Below, piece after piece: positions 1-43,251 of a stretch of DNA of 43,251 bases. The notes beneath the pieces were generated by a model. That model did no database searches and was not told the DNA's origin. It saw only the letters and a program-made list of their open reading frames with translations. The stretch comes from Bacillota bacterium (GTDB taxonomy: Bacteria > Bacillota > Limnochordia > Darwinibacteriales > JAAYFS01): assembly GCA_012728115.1 (NCBI GenBank), contig JAAYFS010000042.1:1-43251 (forward strand), given 5' to 3'. The translations under genes were made by a program, and so were the position numbers. Positions within the stretch are counted from its first letter, which is position 1, and each line of letters opens with the position of its first letter.

Positions 1-314
1 ACTAATTATGTACGCGCTCTTGCAAAGATACTACATTGAAGGCGTTGAGCGGTCAGGTATTATTGGCTAGGTTAGTTTTAAGACTACAAAACTTTTCGAT
101 AGGCCTTGGATTACGGCCTATCGAAAAGGATAATACCCTGATATATCATATGAACACTAATAAATGGTGGGAGGATATTGGTACTTATTGTGGAAGAAAT
201 CCTATATCCTTACTATGATGAGCACTAATTTGTACGGTTTTTGTTGTTCATAAGGATCGGTGAATAGGGTTGGAAGTAGTTAGGTCTTTTTAGAAGGAAG
301 GGGTTGAAAGGTCA
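1..314. other. Gene-free leader upstream of the sugar transporter operon
   Basis: I see no convincing gene here. A 60-codon TTG-initiated open frame (36-218) has no SD sequence and no recognisable protein character, and it runs through a perfect inverted repeat at 92-128. The stretch 225-314 should hold the promoter of the downstream transporter operon, but I could not find a well-spaced -35/-10 pair. A purine-rich SD region (AAGGAAGGGG, then GAAAGG) lies just before the ATG at 315. Confidence 0.5.
92..128 (-). terminator. Perfect 14-bp inverted repeat, possible minus-strand terminator
   Basis: The arms 92-105 and 115-128 are exactly complementary (14 bp) with a 9-nt loop. On the plus strand no T-run follows. 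On the minus strand the stem is followed by TTTTG, so it could end transcription of a leftward gene, but no leftward gene is visible to its right. It could equally be the operator of a dimeric regulator of the sugar transporter operon. Confidence 0.35.
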
Positions 315-3300
315 ATGTCGGCACGGAACAGAAGCAAAAGTTTATCTGTTCAAGGTTTTTTGACAGTAATTTTCCTACTCGTTGGTTTGTTAGTTTGCAA
401 TGGCATTATCTTAGCGGATAATGTAGCAGATGATGACGAAATCATTGTCGCGTTAGAAACGGCTTACCAACGCGAAATCGGTTATGCCCAGTACATTGCA
501 GGCTTTGAGGATGCTCCTAAACCAGAGCACGAGATAATCATTCGCGGAAGCGATTATAGCGCTGGTTCGGAGGGAGTTCATCTAATAGAGAATCTGGGAG
601 ACAATCCAAATCCTGCCGTCTGCACAACCGAGGTGGATTGGGTTGAATGGGAGATTGAAATACCTGAAGCTGGGTTATACAATATTGAGATAAAATACTA
701 TCCTATCGAAGGACGAAGTTCCAATATTGAGAGAGAACTTTGGATAAATGGCGAGAGACCATTTTCGGAAGCTGCATTTTTTACCTTCTTCCGGGTATGG
801 GGGGATGCTCATGAAATCAGAGTGGATAACATGGGTAACCAAGTTAGAGCTCGTCAGATCGAAAAGCCCAGATGGGAAGTCGTACCTTTAAGGGATGCCG
901 TTGGATATATTGACCATCCTCTCTACTTCTATTTTGAAGAGGGAACCAATACTATCCGTTTAAGCGGTATATCTGAACCTTTAGCTATTGAATATATTCG
1001 TTTATACCAACATAAAGAAGCACTACCTTATGTTGAAGTAAAGAAGATATATGACGAACAAGGATATAAAGTAACAGAAGGATTTATGAAAAAGGTGCAA
1101 GGTGAAGAATCGATCTTACGTTCTAGCCCTACCTTATTCCCTGATTTCGACCAAGGAGACCCCACGGTTGAACCATATCATCCTGCTCAAATCAGGTTGA
1201 ATAGTATTGGTGGTCACCGCTGGAAGCACTTTGGTGAGTGGATCGAGTGGGAAGTAGAGGTTCCCGAATCTGGTTTATATCAAATAGCATTTAAAGCAAA
1301 GCAAAACCAAAACCGGGGAACTTATTCAAATAGAAGACTTTATGTAAACGGCGAGGTTCCTTTCCAGGAAGCTTCGATTCTGAAATTCCCATTCTCCAGC
1401 CACTATCAAATGCATGTGATTGGAAAAGAGTATCTAGATGAACCAGCCTTGGTATATCTAGAAGAAGGTACCAATATCATTAGATTAGAAATCGTATTAG
1501 GACCGCTTGCAGCTTTATTGCAACGGACCGAAGACCTTCTTTACGAATTAAATACGATATATCGACGTATTATCATGATTACCACTTCGAATCCTGACCC
1601 ATTCAGGTCATACGAATTGCATCGCAGAATCCCTGGCCTGATTGAAAGGTTAGGAGAAATTGCAGAGATCGTCGAAGAAATGGAGCAAGATTTCTTCGAG
1701 CTCACTGGACAACGTGGTGGTCATACAGATGTGTTAGCTAACTTAGCACGAATGCTTAGAGACATGCATAATAGTCCAAGAAAAATACCTACTTTGTTAG
1801 GTGAGTTCCGTGACCACACTGGTTCGCTCGGAACTTGGATCTGGCAGACAAGAGAGCAACCTTTGACAATCGACTATTTTATCGTTTCGTCGATCGATCA
1901 AGAGTTGCCAAGAGCAGAACCAACTGCATGGGATAGGCTAAAACATGAAGTAAGAGCATTTATCGCATCGTTTACTCATGACTATAGCAGAATTGGTGAC
2001 TTTACCGACCCAGGCGAGTACGATCGTGACCGTGTATTAAAGGTGTGGATCGGATCTGGTCGTGACCAAGCTCAGATTCTAAAGCAAATGATCGAGGACA
2101 GCTTTACTCCTGAATCAGGTATTCCGGTCGAGCTAGAGTTAATTCAGGATATTAATAGCTTGATGATTCCAGCGATTATTGCAGGCACGGCACCTGATGT
2201 TGCTTTGGGATCGTCGAATATGGATATGGCTTTCCGTGGCGCACTACAAGATCTGAGAATGTTTGAGGACTTTGATGAAGTCGCTCAACGATTTATGAAA
2301 TCCGCATTTGTTCCATTTACGTTTAGAGGCGGAGTATATGCGCTACCTGAGATTCAAGGATTTAACGTTCTATTCTATAGAGAAGACGTCTTAAAGGAAA
2401 TAGGGGTCGAAATTCCACAAACATGGGATGATGTAATTTCTATTATTCCAATTCTTCATGATCACAATCTCGAGATGGGTATTGGAGCAGACATGTTAAC
2501 TTTCTTGATGTTCCTATACCAAAAAGGTGTTGCTTTACACAAAGAAGACGCAATTGAAACTAACTTAGATTCAGAAATAGCTATCCAAACATTTAAAGAA
2601 TTGACTTATCTGTATACACACTATGAATTGCCGTTAGTTTATAATATTGAAAACCGATTCCGTTTAGGTGAAATGCCATTAGTAATCACCAGCTATGGCT
2701 TGTTTAACACATTAACGGTATTTGCACCTGAATTAAGAGGAGAATGGGGTTTCACGTTGGTTCCAGGTACTCCAATGGAAGACGGTACAATAAACAGGAC
2801 TGTCCCTGTTTATGGAGCACAGATTCAACCAGGAGTCCAATCCGCTGCCGCTCCTGCGACATCTGGAGCAGTAATTCTGGAAGGCTCCAAAATGAAGAAT
2901 GAGGCATGGGAGTTCCTAAAGTGGTGGACACGAACTGATACGCAAGTTAGGTTTGGTCGTGAATTAGAGGCTCTTATGGGAAGTGCAGCACGTTATCCTA
3001 CCGCTAACGTAGAAGCAATGCAACAGCTTCCATGGCGGGCATCTGAACGAGAAGTTCTCTTAGAGCAATGGCATTGGGTTGAAGGTGTACCAACAGTGCT
3101 TGGGGCATACTACGTCCAAAGACAGTTCGATTGGATGTTTAGGGCTGTAGTTCTCCAAAATGCACCTTTAAGAGAAACAATTATGGACTATAACCGTGCG
3201 GCTAATGATGAGATTAAACGTAAGAGAGAAGAGTTTGGCTTAGAAACCAGTATTGATGAATTATCAGATGAAATTAAGGAAATGTACTGGTCGATGTACA

Positions 3301-3323
3301 CTCACGTGTATCGGTTAGATTAG
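315..3323 (+). CDS. ABC sugar transporter solute-binding protein with N-terminal carbohydrate-binding-like domains
   Basis: The predicted role is capture of a sugar or oligosaccharide outside the cytoplasmic membrane and delivery to the two permeases encoded next. The 1002-residue protein is more than twice the usual ~430 residues of a family 1 solute-binding protein. Residues ~15-36 are a hydrophobic signal segment. Two related beta-rich modules follow (~60-240 and ~265-400), each with a WxEWExExPExGLYxI core and a later LWINGERPF / LYVNGEVPF segment, typical of CBM6/35-like jelly rolls. Residues ~400-490 look helical. From ~574 the binding-protein fold appears (VLKVWIGSG, APDVALG, FYREDVLKEIG). 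No good lipobox is visible, so it is anchored by an uncleaved helix or is released. Start: ATG 315 after AAGGAAGGGG/GAAAGG. The overall call is firm; the CBM-like label rests on pattern. Confidence 0.85.
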   Translation: MSARNRSKSLSVQGFLTVIFLLVGLLVCNGIILADNVADDDEIIVALETAYQREIGYAQYIAGFEDAPKPEHEIIIRGSDYSAGSEGVHLIENLGDNPNPAVCTTEVDWVEWEIEIPEAGLYNIEIKYYPIEGRSSNIERELWINGERPFSEAAFFTFFRVWGDAHEIRVDNMGNQVRARQIEKPRWEVVPLRDAVGYIDHPLYFYFEEGTNTIRLSGISEPLAIEYIRLYQHKEALPYVEVKKIYDEQGYKVTEGFMKKVQGEESILRSSPTLFPDFDQGDPTVEPYHPAQIRLNSIGGHRWKHFGEWIEWEVEVPESGLYQIAFKAKQNQNRGTYSNRRLYVNGEVPFQEASILKFPFSSHYQMHVIGKEYLDEPALVYLEEGTNIIRLEIVLGPLAALLQRTEDLLYELNTIYRRIIMITTSNPDPFRSYELHRRIPGLIERLGEIAEIVEEMEQDFFELTGQRGGHTDVLANLARMLRDMHNSPRKIPTLLGEFRDHTGSLGTWIWQTREQPLTIDYFIVSSIDQELPRAEPTAWDRLKHEVRAFIASFTHDYSRIGDFTDPGEYDRDRVLKVWIGSGRDQAQILKQMIEDSFTPESGIPVELELIQDINSLMIPAIIAGTAPDVALGSSNMDMAFRGALQDLRMFEDFDEVAQRFMKSAFVPFTFRGGVYALPEIQGFNVLFYREDVLKEIGVEIPQTWDDVISIIPILHDHNLEMGIGADMLTFLMFLYQKGVALHKEDAIETNLDSEIAIQTFKELTYLYTHYELPLVYNIENRFRLGEMPLVITSYGLFNTLTVFAPELRGEWGFTLVPGTPMEDGTINRTVPVYGAQIQPGVQSAAAPATSGAVILEGSKMKNEAWEFLKWWTRTDTQVRFGRELEALMGSAARYPTANVEAMQQLPWRASEREVLLEQWHWVEGVPTVLGAYYVQRQFDWMFRAVVLQNAPLRETIMDYNRAANDEIKRKREEFGLETSIDELSDEIKEMYWSMYTHVYRLD

Positions 3324-3346
3324 TTGATGGGATGAACTTCGGATTT

Positions 3347-3385
3347 ACTAATGAGCGTAGCCCAGTAATGGGTTACCTCATTAGT
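3347..3385 (+). other. Intercistronic stem-loop between binding-protein and permease genes
   Basis: Arms 3347-3355 and 3377-3385 pair perfectly (9 bp). After a single bulged C, a further 7 pairs (3357-3363 with 3370-3376, one G-U) close a 6-nt loop. No T-run follows, so it is not a classic terminator. In binding-protein-dependent operons such hairpins often protect the upstream message or reduce read-through, so that more binding protein than permease is made; that role is inferred here. Confidence 0.6.
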
Positions 3386-3436
3386 TAGGTTTAAAAACGT
3401 TTAACTCCCAAAATCATTCTTGCAGGAGGGATGTAC

Positions 3437-4390
3437 ATGAGTGCTGTCGTAACCAGGCCTACTGGTGTTCGGACTAAGAGCACTTTGAAGGAAAGATGGG
3501 CGAACTTCGTTTTTGAAGTAAAGAAAAACAAGATATCGTACTTGTTCCTAGCCCCATTTATGACTTTGTTCTTTGTGTTTACCGTTTTACCTGTACTACT
3601 TTCGATTGTATTGAGTTTCACTTACTTTAACATGTTGGAATGGCCAACATGGATTGGTTGGACCAACTATGTTAGACTATTCCTAGCCGACGATATTTTC
3701 TTGATTGCGGTTCAAAACACTTTAGTATTTGCTGCGATTACGGGTCCGGCAAGTTACATGCTTTGTCTGCTTTTTGCATGGTTTATTAACGAGCTCCAAC
3801 CAAAACTAAGAGCATTCTTAACACTACTTTTTTATGCTCCATCCATCTCTGCGAATGCCTACATGGTTTGGCAGATTATGTTTAGTGGAGACAGTGTAGG
3901 TTATATTAACGGACAATTGCTCTATTGGGGTATTATTGAAAGACCAATTCAGTGGTTGGTTGACCCGACATACATGATGACGATCGTAATCATCGTTGTT
4001 CTTTGGATGAGTCTAGGTACAAGTTTCTTAGTATTCATTGCTGGATTGCAAGGTATTGATAACTCGCTCTATGAAGCCGCAGCCATTGATGGAATTAGAA
4101 ATAGATGGCAAGAATTGTGGTTCGTGACTTTACCAGTAATGCGACCCTACATGATGTTTGGAGCGATTATGGCGATTACTCAATCTTTTACCGCGGCGGG
4201 ACAAATCACAGCATTGACGGGTTTCCCTCCAACGGACTATGCAACCTGGACTGTAATGCAGCACTTGCAGGACTACGGATTTACCAGGTATGAGATGGGT
4301 TATGCGTCTGCTATAGCGTTCTTGCTCTTCGCAACGATGGTAATAACTCAAAAAATCGTTCAACGTCTACTTCAGAGAATTGGGCAATAG
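3437..4390 (+). CDS. ABC sugar transporter permease, MalF/UgpA type (CUT1)
   Basis: Integral membrane subunit of the sugar importer whose binding protein is encoded just upstream. About six hydrophobic helices are visible, beginning with ISYLFLAPFMTLFFVFTVLP. The cytoplasmic EAA loop that contacts the ATPase is clear as EAAAIDGIRNRWQELW followed by VTLPVMRP. An ATG at 3431 directly abuts the AGGAGGG (3424-3430) and is too close; the ATG at 3437 sits 7 nt from AGGAGG and is preferred, giving 317 residues (MSAVVTRPTG...). The second permease follows after 14 nt. No ATPase gene lies in the window, so a shared MsmX-type ATPase elsewhere is likely. Confidence 0.9.
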   Translation: MSAVVTRPTGVRTKSTLKERWANFVFEVKKNKISYLFLAPFMTLFFVFTVLPVLLSIVLSFTYFNMLEWPTWIGWTNYVRLFLADDIFLIAVQNTLVFAAITGPASYMLCLLFAWFINELQPKLRAFLTLLFYAPSISANAYMVWQIMFSGDSVGYINGQLLYWGIIERPIQWLVDPTYMMTIVIIVVLWMSLGTSFLVFIAGLQGIDNSLYEAAAIDGIRNRWQELWFVTLPVMRPYMMFGAIMAITQSFTAAGQITALTGFPPTDYATWTVMQHLQDYGFTRYEMGYASAIAFLLFATMVITQKIVQRLLQRIGQ

Positions 4391-4404
4391 GGGGGAGAGT
4401 AGCT

Positions 4405-5265
4405 ATGAAAATTCAGTTACGGAAAAAACGTTTGTCTCGTTCTGCAGGCGGAGATTTTGTAATCTTTCTGTTCTTGGCGGCAGGAGCAGCGTTTATGTCA
4501 CTGCCATTGGTTTATTCAATAAGTCAGGCATTTAAACCACTTAATGAATTGTTCCTTTTCCCGCCACAGTTCTTTGTCAGAAACCCAACCTTGGATAATT
4601 TTAATGACTTGCTTGTCTTGATGGGTCAGTCTTGGGTGCCGATTTCGAGATATTTCTTTAACTCGATCTTTATCGTAGTTTTTGGTATGTTAGGAAACGT
4701 AATTTTCGCATCGATCGCTGCCTACACCTTGTCGAAGCATAAGTTCCCTGGTAAAAAATTAGTTAATGAAATGATCGTTTTATCCTTGATGTTTGCCCCA
4801 GCAGTTGTGTCTATTCCACAATACTTGGTAATTTCATGGGGTAAAATGATCAATACGCCTTGGGCAGTAATTGTTCCAGCGTGGGGTTCGACATTAGGAT
4901 TATACCTGATGCGTAACTTTATCGAAGCGATGGTAGATGACTCACTACTAGAGTCAGCGCGAATCGACGGAGCAAGCGAGTTAAGAATCTATTGGCAAAT
5001 CGTTATGCCGATCGTTAAACCTGCGTGGTTAACCCTGATTATTCTCGTTTTCCAATCACTATGGGCAACAACTGGTGGAATGTTTATTTACGCAGAGCAA
5101 TGGAAAACACTTCCATATGCTTTGAACCAGATTATTGCGGGTGGTATTGCGAGAGCGGGCGTAGCTGCCGCAGTAACGTTGGTCATGATGTCGGTACCGA
5201 TTATTGTCTTCGTATTTAACCAATCGAAGATTGTTGAGACAATGGGTACATCTGGATTAGACTAA
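4405..5265 (+). CDS. ABC sugar transporter permease, MalG type (CUT1)
   Basis: Second membrane subunit of the importer, 286 residues with about six hydrophobic segments. The EAA loop reads ESARIDGASELRIYWQIVMP, which fits MalG-like permeases (MalF-like partners usually carry the more canonical EAA). The start ATG follows GGGGGGAGAG with normal spacing. It forms an operon with 315-3323 and 3437-4390, closed by the strong terminator at 5278-5321. The substrate cannot be read from the sequence; the carbohydrate-binding-like modules on the binding protein suggest a plant- or polysaccharide-derived oligosaccharide. Confidence 0.9.
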   Translation: MKIQLRKKRLSRSAGGDFVIFLFLAAGAAFMSLPLVYSISQAFKPLNELFLFPPQFFVRNPTLDNFNDLLVLMGQSWVPISRYFFNSIFIVVFGMLGNVIFASIAAYTLSKHKFPGKKLVNEMIVLSLMFAPAVVSIPQYLVISWGKMINTPWAVIVPAWGSTLGLYLMRNFIEAMVDDSLLESARIDGASELRIYWQIVMPIVKPAWLTLIILVFQSLWATTGGMFIYAEQWKTLPYALNQIIAGGIARAGVAAAVTLVMMSVPIIVFVFNQSKIVETMGTSGLD

Positions 5266-5277
5266 TTGAGCATTGAA

Positions 5278-5321
5278 CAACCTCTAGTTAGTAGCGATGT
5301 ACTAACTAGAGGTTGTTTTTT
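5278..5321 (+). terminator. Rho-independent terminator of the sugar transporter operon
   Basis: A perfect 16-bp stem (5278-5293 with 5300-5315), 6-nt loop GCGATG, followed at once by TTTTTT. It lies 12 nt after the second permease stop codon. Confidence 0.95.
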
Positions 5322-5352
5322 CGAGTATAGGATAATCTAAATGGAAAAAAGG

Positions 5353-5381
5353 TTGACGATAAGTGATTTATGTGGGAATAT
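5353..5381 (+). promoter_or_regulatory. Candidate promoter of the MarR gene
   Basis: TTGACG (5353-5358) is a good -35 hexamer. The best 17-bp-spaced -10 is only GAATAT (5376-5381); TATTAT at 5379-5384 is better but 20 bp away. Its position supports translation starting at GTG 5427 and not at the upstream ATG 5370, which falls inside the promoter. Confidence 0.35.
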
Positions 5382-5426
5382 TATTATGTATTACAAAATA
5401 TTTATACGCGATTAGGAGGGAAATTT

Positions 5427-5909
5427 GTGACTAGAGAGATCGGAGGGTCGGGCGCGGGAGACTTTGAAAGAATTTTTCGGTTGATCAATGACTATATCAG
5501 ACGAGGAAGCAGAAAAGTATTGGCTGATGCTGATTTGACCCGCCCACAGTTTCATACCTTGCTTCACCTTGCTTTCCATGATAATGATATGAGTATCGGT
5601 CATTTATGCCAACATATGAATCTTTCTTCTGCGACAATGACAGGAATAATTGATAGGCTTGAAGCACGCGAATTAGTTCAACGGGTTAGAGATACCAAGG
5701 ATAGGCGTGTCATTAGGATCCAAATCACTGAGCAAGGACATAAAGTTTTAGAATGTACGTATCAAGGAAGGATCAATCTTTTTGAAAATGCTTTGTCTGT
5801 ACTGGACGTAGGGGAAAAAGAGAAGCTATACGTGCTCTTAGAGAAATTCTACGGCGGTTTATCCGAGTATATTGAAAACCTGCAAAATAAAGAGGAAGAA
5901 AAAAATTAA
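5427..5909 (+). CDS. MarR-family transcriptional regulator
   Basis: A winged-helix DNA-binding regulator of 160 residues. The pattern is typical: LTRPQFHTLLHL, then MSIGHLCQHMNLSSATMTGIIDRLEARELVQR (helix-turn-helix and recognition helix), then the wing RDTKDRRVIRIQITEQG, and a C-terminal dimerisation helix. The open frame extends back to ATG 5370, but the strong AGGAGGG (5414-5420) lies 6 nt before GTG 5427, so GTG 5427 is the likely start. The gene is monocistronic, with a terminator before it and a convergent transporter gene after it. The ligand and targets are unknown; the sugar transporter or the convergent RibU-like gene are possible but unproven. Confidence 0.85.
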   Translation: MTREIGGSGAGDFERIFRLINDYIRRGSRKVLADADLTRPQFHTLLHLAFHDNDMSIGHLCQHMNLSSATMTGIIDRLEARELVQRVRDTKDRRVIRIQITEQGHKVLECTYQGRINLFENALSVLDVGEKEKLYVLLEKFYGGLSEYIENLQNKEEEKN

Positions 5910-5943
5910 GGTAGCCCTGGAATAGATTTTTGAGCTACCTTAA
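5899..5943 (-). terminator. Terminator of the RibU-like gene, shared hairpin between convergent genes
   Basis: Arms 5906-5915 and 5934-5943 form a perfect 10-bp stem with an 18-nt loop. Read leftward, the stem is followed by seven Ts (complement of A 5899-5905), a good terminator for the minus-strand transporter gene. Read rightward the T-run is poor, so it ends the MarR transcript weakly. Confidence 0.7.
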
Positions 5944-5951
5944 TTAGATTG

Positions 5952-6494
5952 TTATTCAGTTTTACCCCAAAGGGTTTCAAGAATTGATTTTACTTTTTTA
6001 TAAACTAGGTAGGTAAAAACACTACTAATCAATCCTTTTGTTAAGTTAAATGGAGTGGTGAGCTTAAGGATCATTTCAGTTACCTGCTCTTTCGGTACGC
6101 CCCAAATTGGAAGAATAAGGTAATTTGTTGGGATCATGATTAATGTCATGGATAATGTCCCAATTATAAGGGCAATCGCCGCTCCAAACTTGGTGCGATT
6201 ATATCGATAATAGAGTGCCGAAAAGAAAATGAAACTTCCAGAAGCCATAAAATTCTGGAATGCCCCTATTGGCCCCGAGACCCCCTTCAGTGCGAGGTAG
6301 AGTGCTGCTTTTACGAAGGCCATGATTACACCCGCAATAGGACCAAACCAAAATCCCCCGATGAGTAGCGGAATATCGCTGGGATCGTACATTAGAAACT
6401 CGGTAAATAAAGGAATCTGAATTAAAACCATTAAAGCAGTTGCTAAAGCAACCAGAACTGCCATGTTTGCAATTTTGCGCGTTCGTGAATTCAT
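5952..6494 (-). CDS. ribU: ECF transporter S component, RibU-like (riboflavin)
   Basis: Substrate-binding membrane subunit of an energy-coupling-factor vitamin transporter; RibU proteins bind riboflavin and work with a shared EcfAA'T module encoded elsewhere. The 180-residue protein has about six hydrophobic segments and the characteristic stretch YDPSDIPLLIGGFWFGP followed by AFVKAALYL. The longest frame starts at 6542, but GGGAGGG on the minus strand is correctly placed only for ATG 6494 (MNSRTRKIANMAVL). No FMN riboswitch is visible in the upstream 120 bases, so riboflavin control is not evident. Other S components (for example for a different vitamin) share this fold, so substrate assignment is moderate. 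Confidence 0.75.
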   Translation of the reverse strand: MNSRTRKIANMAVLVALATALMVLIQIPLFTEFLMYDPSDIPLLIGGFWFGPIAGVIMAFVKAALYLALKGVSGPIGAFQNFMASGSFIFFSALYYRYNRTKFGAAIALIIGTLSMTLIMIPTNYLILPIWGVPKEQVTEMILKLTTPFNLTKGLISSVFTYLVYKKVKSILETLWGKTE

Positions 6495-6613
6495 ATCATC
6501 CCTCCCACATTCAAGCATAAGAAGGATTGTCGGATTTGTCAATGGTTAGGCAGGGAAATCTTCGTTTTACGCAGAAGTTTTAACTTATAGCGCTGACGGA
6601 GGGAGATCTTAAC

Positions 6614-7387
6614 GTGTGCACAGTCATCGTGTTGGCAAACCAAAAGGGAGGCGTAGGTAAGACAACCTCTACTTATAACCTTGGTGTTGCTTTAGCAGAT
6701 ATTAACCAAAGAGTGTTATTAGTTGATACTGATCCACAGGCAGGGCTAACGTTTTGTGCAGGCTTTGAGCCAGATGAGTTAGAACCAACCCTTTATGAAT
6801 GCTTAGTACGAGATCTTCCGCCACAAGGAGTGATCCGCAAAGCCGAATTTGGCGTTGATATTCTGCCAGCTAATCTTGATCTTTCACTTGCAGAGTTTCG
6901 ATTAATCAATGAAATCGCTCGCGAACGGCGAATAACTAAGATTATTAACGAGGTTAGAGATCAGTACGATTTCATCCTGATGGATTGTCAGCCTTCACTT
7001 GGATTACTTACCATCAATGCTTTAGCAGCGGCAGATGAAGTGATTATCCCAGTTTCTTGTGAATATTTGAGTGTGCGAGGTACTTCCGCACTATTAAAAT
7101 TGATTAATAAGGTGAGAGGGCAGCTAAATAGTAAGCTGAAAGTCGCTGGGATTTTGCCAACGATGTTTGACAGTAGGACCGTGCATGCTCGTCGAATAAT
7201 TCAAGTACTAAAAGACACCTTTCCAGAAGTTTACTTGTTTCCCCATATAGTTAGTCGCAGTATTAGGTTTGCTGAAGCTTCCGCAGATCGAGTGCCGATT
7301 TTTGAATCAAAGTTTCAGGTCCCTGGAGCATTAGCTTACCGTGAATTAGCAAGGGATTTAGTAAAGGCGCGGGAGATGGTTAAATGA
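6614..7387 (+). CDS. ParA/Soj-family ATPase
   Basis: A P-loop ATPase of the ParA/MinD superfamily, 257 residues. The deviant Walker A motif is KGGVGKTT near the N-terminus; the switch regions read LLVDTDPQAG and ILMDCQPSLG, and SVRGTSALLKLI follows. ParA proteins bind DNA non-specifically and position chromosomes, plasmids or protein clusters. There is no parB gene, no obvious parS cluster and no replication gene adjacent, so its cargo is unknown. Start GTG 6614 follows GGAGGGAG. Its stop overlaps the start of the next gene by 4 nt (ATGA), so the two are translationally coupled. Confidence 0.9.
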   Translation: MCTVIVLANQKGGVGKTTSTYNLGVALADINQRVLLVDTDPQAGLTFCAGFEPDELEPTLYECLVRDLPPQGVIRKAEFGVDILPANLDLSLAEFRLINEIARERRITKIINEVRDQYDFILMDCQPSLGLLTINALAAADEVIIPVSCEYLSVRGTSALLKLINKVRGQLNSKLKVAGILPTMFDSRTVHARRIIQVLKDTFPEVYLFPHIVSRSIRFAEASADRVPIFESKFQVPGALAYRELARDLVKAREMVK

Positions 7388-8451
7388 AAGTAAATGTTAG
7401 AGCAGCATTCTTGGCCCTAATTCTGTTCTTAGTTTATTCCACAGTATTCGGATTTGCAGCAGAAAGTAGTGTCGAAATTCATTTCTTAGACGTTGGTCAA
7501 GGAGATTCAACCTTAATCATATCTAATGAGAAAACTGTCTTAATTGATGCGGGTACCACATTCGCTGGACAAGCTGTTGTAGTTCCTTACCTAAAGAACC
7601 TCGGAATAGACAGAATCGATGTACTGATAGCCACTCATCCCCACTCGGATCACATTGGTGGACTAATTCCTGTATTAGAGAATTTTGCTATCGGTGAAGT
7701 TTGGGCAGATGGACAAATTCATACATCCAGGACTTATGAGAACTTTTTAAACTTGATTTTAAAAAAGGATATTCCTTTTAATTTGGCTCGAGCAAATCAA
7801 AGAGTTAGGAGCATTGAAGAGAACACTTTGATTGATGAGTTTATCGTACTTCATCCACAAGAAGAGTTTATTAACGGTTTGAATAATAATTCAGTTGTGA
7901 TTAAACTTAAAATAGGTGAGCATTCTTTTTTGTTTACTGGGGATATTGAAAAAGAAGCGGAAGAACTCTTAGTGAATTTGAAAAGCGATCTGACTGCATC
8001 TGTTTTGAAAGTAGCCCATCACGGAAGTGATACTTCAAGTAGCGAGAAATTCTTAGATGCAGTTCAGCCTTCAATTGCGGTTATTCCAGTTGGTGAGAAT
8101 ACATATGGTCATCCAAGTAAGATTGTTCTTGAACGATTGGCGGAACGAGGGGTAAAGATTTATTCCACCGCAAATGCTGGAACGATAGTTATTTCTGTAA
8201 CACAAGACTCGATCCAAGTTAATGCATTAGAAACTGTAGTTAGAATGGAAGAGAAAATCGAGCTGCGGACCGCAACAAAACAAGACTTAATGAAAATTCC
8301 TGGTATTGGTGAAGTTTTGGCACAACGGATCATAGATTACTGCCAGCTTCATGGACTAACTAGTATCGATGAATTGATAAATGTTAATGGAATTGGGCCT
8401 GCACTTTTGGAACGAATTAAACAACATGCCTATATCGATTTTTCACTCTGA
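7384..8451 (+). CDS. Exported ComEC-like metallo-beta-lactamase-fold protein with C-terminal helix-hairpin-helix
   Basis: A 355-residue protein. Residues 1-26 are a signal peptide or anchor ending FGFAA. The metal-binding motif THPHSDHIGG gives His85, His87, Asp89 and His90; KVAHHGSDTSSSEKF and GENTYGHP supply later ligands in the pattern of the ComEC C-terminal hydrolase domain. The last ~65 residues contain a ComEA-like tandem HhH (DLMKIPGIGEVLAQRIID ... VNGIGPALLERI), which binds DNA without sequence preference. A secreted DNA-acting nuclease/phosphodiesterase is a reasonable inference. It overlaps the ParA gene by 4 nt and is followed after 26 nt by a DUF3006 gene, a common neighbour of such hydrolases. 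Confidence 0.85.
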   Translation: MKVNVRAAFLALILFLVYSTVFGFAAESSVEIHFLDVGQGDSTLIISNEKTVLIDAGTTFAGQAVVVPYLKNLGIDRIDVLIATHPHSDHIGGLIPVLENFAIGEVWADGQIHTSRTYENFLNLILKKDIPFNLARANQRVRSIEENTLIDEFIVLHPQEEFINGLNNNSVVIKLKIGEHSFLFTGDIEKEAEELLVNLKSDLTASVLKVAHHGSDTSSSEKFLDAVQPSIAVIPVGENTYGHPSKIVLERLAERGVKIYSTANAGTIVISVTQDSIQVNALETVVRMEEKIELRTATKQDLMKIPGIGEVLAQRIIDYCQLHGLTSIDELINVNGIGPALLERIKQHAYIDFSL

Positions 8452-8477
8452 TTTCACTGTAACTTGGAGGTGAAGAC

Positions 8478-8702
8478 TTGGAGTTTCAAGCGGTAATCGA
8501 TCGTTTTGAAGGCGAATGGGCAGTACTATTAGTTGGTGAAAAAGAATATGTAGTAAACTTTCCGAAAGAGCTCCTACCAAAAGGCGCAAAAGAAGGCGAC
8601 CATCTATCGGGAAACTTTCGAATCGATCAAGATTCTACTGAGCAAGCCAGACAGAGGGTCACCAGCTTATTAGAGAAATTAAGCAAGAAGGAAAGCGACT
8701 AA
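8478..8702 (+). CDS. DUF3006 domain protein
   Basis: A 74-residue soluble protein with the DUF3006 signature: VIDRFEGEWAVLL at the start, then an acidic turn AKEGDHL and a C-terminal helix EQARQRVTSLLEKLSK. The function of the family is unknown; members often neighbour ComEC-like metallo-beta-lactamase proteins, as here. Start TTG 8478 follows a strong GGAGGTGA (8466-8473). It ends 18 nt from the end of the convergent gene 8720-9016, which encodes a related sequence. Confidence 0.8.
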   Translation: MEFQAVIDRFEGEWAVLLVGEKEYVVNFPKELLPKGAKEGDHLSGNFRIDQDSTEQARQRVTSLLEKLSKKESD

Positions 8703-8719
8703 AATTTATTAAAATGCGA

Positions 8720-9016
8720 TTAGGGTGCTAATTTATTGATGAGGTTTTCGATCTGTTGTTTGCGTAACTCCGTCAGTTTTGGTAGAGGTTTTATGCGAAA
8801 AACAGTATTTCCTCCCATTGTTACCTTCACAACATCGCCTTCTTTTCCATCGAAGAAGGCCTTTTTTGATACAAATAATTGGGGAAGACTATCATCAAGC
8901 GCTTCAAGTATGATAACATTATTGGTGATCGAATCGATCACGTACTCTCCCGAAGTATAGGGAAGTGGACCGAGAAGGATAGTTAGGAATAAGGAAACGA
9001 TTAAGAATCTAATCAT
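8720..9016 (-). CDS. Small exported protein, divergent DUF3006 relative
   Basis: A 98-residue protein with an N-terminal signal segment (MIRFLIVSLFLTILLGPLP). The mature part aligns by eye with the DUF3006 protein encoded convergently at 8478-8702: YVIDSITNNVIILE with AVIDRFEGEWAVLL, GKEGDVV with AKEGDHL, and LRKQQIENLINKL with ARQRVTSLLEKL. So it looks like an exported DUF3006 paralogue, which I infer from pattern alone. The start ATG follows GGAGT on the minus strand. Function unknown; proximity to the exported hydrolase suggests the same extracytoplasmic compartment. Confidence 0.7.
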   Translation of the reverse strand: MIRFLIVSLFLTILLGPLPYTSGEYVIDSITNNVIILEALDDSLPQLFVSKKAFFDGKEGDVVKVTMGGNTVFRIKPLPKLTELRKQQIENLINKLAP

Positions 9017-9079
9017 CTTTACTCCTTTCTTCCCTTGGGCGCACTAAGTGATATAAATTGTTAGATACTGCGCTATAAG

Positions 9080-9112
9080 TTTCCTGCAAATTTACCTTTA
9101 TTTTGCAGGAAA
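9080..9112. repeat. Perfect 11-bp inverted repeat in the leader of the phosphorylase gene
   Basis: Arms 9080-9090 (TTTCCTGCAAA) and 9102-9112 are exactly complementary around an 11-nt AT-rich spacer. No T-run follows on either strand, so a terminator is unlikely. It lies between two divergent genes, about 50 nt before the phosphorylase start, and could be a regulator-binding site or an mRNA hairpin. Confidence 0.5.
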
Positions 9113-9163
9113 GAAGTTAAAAAGACCGAATTAGGAAGAGGAATATAATTAAGGAGGATCCCT

Positions 9164-9943
9164 GTGAAATATGCTTTGATTGGCGGAACGGGTGTCGACC
9201 CTAGTATGTTACAGGATCTGAAAATTGTAGAAGTTAACACTCCTTATGGAGAAGTAGAGCTTCAGGAAGGTAGTTTGAATGATCTTGAACTAGTATTTTT
9301 GTCTCGTCATGGAAGTGGGCATTCGATACCACCCCATAGAATAAACTACCGAGCGAATATTTGGGCCTTAAAGAGTATCGGAGTGACTCGTATTATTGCA
9401 ACAAATGCGGTCGGTTCGACAAATAGATTGATGCGACCAGGCGATTTAGTGATCGTGGATCAGTTTCTTGATTTTACGAAGTCACGGGTTCATACGTTCT
9501 TTGATGGTGAAGATACTCCCGTTATCCATACCGATATGACTGATCCATATTGCCCTGAGTTACGCCTAACATTTCTGAAAGTTGCCCAAGATAAGGGAAT
9601 TAAGCTTCATTCACGCGGTTGTTATGCTTGCTTTGAAGGACCGCGATATGAGTCGGCGGCTGAAATCAGGATGGTTTCAATTCTCGGCGGTGACCTAGTT
9701 GGCATGACTGGAGTGCCTGAAGTTGTTTTGGCGAGAGAGGCTGGTATTTGTTATGCTTCGATTGCAATGGTGACCAATATGGGTGCTGGTATTGCTGCAA
9801 CACCTCTATCGCATGAGGAGGTTGTGGAGGTTATGGAAAAAAACGAAGCGCAATTGCGAGAACTACTACTACATTCCTTAAATGAAATTCCCAAGAATTT
9901 TAGTTGCGCTTGTTCAAAAGATAAACAACCATTAATAGGTTAA
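9164..9943 (+). CDS. Purine nucleoside / methylthionucleoside phosphorylase (MTAP family, MTIP-like)
   Basis: Phosphorolysis of a purine nucleoside or 5'-methylthio-nucleoside in the cytoplasm, for methionine and purine salvage. The 259-residue protein has the family's phosphate site (IGGTGVDP, LSRHGSGHSIPPHRINYRAN), ATNAVGS, the CFEGPRYES motif and the late base-recognition segment VTNMGAGI. An Asn here, where adenine-specific MTAP has Asp, favours 6-oxopurines, so methylthioinosine (or inosine/guanosine) phosphorylase is more likely than true MTAP; this is family knowledge applied to the motif. Start GTG 9164 sits 6 nt after AAGGAGG. The diaminopimelate dehydrogenase gene follows after 28 nt in the same direction. 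Confidence 0.85.
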   Translation: MKYALIGGTGVDPSMLQDLKIVEVNTPYGEVELQEGSLNDLELVFLSRHGSGHSIPPHRINYRANIWALKSIGVTRIIATNAVGSTNRLMRPGDLVIVDQFLDFTKSRVHTFFDGEDTPVIHTDMTDPYCPELRLTFLKVAQDKGIKLHSRGCYACFEGPRYESAAEIRMVSILGGDLVGMTGVPEVVLAREAGICYASIAMVTNMGAGIAATPLSHEEVVEVMEKNEAQLRELLLHSLNEIPKNFSCACSKDKQPLIG

Positions 9944-9971
9944 ATTGTTGAGTTTTAAGGAGAGGTAGACT

Positions 9972-10871
9972 ATGATAAGGGTTGCTGTTATTGGATATGG
10001 TAACATTGGGAAATCTGCGGTGGAAGCACTTTTTCAAGCTCCTGACATGGAGTTAGCGGGAGTGGTTCGGAGAAAGGAATCATTAAAAGATGAACTACCG
10101 TCCGAATTAGCTGGTATTCCAGTCGTTTCCGATATCAAAGAACTATCAAATGTTGATGTTGCTTTGTTAGCTACCCCAACCAGATCGGTCCCAAGTTTGG
10201 CTAAATCGATTTTGGCACTGGGCATCAATACTGTCGATGGTTATGATGTACATAAATCTTTAGCGGATCTGCGTCTGGAACTGGACCAGGTTGGCAAACA
10301 ACATGGAGTGGTAGCTATTATCTCTGCTGGCTGGGATCCAGGAACTGATTCGATGATTCGAGCGATTATGGAGTTAATGGCACCGAAGGGTATAACGTAT
10401 ACAAATTTTGGACCAGGAATGAGCATGGGTCATACTGTTGCTGTGAAAGCCATTTCTGGAGTAGCGGATGCTTTATCGATTACTATTCCAGTTGGGACAG
10501 GCTTACATCGTCGTTTAGTTTATGTTAAACTTGCCGAGGGTGCTGATGCGGCAGTAGTTGAACAGATGATTAAAGAAGATCCGTATTTCATTAATGATGA
10601 AACTCATGTTTATGTAGTTGATGATGTGCAAGAACTAGTGGATGTTGGACATGGGGTAGAAATCGAGCGTAAGGGTGTATCAGGATCGACACATAATCAG
10701 TTATTTAAATGGGAAATGAGAATCAATAACCCAGCTTTAACTGCGCAGGTGATGGTCGCTGCTGCTCGGGCTAGTATGAAACAACAACCAGGTGCATATA
10801 CCATGATTCAAGTGCCTATTATTGATTTTCTGCCTGGGGACGAAAATGAAATAATTCGCCGTTTGGTCTAA
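9972..10871 (+). CDS. ddh: meso-Diaminopimelate D-dehydrogenase
   Basis: NADPH-dependent reductive amination of L-2-amino-6-oxopimelate (tetrahydrodipicolinate) to meso-diaminopimelate, the one-step route for lysine and peptidoglycan. The 299-residue protein begins with a Rossmann motif [17 protein letters not shown] and continues with [31 protein letters not shown] and [15 protein letters not shown], all diagnostic of Ddh. The family is usually ~320 residues, so this is slightly short but appears complete. The start ATG follows AAGGAGAGG. It sits in a same-strand row with the phosphorylase and gltX. Confidence 0.9.
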
Positions 10872-10898
10872 TATTGGAAAATTAGAGGGGGTTTTTCG

Positions 10899-12347
10899 AT
10901 GAGTAATAGTAATATTCGAGTAAGATTTGCGCCTAGTCCTACGGGTTATCTGCATGTAGGTGGAGCGCGAACAGCGCTATATAATTGGCTGTTGGCAAGG
11001 CAAATGCAAGGTGTTTTTGTTCTAAGAGTCGAGGATACCGATCTCCAACGCTCGACCGAGGAGTCAGTTGAAGGAATCTTAGAAGGTATGCGATTCCTGG
11101 GGTTAACCTGGGATGAGGGTCCGATATTCCAATCAGATCGCCTTGATATCTATAGAGAATATGCGCAACAACTGCTTGATACGGGAAGAGCCTATGAGTG
11201 TTTTTGTACTCCTGAAGAACTTGATCAAATGCGAAAGGAATTGGCGGCACAAAAGCTCGATCCTAAATATGATGGAAGATGCCGTCATTTAACCGAGGAA
11301 CAAAAGGAAGCGTATCGCCAACAAGGAAGAAAATCTGTGATTCGCTTTAAACATAAAGAGGAAGGAAAAACTGAGGTTAGAGATCTAACTCATGGAACCG
11401 TAGTATTTGACAACTCTCAATTAGATGATTTTGTAATCATCAAATCCGATGGGATGCCAACTTATAATTTCGCTGTCGTCATTGATGATGCAACGATGGA
11501 CATCACCCATGTTATTCGCGGTGAGGATCATCTTTCAAATACTCCCAAACAAATTCAAATTTATGAAGCGTTGGGTTTTCAAGTTCCTGAGTTTGCCCAT
11601 ATCCCAATGATTCTCGGACCCGATAAGGCTCGCTTAAGTAAGCGCCATGGAGCAACATCAGTAACTCAATTTCGTGATGAAGGGTATCTTCCAGAGGCAA
11701 TGTTAAACTATTTAGCTTTACTGGGATGGGGTTATGATGATTCACAAACTGTATTTAGTGTTGACGAACTAATTGAGAAGTTCTCTTTAGAGCGAGTATC
11801 TAAGAATCCAGCTGTTTTTGATATTAAGAAACTTGAATGGTTAAATGGATTATATATTCGTGAGTTAACCATTGAGCAACTCTACGAGTTAACACTACCA
11901 TACCTACAAAAAGAAGGATTGGTTGGTACGAGTTTATCCGAACAAGAAATTAACCGCGTAAAAGCGATCCTAAAAGAGCTACAGCCGCGGATTAAATTGC
12001 TTAGCGAAATCGTAGAAGCTAGTTACTATTTCTTTACAGATGAGTTGAAATATAATGAGAAGGCTGTGAATAAGATTTTGAGGAAGGAGCAAGTTCCAGC
12101 GATTCTAGAGTATCTGCTGGATGGATTTGCAAAGGTAAGCGATCGTTTTAACCAAGCAAACTTAGAACCCATTTTTGTTCAAGCTCAAGAAAAATTCTCT
12201 GCCAAACTAGGAGATATTATTCAGCCAGTTAGAGTTGCGGTTACTGGTACCAACATAAGTCCTGGAATCTATGAAGTCTTAGAGCTTCTTGGTTATGAAG
12301 TTGTTGCGCACAGACTTAAGGAAGCGATTACGCTAGCTAGGGGCTAG
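10899..12347 (+). CDS. gltX: Glutamyl-tRNA synthetase
   Basis: Charges tRNA-Glu (and possibly tRNA-Gln for later amidation) with glutamate in the cytoplasm. The 482-residue class I enzyme has the HIGH-type motif PSPTGYLHVGGARTAL near the N-terminus, the Glu-binding RVEDTDLQRS, and the KMSKS-type motif ARLSKRHGAT around residue 244-250. The C-terminal anticodon-binding region is intact and the length is typical. Start ATG 10899 follows AGAGGGGG. The OsmC gene follows by 17 nt, and a tRNA-Glu gene lies only 470 nt downstream, pairing enzyme and substrate. Confidence 0.97.
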   Translation: MSNSNIRVRFAPSPTGYLHVGGARTALYNWLLARQMQGVFVLRVEDTDLQRSTEESVEGILEGMRFLGLTWDEGPIFQSDRLDIYREYAQQLLDTGRAYECFCTPEELDQMRKELAAQKLDPKYDGRCRHLTEEQKEAYRQQGRKSVIRFKHKEEGKTEVRDLTHGTVVFDNSQLDDFVIIKSDGMPTYNFAVVIDDATMDITHVIRGEDHLSNTPKQIQIYEALGFQVPEFAHIPMILGPDKARLSKRHGATSVTQFRDEGYLPEAMLNYLALLGWGYDDSQTVFSVDELIEKFSLERVSKNPAVFDIKKLEWLNGLYIRELTIEQLYELTLPYLQKEGLVGTSLSEQEINRVKAILKELQPRIKLLSEIVEASYYFFTDELKYNEKAVNKILRKEQVPAILEYLLDGFAKVSDRFNQANLEPIFVQAQEKFSAKLGDIIQPVRVAVTGTNISPGIYEVLELLGYEVVAHRLKEAITLARG

Positions 12348-12363
12348 TTAAAGGAGGGTTAAC

Positions 12364-12774
12364 ATGAACGCAACTGTAAGATGGAATCAAAAAATGAGTT
12401 TCGTTGGTAAGACTGGCAGTAACCATTCGGTTGTAATGGATACTTCTGCCCTTGGGGGCGATGGGGCTGCACCATCGCCAATGGAAATGGTTCTTCTAGG
12501 ATTGGCAGGTTGTTCGGGAATCGATGTGGTTAGCATTCTGAATAAAAAGCGAGTGAACCTGGATAATTTTGAAATCAGGATAATTAATGCTGAGCGTGCT
12601 GATGAGCATCCAAAAGTGTTTACCAAAGTAGAAATGGAATATGCCTTTTCGGGTGAAGATTTAAACCCGAAACACCTTGAAGATGCGGTTGCACTTTCGA
12701 TCGACAAGTATTGCTCAGTTGCAGGAATGTTGAAACATACTGCAAAAATTGACTGGCGTGTTGTGATTGAGTAG
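12364..12774 (+). CDS. OsmC/Ohr family peroxiredoxin-like protein
   Basis: A 136-residue protein of the OsmC/Ohr superfamily, whose members reduce organic hydroperoxides with paired cysteines. Cysteines are present in LGLAGCSGIDVVSIL and DKYCSVAGML, the two expected positions; the segment GAAPSPMEMVLLGL precedes the first. Start ATG follows AAGGAGGGTTAAC. It is probably cotranscribed with gltX. It belongs to the YhfA/OsmC branch and not clearly to OhrA; the physiological substrate is not evident. Confidence 0.9.
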   Translation: MNATVRWNQKMSFVGKTGSNHSVVMDTSALGGDGAAPSPMEMVLLGLAGCSGIDVVSILNKKRVNLDNFEIRIINAERADEHPKVFTKVEMEYAFSGEDLNPKHLEDAVALSIDKYCSVAGMLKHTAKIDWRVVIE

Positions 12775-12803
12775 TTGAATTTGAAACTCAGCTATGCTAT
12801 AAT
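12775..12803 (+). promoter_or_regulatory. Promoter of tRNA-Glu
   Basis: TTGAAT (12775-12780), 17-bp spacer, then a perfect TATAAT (12798-12803) preceded by TG to give an extended -10 (TGCTATAAT). The predicted transcript would begin ~12810, just before the tRNA at 12816. The -10 sits inside the spacer of a perfect inverted repeat (12786-12812). Confidence 0.85.
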
Positions 12804-12812
12804 TAGCTGAGT
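12786..12812. repeat. Perfect 9-bp inverted repeat centred on the tRNA-Glu -10 box
   Basis: ACTCAGCTA (12786-12794) and TAGCTGAGT (12804-12812) flank a 9-bp spacer that contains the extended -10 element. No T-run follows, so it is not a terminator for the OsmC gene. It has operator geometry, but could also be coincidental. Confidence 0.6.
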
Positions 12813-12815
12813 AAT

Positions 12816-12891
12816 GCTCCCATCGTCTAGTGGCCCAGGACACCGCCCTCTCACGGCGGAGACAGGGGTTCAAATCCCCTTGGGAGTACCA
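12816..12891 (+). tRNA. tRNA-Glu (anticodon CUC)
   Basis: A complete cloverleaf: acceptor GCTCCCA pairs with TGGGAGT (the terminal pair is G-U); the anticodon stem CCGCC/GGCGG encloses the loop CTCTCAC with anticodon CTC; the T-loop GTTCAAATC is canonical; the 3' CCA is encoded. The last 22 bases overlap, on the opposite strand, the end of the PIN-domain gene. Confidence 0.95.
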
Positions 12892-13280
12892 CTTTCATTT
12901 AAATACCAAGTGATAAATTGTTGGTAAGTCCAAACAATACCAAGATCGTTGTCTTTGCACCAAGTGATAAGGTTTTTATCATTGGTGATTAAAGCAGCGA
13001 TTTTTTTATTGACATAAGCTGTCCAAGCAATTTGGTAATCATTTAGATGTTTGGCATCACCATGGTAGAACCGCTCTGGTAAATCTAGAGCGGGAATCAC
13101 TGTTCTTGTAATAGACTGGATCAGCTTTTTCTTTCTTTCATCCTGTAATTGCTCTATTTCTTTCTCTTGAATAGGGGTGGAATAAAAATTAAAGATTCTA
13201 CCTGCATCCAGAAAGATATCAGGAAAGAGCTCGTCAGCTATTAGTTCATCAAAAATATTTGTATCGATAAGGAAATTCAT
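12870..13280 (-). CDS. PIN-domain ribonuclease-like protein (VapC-like fold)
   Basis: A 136-residue protein with the PIN fold: an N-terminal FLIDTNIFDE with the first catalytic Asp at residue 6, a central NDYQIAWTAY, and AALITNDKNLITW near the C-terminus carrying the last acidic residues. PIN proteins are Mg2+-dependent RNases, often toxins, but no antitoxin gene is adjacent. GGAGG precedes ATG 13280, 14 nt after the glycosyltransferase, so the two are cotranscribed. The last residues (GTPKGI) and the stop codon are encoded by the complement of the tRNA-Glu T-arm and acceptor stem, so the natural C-terminus may have been replaced by read-through into the tRNA. Confidence 0.7.
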   Translation of the reverse strand: MNFLIDTNIFDELIADELFPDIFLDAGRIFNFYSTPIQEKEIEQLQDERKKKLIQSITRTVIPALDLPERFYHGDAKHLNDYQIAWTAYVNKKIAALITNDKNLITWCKDNDLGIVWTYQQFITWYLNESGTPKGI

Positions 13281-13294
13281 AAACGACCTCCAAC

Positions 13295-14350
13295 TCAGAT
13301 TTTTAATCCCCAGCCGCTAACACGAAGTTTATGAATGAGCGGACTCTTCGGCGCACCCTTATTTTTAACTACAGAAGCATAAACTTCATAAACTTTGGCG
13401 GCCATGTCAGCGCTATCTAAATGCTTTCTTGCATAGTTTTTGGAAAACTCTTGCAAAGAAAGCATTAACTCTTTGTCGTTAATTAATTTGCGTAGATCAT
13501 TTCCGATTTGTAACAAGGGATAACGTCCGATATTTCCACTAAAATCAAAATCGCTTTTACTTACCAAGTCAGGACTTACAATACCATCGTAACGCCTATT
13601 AATCAAAAGGACAACATTTCCTGCAGCCATAGCTTCCCGAGCGGTTCGACCACAGGCTGCAACTATATTAGTCTTGGAAAGAATTTTGGCCAGATCAGTT
13701 TGCCAAGGTAGGTAAGTGACCCCATCGATTGCAGGCATCCAGTCACTGATCACAACCAATTCAAGTGTAGGTATTTGTCTAACAGCTCTCGCTAATGCTC
13801 GTAATGCTCGCACCTTGGTTTGTTCCATCCTGGCTACATAATATACTCTCTTTATTGAGGATTTCGCACTTGGAGTAAACTTGCGAATATCCACACCGTT
13901 TTTGATAACATGGATCTTGTCAGCGAATAATCGCCTTAAGGGACGAGCGGTATTCTCACCAACTGCAATCAGGGCATCCGCTTCACTCAAGGCGTCGTGG
14001 TACTTACGCCTGTCAAGACCTAATCCATGGCAGGTGATAACGTAGGGAATACCTGCCATTTTTGCTACCTCTTTCACTCGATCAAATAGGGTAGAACTAT
14101 GACAGTGAATCACATCTGGACGGAAATTTTGGATTATTTGAGCCAATGCCTGATTAGTTTTGGCAATTTTGTAAGGGACTTTGTGTTTTTTTAAGATGGA
14201 AGCATGATAGGAGTAAAATTTAGGTGAATGAATTGAACCAAAAACAGCTAACACTTTGCAATCTTGTCTTAGAACTAATTGTTGGATCAGATCAAAGACG
14301 TGAGTGGTTTGCCCACTAAGAAAAAAGTCACTGACTACTAGTACTTTCAT
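13295..14350 (-). CDS. Glycosyltransferase family 4 (GT-B fold)
   Basis: A 351-residue retaining glycosyltransferase of the GT4 type. The N-terminal domain has VVSDFFLSGQTTHVFDLI and FRPDVIHCHSS, then YVITCHGLGLDRR; a HVIKNGVDIRKFTP acceptor/donor-cleft motif follows; the C-terminal nucleotide-sugar site is weaker (GRTAREAMAAGNVVLLI in place of the usual E-x7-E). The family transfers sugars to lipids or cell-surface polymers; donor and acceptor are not readable. The SD (AAGGGGG) partly overlaps the terminator-like hairpin at 14351-14398. The PIN gene follows in the same operon. Confidence 0.85.
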   Translation of the reverse strand: MKVLVVSDFFLSGQTTHVFDLIQQLVLRQDCKVLAVFGSIHSPKFYSYHASILKKHKVPYKIAKTNQALAQIIQNFRPDVIHCHSSTLFDRVKEVAKMAGIPYVITCHGLGLDRRKYHDALSEADALIAVGENTARPLRRLFADKIHVIKNGVDIRKFTPSAKSSIKRVYYVARMEQTKVRALRALARAVRQIPTLELVVISDWMPAIDGVTYLPWQTDLAKILSKTNIVAACGRTAREAMAAGNVVLLINRRYDGIVSPDLVSKSDFDFSGNIGRYPLLQIGNDLRKLINDKELMLSLQEFSKNYARKHLDSADMAAKVYEVYASVVKNKGAPKSPLIHKLRVSGWGLKI

Positions 14351-14398
14351 AAAAATCCCCCTTGGATGCCTAATTTAAATTAGTTTATTCATCCAAGG
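14351..14398 (-). terminator. Terminator of the PspC/LiaF operon, overlapping the next gene's SD
   Basis: On the minus strand the arms 14398-14390 and 14368-14360 pair perfectly (9 bp), with an inner palindromic stem CTAATTT/AAATTAG (14383-14370). It is followed by GGGG, A and TTTTT. The right arm runs into the AAGGGGG (14363-14357) that serves as SD of the glycosyltransferase, so folding could both end upstream transcription and mask the ribosome site. Confidence 0.6.
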
Positions 14399-14412
14399 AG
14401 GTTTCTGTGTAA

Positions 14413-15291
14413 CTAGTCTATCCATTCAACTGAAAACAGTAACAAACCCACATCTACTTCAATTTCTAAACCTGGTTCATCAAAATCGTAGTTTGGTGAG
14501 TAATACCATTTGTTTACTTTGGTAAACCCTTCTTTTTTCAAATTATGAATCGTTGCGACATTAGCTATATGAATCCGAACATTAGTTTCTTTGGGAATAT
14601 GCAATACTGTACGAGAAACTCCGCCTTTTAGTCGCATCGTTCCAGGTCGGTTTTGATCAACAAAGATATCAGTATTGCCTACAGCAGTTTCTAAAAGGAA
14701 TTTATTCCAGTTAATACCTCTTAGATCGATTTTGGAGTTGGCGACTGCAAAATCAAAATCAAATTCCCAGCTCAATTGTTGATTAAGTTCAAGGTTGAGA
14801 GAAGGAAACGATATATATTTAGCATGGTCCTTATATCCAGTCGCACGATAATGTACAAATCCGCTGTGATTGTCGTAACTAACAGGGGTGATTATTATCG
14901 GATGAGAAGCTTTTAAGCTGTAATCATCACCATATTGTGGTTTGTCTGCCTCCATTTTAAAGTTAACAACAGGGATATCATCAAGAGTGATTTTAGCCTG
15001 TTCAACACCTGGTTCTAACGGTAAGGAATGAACTACAGTTTCGCCCACATTCAGCCCTTCGTCTCCCATCCAAAAAGCCAAAACTATAGCAGCAATTAAG
15101 AGCAAGGGCGGTATAATCTTAAATATTCCTTTTTGAAAGATCAAGCTAAGTCCAAGTGCGATGAGATAGACAGGCCATAATCTAAGAAGATTCGCCCAAG
15201 GGATGGTATCGATAAATCCGATGTTCAATCCAAGCACGAGTAACCCAATGATCACAAGAATAGTTCCGTTGATTATGTGGTAGCTTTTCAT
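14413..15291 (-). CDS. LiaF-like membrane protein (toast-rack C-terminal domain)
   Basis: A 292-residue membrane protein. Residues 1-80 hold about three to four hydrophobic helices with the DUF5668-type stretch LLRLWPVYLIALGLSLIF. The remainder is a beta-rich soluble domain with repeated strand patterns (LLETAVGNTDIFVD, VSRTVLHIPKETNVRIHI), like the LiaF/YvqF toast-rack domain. LiaF proteins hold the LiaRS envelope-stress system inactive in Bacillus; no liaRS is in view. It overlaps the PspC gene by 4 nt, so the pair is translationally coupled. A role in cell-envelope stress is inferred from the pair. Confidence 0.8.
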   Translation of the reverse strand: MKSYHIINGTILVIIGLLVLGLNIGFIDTIPWANLLRLWPVYLIALGLSLIFQKGIFKIIPPLLLIAAIVLAFWMGDEGLNVGETVVHSLPLEPGVEQAKITLDDIPVVNFKMEADKPQYGDDYSLKASHPIIITPVSYDNHSGFVHYRATGYKDHAKYISFPSLNLELNQQLSWEFDFDFAVANSKIDLRGINWNKFLLETAVGNTDIFVDQNRPGTMRLKGGVSRTVLHIPKETNVRIHIANVATIHNLKKEGFTKVNKWYYSPNYDFDEPGLEIEVDVGLLLFSVEWID

Positions 15292-15857
15292 GATCGATTA
15301 TTCATCCCCTTAAGAACTAGAGCTAGACCTAGGCAAATAGCCACTATTGGCCACATTTCCCTTAGATTAAACCAAGGTAATAGGTTACGCAATAAGAAAA
15401 AGACTCCAACGATCACAAGCAGGTAACCAAAGTTACGAACTTCATTGGAAGGTTGAGGTTTAACTTCACGTTTCTCTTCACTCTTGAGCTTATCAACAGA
15501 CTCTTTGATCACCTCGGCTACCTTTTCCGCAGCTTCCCCGCCCACTTCAAGTAGTTGTTGAGCAGCTTTTTGGAGTTTTTCGATTGGCTCGGAATCTGTT
15601 ATTTCGTGGTGAGTTTCTTCTTGTTCTGCATCTTGTTTTGCCTCTTGTTGGATTTGATTTGAAAATTGGACTTCAGGGGGTGCTTCAGGGACAATGACCG
15701 CGGCAATTAGGTAAACAATTGGACCAACTCCAGTAAAGATTGATAAAGCAAAAAGTAGCCTGACAATAGTGGGATCGATTTCAAGGAATTCGGCTATTCC
15801 ACCAGCGACACCACTCATCACTTTATCTCTCGAAAGGTAGAGACGTTTTTTTGCCAT
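15288..15857 (-). CDS. PspC-domain membrane protein with LiaI-like C-terminal segment
   Basis: A 189-residue protein. The N-terminal ~60 residues are a PspC domain (LYLSRDKVMSGVAGGIAEFL, then EIDPTIVRLLF and a hydrophobic helix ending VIVPEAP). Residues ~65-130 are charged and glutamine/glutamate-rich, likely a coiled coil. The C-terminus is a two-helix DUF5668/LiaI-like module (FGYLLVIVGVFFLLRNLLP ... EMWPIVAICLGLALVL). PspC proteins respond to membrane stress. It is the first gene of the PspC-LiaF operon. Confidence 0.85.
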   Translation of the reverse strand: MAKKRLYLSRDKVMSGVAGGIAEFLEIDPTIVRLLFALSIFTGVGPIVYLIAAVIVPEAPPEVQFSNQIQQEAKQDAEQEETHHEITDSEPIEKLQKAAQQLLEVGGEAAEKVAEVIKESVDKLKSEEKREVKPQPSNEVRNFGYLLVIVGVFFLLRNLLPWFNLREMWPIVAICLGLALVLKGMNNRS

Positions 15858-15954
15858 TTGTGTCCGCCTTCTTTCTCAATGTAATGTCATTTTAGCTGTA
15901 TAAATATGTATTTCTAGTCTATGGCGAGATTTCCTTTTGTGTCTCTCACATTTA

Positions 15955-15976
15955 TGCCCCTCATCTTAGAGGGGCA
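15955..15976. other. Short hairpin between the small membrane gene and the PspC operon
   Basis: TGCCCCTC (15955-15962) and GAGGGGCA (15969-15976) form a perfect 8-bp GC-rich stem with a 6-nt loop. It has no flanking T-run on either strand, so it may be an incomplete terminator or attenuator for the leftward gene 15996-16232. Confidence 0.45.
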
Positions 15977-15995
15977 CTGATTAGTTGGTAGGACT

Positions 15996-16232
15996 TTAAT
16001 TGTGCCAAGCATTACCAATTTCACTGTCCTCAACGTTTTCAATAGTAGGGCGGTAATTGTTACTCCATTCATTTTTGAAATCAACTACCAATTGTTTAAT
16101 CCCATCGCTGAGGATGTAGGCGCTCTGGATAATGTTTTTGGCGAAAGGGCGTACCACTTTTTTCAAAGTTGGTTTAGTTAGATTTGCAATCGTTACTCCA
16201 GCTAGAAGTAGTCCCACGGATCCAGTTAACAA
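15996..16232 (-). CDS. Small membrane-anchored protein of unknown function
   Basis: I do not recognise this protein. The 78-residue version begins at TTG 16232 and has one hydrophobic N-terminal segment (GSVGLLLAGVTIANL) followed by a basic then acidic soluble tail. A better-placed SD, AAGGAGGTG (16269-16261), lies 9 nt before an in-frame CTG at 16253, which would add LRLFWRK before the hydrophobic helix, a typical positively charged anchor. TTG 16232 has only GGAG at 4 nt spacing. Initiation at CTG is therefore possible. The layout resembles YtxH-like small envelope proteins. Confidence 0.55.
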   Translation of the reverse strand: MLTGSVGLLLAGVTIANLTKPTLKKVVRPFAKNIIQSAYILSDGIKQLVVDFKNEWSNNYRPTIENVEDSEIGNAWHN

Positions 16233-16253
16233 CTTTCTCCAGAATAATCGCAG

Positions 16254-16534
16254 ACAGTAACACCTCCTTAAGCCCTACTACGTATAGCATTCCCAAGCAC
16301 TAGGCTTTGACTATTTGTATCTTATTGCAAAAACTGGGAAGAATACTTGCTAGAATTAAACCACCGTTATTCTTGAAGGTTATTACAAGATTTCATTAAT
16401 TAGATCTCACTTAATTTACTTAGAAGCTAGCAGTATTTGTTATCTATTGGCATTTTTTGCATGACCTACAGGAACGACCCAATGGATGTCGAAAGGTATC
16501 ATAGAAGCGTAGGTTGAAGATAGGAGGCAAAAAA
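16254..16534. other. Divergent intergenic region upstream of ireB-murA
   Basis: This region separates the leftward small membrane gene from the rightward ireB gene and should hold both promoters. TTGCAA (16325-16330) and an extended -10-like TGCTAGAAT (16349-16356) are present but 20 bp apart, so I do not call a promoter with confidence. No RNA gene or strong repeat is visible. Confidence 0.4.
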
Positions 16535-16792
16535 GTGGATTCGAATGATAAGACGAGGATGTTTTCGGCATCTGAGCTTGAAAAGATAAATATTAGAGAA
16601 TGCCTTAAAACTGTATACCAGGCCTTACAAGAGAAAGGTTATCGTCCATTAGATCAGCTTGTAGGATATCTTGTGTCAGGCGATCCTTCCTACATAACTT
16701 CTCATAAAGATGCCCGGTTTTTGATCGGGCAACTTGAGCGAATAGATATTCTTGAAGAAATAGTCTCTGACTATTTCAAGGGCTTGGAATAG
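16535..16792 (+). CDS. ireB: IreB/ReoM family regulatory phosphoprotein (UPF0297)
   Basis: Small cytoplasmic protein phosphorylated by PASTA-domain Ser/Thr kinases. In Listeria the orthologue ReoM controls ClpCP-dependent degradation of MurA; in Enterococcus IreB tunes cephalosporin resistance. The family core is clear: KTRMF near the N-terminus, TVYQALQEKGYRPLDQLVGY, LVSGDPSYITSHKDARFLI and a C-terminal LEEIVSDYFK. The frame opens at TTG 16514, but AGGAGG (16522-16527) lies inside that extension and is 7 nt before GTG 16535, so GTG 16535 is the start and the protein has 85 residues, the normal size. murA starts 28 nt downstream; the usual ireB-ruvX-yrzB order is absent. Confidence 0.93.
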   Translation: MDSNDKTRMFSASELEKINIRECLKTVYQALQEKGYRPLDQLVGYLVSGDPSYITSHKDARFLIGQLERIDILEEIVSDYFKGLE

Positions 16793-16820
16793 AAAGTAAG
16801 AAGCATAGGAGGTAGAAAGG

Positions 16821-18122
16821 ATGCCGAGGTATGTTATTAATGGTGGAAACCCTCTAAAAGGAGAGGTTGAGATCAGCGGTGCGAAAAATAGCGCCTTAGC
16901 GATTATTGTTGCCGCTGCTCTTGCAACAGAGGGGGAAAGCATTATAGAAAATGTTCCTCAAGGTAGGGATGTAGGAACAATCTGTATGATTTTAAAAAGT
17001 TTAGGTGTTGATTTATGGTTCGATAGTCAGAACCGTTTACATATTAAAGCTCAAAATCTCAATCGTTACCAAGCACCCTATGATTTGGTTCGAAAGATGC
17101 GAGCATCATTCTATTGTGCAGGACTTTTGCTAGGTAGATTAGGGAAAGCTGAAGTTCCTTTACCAGGTGGATGTGCGATCGGGTCTAGGCCTGTTGATTA
17201 CCACATCAAAGGTTTCTCGCAAATGGGAGCCGATATAACAATTGAACATGGTTTTATGAAGGCTACTTGTAAGAAATTAAAAGGAACTAATCTATTTATT
17301 AACCGTTCAAGTGTTGGGACTACTATCAATCTGATGATCGCCGCCACTTTAGCCGAAGGAACAACAACTTTAGAGAATGCAGCAAAGGAACCAGAAGTAG
17401 TTGATTTAGCGATCTTTCTTAATGCGATGGGTGCTAAGATCCGCGGAGCAGGTACTGACATCATTAGAATCGAAGGTGTGGACAAATTACACGGAACAGA
17501 ATATTCGATCATCCCAGATCGAATCGAGGCAGGAACCTTTATGTTTGCTGCAGCCATCACTGGTGGGGATGTAGTAATTAAGAAAGTTGTACTTGAGCAT
17601 TTGCGTTCACCGATCCTTAAGCTTGAAGAAGCAGGTGCAATCCTGGAAAAAGGCGCCAACGAAATTAGGGTAAGAGCACCAGAACGGCTCAAAGCGATCG
17701 ATGTAGAGACATCACCCTATCCAGGTTTCCCAACCGATCTGCAGCAACCATTAGTCGCCGCCATGTGCTTAGCGGAAGGGACAAGCTTGATCAGGGAAAC
17801 AATCTTCGACCGCTTCCGGTATGTCGATGAGTTGCGACGCATGGGGGCAGATATTAAGGTTGAACGGGAAACCGCGATAATCCGAGGAATCACCAAATTC
17901 ACAGGGGCTCCAGTTGAAGTGACAGACTTAAGAGCGGGAGCAGCGCTTACCATTGCCGCTTTGGCTGCAGCAGGCACAACAGAAATCTACGGAGTGGAAA
18001 TAATTGAAAGAGGCTATGAACGATTCGAACATAAACTAAGATGTTTGGGAGCGGATATTGTTCGGGAAGAGACAAGTGAAGTGAGCGATATTTTCTCCCA
18101 GATCGATGAAGTGAAAGTATAA
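16821..18122 (+). CDS. murA: UDP-N-acetylglucosamine 1-carboxyvinyltransferase
   Basis: First committed step of peptidoglycan synthesis: transfer of enolpyruvate from PEP to UDP-GlcNAc, in the cytoplasm. The 433-residue EPSP-synthase-fold enzyme has GAKNSALAIIVAAAL at the N-terminus, KMRASFYCAG, and the active-site loop PLPGGCAIGSRPVDYHI with Cys118 in the fosfomycin-target position, so it should be fosfomycin-sensitive. Also seen: RSSVGTTINLMIAATLAEG and the late DLRAGAALTIAALAA. It follows ireB by 28 nt, probably in one transcript, and ends at a strong terminator. Start ATG has AGGAGGTAGAAAGG upstream. Confidence 0.97.
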   Translation: MPRYVINGGNPLKGEVEISGAKNSALAIIVAAALATEGESIIENVPQGRDVGTICMILKSLGVDLWFDSQNRLHIKAQNLNRYQAPYDLVRKMRASFYCAGLLLGRLGKAEVPLPGGCAIGSRPVDYHIKGFSQMGADITIEHGFMKATCKKLKGTNLFINRSSVGTTINLMIAATLAEGTTTLENAAKEPEVVDLAIFLNAMGAKIRGAGTDIIRIEGVDKLHGTEYSIIPDRIEAGTFMFAAAITGGDVVIKKVVLEHLRSPILKLEEAGAILEKGANEIRVRAPERLKAIDVETSPYPGFPTDLQQPLVAAMCLAEGTSLIRETIFDRFRYVDELRRMGADIKVERETAIIRGITKFTGAPVEVTDLRAGAALTIAALAAAGTTEIYGVEIIERGYERFEHKLRCLGADIVREETSEVSDIFSQIDEVKV

Positions 18123-18203
18123 ATAACTGACGTTATACAAAGGTGAAACAAAGGTTTAATGAAGGCAAGTTTAAATTCGATTTAAATTAGGCTATGCCGA
18201 GGC

Positions 18204-18236
18204 AAGGAGTCTGAAAACGGTTTCAGGCTCCTTTTT
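18204..18236 (+). terminator. Terminator of ireB-murA
   Basis: A 13-bp stem (18204-18216 with 18221-18233, one G-U), 4-nt loop and a run of five Ts. It overlaps the stop of the convergent ytrI-like gene, so it probably works for both directions (the leftward stem is followed by few Ts). Confidence 0.9.
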
Positions 18237-18711
18237 GTAGTGGATCATCGGAATGAGGAGTAACCGACAGATAAACGGTGAGGGTTTCACTAATCACTAA
18301 GATATTTGCTTTTAAGGTGAACAATTGTTTTTCAACAGCTATAGTACGGCCGTTTAGGATGGCAAAAACTAAAGGGGGATCGATCGAATCAACTTCGCGA
18401 CCAATTAGATCTTCGAGTAAACCTTTAACTGCTTGAGCAATTTTCAAATTTCGATGCTGATCTTTTTCATCCATAATGATCGATATGTTTTTGACAAAAC
18501 GTTGACGACGTTCGATAAGGCTAAACTCTAGTTTTTCAATAGCGTTTTGCTTTTCGCTGAGCTCACTTCTCAACGTTTCTATTTCAATTAAGGTCTTGTC
18601 GATCGTCCAAGCGGACCAGATCATCGCTAGTGTTAACCCGATAATCAATCCGAGGATAAAACAAGCTAATGCTTTTAATAATGAGCCGCGGGTGAGAGCA
18701 TAGATGTGCAT
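18223..18711 (-). CDS. ytrI: YtrI-like membrane-anchored coiled-coil protein (sporulation)
   Basis: A 162-residue protein with one N-terminal transmembrane helix (residues ~9-31, ACFILGLIIGLTLAMIW), a coiled-coil segment (EIETLRSELSEKQNAIEKLE) and a small beta-rich C-terminal domain. Sequence similarity to Bacillus YtrI is not strong to my eye; the call rests on gene order, since ytrI and ytrH sit beside dnaE in Bacillus and this gene follows ytrH. In Bacillus these are mother-cell sporulation genes. GTG 18720 lies inside the SD; ATG 18711, 8 nt after GGAGG, is the likely start. Confidence 0.65.
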   Translation of the reverse strand: MHIYALTRGSLLKALACFILGLIIGLTLAMIWSAWTIDKTLIEIETLRSELSEKQNAIEKLEFSLIERRQRFVKNISIIMDEKDQHRNLKIAQAVKGLLEDLIGREVDSIDPPLVFAILNGRTIAVEKQLFTLKANILVISETLTVYLSVTPHSDDPLQKGA

Positions 18712-18712
18712 G

Positions 18713-19039
18713 CTACTCACCTCCAGTTAAAGTGATTAAGATCCAGTAACCAACATAGGCGCCAAGCAACGCGCTAACAATAATGGCTAATTGGCGGATC
18801 AATGCGCCGATCTGACCATAAAAGAGTCCGCTTTCAATGATTCTGATCGTTGGAAATGTTCCTCCAATAGCTACCAGGATTGCCCAGAGTCGAAACATCT
18901 TCGCTAAATCTCTAAGCATACTTATCGGAGAAAAACTTGTAAAAAGAGCCGCTAAAGATCCGATAATTGATCCACCGAGAATTACTCCTAGCGCGGAAAA
19001 GAAGGCTAACAGGATTTCTCTGGCAATTCGTTGAACCAT
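18713..19039 (-). CDS. ytrH: YtrH-like sporulation membrane protein
   Basis: A 108-residue protein with three hydrophobic segments. It matches the remembered Bacillus YtrH pattern closely: FFSALGVILGGSIIGSLAAL, then RLWAILVAIGGTF in the middle and a late SALLGAYVGYWI. YtrH is a sporulation protein of the SigE regulon needed for normal spore coat/cortex quality. It is divergent from dnaE, and the ytrI-like gene starts 1 nt past its stop. Start ATG 19039 follows GGAGGG on the minus strand. Its presence is evidence that the organism, or its ancestor, forms spores. Confidence 0.85.
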   Translation of the reverse strand: MVQRIAREILLAFFSALGVILGGSIIGSLAALFTSFSPISMLRDLAKMFRLWAILVAIGGTFPTIRIIESGLFYGQIGALIRQLAIIVSALLGAYVGYWILITLTGGE

Positions 19040-19117
19040 TTAGTGTATCCCTCCATGGCTATTTATATGCCTGTAATTAAACGTGAATTCGGTATCTTGA
19101 TAAAGGAGTGCCTTTTT

Positions 19118-22100
19118 ATGTATGTTCCGTTACATGTGCAAAGTGATTATTCCTTACTAGAATCCTGTAATAGAATCGAAGAGCTGGTTCCATTTATGCA
19201 CGATATGGGCATCAAGGCTATCGCTTTAACTGACCGCAATAATATGGGGGGGACGGTTAGTTTTTATCGGAAATGCAAAGAGTACGGGATTAAACCCATT
19301 TTAGGTGTAGAACTTGATGTTGAAGGGTTTAATGGAACTGGGTTTCCGCTGGTTCTTTTAGCAAAAAACGCTAATGGCTATCGTAACTTAACTTTTTTAA
19401 CTAGTATGAAAAAACCGATCGCCAAAGAAACCTTGTTCACTTATGCAAAAGACGTGATCGCTTTAAGTGGTGGCTATAATGGTGAGCTAGCCACTTTAGT
19501 TCGCTTAGGTAAATTTAAGGAAGCAGTGGATTTAGCTCAGCTAATGCGAGAAGCTCTTGGTGAAGGTCATTGGTATGTTCAACTTGAACTTTCTACCGAG
19601 ACGCATAAACAAGTGGCGAGAAAGATGTTTGAACTCTTGCCGAAGAGTGAGTTTGTTGCAAGTCAGAAGATAACATATTTAAGATCCGAAGAACAACAAA
19701 TAGTGCGAACACTCAAAGCGCTAAAGGATGGTAAGACGCTTGAGGAAACAAAGATTTTGGAGCTTAGTTTTTTGAACTATAACGAAGATCCTAGAGAGTT
19801 TAAAAGCGTTCCAGAAGCACTAAAAAACACTGAAAGAATTGCAGATAGCATTGATTATGTTTTCAGTAATGAACTGAAACTACCTGATTTAACGCACGAG
19901 TATTCACTAAGTGAATTAGTATATCAGGGAGCTCAAAAGAGATATGGTTCGGTGAATGCTAAACTTAAAGAGCGCATTGAATATGAGTTGAGCATCATAA
20001 AGAAATTGGGTTTTGAGAATTATTTTTTGATTGTTTACGATATTGTCCGCTTTGCGCGGGAAAAATCTATCCCAGTTGGACCAGGCCGGGGAAGTGCCGC
20101 AGGAAGTGTGGTTGCTTATTGTCTGGGCATCACCGATGTAGACCCTTTGGAATTCGGCTTGATTTTTGAAAGGTTTTTGAATGAACATCGTGGTGGACGG
20201 CCAGATATCGATATTGATTTTTGTTTTGAGCGACGCTCAGAGATCTTTGAATATGTAGCGAGCCGTTTTGGTCATGAACGCGTTGCCCATATCGGTGCTT
20301 ATGGAACTTTCGGAGTCCGTTCAAGCATCCGAGAAGTAGGGAGAGTGTTAAATGTCCCAGAGCAAATCATCAACGGCTTATTAAAAAGATTAAATCCCAA
20401 AGAACCTTCGCTTAATGATTTTTTGCACCAACGCCTGTCGCCAATTGAATTAGAAATAATTGATCTGGCGAGCAAGTTGGAGGGTTTAAAAAGACATCAT
20501 ACTACTCATGCAGCTGGGATTATTATCGCCCCTAAAGCGATTACTGAATATGCGTCGCTAGAGCCAACAAGTGAGGCTATCGCGACAACTCAAATGACGA
20601 TGGATGATTTGGAAGAGATGGGCCTATTAAAAATGGACTTTCTTGCGCTTAAGACCCTTACGATTCTTAAGGATATCGAAGCTAAGATTAGGCGATGGAA
20701 TCCGTACTTTAATCTGGCGGATATTCCCAAAGCGGATCCAGAGACCTTTAAATTGTTACAGCAAGGTCGAACTTTTGGTGTGTTTCAACTAGAGAGCACC
20801 ATGTTTCAAGAGCTACTTAAAGAATTTAAGCCAGATAAGTATGGTGATTTGATTGCGATCCTTGCCTTAGGGAGACCAGGACCGATGTCTCATCGTCGAG
20901 AATATGTTTTGCGAAAATCAGGCAAAAAGCCTGTTGATTACCTCCATCCTAAATTGGAACCGATCCTTGAGGAGACCTTTGGGTTTATGATTTATCAAGA
21001 GCAGGTTATCCAGATCGCCCATCAAATCGGAGGCCTATCTTTAAGTGAAGCAGATATCATGCGTGTTGCTATGGGGAAAAAAGATGCTCGATTGATTGAA
21101 AATTTGAAGATAAAATTTATAAAGGGAGCTGTTAAAAACGGATTAACGAGTAAGCAAGCGGAAGAATTATTTGCTGAAATGGAAAGATTCGCAGGGTATG
21201 CGTTTAATAAGTCTCATAGTGCGTGTTATGCTCTAATAAGTTGGCAGATGGCATACTTGAAAGCGAATTTTCCGTACGAATTCTATGTATCCTTACTCAA
21301 TTTCAAAAGTGATCTTGAGGAAATCCATGCTTGCCTAGAAGATTGCATGAATGAAGGTATAGAAATCCTGCCACCAGATGTAGTTTATTCTCAAAGTTTT
21401 TATGCAAGAGAAGGAATGGCAATCAGGGTAGGGTTGGGTAAGTTAAAGTTTATGAATAAGGGGATAGCTGACGAAATCATTAAACAGCGAACTTTTCGTT
21501 CATTCGTTGATTTAGCCGATTTTCTGAATAGAATTCGATTGAATGAAAATATTCGGCATAGTTTAGAGCTAAGCGGATCTTTTCGTACTTTAGCGCCTGA
21601 ACGAGAATTTCCACTCGATGAAAGGAACACAATAGGTACACAATTGAGTACCTACAACGCCAAAGTTTGGGATCCTTTGTTGGAAGAACTAAAGAGTGTC
21701 TTCCCAAGTATTGTAGCTGGGAGAATTGAGGAATTTCTAATTGATCAAGGAATTCCCAAAGGAGTGGTGAAGGGAAATGGTAGAAAAGTTCGTTTTCAGT
21801 TAACAAAGTCAGCAAAAGACTTTCGCAGGTTTTTTAGAGTAAATGAAGTAATTGCATTATTGGGTAGAGAAACTAATAAAGATAATGTTCTATTTGTAGA
21901 GTGGGCTCTGCCACTAAAAAGTGTGTTGATAATTTCTCCGCTTATTAAAGAATTAGGGCGGTTACAGAAATACTTGCATCAAATCAGAGGAGAATCGCCA
22001 GTTGTTTTTAAATTTAATTCAGGTGAGTTACAGCTTTTACCCCCAAAATTTTGGGTGAAAGAGGGAATGATAAATGCGACTGAATTAGATCCGCTTGTCG

Positions 22101-22144
22101 ATCAATTCAGTTGGATCAGAGATTCTCTTAAAGGTATTGATTGA
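19118..22144 (+). CDS. dnaE: DNA polymerase III subunit alpha, DnaE type
   Basis: Replicative/lagging-strand DNA polymerase of the C family. The N-terminal PHP domain is visible (HVQSDYSLLES, ALTDRNNMGGTVSFY), then the palm with PGRGSAAGSVVAYCLGI and the catalytic PDIDIDF near residue 362, then THAAGIIIAP and the HhH-type C-terminal parts. With the start used here it has 1008 residues, shorter than the ~1115 of Bacillus DnaE; the C-terminal OB/tau-binding portion looks reduced. The frame extends upstream to 19031, but that overlaps the divergent ytrH start; ATG 19118 has AAAGGAG at the right distance. Lies in the conserved dnaE-acc-pfkA-pyk block. Confidence 0.95.
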   Translation: MYVPLHVQSDYSLLESCNRIEELVPFMHDMGIKAIALTDRNNMGGTVSFYRKCKEYGIKPILGVELDVEGFNGTGFPLVLLAKNANGYRNLTFLTSMKKPIAKETLFTYAKDVIALSGGYNGELATLVRLGKFKEAVDLAQLMREALGEGHWYVQLELSTETHKQVARKMFELLPKSEFVASQKITYLRSEEQQIVRTLKALKDGKTLEETKILELSFLNYNEDPREFKSVPEALKNTERIADSIDYVFSNELKLPDLTHEYSLSELVYQGAQKRYGSVNAKLKERIEYELSIIKKLGFENYFLIVYDIVRFAREKSIPVGPGRGSAAGSVVAYCLGITDVDPLEFGLIFERFLNEHRGGRPDIDIDFCFERRSEIFEYVASRFGHERVAHIGAYGTFGVRSSIREVGRVLNVPEQIINGLLKRLNPKEPSLNDFLHQRLSPIELEIIDLASKLEGLKRHHTTHAAGIIIAPKAITEYASLEPTSEAIATTQMTMDDLEEMGLLKMDFLALKTLTILKDIEAKIRRWNPYFNLADIPKADPETFKLLQQGRTFGVFQLESTMFQELLKEFKPDKYGDLIAILALGRPGPMSHRREYVLRKSGKKPVDYLHPKLEPILEETFGFMIYQEQVIQIAHQIGGLSLSEADIMRVAMGKKDARLIENLKIKFIKGAVKNGLTSKQAEELFAEMERFAGYAFNKSHSACYALISWQMAYLKANFPYEFYVSLLNFKSDLEEIHACLEDCMNEGIEILPPDVVYSQSFYAREGMAIRVGLGKLKFMNKGIADEIIKQRTFRSFVDLADFLNRIRLNENIRHSLELSGSFRTLAPEREFPLDERNTIGTQLSTYNAKVWDPLLEELKSVFPSIVAGRIEEFLIDQGIPKGVVKGNGRKVRFQLTKSAKDFRRFFRVNEVIALLGRETNKDNVLFVEWALPLKSVLIISPLIKELGRLQKYLHQIRGESPVVFKFNSGELQLLPPKFWVKEGMINATELDPLVDQFSWIRDSLKGID

Positions 22145-22177
22145 CTTCTTACCGAATTATTTCAAGGAGGATTTGTG

Positions 22178-22447
22178 ATGTGGAAGCAAGGAGATATCCC
22201 GAATGACTACATTATGGTTAAAGCCCTTGAAAACGGAGTGTCAATTATCGGGCTTACCCGTGGTCATGATACTAAGTTTCACCATAGCGAGAAACTGGAC
22301 GCTGGTGAAGTGATTATCGCCCAATTTACTGAGCACACTTCGGCGATAAAAATTCGTGGTAGAGCAGTAATTTATACCAATTTAGGATGTGTCGAATCAG
22401 GTACAACGGATGAAAGCTTTGGAGGAGAATCGCCATGTGGACAGTAG
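22178..22447 (+). CDS. mtrB: TRAP, trp RNA-binding attenuation protein
   Basis: An 11-subunit ring protein that, with bound tryptophan, wraps (G/U)AG-repeat leader RNA and attenuates trp genes. The core [19 protein letters not shown] and [18 protein letters not shown] is nearly identical to the Bacillus protein. Using its numbering minus two, the Trp-pocket Thr25, Thr30, Thr49 and Thr52 and the RNA-contact Lys37, Lys56 and Arg58 are all kept. The 89-residue product has a short extra C-terminal tail. ATG 22178 is 7 nt from AAGGAGG and preferred to GTG 22175. In Bacillus mtrB follows mtrA (folE); here it follows dnaE and overlaps the next gene by 13 nt. Confidence 0.95.
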
Positions 22448-22632
22448 TATATATTGCTCCAAACCGTCCAGTAGCTGAGATGCTAAAAGAACTATTGGAA
22501 AAAGAAGGGATCCTGGTAGTGTTAAATTCACTAGGAGTCCCACATCTTGGTGCTTCTGCTAGTGTAGAGATTCGTGTTCCAGAATCAGAAGTAGAAGAGG
22601 CACATGATATTATTACCAGCGCACTTGGCTAG
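22435..22632 (+). CDS. DUF2007-type small protein
   Basis: A 65-residue soluble protein beginning [20 protein letters not shown] with the pattern of DUF2007 (a small ferredoxin-like alpha/beta domain, function unknown, sometimes called a putative signal-transducing protein). The second half, [21 protein letters not shown], is typical. ATG 22435 has GGAGGAGA at the right distance inside the mtrB coding sequence and overlaps mtrB by 13 nt, which suggests translational coupling. accD follows after about 20 nt. Confidence 0.75.
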
Positions 22633-22653
22633 CTAAGATGGGTAGGTGTGGTT

Positions 22654-23514
22654 ATGTTGAGAGTTTTTAGAAACAGACCGAAGTTTGCAACAGTGAAAGT
22701 AAATAAAGAACAACCGAAGAAGGGTTTGCCAGATAATCTTTGGAAACGTTGTGATCAGTGTGCATCAATGATTTACAATAAAGAGTTAGCAAAGACCTTA
22801 AATGTATGCTCAGAATGCGGTTATCACTTTCGCATTTCCGCAAAGGAAAGACTCGGATTGATGGTTGATGAAGGAAGTTTCGAACCATTTGTTCCACTTG
22901 TCTCGAAGAATCCGCTAAATTTTCCTGGTTATGAAGCCAAGATAGAAAAAGCTCGAGAAGAAACGGGATTAGATGATGCCATTATTATCGGCACCGCAAA
23001 AATCAATGGATTTTCCACTGTAATTGGTATCATTGATTTTTCATTTATGGGAGGTAGTATGGGAAGTGTGGTTGGTGAGCAATTGACGCGGGGTTTTGAG
23101 TACGCTATTGAACATCAACTTCCCGTAGTTACTTTTTCTGGTGGTGGTGGCGGTGCGAGAATGCATGAAGGCATTTTTAGCTTGATGCAAATGGCTAAAA
23201 CTAGTCAAGCTCGTGGTAAACATCATCGAGCTGGTTTGTTATACATTTCTGTTTTGACTCATCCGACGATGGGAGGAATTTACGCTAGCTTTGCATCCCT
23301 AGGAGATATCATTATTGCTGAGCCAGGGGCCTTAATTGGTTTCGCTGGTCCCAGGATAGTTGAGGAAACAACTCGCCAAAAGTTACCAACAGGTTTCCAA
23401 ACAGCGGAGTTCGCTTTAGAAAACGGCATGCTGGACTTAATAGTGAATCGCAGCGAAATGAAAGATTATATCGGGCGGTTGCTCACATATCATGCGAGGG
23501 ATGAAGTTGTATGA
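22654..23514 (+). CDS. accD: Acetyl-CoA carboxylase carboxyltransferase subunit beta
   Basis: Beta half of the carboxyltransferase that moves CO2 from biotin-BCCP to acetyl-CoA, the first step of fatty acid synthesis. A four-cysteine zinc ribbon is intact (Cys33, Cys36, Cys52, Cys55 in the 287-residue product), followed by the crotonase core with FSGGGGGARMHEG, which forms an oxyanion hole. The frame starts at GTG 22648, but ATG 22654 is better placed after TAGGTG. The stop overlaps accA by 4 nt (ATGA), which supports equal production of the two subunits. Confidence 0.96.
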   Translation: MLRVFRNRPKFATVKVNKEQPKKGLPDNLWKRCDQCASMIYNKELAKTLNVCSECGYHFRISAKERLGLMVDEGSFEPFVPLVSKNPLNFPGYEAKIEKAREETGLDDAIIIGTAKINGFSTVIGIIDFSFMGGSMGSVVGEQLTRGFEYAIEHQLPVVTFSGGGGGARMHEGIFSLMQMAKTSQARGKHHRAGLLYISVLTHPTMGGIYASFASLGDIIIAEPGALIGFAGPRIVEETTRQKLPTGFQTAEFALENGMLDLIVNRSEMKDYIGRLLTYHARDEVV

Positions 23515-24551
23515 GTAGTAGTTTCGAATGGGAAAAACCATTAATTGAACTTGAAGAGAGGATAAAAGAGCTGAAGGATTTTATCGTTGAGCAAAACATT
23601 GATTTTAGTGCGGAACTAGGTGAGCTTGAACGAAAGGCAGATGAACTGCGAAAAAGCATTTATGAGCGCTTAACGCCTTGGCAACGCGTGCTAATGGCTA
23701 GACATCCTAAACGTCCAACAACTCTAGATTACATAAAGATGCTTTTTGATGATTTCATCGAATTGAAAGGAGATCGGACTTATCGCGATGATAAAGCGAT
23801 TGTAGGTGGAATTGGAATCTTCAATGGTGAGCCAGTAACAGTAGTCGGTCATCAAAAAGGGCGAGATACCAAGGAGAACATTGCCCGCAATTTCGGGCTG
23901 CCACATCCTGAAGGGTATCGCAAGGCTTTGCGATTGATGAAGCAAGCCGAAAAATTTGGACGGCCGATTATTACGTTGATTGATGTTGTTGGAGCGTATC
24001 CTGGAATAGAAGCAGAGCAACGAGGTCAAGGATTAGTTATTGCTGAATGTATTGAACAAATGTCGTTCTTGCGAGTTCCGATACTTTGTGTTATTACTGG
24101 AGAAGGCGGGAGTGGCGGAGCGTTAGCGATTGGGGTTGGGGATCGAGTATTAATGCTTGAACATGCTTGGTATTCCGTTATCTCACCAGAAATGTGTGCG
24201 AATATCTTGTGGAAAGATTCAAGCCGAGCTTCAGAAAGTGCTTCGCTACTAAAGTTAACTCCGACGGATTTGATGAAATTTAAAATGATCGATGATGTGG
24301 TAACCGAGCCATTAGGTGGTGCCCATCGTGATCATGAGGTGACAGCTGCTCAACTGAGAGCTTCCATGAAAAGACATTTAGCTATTTTGAAAAAGATACC
24401 TATCGAGCAATTGGTCGAACAACGTCTGGAAAGGTATCGCCAAATTGGGCATTTTCAAGAAAAAATTATTACCGAAACACTAAGCAATATTAATAATTTT
24501 AATGATATAGATAGTGAATTAGATTGTGAGGTTGATGAAGCAAATGAATAA
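23511..24551 (+). CDS. accA: Acetyl-CoA carboxylase carboxyltransferase subunit alpha
   Basis: Alpha half of the same carboxyltransferase, 346 residues (about 25 longer than typical because of a C-terminal tail rich in Asn, Asp and Glu). Core motifs: ARHPKRPTTLDYI, GDRTYRDDKAIVGGIG, TLIDVVGAYPGIEAEQRGQ, ITGEGGSGGALAIGVGDRVLM and WYSVISPEMCANILWKD. It overlaps accD by 4 nt and pfkA by 8 nt, so accD-accA-pfkA are read from one message. Confidence 0.97.
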   Translation: MSSSFEWEKPLIELEERIKELKDFIVEQNIDFSAELGELERKADELRKSIYERLTPWQRVLMARHPKRPTTLDYIKMLFDDFIELKGDRTYRDDKAIVGGIGIFNGEPVTVVGHQKGRDTKENIARNFGLPHPEGYRKALRLMKQAEKFGRPIITLIDVVGAYPGIEAEQRGQGLVIAECIEQMSFLRVPILCVITGEGGSGGALAIGVGDRVLMLEHAWYSVISPEMCANILWKDSSRASESASLLKLTPTDLMKFKMIDDVVTEPLGGAHRDHEVTAAQLRASMKRHLAILKKIPIEQLVEQRLERYRQIGHFQEKIITETLSNINNFNDIDSELDCEVDEANE

Positions 24552-25545
24552 GAGGAGAATCGGGGTTTTAACTAGTGGTGGCGATGCATCGGGGATGAAT
24601 GCTGCGATTCGAACAATCGTTAGGACCGCTATTCACTATGGGATGGAACCTTATGGCATTTTTCGTGGCTACCATGGATTAGTACATAATGAGATCGAAC
24701 CATTAAATAGTAGATCTGTTTCGGGTATTATTCAACGCGGTGGAACCATTTTGAAAAGCGCGCGTTCCGAGGAGTTTATGACTCCAGAAGGAAGGAAAAA
24801 AGCAGTTGAGAATCTAAAGAAACATGGAATCGACGCTCTAGTTGTTATTGGGGGAGACGGTTCATTTAGAGGTGGTTTAGAACTTCAGAAACTCGGTTGT
24901 GACGTGATCGGAGTCCCCGCTACCATCGATAACGACATTGCCTGCACCGATTATTCGATCGGCTTTGATACGGCTGTTAATACAGTTACTGATGCGATTA
25001 ATAAAATTAGGGATACCGCGTCATCGCATGATCGGGTGTATGTTGTAGAGGTTATGGGAAGGCATTCTGGTTATATCGCTTTGTATTCTGGTCTGGCAAG
25101 CGGCGCAGATGCAATTTTAGTTCCCGAAGTTCCTTTCAATCTTGATAAGGTATGTAATCAGATTATCGATGCTAATAAGAAGGGTAAGACACACAGCATT
25201 ATTGTCGCAGCTGAAGGTGTTGGTGTTGATCCCGAGAATAATACTAAGATAGAATCGCATTCTATGTATATAGGCAACTATATTCAACAAAAAACGGGTT
25301 ATGAAACAAGAATAACGATTTTGGGTCATATCCAACGCGGTGGTGCTCCAACCGTACGTGATCGATGCCTTGCTAGTAGATTAGCTTATCATGCGGTAGA
25401 ATTAATCTATCAAGGCGAATCTGGAAAAATGATTGGCGAAGTCGATAAAGTGATCAAGTCTTGGGACTTAGAATATGCGTTGGCTCAAAAAAAGCAGTTT
25501 AATTTAGAGTACTACCATCTATCAAATATTCTGTCATCAATATAG
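24544..25545 (+). CDS. pfkA: ATP-dependent 6-phosphofructokinase
   Basis: Phosphorylates fructose 6-phosphate in glycolysis. The nucleotide site GVLTSGGDASGMNAAIR, the GGDGSFRGG segment (Gly, where pyrophosphate-dependent enzymes have Asp) and PATIDNDIACTDYSIGFDTA indicate an ATP-using enzyme; EVMGRHSGYIAL is the substrate loop. The frame extends to GTG 24526; ATG 24535 and ATG 24544 are also possible. ATG 24544 yields the usual N-terminus MNKRRIGVLTSGG and has GAGGTTGA upstream, so I chose it, with uncertainty of a few codons. pyk follows after 25 nt. Confidence 0.95.
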   Translation: MNKRRIGVLTSGGDASGMNAAIRTIVRTAIHYGMEPYGIFRGYHGLVHNEIEPLNSRSVSGIIQRGGTILKSARSEEFMTPEGRKKAVENLKKHGIDALVVIGGDGSFRGGLELQKLGCDVIGVPATIDNDIACTDYSIGFDTAVNTVTDAINKIRDTASSHDRVYVVEVMGRHSGYIALYSGLASGADAILVPEVPFNLDKVCNQIIDANKKGKTHSIIVAAEGVGVDPENNTKIESHSMYIGNYIQQKTGYETRITILGHIQRGGAPTVRDRCLASRLAYHAVELIYQGESGKMIGEVDKVIKSWDLEYALAQKKQFNLEYYHLSNILSSI

Positions 25546-25570
25546 GTCATGTTCCAAGGAGGAGAAAATT

Positions 25571-26992
25571 TTGCGTAAGACTAAAATTGTATGTACACTT
25601 GGTCCATCCACTGCTTCTCCAGAAATGTTGAGAAGACTATTGGAAGCTGGTATGGATGTTGCTAGGCTTAATCTATCCCATGGTACTTATGAAGAGCATA
25701 CGGAAAGATTAGCTAATTTGCGTAAAATCGCTAAAGAACTAGGGCGCGATCTAAATCTAGGAGTTTTACTAGATATTCAAGGTCCAAAAATTCGAATCGG
25801 ACAAATCGAAGGTGGAAAAGTAGAAGTCAATCAAGGGGACCAAATCATTCTGACTACTGAACCATGTGTGGGTGATGCGAATAAGATTTTCGTAGGTTAT
25901 GAGCCCCTACCAAGGGCAATGAAACCTGGTAGCATTATCTACATCGATGATGGTCTGATCGAATTAGAAGTAGGCGATGTCCGTGGCAAAGAATTAATTT
26001 GTAAAGTAATTACAGGTGGGGAAATTGGTTCTAGAAAAGGTGTTACTCTACCTGGAGTTGAAATAGATCTACCAGCGGTTACTAAGGAAGATATCGAGCA
26101 CATCCGTTTCGGGGTAAGACAAGGAGTAGACTTTATTGCTGCATCCTTTGTTCGGAGACCAGAACATGTTTTGGAAGTGCGCCGCGTGATTGAAGAAGCT
26201 GGTGGAAACATTCCGATCATCGCTAAAATTGAGAGTGATGAAGGATTAAGGAATATCGATGATATTATCAAGGTGTCGGACGGAATCATGGTTGCTCGCG
26301 GAGACCTTGGCGTAGAAATACCTTCAGAAGAAGTTCCTTTAGCGCAGAAGATGCTGATTAAGAAATGTAACGAGGCTGGCATCCCAGTTATTACTGCGAC
26401 TCAGATGCTAGATTCCATGATTCGTAATCCAAGACCCACTCGTGCTGAAGTTACTGACGTAGCAAATGCGATTTTAGACGGCACCGACTGCGTAATGCTC
26501 TCAGGAGAGACTGCGATCGGTAAGTATCCTGTGGAAGCAGTAAAAGTTATGGCGAGAATCGCTATCAGGATTGAAAAATCGATCGATTATCGAGCTATCC
26601 TAAATGATATGCAAAGTAATAGACGTCAAAGTATTGAAGAATCAATTGCCTTAGCCACCTGTCAAACAGCATTAGATCTAGATGTAAAAGCAATTATTTG
26701 TTCTACTCAATCAGGAGCTACAGCCAGATTCATTGCAAATCACAGGCCACAAGCACCAATTCTAGCAGTTTGTCCTTATGAAAACGTTATCAGACAGCTA
26801 TCACTCTCACGGGGAGTTTACCCAATCTTAGTTGGTAGACCAAGTACGATCGATGAAATGAGCGATATCGCGGTCGAAGCCGCGAAAGCCAAGGGCTTTG
26901 TTAATTCTGGGGATATTGTAACAATTACTGCGGGTGTGAAAACGAGTGTCCCAGGCAGTACTAACATGCTTCAAGTCTACCAAGTGGATTAA
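25571..26992 (+). CDS. pyk: Pyruvate kinase
   Basis: Last glycolytic step, PEP plus ADP to pyruvate plus ATP. The 473-residue protein has KIVCTLGPSTASPEML at the start, the substrate motif LARLNLSHG-like ARLNLSHGTYEEH, IAKIESDEGLRNIDDI, MVARGDLGVEIP and ATQMLDSMIRNPRPTRAE, and a complete C domain. It lacks the extra C-terminal PEP-utiliser-like domain of the ~585-residue Bacillus enzyme. TTG 25571 follows AAGGAGGAGAA. No terminator is obvious after it; a promoter for the next gene begins immediately. Confidence 0.97.
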   Translation: MRKTKIVCTLGPSTASPEMLRRLLEAGMDVARLNLSHGTYEEHTERLANLRKIAKELGRDLNLGVLLDIQGPKIRIGQIEGGKVEVNQGDQIILTTEPCVGDANKIFVGYEPLPRAMKPGSIIYIDDGLIELEVGDVRGKELICKVITGGEIGSRKGVTLPGVEIDLPAVTKEDIEHIRFGVRQGVDFIAASFVRRPEHVLEVRRVIEEAGGNIPIIAKIESDEGLRNIDDIIKVSDGIMVARGDLGVEIPSEEVPLAQKMLIKKCNEAGIPVITATQMLDSMIRNPRPTRAEVTDVANAILDGTDCVMLSGETAIGKYPVEAVKVMARIAIRIEKSIDYRAILNDMQSNRRQSIEESIALATCQTALDLDVKAIICSTQSGATARFIANHRPQAPILAVCPYENVIRQLSLSRGVYPILVGRPSTIDEMSDIAVEAAKAKGFVNSGDIVTITAGVKTSVPGSTNMLQVYQVD

Positions 26993-26995
26993 CAC

Positions 26996-27024
26996 TTGTA
27001 AATATTGGTGTTAACATATATAAT
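26996..27024 (+). promoter_or_regulatory. Promoter of the aldehyde:ferredoxin oxidoreductase operon
   Basis: TTGTAA (26996-27001), 17-bp spacer and a perfect TATAAT (27019-27024). It starts just after the pyk stop and gives a leader of about 85 nt before the AOR start. Confidence 0.7.
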
Positions 27025-27118
27025 TAACATAGGGTAAATATAGTTAATTTTATCTTAAGGATTTAAAGAATCATCAAGGAAGTATAGAGAAATAAAAAAC
27101 GGGAGAGGTGTAAATTTG

Positions 27119-28996
27119 ATGGCAGAGAAGCTCTATGGTTATGCTGGGAAACTTCTTAGGGTGTCTTTAACCGATGGCCAAGTCAAAGAAGAGAGCTTAA
27201 ATACTGAGGATCTTCGCAAGTATTTGGGCGGCGTTGGTTATGGTACAAAGATTCTCTATGATGAGGTACCAGCAGGTGCGGATCCATTGGGACCAGAGAA
27301 CAAGCTCATTCTTACTACCAGTCCACTGACCAACAATTATATCCCTGGTGGAGGTAGTATCGAGTTTTGTTTTAAGTCTCCATTGACCAATGGCTGGGGA
27401 GAGTCAAGATGCGGTGGGGATTATGGTCCTACATTAAGAAAAGCTGGTTATGATTTTTTAGTAGTTGAAGGCAGAGCAGATGAACCAGTATATTTAGCAG
27501 TATCCAATGACAAAGTAGAGTTAAGACCTGCTGCCCATCTGGCTGGAAAAACTGTAACAGAAAGAACCGAAATCATTAAGAATGAATTAGGACCTGATTA
27601 TTTAACGATGGTTATTGGCGTTGGTGGCGAGAATCTTGTTAAATATGCAGGAGTAATGTTCGGTGGCAGATCCGCTGGTCGTTGTGGAGCTGGCGCGGTA
27701 ATGGGTTCAAAGAACCTGATTGCCATCGCAGTTAAAGGCACCAAAAACGTTGAAATTGCTGATCCAGAAGCTTTGCGTAGTGTTGTTCGTGAAACAATGG
27801 CAATCATCCGTAATGATGAAAATGCCCAAGGATTTAAAGAACATGGTACGGTTGGAGATATTCCTGGTGTAGACGAAGCGGGAGACTTACCAACCAAAAA
27901 CTGGCAATCAAATTCCTGGGGTAAAGGCGAACAGATCTATGATTATTTCTATAATAATAACTTAGTTAGCAATACTGGCTGTTATACTGGCTGTCCAGTG
28001 GCTTGCGGACGTTTGGTTGATGTTAAGAGACATAAATACAAGACTCCTAAGCATGATGGAGCGGAATATGAAACTATTGCTGCTTTCACATCCTTCGTTC
28101 TAAATGAAAATGTAGATGCTGCAGTTCATTGCTCACATCTATGCAATGAGTATGGAATTGATACTATTTCTACTGGCGCGTGCATAGCGTTTGCTATGGA
28201 GTGCTATGAAAATGGACTTTTAGATGAATCTAAACTCGATGGTTTAGAGATTAATTGGGGCGATCCAGATGTTGTTGTAAAATTAGTACACATGATCGCT
28301 AAAAGAGAAGGTTACATCGGCGATCTTTTAGCCGAAGGTGTGAAAAGAGCTTCTGATATTCTTGGAGAAGCATCAAAAGAATTTGCAATTCACGGTAAGG
28401 GTTTAGAAGCACCTGCCCATGATCCACGTTCTGGTAAAGCTTTGGCTGTTACCTATGGAACTGGAAACCGGGGAATGTGCCATATTCACCCAGTAGAGGC
28501 AATGGCATGGGACTCTGGAAAGAAAACATTCGGTTTGGAAAAACACGGTGTGCCTGATCCAGAAACAGTGCATCGCTGGGATGAAGAAGGTAAGGGTACG
28601 GTTGTTAAAGTGTTGCAAGACGGAGGAGTTCTACCGGATATTTTCACTACCTGTAAATTCTTCCTCTATGTCGGAGCAACTATTGAAGCTTATTGTAGGA
28701 TGCTCAGAGCAATTACTGGCTGGGACTTTACCGAAGAGGAATTGCTCCGCATCGGCGAAAGAACAATTAATCTCCAAAGAGTTTATAACTTCCGTGAAGG
28801 ATTCACTGCTGCAGACGACGATCTACCAAAACGGATGAAGAGTGTTCCGTTATTCGGAGATTATGCTGATAAAGAAGATTGTGCTATCAAAGATTTCCAA
28901 TCAATGTTGAGAGAGTATTATGCTGCACGTGGTTGGGATGTTGAGACTGGACGACCAACCCCTGAAAAACTCCAGGAACTTGGTATTGAAGTATAG
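27119..28996 (+). CDS. aor: Tungsten-containing aldehyde:ferredoxin oxidoreductase
   Basis: Oxidises aldehydes to carboxylic acids (or runs in reverse) with ferredoxin, using a tungsten bis-pterin cofactor and one 4Fe-4S cluster, in anaerobes. The 625-residue protein has the N-terminal domain GYAGKLLRVSLTDGQV and YLGGVGYGTKILYDEV, the pterin-contact segment SRCGGDYGPTLRKAGYDF, and GGRSAGRCGAGAVMGSKNL. Cluster cysteines are Cys288, Cys292 and Cys296 (GCYTGCPVACGR) and a distant Cys near 512 (TTCKFFLY). ATG 27119 is better spaced from GGGAGAGGTG than TTG 27116. MoaD-like and ThiF-like genes follow, probably for its pterin sulfur chemistry. The true aldehyde substrate is unknown. Confidence 0.94.
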   Translation: MAEKLYGYAGKLLRVSLTDGQVKEESLNTEDLRKYLGGVGYGTKILYDEVPAGADPLGPENKLILTTSPLTNNYIPGGGSIEFCFKSPLTNGWGESRCGGDYGPTLRKAGYDFLVVEGRADEPVYLAVSNDKVELRPAAHLAGKTVTERTEIIKNELGPDYLTMVIGVGGENLVKYAGVMFGGRSAGRCGAGAVMGSKNLIAIAVKGTKNVEIADPEALRSVVRETMAIIRNDENAQGFKEHGTVGDIPGVDEAGDLPTKNWQSNSWGKGEQIYDYFYNNNLVSNTGCYTGCPVACGRLVDVKRHKYKTPKHDGAEYETIAAFTSFVLNENVDAAVHCSHLCNEYGIDTISTGACIAFAMECYENGLLDESKLDGLEINWGDPDVVVKLVHMIAKREGYIGDLLAEGVKRASDILGEASKEFAIHGKGLEAPAHDPRSGKALAVTYGTGNRGMCHIHPVEAMAWDSGKKTFGLEKHGVPDPETVHRWDEEGKGTVVKVLQDGGVLPDIFTTCKFFLYVGATIEAYCRMLRAITGWDFTEEELLRIGERTINLQRVYNFREGFTAADDDLPKRMKSVPLFGDYADKEDCAIKDFQSMLREYYAARGWDVETGRPTPEKLQELGIEV

Positions 28997-29018
28997 CACG
29001 TTCTATGGAGGTGAACCG

Positions 29019-29258
29019 ATGAATATTAAGGTTAAACTCTTAACCACATTCAAAAAGTACGGTGAGGGAAAAATCAGTGAAAACGGAACTATTCCTTTAC
29101 CGAAAGGAAGCACGTTAAGAGATGTCCTTAAGTATTTCGATATTCCCTTGGATATGCCGAAGGTTTTGTTGGTTAATAAAGATGATCAACAGAATTTGGA
29201 TCACGAGGTAAATGATGGGGACGAGGTTGTGGTGTTTTCCTTTATTTGCGGAGGATAG
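29019..29258 (+). CDS. MoaD/ThiS-family ubiquitin-like sulfur carrier
   Basis: A 79-residue beta-grasp protein ending in CGG, whose Gly-Gly C-terminus would be adenylated and thiocarboxylated by an E1-like enzyme. Motifs: KVKLLTTFKKYGEG, STLRDVLKYFDIP and DGDEVVVFSFICGG. GGAGGTGA precedes ATG 29019; the longer open frame (from 28920) lies in the AOR coding sequence and is not used. Its place directly after the AOR gene suggests it supplies dithiolene sulfur for the tungstopterin of this enzyme, as seen with AOR-linked MoaD genes elsewhere; inferred. Confidence 0.85.
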   Translation: MNIKVKLLTTFKKYGEGKISENGTIPLPKGSTLRDVLKYFDIPLDMPKVLLVNKDDQQNLDHEVNDGDEVVVFSFICGG

Positions 29259-29274
29259 TAACAATTTGTTCAAG

Positions 29275-29301
29275 AAGGCACCTATAGTATAGGTGCCTTT
29301 T
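29275..29301 (+). terminator. Weak intrinsic terminator or attenuator after the MoaD-like gene
   Basis: A perfect 11-bp stem (AAGGCACCTAT with its complement), 3-nt loop AGT, and TTTT. With only four Ts and a ThiF-like gene 22 nt further on, it may reduce but not abolish read-through. Confidence 0.7.
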
Positions 29302-29322
29302 GAGTAATCGGGGGGAAACTCG

Positions 29323-30000
29323 ATGCAAAGGTATATAAAGAATATGAGTATGTTATCTGCAGAAGAAAATAAACTGATTCGCACCAAAAAGATCGTGGTA
29401 GTTGGCTGCGGTGGAATCGGTGGATACATTATTGAATTTCTTGCTAGACTTGGTGTCGGTCATCTAACTGTGATAGATAAGGATGTATTTGAGGAATCAA
29501 ATTTAAATCGACAATTGCTATCTGAACCGAGTGTACTTGGAAAATCAAAAGTGGAAGTCGCCAAAGAACGAATTGCTGTTGTCAATCCAGATGTTACGGC
29601 AGTTCCAGTTCAAACTAAACTGGATCGTTTTAACGGGGTAGATATTCTTAAGGGGCATGATCTTGTGATCGATGCCTTGGATAATAGAGATTCACGAGTG
29701 GATTTGCAGATAGTGGCTGAAGAAGTGGGCATCCCCATGATACATGGGGCGATAGCAGGTTGGTTCGGGCAAGTAAGTACGATCTTTCCAGGTGATCGCA
29801 CGCTCGATTTAATCTATCGCTATTGTTCTGAAGGAGAGGAAAAATCACTTGGTAATCCATCCTTTACGCCCGCTTTGATCGCATCGATTCAAGTGTCTGA
29901 GGCACTGAAAGTAATGATCGGTCGTGGAGAATTGTTGCGAAAAAAACTACTGGTTATCGATACATTAGTACAATCGTATGAAGTAATACCGCTGCATTAG
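29323..30000 (+). CDS. ThiF/MoeB/HesA-family E1-like adenylyltransferase
   Basis: Predicted to adenylate the C-terminal Gly of the MoaD-like carrier encoded just upstream. The 225-residue protein shows the Rossmann-type ATP site VVVGCGGIGGYIIEFLARLG, DKDVFEESNLNRQLL (the conserved Asn-x-Asn-Arg-Gln element), and LVIDALDNRDSR. It has only two cysteines outside or near the active site and no paired CxxC, so the structural zinc of classic MoeB/ThiF is missing, as in the shorter HesA-like branch. ATG 29323 follows GGGGG. Part of the AOR-MoaD-ThiF cluster. Confidence 0.85.
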   Translation: MQRYIKNMSMLSAEENKLIRTKKIVVVGCGGIGGYIIEFLARLGVGHLTVIDKDVFEESNLNRQLLSEPSVLGKSKVEVAKERIAVVNPDVTAVPVQTKLDRFNGVDILKGHDLVIDALDNRDSRVDLQIVAEEVGIPMIHGAIAGWFGQVSTIFPGDRTLDLIYRYCSEGEEKSLGNPSFTPALIASIQVSEALKVMIGRGELLRKKLLVIDTLVQSYEVIPLH

Positions 30001-30062
30001 GGTTACGTACCTGCGTATACGTTCGTAAACTAATGGTTTAAATACGAATAGTTTTACAGTTT

Positions 30063-30098
30063 AAAACAGCTTTCAAGGGTGACTTTGAAAGCTGTTTT
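30063..30098 (+). terminator. Terminator after the AOR cluster
   Basis: A perfect 14-bp stem (30063-30076 with 30085-30098), 8-nt loop; the four Ts of the right arm (TTTT) are the U-tract, with no longer run after it. Confidence 0.75.
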
Positions 30099-30150
30099 AT
30101 TGTGCATGTTTTCCTACATTTTGGGGAAAGTAAGGCATGGGGGTAAGGCT

Positions 30151-30594
30151 ATGGGAAAAATGGAGCGAGGTTTTATAGCAGGGGTTATCGCTGCGATACC
30201 GATGAATATTTGGAGTTTTATTTCTTATAATTTATTAAAATTTACCGAAATCCGCTTTCTTGATTGGGCCGCGATCTTTTTATTTGGAACGCTTCCGAAA
30301 AGCGGAATCCAAGTAGCAATGGGGTTAGTATTTCACTTTCTCTGGGCAGGTTTTCTGGGCACGATATTTGCCTATATCTTTCCCGAAACAAATGCTCGTT
30401 GGTATGTCGGAAAGGCAGTAATATATTCCCTGTTAGTTGCATTCTTTCAATACGCGATTTCGGTTCTATACTCAATTCCCAATCTCAAAATCTTGCCTAC
30501 CACCACGGTGATAAGTAATCATATCGGTGGTATTATTTGGGGATTCACGTTAGGATGGGTAAGTAAGTGGTTGGTGGGAAGAGAAGTCAAATAG
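30151..30594 (+). CDS. Four-helix membrane protein of unknown function
   Basis: I do not recognise a function. The 147-residue product has about four hydrophobic segments (GFIAGVIAAIPMNIWSFISY, WAAIFLFG, FHFLWAGFLGTIFAYIF, and GGIIWGFTLGWVSKWL). Its pattern resembles YqhR/DUF1440-like small membrane proteins. The open frame reaches back to 30079, over the terminator; ATG 30151 with GGGGTAAGG upstream is the sensible start, and ATG 30160 is the alternative. It is monocistronic, between two terminators. Confidence 0.65.
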   Translation: MGKMERGFIAGVIAAIPMNIWSFISYNLLKFTEIRFLDWAAIFLFGTLPKSGIQVAMGLVFHFLWAGFLGTIFAYIFPETNARWYVGKAVIYSLLVAFFQYAISVLYSIPNLKILPTTTVISNHIGGIIWGFTLGWVSKWLVGREVK

Positions 30595-30619
30595 AAGCAT
30601 AAAGGAAAAGACTTAAATT

Positions 30620-30653
30620 AAGGCTATTCTCCGTTTTGGGGAATAGCCTTTTT
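30620..30653 (+). terminator. Terminator of the membrane protein gene
   Basis: A 13-bp stem (30620-30632 with 30638-30650, one G-U), 5-nt loop and TTTTT. Confidence 0.92.
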
Positions 30654-30899
30654 GTGTGTAGTCACTATCGTAATGAGAATAAGGGGAACAATGTCTTTTG
30701 GTAAAAAAGAGAAAGAAGTGGATTGCTATTATGTTAAAAAAGTGTAACAAGACGGAATCCTTTTCAAACAATTTGGCAAGGATTACCATTAGTTTTATGG
30801 AATATATGTATGGAAAAGAGTCTTTTCGATCTTGTGCTTTTCGCTTCGATTAAAATACTAGAGGTAATTCTCAGTCTTTATTCTAATGGGGTGGGAGTA
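30654..30899. other. Intergenic region upstream of the 2TM-Nudix gene, with a small ORF
   Basis: AT-rich. An 18-codon ORF (30691-30747, MSFGKKEKEVDCYYVKKV) has a good SD (AAGGGGA) and could be a leader peptide or the start of a decayed gene; I see no database-type signature. No promoter stands out. The frame of the next gene is open from 30738, with an ATG at 30810 that has no SD. Confidence 0.4.
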
Positions 30900-31394
30900 A
30901 TGATAAGGAATTTTATTGATTATCAGAATTATTTATTTCAAATCAATAGGAAAGAAACGATTACCACAATCGTCGACTTAGTAATCTTTGTTTCATCATT
31001 AGGAGTTCTATTTTCTAATTGGGGCGAAACATTTAGAAATATTCCTCAGAATTGGTTCTTAATTATTGTCTTAATTGGTTCTTTAATAAAGTTTTCGTAT
31101 GATGTTTACAACATGATTGAAAAAATACGAGGATACCTAGACTTAAGATATGGCGAGATTTTTCAGGGGAAAATCAATTTTAAAGAAATGAAAACTAGCA
31201 GAATCGAACGTGACTTAGGTTACGAGATAATTGAGTGTAAGATAAATGATAGTGAGAGTGACTATGCTTTGAATTCACCAAAAATCGATGAGTATATCGC
31301 CAAAAACCAATTGATTATCGAAGAAGCCAAGAATAAAGAGAAGGCAATAATAAATTTCATAAGAACAGAGAAAGAAAATACACTCCGTTTTTAA
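30900..31394 (+). CDS. Two-transmembrane protein, N-terminal part of a frame-split 2TM-Nudix gene
   Basis: A 164-residue product with two hydrophobic helices (TIVDLVIFVSSLGVLFS and WFLIIVLIGSLIKFSYDV) separated by a short NWGETFRNIPQN loop, followed by a charged cytoplasmic tail. GGGGTGGGAG precedes ATG 30900, so this start is preferred to ATG 30810. The coding stretch is very AT-rich (18 G/C of 60 in 30961-31020), unlike its neighbours. The stop at 31392-31394 lies in a TTTTTAAAA run, and the next frame is open on both sides (see 31388 and 31472 entries). The layout matches membrane effectors joined to SMODS-associated Nudix sensors. Confidence 0.6.
   Translation: MIRNFIDYQNYLFQINRKETITTIVDLVIFVSSLGVLFSNWGETFRNIPQNWFLIIVLIGSLIKFSYDVYNMIEKIRGYLDLRYGEIFQGKINFKEMKTSRIERDLGYEIIECKINDSESDYALNSPKIDEYIAKNQLIIEEAKNKEKAIINFIRTEKENTLRF
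31388..31394 (+). other. Candidate -1 frameshift point joining the 2TM and Nudix reading frames
   Basis: In the first frame the sequence is CGT TTT TAA. If the Phe tRNA slips one base back on T 31388-31391, the next codons are TTA AAA TGG CAA, and the second frame continues without a stop into the Nudix-like domain. The second frame is open from 31337 and has no ATG, GTG or TTG before GTG 31472. It may be programmed, a natural mutation, or an assembly error at a homopolymer. Confidence 0.55.
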
Positions 31395-31471
31395 AATGGC
31401 AATATCGTTACTCTAAATTCTACGGAAAAGCTTTTTTTAATGAAAAGAAATTATGTTTATCGAAAGATATC

Positions 31472-32194
31472 GTGCCAGCTACTAACAAACATGTTTACTG
31501 CCATAAAGGAACTTATTATGATACATTTCTGACAAACATTATTTCTGGTAAACAGCTTAAATCAAATCAAGACGATTCGATCATTGCGAATGCAGAAGAG
31601 TTCTTCCCAATAAAAAGAGGTGCCAATGGAGATTTAGAATTAAAAGACATTTCAAGCTCACTAATGAACAATGAAATCGGTATATCGACATTAGGAATTA
31701 CATCCGATAATTATCTAGTGATTTGGATACAAAATAGAGCTGCGCAATCCAGTAACGGACTTTTAGTTCCTACAGGTAGTGGCTCATGTGATTGGAAAGA
31801 CCGAATTGAGAATGACTTTAATAGAACTATTATTTATGCAATGAACAGAGAACTCTGGGAAGAAAGCGGTAAAACCAATCTTTGTAAAACTCATAAAGAA
31901 GTTGGCGATACAAAAATCCTTGGTTTTTTCAGATGGGTAATAAAAGGTGGAAAACCAGAATTTGTCGGCTTAACTAAGTTGCATTGCGATCTATTATCAC
32001 TTTATGCAAACAAAAAAGAGGTTTTCGGGAGAAAAGAATTTCTGATAACGAGAATTGATGATATTGAGGAGATTGTAGAAGAGCTAATAACCGCAGAGAA
32101 CATTTCTGTGCCATTATTTATGAATTTACTCTGTTTAAAGAGATACTATCAAAACGAGAAAGAGGATCTAGAGAAATTTATATTTAGACATTAA
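31472..32194 (+). CDS. Nudix-like domain protein, C-terminal part of the frame-split gene
   Basis: The product from GTG 31472 has 240 residues, but GTG has no SD. The frame reads back in frame to 31395 as LKWQYRYSKFYGKAFFNEKK, then LCLSKDIVPATN, which looks like real protein. A Nudix-type motif is visible as YAMNRELWEESGKTN (RE-x-x-EE-x-G), preceded by a Gly-rich strand LLVPTGSGSCD. Spacing in the first half of the Nudix box is unusual, so it may bind and not cleave its ligand. The pattern recalls the Sa_NUDIX (SMODS-associated) family, in which the domain follows two TM helices. Very AT-rich (about 30% G+C). No CD-NTase gene is nearby. Confidence 0.55.
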   Translation: MPATNKHVYCHKGTYYDTFLTNIISGKQLKSNQDDSIIANAEEFFPIKRGANGDLELKDISSSLMNNEIGISTLGITSDNYLVIWIQNRAAQSSNGLLVPTGSGSCDWKDRIENDFNRTIIYAMNRELWEESGKTNLCKTHKEVGDTKILGFFRWVIKGGKPEFVGLTKLHCDLLSLYANKKEVFGRKEFLITRIDDIEEIVEELITAENISVPLFMNLLCLKRYYQNEKEDLEKFIFRH

Positions 32195-32297
32195 AATTAT
32201 CAATACAGGAATATGATGGTGAAGCTAATCTTTAAAGCAGGGAAAACCGTTTTAGTGGCTAAATTTGGAGAAAGAACAAATAGTAAAGGGGTTTAGA

Positions 32298-34628
32298 ATG
32301 GACTATCAAAAAGTTGTAATTAACGATGGATGGAAGTTCACGCTTAATGATGAGAAACAGGCATTTACCAGAGACTACAAGGATGACAATTGGCAAATAG
32401 TTACCCTGCCTCATGATTGGTCGATTCGGTTACCTCTCTCGAGAGAGTATTCCAGTGGAACAGGATATGTACGTGGGGGAACAGCATGGTATCGAAAACA
32501 TTTTAATCTTCCAGAGTCTTATCGCGGAAAGAAGATTTTCGTGGTATTTGACGGAGTGTACAAAAACAGTCAAGTCTGGGTAAATGGCTATTACCTTGGA
32601 AAACGACCTTACGGTTATTCCACCTTTCAATACGACATAAGTGATTTTCTGTCATTTGGAGAAGAAAACGCAAACGTTATTTCTGTGAAAGTTAGTCATG
32701 AAGATGTTGCCGATTCACGCTGGTATACAGGTTCAGGGATAACTAGAAAAGTAAGTTTGTTGGTTTATGATAAGGTATTCCCTGCTGAATACGGTATTTT
32801 TTTCAGATCTGAAAATGTATCAGACAAGCAGGCAGAAATAGTTGTCGTAAATGAATTAAGTTCAAAAGTTGACTTAACCAATGTTGTGATAGGGAATCGA
32901 ATTATAGATGCGGCAGGTAAAATTGTTCTAAGTATGGAGCAAAGTACTGATTTAACGAGTAAAGAATTTAAACTTATTGAGAATCAGGGAATGATAAATA
33001 CTCCTAATCTTTGGTCTCCAAAGAACCCTTATCTATACACGCTTGAAACCTTTGTTATCGACCCAAACAGTGGAGAAAGCTCAGTTATTGATCGACAAAG
33101 GGTTGGAATTCGTAGTTTCTTTTTTGATCCAGAACGGGGCTTTTTCTTGAACGAAGAGCAGACGATTATGAAAGGTGTTTGCGTGCACCATGATGGCGGT
33201 TGTCTTGGTGCTGCCATGACGAAAGAAGTATGGAGAAGAAGGCTTAAGAAGCTAAAGAAAATGGGGTGTAATGCGATAAGGATGAGTCATAATCCGCATA
33301 TGCCTGAGTTATATGAGCTATGTGATGAGATGGGATTCTTGGTGATGGACGAAGCGTTTGATGAATGGGAAGCACCAAAAAACAAGTGGCATATCGGGCA
33401 TAACGTTTATCCACCGAAACATGATGGTTATGCTGAAGATTTTCCTGAGTGGCACGAACGGGATTTAACAGCGATGGTAAGAAGGGATAGAAATCATCCA
33501 TCAGTGATAATCTGGAGTATCGGTAACGAAATCGATTATCCTAATGATCCGTATAATCATCCATTATTTGAAACTGCAACTGGGAATAACGATCAGAATA
33601 AGCCAGTATGGTATTTAAGATACAACCCAAATAGACCAAATGCGGAACGTTTACCAGTAATTGCAGCTCGTTTAGCCAAAATCGTGAAAAAAAGCGATCC
33701 AACTAGACCAGTAACAGCCGCTTTGGCTTTCCCTGAACTCTCCACTCAGATCGGGTTTTTGGATCACCTCGATGTGGTTGGCTATAACTATAAAGAACAT
33801 CTATATGATGAGGATCATCAAAGATTCCCTGATAAAGTGTTTTTAGGCAGTGAGAATAAACATGACTATGAAGCTTGGAAAGCTGTAAGGGATAGGGAAT
33901 TTATCTCAGCTCAATTTCTTTGGACAGGAATAGATTATTTGGGAGAGTGTGTTGGCTGGCCATATCATGGTTCACCTGCGGGGTTATTGACTACTGCTGG
34001 CTTTGAAAAATCTGCGTACTATCTTAGACAAAGTTGGTGGTCTGACGAACCAGTTGTTCATCTTGTAACAGCTAGGTATGATGGTAAGCAAAGACCATGG
34101 AAAGAAGTCCATGCTAGCTGGAATTATGTTGCTGGCGAAGAAATCGAAGTGCGCTGTTACACGAATCAATTTGATGTAGAATTATACCTAAACGGAAAAC
34201 TATGTGAAGACCGATTAGATACCACTGATTACGGATACATAGCGTGGTTGGTTAAATTTGAACCTGGAATCTTGGAAGCGGTTTCAAAACAGGGTACTAA
34301 TAAACTTGAAACTGTTACTGCTCCAGTAAAGATTGAACTGGTTTCGGAATGTGAACGTACCGATGATATATTGCAAATCGAATTATCCGTGCTAGATGAG
34401 CGGGATAGGTTAGTGGTTTCCGACCGTTCAAGGATTACAGTTTTTGTTGAAGGTGGGGAGTTGCTAGGTTTAGACAATGGTGATTTAGCTGACGTGACGG
34501 ATTATGCAGCAAATTATCGTACAACCTTTGACGGACGCCTAATGATTTACGCTAGACGAACTGGAGAAGCCAAAGTGCGAGTTACTGCTACTAGCCCACA
34601 TTTACGTTCAGCGGTTATTGAGGTATAA
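32298..34628 (+). CDS. Glycoside hydrolase family 2 beta-galactosidase/beta-glucuronidase-like enzyme
   Basis: Cytoplasmic (no signal peptide) beta-glycosidase of 776 residues. Domains: N-terminal sugar-binding jelly roll to ~160 (TLPHDWSIRLPL, VWVNGYYLGKRPYGYSTF), Ig-like domain ~170-280, TIM barrel ~285-580 with GVCVHHDGGCLGAA and MSHNPHMPELYELCDEMGF, then a DUF4982/Big-like C-terminal region. The acid/base is Glu ~411 in WSIGNEIDY, and the probable nucleophile Glu ~519 in FLGSENKHDYE. ATG 32298 after AAAGGGG is preferred to the longer frame from 32265. It acts on a short beta-linked sugar that probably enters by another transporter. The strong terminator at 34653 closes it. Confidence 0.9.
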   Translation: MDYQKVVINDGWKFTLNDEKQAFTRDYKDDNWQIVTLPHDWSIRLPLSREYSSGTGYVRGGTAWYRKHFNLPESYRGKKIFVVFDGVYKNSQVWVNGYYLGKRPYGYSTFQYDISDFLSFGEENANVISVKVSHEDVADSRWYTGSGITRKVSLLVYDKVFPAEYGIFFRSENVSDKQAEIVVVNELSSKVDLTNVVIGNRIIDAAGKIVLSMEQSTDLTSKEFKLIENQGMINTPNLWSPKNPYLYTLETFVIDPNSGESSVIDRQRVGIRSFFFDPERGFFLNEEQTIMKGVCVHHDGGCLGAAMTKEVWRRRLKKLKKMGCNAIRMSHNPHMPELYELCDEMGFLVMDEAFDEWEAPKNKWHIGHNVYPPKHDGYAEDFPEWHERDLTAMVRRDRNHPSVIIWSIGNEIDYPNDPYNHPLFETATGNNDQNKPVWYLRYNPNRPNAERLPVIAARLAKIVKKSDPTRPVTAALAFPELSTQIGFLDHLDVVGYNYKEHLYDEDHQRFPDKVFLGSENKHDYEAWKAVRDREFISAQFLWTGIDYLGECVGWPYHGSPAGLLTTAGFEKSAYYLRQSWWSDEPVVHLVTARYDGKQRPWKEVHASWNYVAGEEIEVRCYTNQFDVELYLNGKLCEDRLDTTDYGYIAWLVKFEPGILEAVSKQGTNKLETVTAPVKIELVSECERTDDILQIELSVLDERDRLVVSDRSRITVFVEGGELLGLDNGDLADVTDYAANYRTTFDGRLMIYARRTGEAKVRVTATSPHLRSAVIEV

Positions 34629-34652
34629 GATTGGCGCAAAAATAATTTTTGA

Positions 34653-34685
34653 AAAGTGACGTCTGACATTAGACGTCACTTTCTT
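34653..34685 (+). terminator. Terminator of the GH2 gene
   Basis: A perfect 12-bp stem (34653-34664 with 34671-34682), 6-nt loop GACATT, with TTTC and CTTC following. The run of Ts is short but the stem is strong. Confidence 0.8.
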
Positions 34686-34996
34686 CATCAAATTTAAAAA
34701 CCAAAGGACAACACTGAATAGTTGTTTAATTTATATATTAATCTTTGAAAAGAGGAATGATAAAGAAAAAAGAATTTTCAATCCTAATAGTTTGTATGAT
34801 AATAGGATTTCCGTGATGCTATCATTATTCGGAAACATCTTTTTTCAGCATCCATTTGTGAAGTGACTGTCTTTAGAGGATTTGTGCAAACCGCATTTGA
34901 AAGATGTAACGAACGGTTTGATTATGAAGATAAGAGTGCTGGAGCACAAAGGATCTTCTGGGCGTTTAAAATTTTTTACATTTGGAGGAGCGAGTA
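34686..34996. other. Intergenic region with possible gene remnant
   Basis: AT-rich. A 19-codon ORF (34757-34816, MIKKKEFSILIVCMIIGFP) has an AGAGG SD and reads like the beginning of a signal peptide cut short by TGA. From 34806 a second frame is open to a stop at the next gene's SD, with protein-like but unrecognised content. This could be a decayed exported-protein gene; I cannot prove it. Confidence 0.35.
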
Positions 34997-35572
34997 ATGA
35001 GAAAGAGATTAGTGTACGTGTTGCTTTTTTTATTGTTAATCGCGACCGTTGCCAGTGCGAACCAAACTGAATTGATGTGGGTAAGGTATACTAGCAAAAA
35101 AATCGGTGTAAGCATTGTTGTCCCTAGCAATTGGGACATTATTGAGCAAGTTCCTTTTGTTTTTGATGAATCACTTACAGAGTTAACAGTGGTGATTGTT
35201 GCCGACGTTGACGAAGGTGAAAAGTATGTGCCGAATATGAATATTGTAATTGAGGATTTGGATGGTGTTGAAGTAAGTGCGTTGGAAGTAGCGGTATCGG
35301 TCAATCTTTTATATCTATTATATGGGTCATCGTACGGAATAAAAGATTATAAAAATTTAGGTATAAGAGAGTTAACAATAGGTGAATTTGACGCATCCCA
35401 ATTAACCTATGAAATAACAATTCCAAATGGTGATCAATTCCTAAGAGGTAGGCAGGTTTACATACCCGTTGGTTCAAAGTATTATTGTTTAACCTTTACC
35501 ACCACTACATATCAATGGGATGAATATGAACCGATCTTTAGTGAAATTGTGAATTCCTTTGTTTTGGAATAA
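34997..35572 (+). CDS. Exported PsbP/DcrB-like protein
   Basis: A 191-residue protein with a clear signal peptide (MRKRLVYVLLFLLLIATVAS, cleaved about ASA-NQ). The mature part has the DcrB/PsbP/Mog1-like pattern: KKIGVSIVVPSNWDII, NMNIVIEDLD, and a late KYYCLTFTTTTYQWDEYEPIFSEI-type helix. Such domains occur in extracytoplasmic proteins of unknown function; several neighbours are lipoproteins, but no lipobox Cys is seen here. The first ATG of the frame is 34997; TTG 34982 lies in the SD region (GGAGGAG). Single gene. Confidence 0.7.
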   Translation: MRKRLVYVLLFLLLIATVASANQTELMWVRYTSKKIGVSIVVPSNWDIIEQVPFVFDESLTELTVVIVADVDEGEKYVPNMNIVIEDLDGVEVSALEVAVSVNLLYLLYGSSYGIKDYKNLGIRELTIGEFDASQLTYEITIPNGDQFLRGRQVYIPVGSKYYCLTFTTTTYQWDEYEPIFSEIVNSFVLE

Positions 35573-35643
35573 CGGTGGTTAAAACTGATAATTAGTGAAT
35601 ACTAGGGGAAAGTAGCACAGTTAAATCTATTGAGGTGACATCA

Positions 35644-36234
35644 GTGTCCATATTTGACAAGATCCGTGATGAGATTATGGCTGATCCGATGAATAAAGAC
35701 TATACAGAGAAGGGGATCCCGCCGTTATTTAAGGCTTCGAAAGAAGCAAATATTGTTATCGTTGGTCAAGCTCCAGGGCGTCAGGCAGAAGCAACAAGGC
35801 TGTTTTGGAACGATCCGAGTGGAGATCGTTTGCGTGAGTGGATGAATGTAACTAGAGAAGAGTTCTATGGTTCTGAGCGGATAGCTCAATTGCCTATGGA
35901 TTTTTATTATCCAGGAAAAGCTAAAACTGGAGATAAACCACCTCGTAAAGATTTTGCTGAAAAATGGCATCCTCGTTTGTTGGCCGAAATGCCTCAAATT
36001 AAAACCATCATTTTAGTGGGAAGCTACGCCCAAAAATATTACTTGGGCGAAAGGTGCAAGGAGAATTTAACTGAAACAGTGAGAAACTATCGAGAGTATC
36101 TACCAAATTATTTACCGCTAGTGCATCCTTCGCCACTTAATATTGGCTGGCTAAAACGTAATCCTTGGTTTGAACGTGATGTTATTCCTGTTTTAAGAGA
36201 AATCACTTCTATTGTAAAGAAACATGATGAGTGA
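35644..36234 (+). CDS. Uracil-DNA glycosylase-superfamily protein
   Basis: A 196-residue protein of the UDG fold. Motif I reads VIVGQAPGRQAE (related to GQDPYH in UNG) and motif II LVHPSPLNIGWLKRN (the UNG-like HPSPL leucine loop). Between them is FYYPGKAKTGDKPPRK. Enzymes of this fold remove uracil or other damaged bases; the motif I lacks the Asp-Pro-Tyr of UNG, so specificity is open. The frame starts at GTG 35635, but GTG 35644 sits 5 nt after GAGGTGA and is preferred. Single gene. Confidence 0.8.
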   Translation: MSIFDKIRDEIMADPMNKDYTEKGIPPLFKASKEANIVIVGQAPGRQAEATRLFWNDPSGDRLREWMNVTREEFYGSERIAQLPMDFYYPGKAKTGDKPPRKDFAEKWHPRLLAEMPQIKTIILVGSYAQKYYLGERCKENLTETVRNYREYLPNYLPLVHPSPLNIGWLKRNPWFERDVIPVLREITSIVKKHDE

Positions 36235-36383
36235 AAAAACAGAAAGATTATGAGATGCAATGGGCTTATATTAAACCCAATATGTTAGGAAAAGCGGTTA
36301 TTCGAATAAATATCTAAGAAGCAGCCGTTTTTATGTGTTTAGTAAAACAAGACAATGCGCATAAAAAAATACCAGAAGTTTAT

Positions 36384-36415
36384 TTTCCCTATATTCCACT
36401 CGGGATATAGGGAAA
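36384..36415. repeat. 14-bp inverted repeat just upstream of the MATE gene
   Basis: 36384-36397 pairs with 36402-36415 (13 Watson-Crick and one wobble) around a 4-nt loop. TTTGCTTTT follows, a poor terminator tract. Its place 12-70 nt before the MATE start suggests a regulator operator or an attenuator. Confidence 0.6.
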
Positions 36416-36487
36416 TTTGCTTTTAGCATGGATAATCTGATATCATTTAATATGGAGTTATATTTAAAAATAAAGGACTTAGATAAA

Positions 36488-37978
36488 ATGAGTGTAAAGC
36501 ATCAAGAAATTGCACACCAGGGGGATGAAACACAAGCCGACTTAAAAGGAGCTGCTACATCAGCCTTAGATTTAGTTGAAACAGGCGATGGTTTAAACTA
36601 CGGTGGCGATGAACGTGTAACTAAAGACCTGCCGACAGGGGTTAGTTCCAAAATGTTATACAAAGATGTAGTTAGGATCGCTTGGCCTTCGTTTGTTGAA
36701 TTTATGCTTACGCATTTAACTTCTATGGCTGATATGATGATGGTTGGGCAGTTGGGATCATGGGCGATAGCCGCAGTAGGTTTGACAACGCAACCCAAAT
36801 TTTTGTTAAGCTCAATGTTTATGGCGATGAACGTGGGTGCTACAGCTTTAATCGCTCGTGCAAGAGGTGCTGGTAATCAAAAACAAGCCAACTTAGTTCT
36901 TCGGCAAGCGATTGTATTAACAACGGTTTTTTCGTTGATTTCAGCAATCATAGGTTATATTTATGCTGAACCGCTAATTAAGTTTATGGGGGCTTCTGAT
37001 CAACAAACTCTCATGGGCGGTACAGTATATTTTCGGATTCAAATGATCGGATTAGTATTCGTTGCCTTAACTAGTACCTTTACTGCTGCTTTGCGGGGAG
37101 TGGGAAACTCACGAATCGCAATGATGTACAACATGTTTTCTAACTTGGTCAACGTGGTATTAAACTATTGTTTGATCTATGGAAAATTTGGTTTTCCACG
37201 ATGGGAAATTGCTGGAGCGTCATTAGCAACCATTATCGGACAAACTGTTGCCTTTTTGATAGCATTGTTTGTCTTGCTACGTGGAAAAAACTATGTCAAA
37301 CTTGAGATTCGAAAAGGATTCAGACCTCACCTTAACACGCTCAAGGGTATTGTAAATATTGGAGTCCCAGCTTTAATCGAACAATTAGTGATGCGCGCTG
37401 GTGTGATCATCTATGCTAGAACGGTAGCGAGTTTAGGAACCGTTGCCTATGCCACCCATCAAATCGGAATGAATATTCAGGCAATGTCGTTTATGAATGG
37501 TCAGGCATTTGCTGTATCAGCAACAGCATTAGTTGGGCAAAGTTTGGGTAAGAAACGGCCTGATATGGCGCAGGCTTATGCCCGACGTACCAGACAGTTA
37601 GGGATGGCAATATCGATCTTACTAGGTTTAACCTTCTTTTTCTTTGGTGAGTTCATTGTCTCGCTCTACAGCAATGAAAGTGAAGTGATTGCAATGGGCG
37701 CTAGGATTTTGCAGCTTGTTGCTTTGATTCAACCGTTTCAATCATCCCAATTTATTCTTGCAGGTGCTCTAAGAGGTGCAGGAGATACAAGGGCGACAGC
37801 AATTATTTCATTCTTGACAGTTTTACTGGTTAGACCGACATTTGCTATTGTGAGCATTAATTACCTGGGTTGGGGATTAATGGGTGCTTGGATCGCCTTG
37901 GTTGCGGATCAAATGCTGCGGTCGGGTTTAGTCCTACTTCGATACAACTCTGGTAAGTGGAAGAGTGTAAGAGTTTAG
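36488..37978 (+). CDS. MATE-family multidrug/metabolite efflux transporter
   Basis: A Na+ or H+ antiporter of the MATE/NorM type with about 12 hydrophobic helices and an inner repeat: WPSFVEFMLTHLTSMADMMMVGQLG and VGATALIARARGAGNQKQAN in the first half, ALRGVGNSRIAMMYNMFSNLVNVV, then the second half VGQSLGKKRPDMAQAYARR. The core starts near MLYKDVVRIAW. The frame extends to ATG 36428 (516 residues); that ATG has no SD and directly follows a hairpin. ATG 36488 has AAAGGA upstream and gives 496 residues, but still a ~55-residue hydrophilic, acidic N-terminal extension unusual for the family. Substrate unknown. Confidence 0.88.
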   Translation: MSVKHQEIAHQGDETQADLKGAATSALDLVETGDGLNYGGDERVTKDLPTGVSSKMLYKDVVRIAWPSFVEFMLTHLTSMADMMMVGQLGSWAIAAVGLTTQPKFLLSSMFMAMNVGATALIARARGAGNQKQANLVLRQAIVLTTVFSLISAIIGYIYAEPLIKFMGASDQQTLMGGTVYFRIQMIGLVFVALTSTFTAALRGVGNSRIAMMYNMFSNLVNVVLNYCLIYGKFGFPRWEIAGASLATIIGQTVAFLIALFVLLRGKNYVKLEIRKGFRPHLNTLKGIVNIGVPALIEQLVMRAGVIIYARTVASLGTVAYATHQIGMNIQAMSFMNGQAFAVSATALVGQSLGKKRPDMAQAYARRTRQLGMAISILLGLTFFFFGEFIVSLYSNESEVIAMGARILQLVALIQPFQSSQFILAGALRGAGDTRATAIISFLTVLLVRPTFAIVSINYLGWGLMGAWIALVADQMLRSGLVLLRYNSGKWKSVRV

Positions 37979-38035
37979 CAATATGTCGCTAGGTCTTATA
38001 CGGAAAGAAAGTGACCAACAATAAGCCGGATTTTC

Positions 38036-38073
38036 AAGGTAGTCCCAAAGTTAGCACTAAGGGACTACCTTTT
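38036..38073 (+). terminator. Terminator of the MATE gene
   Basis: AAGGTAGTCCC (38036-38046) and GGGACTACCTT (38061-38071) pair perfectly with a 14-nt loop, followed by TTT. The rest of the gap to the convergent S41 peptidase gene (38074-38273) holds nothing I recognise. Confidence 0.8.
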
Positions 38074-38273
38074 AGTTAAACTGAGAATTAGAGCAGGTTG
38101 CGATGAATCGCGGTTACTATCTATTTCAGGTGTTCCTGGTTAGTTTGATTAGGTTGGCTATCAAACGGTAAACAATGATTGTGTACAATGCTGATATGCC
38201 ACGTATTGCAATTTATTATGTACTGTGGGAAAGAACGCACTAGAAAGTTTCGATTTGTCAAAAAACACACCGC

Positions 38274-39620
38274 TTAAATCTCACCAGCTTGGATATCGCT
38301 CGTCATACCAATTAACCGCAATGCTTCAGTGAGCGCATCTTCTGCGGGAACTTCTATATCTGGAATCAACGGTAGATCTCGTTTGGAAACGTCTGGTCGT
38401 AGAAAATACTTGTAGGATACGGTAAATGCCAATCCTGCATTGGGCGTTTGAAAATATAGAACATCGCCATAGCTTGAGGGCATGTTGCCAGGGCTCTCAC
38501 CGATTACTTTACCCAATCCGTTGTCCGAGATTAACACCGCAAAATCCATCGCTGCGCTGAAGGTATCCGAGCTGGTCAACACATAAACATCCCCTGTAAA
38601 AGCCGGCTCAAGCCGTGGATTTTCTTGTTGTCGCGACTTGTTTTTCCATATGATTGGACCTTCGCGTACTTCCGTAGTCATGGTTAAATAGCTATCTACT
38701 GGTAGGTAGCGGACAAATTCATTTGCAACCCGAGAATCGCCTCCTGGATTTCCTCTTAAGTCCACAATCACGCTAAGGATGTCATTGTCCTGAACTTGCA
38801 TAAAGAAATCCAAAAGCCCTTCCTTATATTCTTCATTATATACACAGTGGTACAAGGAGAAAATCCCCACACCAGCGGCCAAATCTAGCACATATTCGAA
38901 ATCCCCTTCGGTTTTATCCGCTCCGTCTTCGATTCTCTCATGCAAAGAAAACCCTATTGTTATATGATCGCTGTTCTTTGTGTCAGCTAATACGATCGAA
39001 ATTTCCCCCTCTGTATCCACCCCCAGAAAAGACAGGTATTCACCGCGGGTTAAGCGTGAAGCAAAGGAATGCCTTGCCCATGCCTCCAGTTCGAAGGAAA
39101 ACTGCTCAAGGAATTTTTGGTAGAGGTCGGCAACAGCAATTCCTCCGATTTGAACCACGGCATAGCTGGAATATTGGCTTCCGAGGCAATAAAGTGTATC
39201 TTGCTCCCATCTAAAGGACAGGGGCAGATGTTTCCCATCCAAATATTCGACCCCCACGGAGGTGTGGGCATCGCCTAGAATTGCGAGCAGGCGTGCGGCG
39301 CTCTGCCATAGCGACAGAACTGATACCCCTGGGGACGCAGTTAATCTCTGGCGTTCCTTTTTGTACTCGGTCTGCATCTTATCGGGGAGGCCATGAATAC
39401 AAGCTGGGTGGCGCTCTTTCAAGCGAGCCACGATATAATCAAGATCCGCGACTGCTTGGGGACCAGATAAAATAGTGTCAAGCCTTTCCGAGGGGCGAAA
39501 TGCAGACACCGTACCACGATAAGGGTTAAACCAAAACTGCCGCACTCCAAAAAGGGAGATTCCGCCTAGCGCCAAAACACACAGGAGGATTAAGATGTGT
39601 TTTATCCATTTTCTTTTCAT
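38274..39620 (-). CDS. S41-family peptidase-like membrane-anchored protein
   Basis: A 448-residue protein with an N-terminal anchor (ILILLCVLALGGISLFGV), so the catalytic part is outside the cytoplasmic membrane. The S41 (tail-specific protease) core is seen as VIVDLRGNPGGDSRVAN and LTSSDTFSAAMDFAVLI, the latter holding the nucleophilic Ser; a late EVPAEDALTEALRLI matches family ends. No PDZ domain is clear. It is GC-rich compared with neighbours (37 of 60 bases in 39241-39300). It faces the C45-Omp85 gene across 243 nt. Confidence 0.85.
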   Translation of the reverse strand: MKRKWIKHILILLCVLALGGISLFGVRQFWFNPYRGTVSAFRPSERLDTILSGPQAVADLDYIVARLKERHPACIHGLPDKMQTEYKKERQRLTASPGVSVLSLWQSAARLLAILGDAHTSVGVEYLDGKHLPLSFRWEQDTLYCLGSQYSSYAVVQIGGIAVADLYQKFLEQFSFELEAWARHSFASRLTRGEYLSFLGVDTEGEISIVLADTKNSDHITIGFSLHERIEDGADKTEGDFEYVLDLAAGVGIFSLYHCVYNEEYKEGLLDFFMQVQDNDILSVIVDLRGNPGGDSRVANEFVRYLPVDSYLTMTTEVREGPIIWKNKSRQQENPRLEPAFTGDVYVLTSSDTFSAAMDFAVLISDNGLGKVIGESPGNMPSSYGDVLYFQTPNAGLAFTVSYKYFLRPDVSKRDLPLIPDIEVPAEDALTEALRLIGMTSDIQAGEI

Positions 39621-39863
39621 GTTTCATCACCATCCAAAACAATCGATTTTCGTTTCTGGTGCACGGGTTAGACTTCGAGTTTCTTGCCAATTTTCCTGTG
39701 GGGATTAGGCTATTATGGATTTACCATTAGAGAGCGTTTGCAAAAAATAAAAAAATTACCAGGAAGTGGATATTGAAAAGGAGAAAAGAAATTTCCAGTC
39801 GAAGAATTATTACGTTATCAGCATTTATTTCCAGAAAACCATAAAGAGGGAAGGTTAGGACAT

Positions 39864-40730
39864 ATGAACTACGTTCATCGAATAGTACGGTTATTTGCCC
39901 TTACAGTGATATTCATCGTACTGCTTTCGAGTTCATCGCTGAGTTCCTCGGAATTGCGTGTGGAGCAAATTGGCGATAGGTTCAATGCTGGCGAAGGGTA
40001 TATGGAGATGTATGGGCCCTTGGTTTTTATGCATCTCAAAGGCACTCCTTATGAGATGGGGCTTCAACATGGAACGTTGCTCGCATATTTATATTCGGAA
40101 GATTATTTGCTGAAAATGAAGGACGAGCTCGATCTATTTAAAGCCCAGGCTTCTGGCTTTGAACAGCTTGTTCAGACTTTTAAAAAATTCTACTTTCAGT
40201 ACAAGATGGCTCCTTGGATTCTTAGAAATATCCCAGAGGATTTGTTTCAAGAACTAGAGGGTATTGTCGCTGGAGTGAGTGGTGGCAAAAATACTGATCC
40301 CATGGAAGTAATTATCGCCAATGTATCCCAGGATCTAGGCATGACATTTGGCTGTACTTCTATAGTGGCTTTTGGTGAGGCAACAGCCAACGGATCCTTA
40401 TACCATGCCCGTAACCTCGATAATCTGTCCATGGTTGATTGGGCGCAATATGGCTATGTAGTGGTCTATGAACCAGATTACGGGTATCCATTTATAACCC
40501 ACATATACCCAATCTATGCTGGTACTATGCAGGCTATGAATAACCAAGGAATTACCGTCTCCATGAATTACTCTTTGGTGGATCAGGAAGATAATTCACT
40601 TGATGGTATGGCCATGGTGTTTCTGATGCGTCAAATTGTGCAACATGCATCAACTTTAGACGAAGCCCTTGAGATTGTACTTAGTACACCACGAACTTTC
40701 GGTATGAATATCTATCGTGATTTCGGATAG
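39864..40730 (+). CDS. C45-type Ntn hydrolase (penicillin-acylase/AAT-like), N-terminal part of a frame-split gene
   Basis: An exported cysteine Ntn hydrolase. Residues 1-29 are a signal peptide. The C45 motif is clear: LKGTPYEMGLQHGTLLA, then GCTSIVAFGEATANGSLYHARNLD with Cys164, the self-activated nucleophile exposed after cleavage at Gly-Cys; later GYPFITHIYPIYAGTMQAMNNQGITVSMN. Family members hydrolyse amide bonds such as acyl-amino acids or penicillin. The frame stops at TAG 40728, but the family's next conserved segment (VISDSKIPDAVVLEVD) is found in the +1 frame, so this ORF is only part of a longer gene. AGGTTAGGA precedes ATG. Confidence 0.85.
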   Translation: MNYVHRIVRLFALTVIFIVLLSSSSLSSSELRVEQIGDRFNAGEGYMEMYGPLVFMHLKGTPYEMGLQHGTLLAYLYSEDYLLKMKDELDLFKAQASGFEQLVQTFKKFYFQYKMAPWILRNIPEDLFQELEGIVAGVSGGKNTDPMEVIIANVSQDLGMTFGCTSIVAFGEATANGSLYHARNLDNLSMVDWAQYGYVVVYEPDYGYPFITHIYPIYAGTMQAMNNQGITVSMNYSLVDQEDNSLDGMAMVFLMRQIVQHASTLDEALEIVLSTPRTFGMNIYRDFG

Positions 40731-42864
40731 CAAGATTCCTGATGCAGTAGTGCTAGAGGTGGATACAAGCCGTTATGCCATCAGGAGGGCCAAGGATGGA
40801 TTGCTATCTGCGACAAACCAGTATAACACCGAGTATATGCGGCAGTTCCAAGCCTCGGGATGGCTATCGTCTGCACGTCGTGAAGAAAGGCTTGGTCAGT
40901 TCTTTTCCGACAATTACGGAGATATTTGTATTGAATCTATGGTAGAGTTGCTGCGGGATCGGGGTGAGCCTGGCAGTGCTGAATATGGAGGCCTCTTGGA
41001 GGGAATCAACAATGCTGGTTCTATGTTAAGTTGTGTGTTTTCCCCCGAGGAGCAGATGATGTGGATTTCCATTCCAGACGAAGGGCGTGGATCCCCAGAT
41101 AGCGAATTCTATGCCTTTAGCCTTACTAAAGCCTTAGCTGGCGAGGACCCTGCTATCTTCTCTCGAAACATTAAACCAACCAAAGAGGATTACAATCTTG
41201 CTAACTGGCTACTTGTCCGAGAAGCAACACTTGCTTATTCTCAAAATGAATTGGCTGCTACCCTAGAATATCTCGAACAGCTTGATCCCGAATTTACCGA
41301 TGCTGAGGCGGTAGTGAACCTGAGAGCTCATACCTATCTGCGGCTGGGAAATCAAGCACAGACCAAACATAATTTCCAGATGTTGGCAGAAAGACCCTAT
41401 GTTACTGAACCTTTCTACCTGCTCCAAGCTTTGATCATTCTCGGATCTATCCATGACAATTCAGGGGATCGAGCTGCTGCAATAAAGTGCTATCAAGCGG
41501 CCTTGGAGATAGAGGTCTCCGATTTGGCTGGCGACTCTGCGTTTTACCAGCAGCTGGCTGAGGTGGGCCTGCGAAGACCCGTCTATCTAGAGTCCTCTGG
41601 TTCATCCTACTATTTTACGACTAGAGATAGTGCCATTACTCGATTTCTTAAAGCTCCCCAGGTTATCCCGAGCAATGATGTCGATTCGTTCAGCCAGTAT
41701 GATGGTATGCAAATAGTCAATGTTCGAATTCTGGGAGTCCACGAGACAAATGAAAGGATCGTTTCCCAGATTGTCCGCCTTAGACCAGGTTCGCAGTTTA
41801 GTGCTTCTCAGTTTGCATCTGGAAAGAGACGCCTCGATGCCCTCGGAGCACTCGATCAAGTCCAAATGCATGTAATTCCCATAAGCGAAGATGCCGTGGA
41901 TATCGTTGTCAGGCTCAGTGAGGGGTTTGGCTTTTACTTAGACCCTGTTCAATTTGTGATAGAGAACATATTGAACCTTTCACAAAAGACTATAGCAATT
42001 CGATACTTCAATGTAGCAGGAACATTAGCGTCTATCGGTGGAGAATACAGTTTTGGGCCGAGCCATCGTAGAGCGGTCTACCTGACATTCCCGTTGGGGC
42101 CCTGGCCTATTACCATGCGTTATCAGTCATATACAACGAACACCAAGCTCGATTGGGGTAAACATGAGGGAAGTCAATATAGCCTTGAGAGGAAGGACGC
42201 TTCTGTTAGCAGCAATATGCCTGTTGGGCAAAATAGTGCAGTAGGCCTCACACTGGGATATTCACAGAGTTATGTTACTAATATCAGTACAAACACAGGC
42301 TTAGATGTACCTAGCGATGAATATGTGACCCTAGCCACAACAATCCAAACAGGTTTACCAGGCACCACCACATGGACCCAAGGTGGGACTTCTGTGCAGG
42401 CTGGTGTTGCTATCCTAGCAAATAGACAGGACCTTCAAGAGAATTTTACCAGCTTGCATATTAAAGCGAAGAATCAGACCTATCTTGGAAAAGGTTTTGT
42501 TGCCAATATAGAAATCAATGGCGCGTGGACCCAAAGTGGGACCCCCTTTGATCGGAGGCTTCGTTTGGGTGGTAATGGGCAACTAGGGGCAAATTCCCCC
42601 ATGTTTGTTGGAGAGATGAATCTGTATTCTATGCTGGAAATACAGCGTTACTTCACCTATGACTTAGCGGCTCATGTTAATTATGAGGTAGCAAAGATTT
42701 GGGAAGATGCAGCTGATCGAGATCGAAGTACCTCGCTTCATAGTGTCGGAGTGGGCTTAACCTACCAAACTCCTATAGGTTTACGGGTTAGGGCACAGTA
42801 TAGTAAGAATTTGAGCTTAGCAGATACCCACAGCTTTAGTATTGGGTTTGTCAATCCCTTTTAA
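40717..42864 (+). CDS. End of C45 domain, TPR, POTRA and Omp85/BamA-type beta-barrel (C-terminal part)
   Basis: 715 residues in the frame +1 to the C45 gene; GTG 40717 has no SD and the frame is open only from 40708, so it is probably not started on its own. Residues ~1-30 finish the C45 fold (VISDSKIPDAVVLEV, AIRRAKDGLLSATN). ~150-270 are TPR-like helices. ~310-400 form a POTRA domain (NVRILGVHETNERIVSQIVRL, RRLDALGALDQVQMHVI). The rest is a beta-barrel of alternating strands, ending HSFSIGFVNPF with a terminal Phe, the outer-membrane insertion signal. RRLRLGGNGQLGANSPMF lies where loop 6 of Omp85 normally has a VRGY/F motif, which is missing. GC-rich (34 of 60 in 42541-42600). Confidence 0.8.
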   Translation: MISDSKIPDAVVLEVDTSRYAIRRAKDGLLSATNQYNTEYMRQFQASGWLSSARREERLGQFFSDNYGDICIESMVELLRDRGEPGSAEYGGLLEGINNAGSMLSCVFSPEEQMMWISIPDEGRGSPDSEFYAFSLTKALAGEDPAIFSRNIKPTKEDYNLANWLLVREATLAYSQNELAATLEYLEQLDPEFTDAEAVVNLRAHTYLRLGNQAQTKHNFQMLAERPYVTEPFYLLQALIILGSIHDNSGDRAAAIKCYQAALEIEVSDLAGDSAFYQQLAEVGLRRPVYLESSGSSYYFTTRDSAITRFLKAPQVIPSNDVDSFSQYDGMQIVNVRILGVHETNERIVSQIVRLRPGSQFSASQFASGKRRLDALGALDQVQMHVIPISEDAVDIVVRLSEGFGFYLDPVQFVIENILNLSQKTIAIRYFNVAGTLASIGGEYSFGPSHRRAVYLTFPLGPWPITMRYQSYTTNTKLDWGKHEGSQYSLERKDASVSSNMPVGQNSAVGLTLGYSQSYVTNISTNTGLDVPSDEYVTLATTIQTGLPGTTTWTQGGTSVQAGVAILANRQDLQENFTSLHIKAKNQTYLGKGFVANIEINGAWTQSGTPFDRRLRLGGNGQLGANSPMFVGEMNLYSMLEIQRYFTYDLAAHVNYEVAKIWEDAADRDRSTSLHSVGVGLTYQTPIGLRVRAQYSKNLSLADTHSFSIGFVNPF

Positions 42865-42909
42865 AATGGTTAGTCCATCGTTTTTCATAAGCTTGCGGAG
42901 GCGCACATT

Positions 42910-42975
42910 ATGAGCAGTGGTGAAAATGAGTTTATTAAACATGGGGAGTTATCTCTAGTGAATGGACAACATTAA
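42910..42975 (+). CDS. Possible 21-residue small ORF
   Basis: ATG 42910 lies 8 nt after GGAGG (42898-42902) and reads MSSGENEFIKHGELSLVNGQH before TAA. The SD is good, but the peptide has no known signature; it could be a leader peptide or a relic of a truncated gene between the Omp85 gene and the next membrane gene. Confidence 0.3.
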   Translation: MSSGENEFIKHGELSLVNGQH

Positions 42976-43017
42976 TCGAGTTGGTACGAGATAAATCAAG
43001 ATAAAAGGAGTGTTAGC

Positions 43018-43251
43018 ATGTCAAGATCTTTAGGTAGACTATTTCGTGGTTTGTATCAGGTTGGCGCGGTAAAGAGAACCATCATTATCTGGCTATTTCT
43101 TCAGTCTTTGCTCTGGATTTTTTTCGCAGTAGGATATTTGGTTGAGCCTAGCTCGTGGATAAATGTGCAGACGATAGAGCCTTCTAGCGCAGCGGTTGGT
43201 GGGTTGGCTGCCACAGTAGGATATATCGTTGTAAGAAACTCCATCGTACTG
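43018..43251 (+). CDS. Membrane protein, cut by the window end
   Basis: The first 78 residues only, with no stop inside the window. AAGGAG precedes ATG 43018. A first hydrophobic helix (RTIIIWLFLQSLLWIFFAVGY) and a second from ~61 (VGGLAATVGYIVVRNSIVL) are visible. The product could be a polytopic membrane protein; I cannot name the family. Confidence 0.6.
   Translation, partial: MSRSLGRLFRGLYQVGAVKRTIIIWLFLQSLLWIFFAVGYLVEPSSWINVQTIEPSSAAVGGLAATVGYIVVRNSIVL

What the first reader, a model, noticed from the sequence alone, without database searches (positions are those of the whole stretch)
39864..42864. C45 Ntn-hydrolase fused (across a frame change) to TPR, POTRA and an Omp85 barrel
The two overlapping frames read as one ~1000-residue protein: signal peptide, C45 hydrolase (Cys164), TPR-like helices, one POTRA, and an Omp85-type barrel with a terminal Phe. 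Patatin-Omp85 proteins (type Vd, such as PlpD) carry a passenger enzyme on a POTRA-barrel, but with a lipase. A C45 amidase passenger is not an arrangement I know. It suggests a self-delivered amidase acting on acyl-amino acids, beta-lactams or peptides at the cell surface.
Basis: partly seen in the sequence, partly recalled or inferred. Interest (0 to 1): 0.9.

Follow-up and report, generated by a model that had tools for sequence, protein, structure and literature searches.

The report
Outer-membrane-anchored C45 hydrolase (Omp85 fusion)
A self-cleaving amide-cutting enzyme is built as one protein with an outer-membrane barrel of the BamA type in two-membraned relatives of Gram-positive bacteria, probably holding the enzyme on the inner face of the outer membrane; the copy in this window is broken by a small frameshift.

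Summary
The two frames (39864-40730 and 40717-42864) are one gene: signal peptide, C45 Ntn-hydrolase, TPR-like helices, one POTRA, Omp85 barrel. Intact relatives read it as a single ORF of about 970-1080 aa in 12 genomes. The frame change is a 4-nt tandem duplication (TATC, 40709-40716) missing in all ten relatives aligned there, so this genome's only C45 copy is frameshifted, or misassembled.

The surface-delivery reading is not supported. Nothing shows export through the barrel. The best studied analogue, PlpD, keeps its enzyme in the periplasm. I favour an outer-membrane-anchored, periplasm-facing amidase that self-cleaves before Cys164.

Three findings widen it. (1) In one family the same parts are two adjacent genes, C45-TPR and POTRA-barrel. 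(2) Eight genomes carry S41 protease-POTRA-barrel proteins; the S41 profile matches the C45 proteins' barrel modules down to E 4e-38, so related anchors carry two unrelated hydrolases. (3) LolA passes its cut-off in one of 73 class genomes and POTRA in all, consistent with enzymes being anchored by barrels rather than lipoproteins.

Neither architecture is named in the 2014 ten-subfamily Omp85 classification. New variant of a known kind. Substrate and topology are untested.

The parts
39864..39950 (+). Sec-type signal peptide (about residues 1-29), no lipobox Cys
   Evidence: Read by eye in the translation: hydrophobic core LFALTVIFIVLL followed by small residues; same layout in relatives. No signal-peptide predictor was available.
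39951..40352 (+). N-terminal pro-part (alpha chain) of the C45 proenzyme, up to Gly163
   Evidence: NCBIfam C45_proenzyme covers residues 59-398 of the intact relative L003
40353..40355 (+). Predicted nucleophile Cys164 (autocleavage expected before it)
   Evidence: Invariant in 9 diverse relatives; aligns with residue 1 (Cys) of the N-acylethanolamine acid amidase beta subunit 6dy3_B, E 1.6e-6
40356..41155 (+). C45 beta chain, including RNLD motif (residues 183-186), interrupted by the frame change
   Evidence: PF03417 in both ORFs and 1.4e-17 in intact relative L003
40709..40716 (+). TATCTATC: 4-nt tandem duplication that shifts the frame; ORF1 ends at 40730
   Evidence: Absent in all 10 relatives aligned
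41194..41541 (+). TPR-like helical region
   Evidence: TPR_8 3.6e-5; relatives match designed TPR structures; helices in model
41713..41925 (+). Single POTRA domain
   Evidence: PF07244 2.5e-5, above gathering cut-off; matches BamA POTRA in PDB sequences
41983..42861 (+). Omp85-type beta-barrel, 15-16 predicted strands, five of them after the loop-6 segment
   Evidence: Model (mean pLDDT 70.7, pTM 0.57); Foldseek to BamA/TamA E 5e-16, probability 1.00, TM-score only about 0.47
42559..42588 (+). LRLGGNGQLG: position of the Omp85 loop-6 RG(F/Y) motif, here degenerate
   Evidence: LRGY in L012, L013 and own BamA, RGF in most split barrels, GQLG in the window clade
43018..43251 (+). Start of a conserved downstream gene for a ~200-aa membrane protein of unknown function (runs off the contig); in relatives often followed by a CPBP/Rce1 protease gene
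   Evidence: Same gene behind L003, L005, L006, L011 and L042; the ~200-aa protein has no Pfam match, PF02517 1.8e-18 for the next gene in L042

Best explanation
It is an outer-membrane-anchored, periplasm-facing amide hydrolase. Steps: (1) Sec export by the signal peptide [inferred]; (2) the C-terminal Omp85-type barrel is inserted in the outer membrane by the genome's own BamA [BamA gene shown; step inferred]; (3) the C45 proenzyme folds in the periplasm and cuts itself before Cys164, so that the chain starting at Cys164 stays covalently attached through TPR and POTRA to the barrel, the N-terminal part remaining bound [inferred from conserved Cys/Arg/Asp and NAAA/C45 relatives]; (4) the enzyme cleaves amide-linked acyl groups of small amphiphilic compounds at the inner face of the outer membrane [inferred; substrate unknown]. 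The barrel is mainly an anchor, as in PlpD, in a lineage that almost lacks LolA and so probably lacks outer-membrane lipoproteins. In this particular genome the gene is frameshifted and probably makes no full enzyme, unless the duplication is an assembly error or a minority allele.
For: Single ORFs in 12 genomes under purifying selection in every domain. Catalytic Cys, RNLD and further residues invariant across fused, split and stand-alone relatives; Cys aligned to the mature N-terminus of NAAA, whose Cys126-Arg142-Asp145 triad and self-cleavage are described in PMC3432061. Barrel matches BamA/TamA. Own BamA and published outer membranes in Limnochordia (PMC11456536). Adjacent-gene version in one family. 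S41 protease on a related POTRA-barrel module in 8 genomes, which points to a reusable anchor. PlpD's enzyme is periplasmic. LolA over the cut-off in 1 of 73 class genomes, POTRA in 73 of 73; diderm Terrabacteria are reported to lack outer-membrane lipoproteins (PMC11784454).
Against: No topology, cleavage or activity data exist for any member. The full-length model has low confidence in the C45 part, so enzyme-POTRA packing cannot be read from it. Substrate is a guess by family. The C45 fusions do not group as one clade in either tree, so the fusion may have arisen or been lost more than once. The Lol argument is correlative.
Confidence: 0.66

Rival explanations
1. Type Vd-like autotransporter: the barrel moves the C45 enzyme to the cell surface, where it stays or is released.
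For: Same order of parts as patatin-Omp85 proteins; early PlpD work reported secretion (cited in PMC4104836).
Against: PlpD's enzyme is now shown to be periplasmic (PMC11116518). In family f35 the C45-TPR protein is a separate gene next to the POTRA-barrel gene, so covalent self-delivery is not general, though a two-partner export is not excluded by that.
Confidence: 0.13
2. Barrel as a channel: substrates or products pass through the barrel and are cut by the attached enzyme on entry.
For: The loop-6 RG(F/Y) motif typical of Omp85 is lost in the window clade, so the barrel may have a changed function.
Against: The motif is kept in two fused relatives and most split barrels; no conductance data; unrelated S41 proteases use a related barrel.
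Confidence: 0.1
3. A barrel-assembly or translocation helper (BamA-like/TamA-like) in which C45 is a regulatory or quality-control domain.
For: TPR and POTRA are protein-binding modules; some envelope neighbours (CPBP protease, subtilase).
Against: A complete separate BamA is present; catalytic residues are invariant, which a purely structural role would not require.
Confidence: 0.06
4. In this genome only a decaying pseudogene (or an assembly error); nothing functional here.
For: 4-nt duplication absent in 10 relatives; another copy (G029) has an in-frame TAG; G028 keeps only the last 42 residues, beside the usual downstream genes.
Against: Rest of the gene intact and like relatives under purifying selection. 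Concerns the allele, not the family, so it is compatible with the best explanation.
Confidence: 0.6

Closest known systems
Patatin-Omp85 proteins (type Vd, PlpD/FplA)
   Same: Signal peptide, enzyme, one POTRA, Omp85 barrel in one chain; enzyme expected on the periplasmic side
   Different: C45 Ntn-amidase instead of a patatin lipase; TPR region between enzyme and POTRA; found in diderm Bacillota; homodimer and lid not tested
C45 family autoproteolytic acyltransferase/hydrolase (NF040521, PF03417)
   Same: Catalytic domain well above the NCBIfam cut-off; conserved Cys and RNLD motif
   Different: Normally a free enzyme; here followed by TPR, POTRA and a barrel
N-acylethanolamine acid amidase (NAAA) and acid ceramidase
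   Same: NAAA is the best sequence match among solved structures (acid ceramidase only E 0.11); Cys at the mature N-terminus of the beta chain lines up
   Different: Animal lysosomal enzymes; low identity; substrate here unknown
BamA/TamA (Omp85 superfamily)
   Same: POTRA plus barrel fold, nearest solved structures
   Different: One POTRA only, enzyme and TPR in front, loop-6 motif degenerate in the window clade; separate BamA present
S41 protease-POTRA-barrel proteins (found here)
   Same: Related POTRA-barrel module (profile matches down to E 4e-38), same lineage, same general layout
   Different: Tricorn/CPAF-like S41 protease instead of C45

Membership tests
Omp85 superfamily | Omp85-type membrane barrel | tested here: met
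   Window barrel model matches BamA/TamA, Foldseek 5e-16, TM about 0.47; PF01103 above cut-off in L024, L012, L013, L022, L116, below cut-off in the window itself
Omp85 superfamily | At least one POTRA domain before the barrel | tested here: met
   PF07244 above cut-off in window
Omp85 superfamily | Loop-6 RG(F/Y) motif (typical rather than strictly defining; recalled, not taken from a paper read here) | tested here: not met
   GQLG in the window clade; LRGY/RGF kept in L012, L013 and most split barrels
C45 autoproteolytic acyltransferase/hydrolase | C45 domain over curated cut-off | tested here: met
   L003 2.2e-49, 168.5 bits versus cut-off 85; window halves PF03417
C45 autoproteolytic acyltransferase/hydrolase | Conserved Cys nucleophile and Arg/Asp | tested here: met
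   C164, R183, D186 conserved
C45 autoproteolytic acyltransferase/hydrolase | Self-cleavage before the Cys and amide hydrolysis | not testable with these tools
   Needs purified protein
Type Vd / patatin-Omp85 | Patatin-like lipase domain | tested here: not met
   Enzyme is C45
Type Vd / patatin-Omp85 | Enzyme-POTRA-barrel in one chain | tested here: met
   12 intact fusions
Type Vd / patatin-Omp85 | Location of the enzyme domain | not testable with these tools
   Topology experiments needed

The most novel reading that the evidence does not exclude
In diderm Bacillota that lack Lol lipoprotein sorting, related POTRA-barrel modules are re-used as a general docking platform that holds different hydrolases (C45 amidases, S41 proteases, perhaps more) at the inner face of the outer membrane, in the place that lipoprotein anchors take in E. 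coli; fused and two-gene versions are interchangeable.
Probability: 0.4. Interest if true: 0.8.

Novelty: new variant of a known kind. Interest (0 to 1): 0.64.

Why it matters
It adds two enzyme classes (C45 amidases, S41 proteases) to the short list of enzymes built onto Omp85 barrels and gives a concrete, testable answer to how bacteria without outer-membrane lipoproteins could fix enzymes at that membrane. A likely cultured ortholog (Limnochorda) makes topology and activity tests possible.

Tried and rejected
Programmed frameshifting: rejected because all ten relatives at the site have an uninterrupted frame without the extra four bases; TATCTATC is also a chance-level word in the window. 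Two separate genes with translational overlap: rejected for the window clade by the intact ORFs, but the two-gene form is real in family f35. Whole-protein AlphaFold model: low confidence in C45 with 14 sequences; the listed Foldseek hits with it were all Omp85 barrels. A search in other phyla could not be centred, so absence outside Bacillota is not shown. No paper on a C45- or S41-Omp85 protein was found in the held library; that library is incomplete.

Full report
What was checked. The window holds ORF1 39864-40730 (288 aa) and ORF2 40717-42864 (715 aa) in overlapping frames. Pfam finds the first part of PF03417 (AAT/C45) in ORF1 and, in ORF2, its remainder weakly, then TPR, one POTRA (PF07244, above cut-off) and a weak C-terminal Omp85 match. 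The window is contig 32 of a 1.95-Mb draft genome.

One gene. A search of 61 genomes with ORF2 gave 80-62% identical proteins lying in open frames of about 1000 aa without stops. Profile searches of 73 class genomes and 399 phylum genomes give intact fusions in 12 genomes: G003 (cut by the contig end), G017, G019, G020, G032, G034, G039 (two copies), G051, G053, G056, G079 and G184. G008 has the two ends on two contigs. G029 has one in-frame TAG. Named records include Limnochordia and Bacillota MAGs, Peptococcaceae bacterium 1109 and DTU065.

The frame change. Ten relatives read on directly where the window has TATC twice, a 4-nt tandem duplication. It is the only C45 gene found in this genome. 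The halves, compared with intact relatives, show dN/dS 0.14-0.17 overall, so the break is recent, a minority allele or an assembly error.

Anatomy. Hydrophobic signal peptide without lipobox (read by eye); C45 proenzyme (NCBIfam 2.2e-49 in L003; 1.4e-17 in Pfam); TPR region; POTRA; barrel. The window's POTRA-barrel model (mean pLDDT 70.7, pTM 0.57) shows about 15 barrel strands, with five after the loop-6 segment as in Omp85, and Foldseek returns BamA and TamA at 5e-16, probability 1.00, TM-score about 0.47. In the window clade the loop-6 RG(F/Y) motif is replaced by GQLG; it is kept as LRGY in L012 and L013 and as RGF in most split barrels.

Active site. Across fused, split and stand-alone relatives Cys164 and RNLD are invariant. 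Against solved structures the profile's best hits are NAAA beta subunits, with the Cys on residue 1 of the mature chain. NAAA self-cleaves at Cys126 and has a proposed Cys126-Arg142-Asp145 triad (PMC3432061).

Variants. In family f35 the parts are two genes: C45-TPR (542-601 aa frames) and a POTRA-barrel protein with its own hydrophobic leader (411-431 aa), adjacent in four genomes and on two different contigs in a fifth. C45-TPR without a barrel occurs in G048 and G066 and, more distantly, in G056. S41 protease-POTRA-barrel proteins occur in eight genomes: G001, G004, G007, G010, G017, G125, G152, G163. The S41 profile matches the POTRA-barrel of the C45 proteins down to 4e-38. In the barrel tree the S41 group is one clade (98/94) and falls beside the main C45 clade with moderate support (87/85), while four other C45 fusions fall on the other side of that branch. 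In the C45 tree fused, split and stand-alone forms are interleaved. The order of fusion and splitting is therefore open.

Setting. Own BamA is present. POTRA is found in all 73 class genomes and LolA over the cut-off in one of 73. Limnochordia have an outer membrane by electron microscopy (PMC11456536). Diderm Terrabacteria are described as lacking outer-membrane lipoproteins and the Lol pathway (PMC11784454). Downstream genes in several relatives are a ~200-aa membrane protein and a CPBP/Rce1 protease, in two with a subtilase-like gene.

Mechanism. Shown: gene structure, domain identity, conservation, genomic setting. Inferred: export, barrel insertion, self-cleavage, periplasmic location, amide substrate. 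The periplasmic location is favoured because PlpD's enzyme domain is periplasmic and POTRA domains have not been seen elsewhere (PMC11116518). Surface delivery is not excluded.

Novelty. The 2014 classification (PMC4104836) lists ten bacterial Omp85 subfamilies, including patatin, metallo and WD40 N-termini, and names no C45 or S41 one. I found no later report in the held library. Both fusions are new variants of the enzyme-on-Omp85 theme.

Noticed in passing
L022:3306-6122, L026:2828-5563, L027:3884-6553, L122:1983-4403, L123:2323-5115, L124:4051-6795, L130:2856-5684, L131:1019-3805: S41 protease-POTRA-barrel fusions in Limnochordia and relatives; apparently a second unlisted Omp85 architecture.
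   Followed up: partly
window 38274-39620 (-): A separate secreted S41 peptidase-like gene lies divergently upstream of the C45-Omp85 gene.
   Followed up: no
L116-L121: Two-gene version: C45-TPR next to a POTRA-barrel gene, spaced by a few tens of bases or overlapping open frames.
   Followed up: partly
L016 (G028): Only the last 42 residues of the barrel remain in front of the conserved downstream genes: a deletion scar.
   Followed up: no
L005/L035 (G029): Another copy of the fusion has an in-frame TAG near residue 104.
   Followed up: partly
class-wide, 73 genomes: LolA over the cut-off in only one genome while POTRA proteins are universal.
   Followed up: partly
window 43018-43251: Conserved membrane protein of unknown function (no Pfam match in the L042 relative), followed in relatives by a CPBP/Rce1 protease.
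   Followed up: partly
L033, L042: A MAG labelled Chloroflexota carries two copies close to the Limnochordia ones; probably a mislabelled bin.
   Followed up: no
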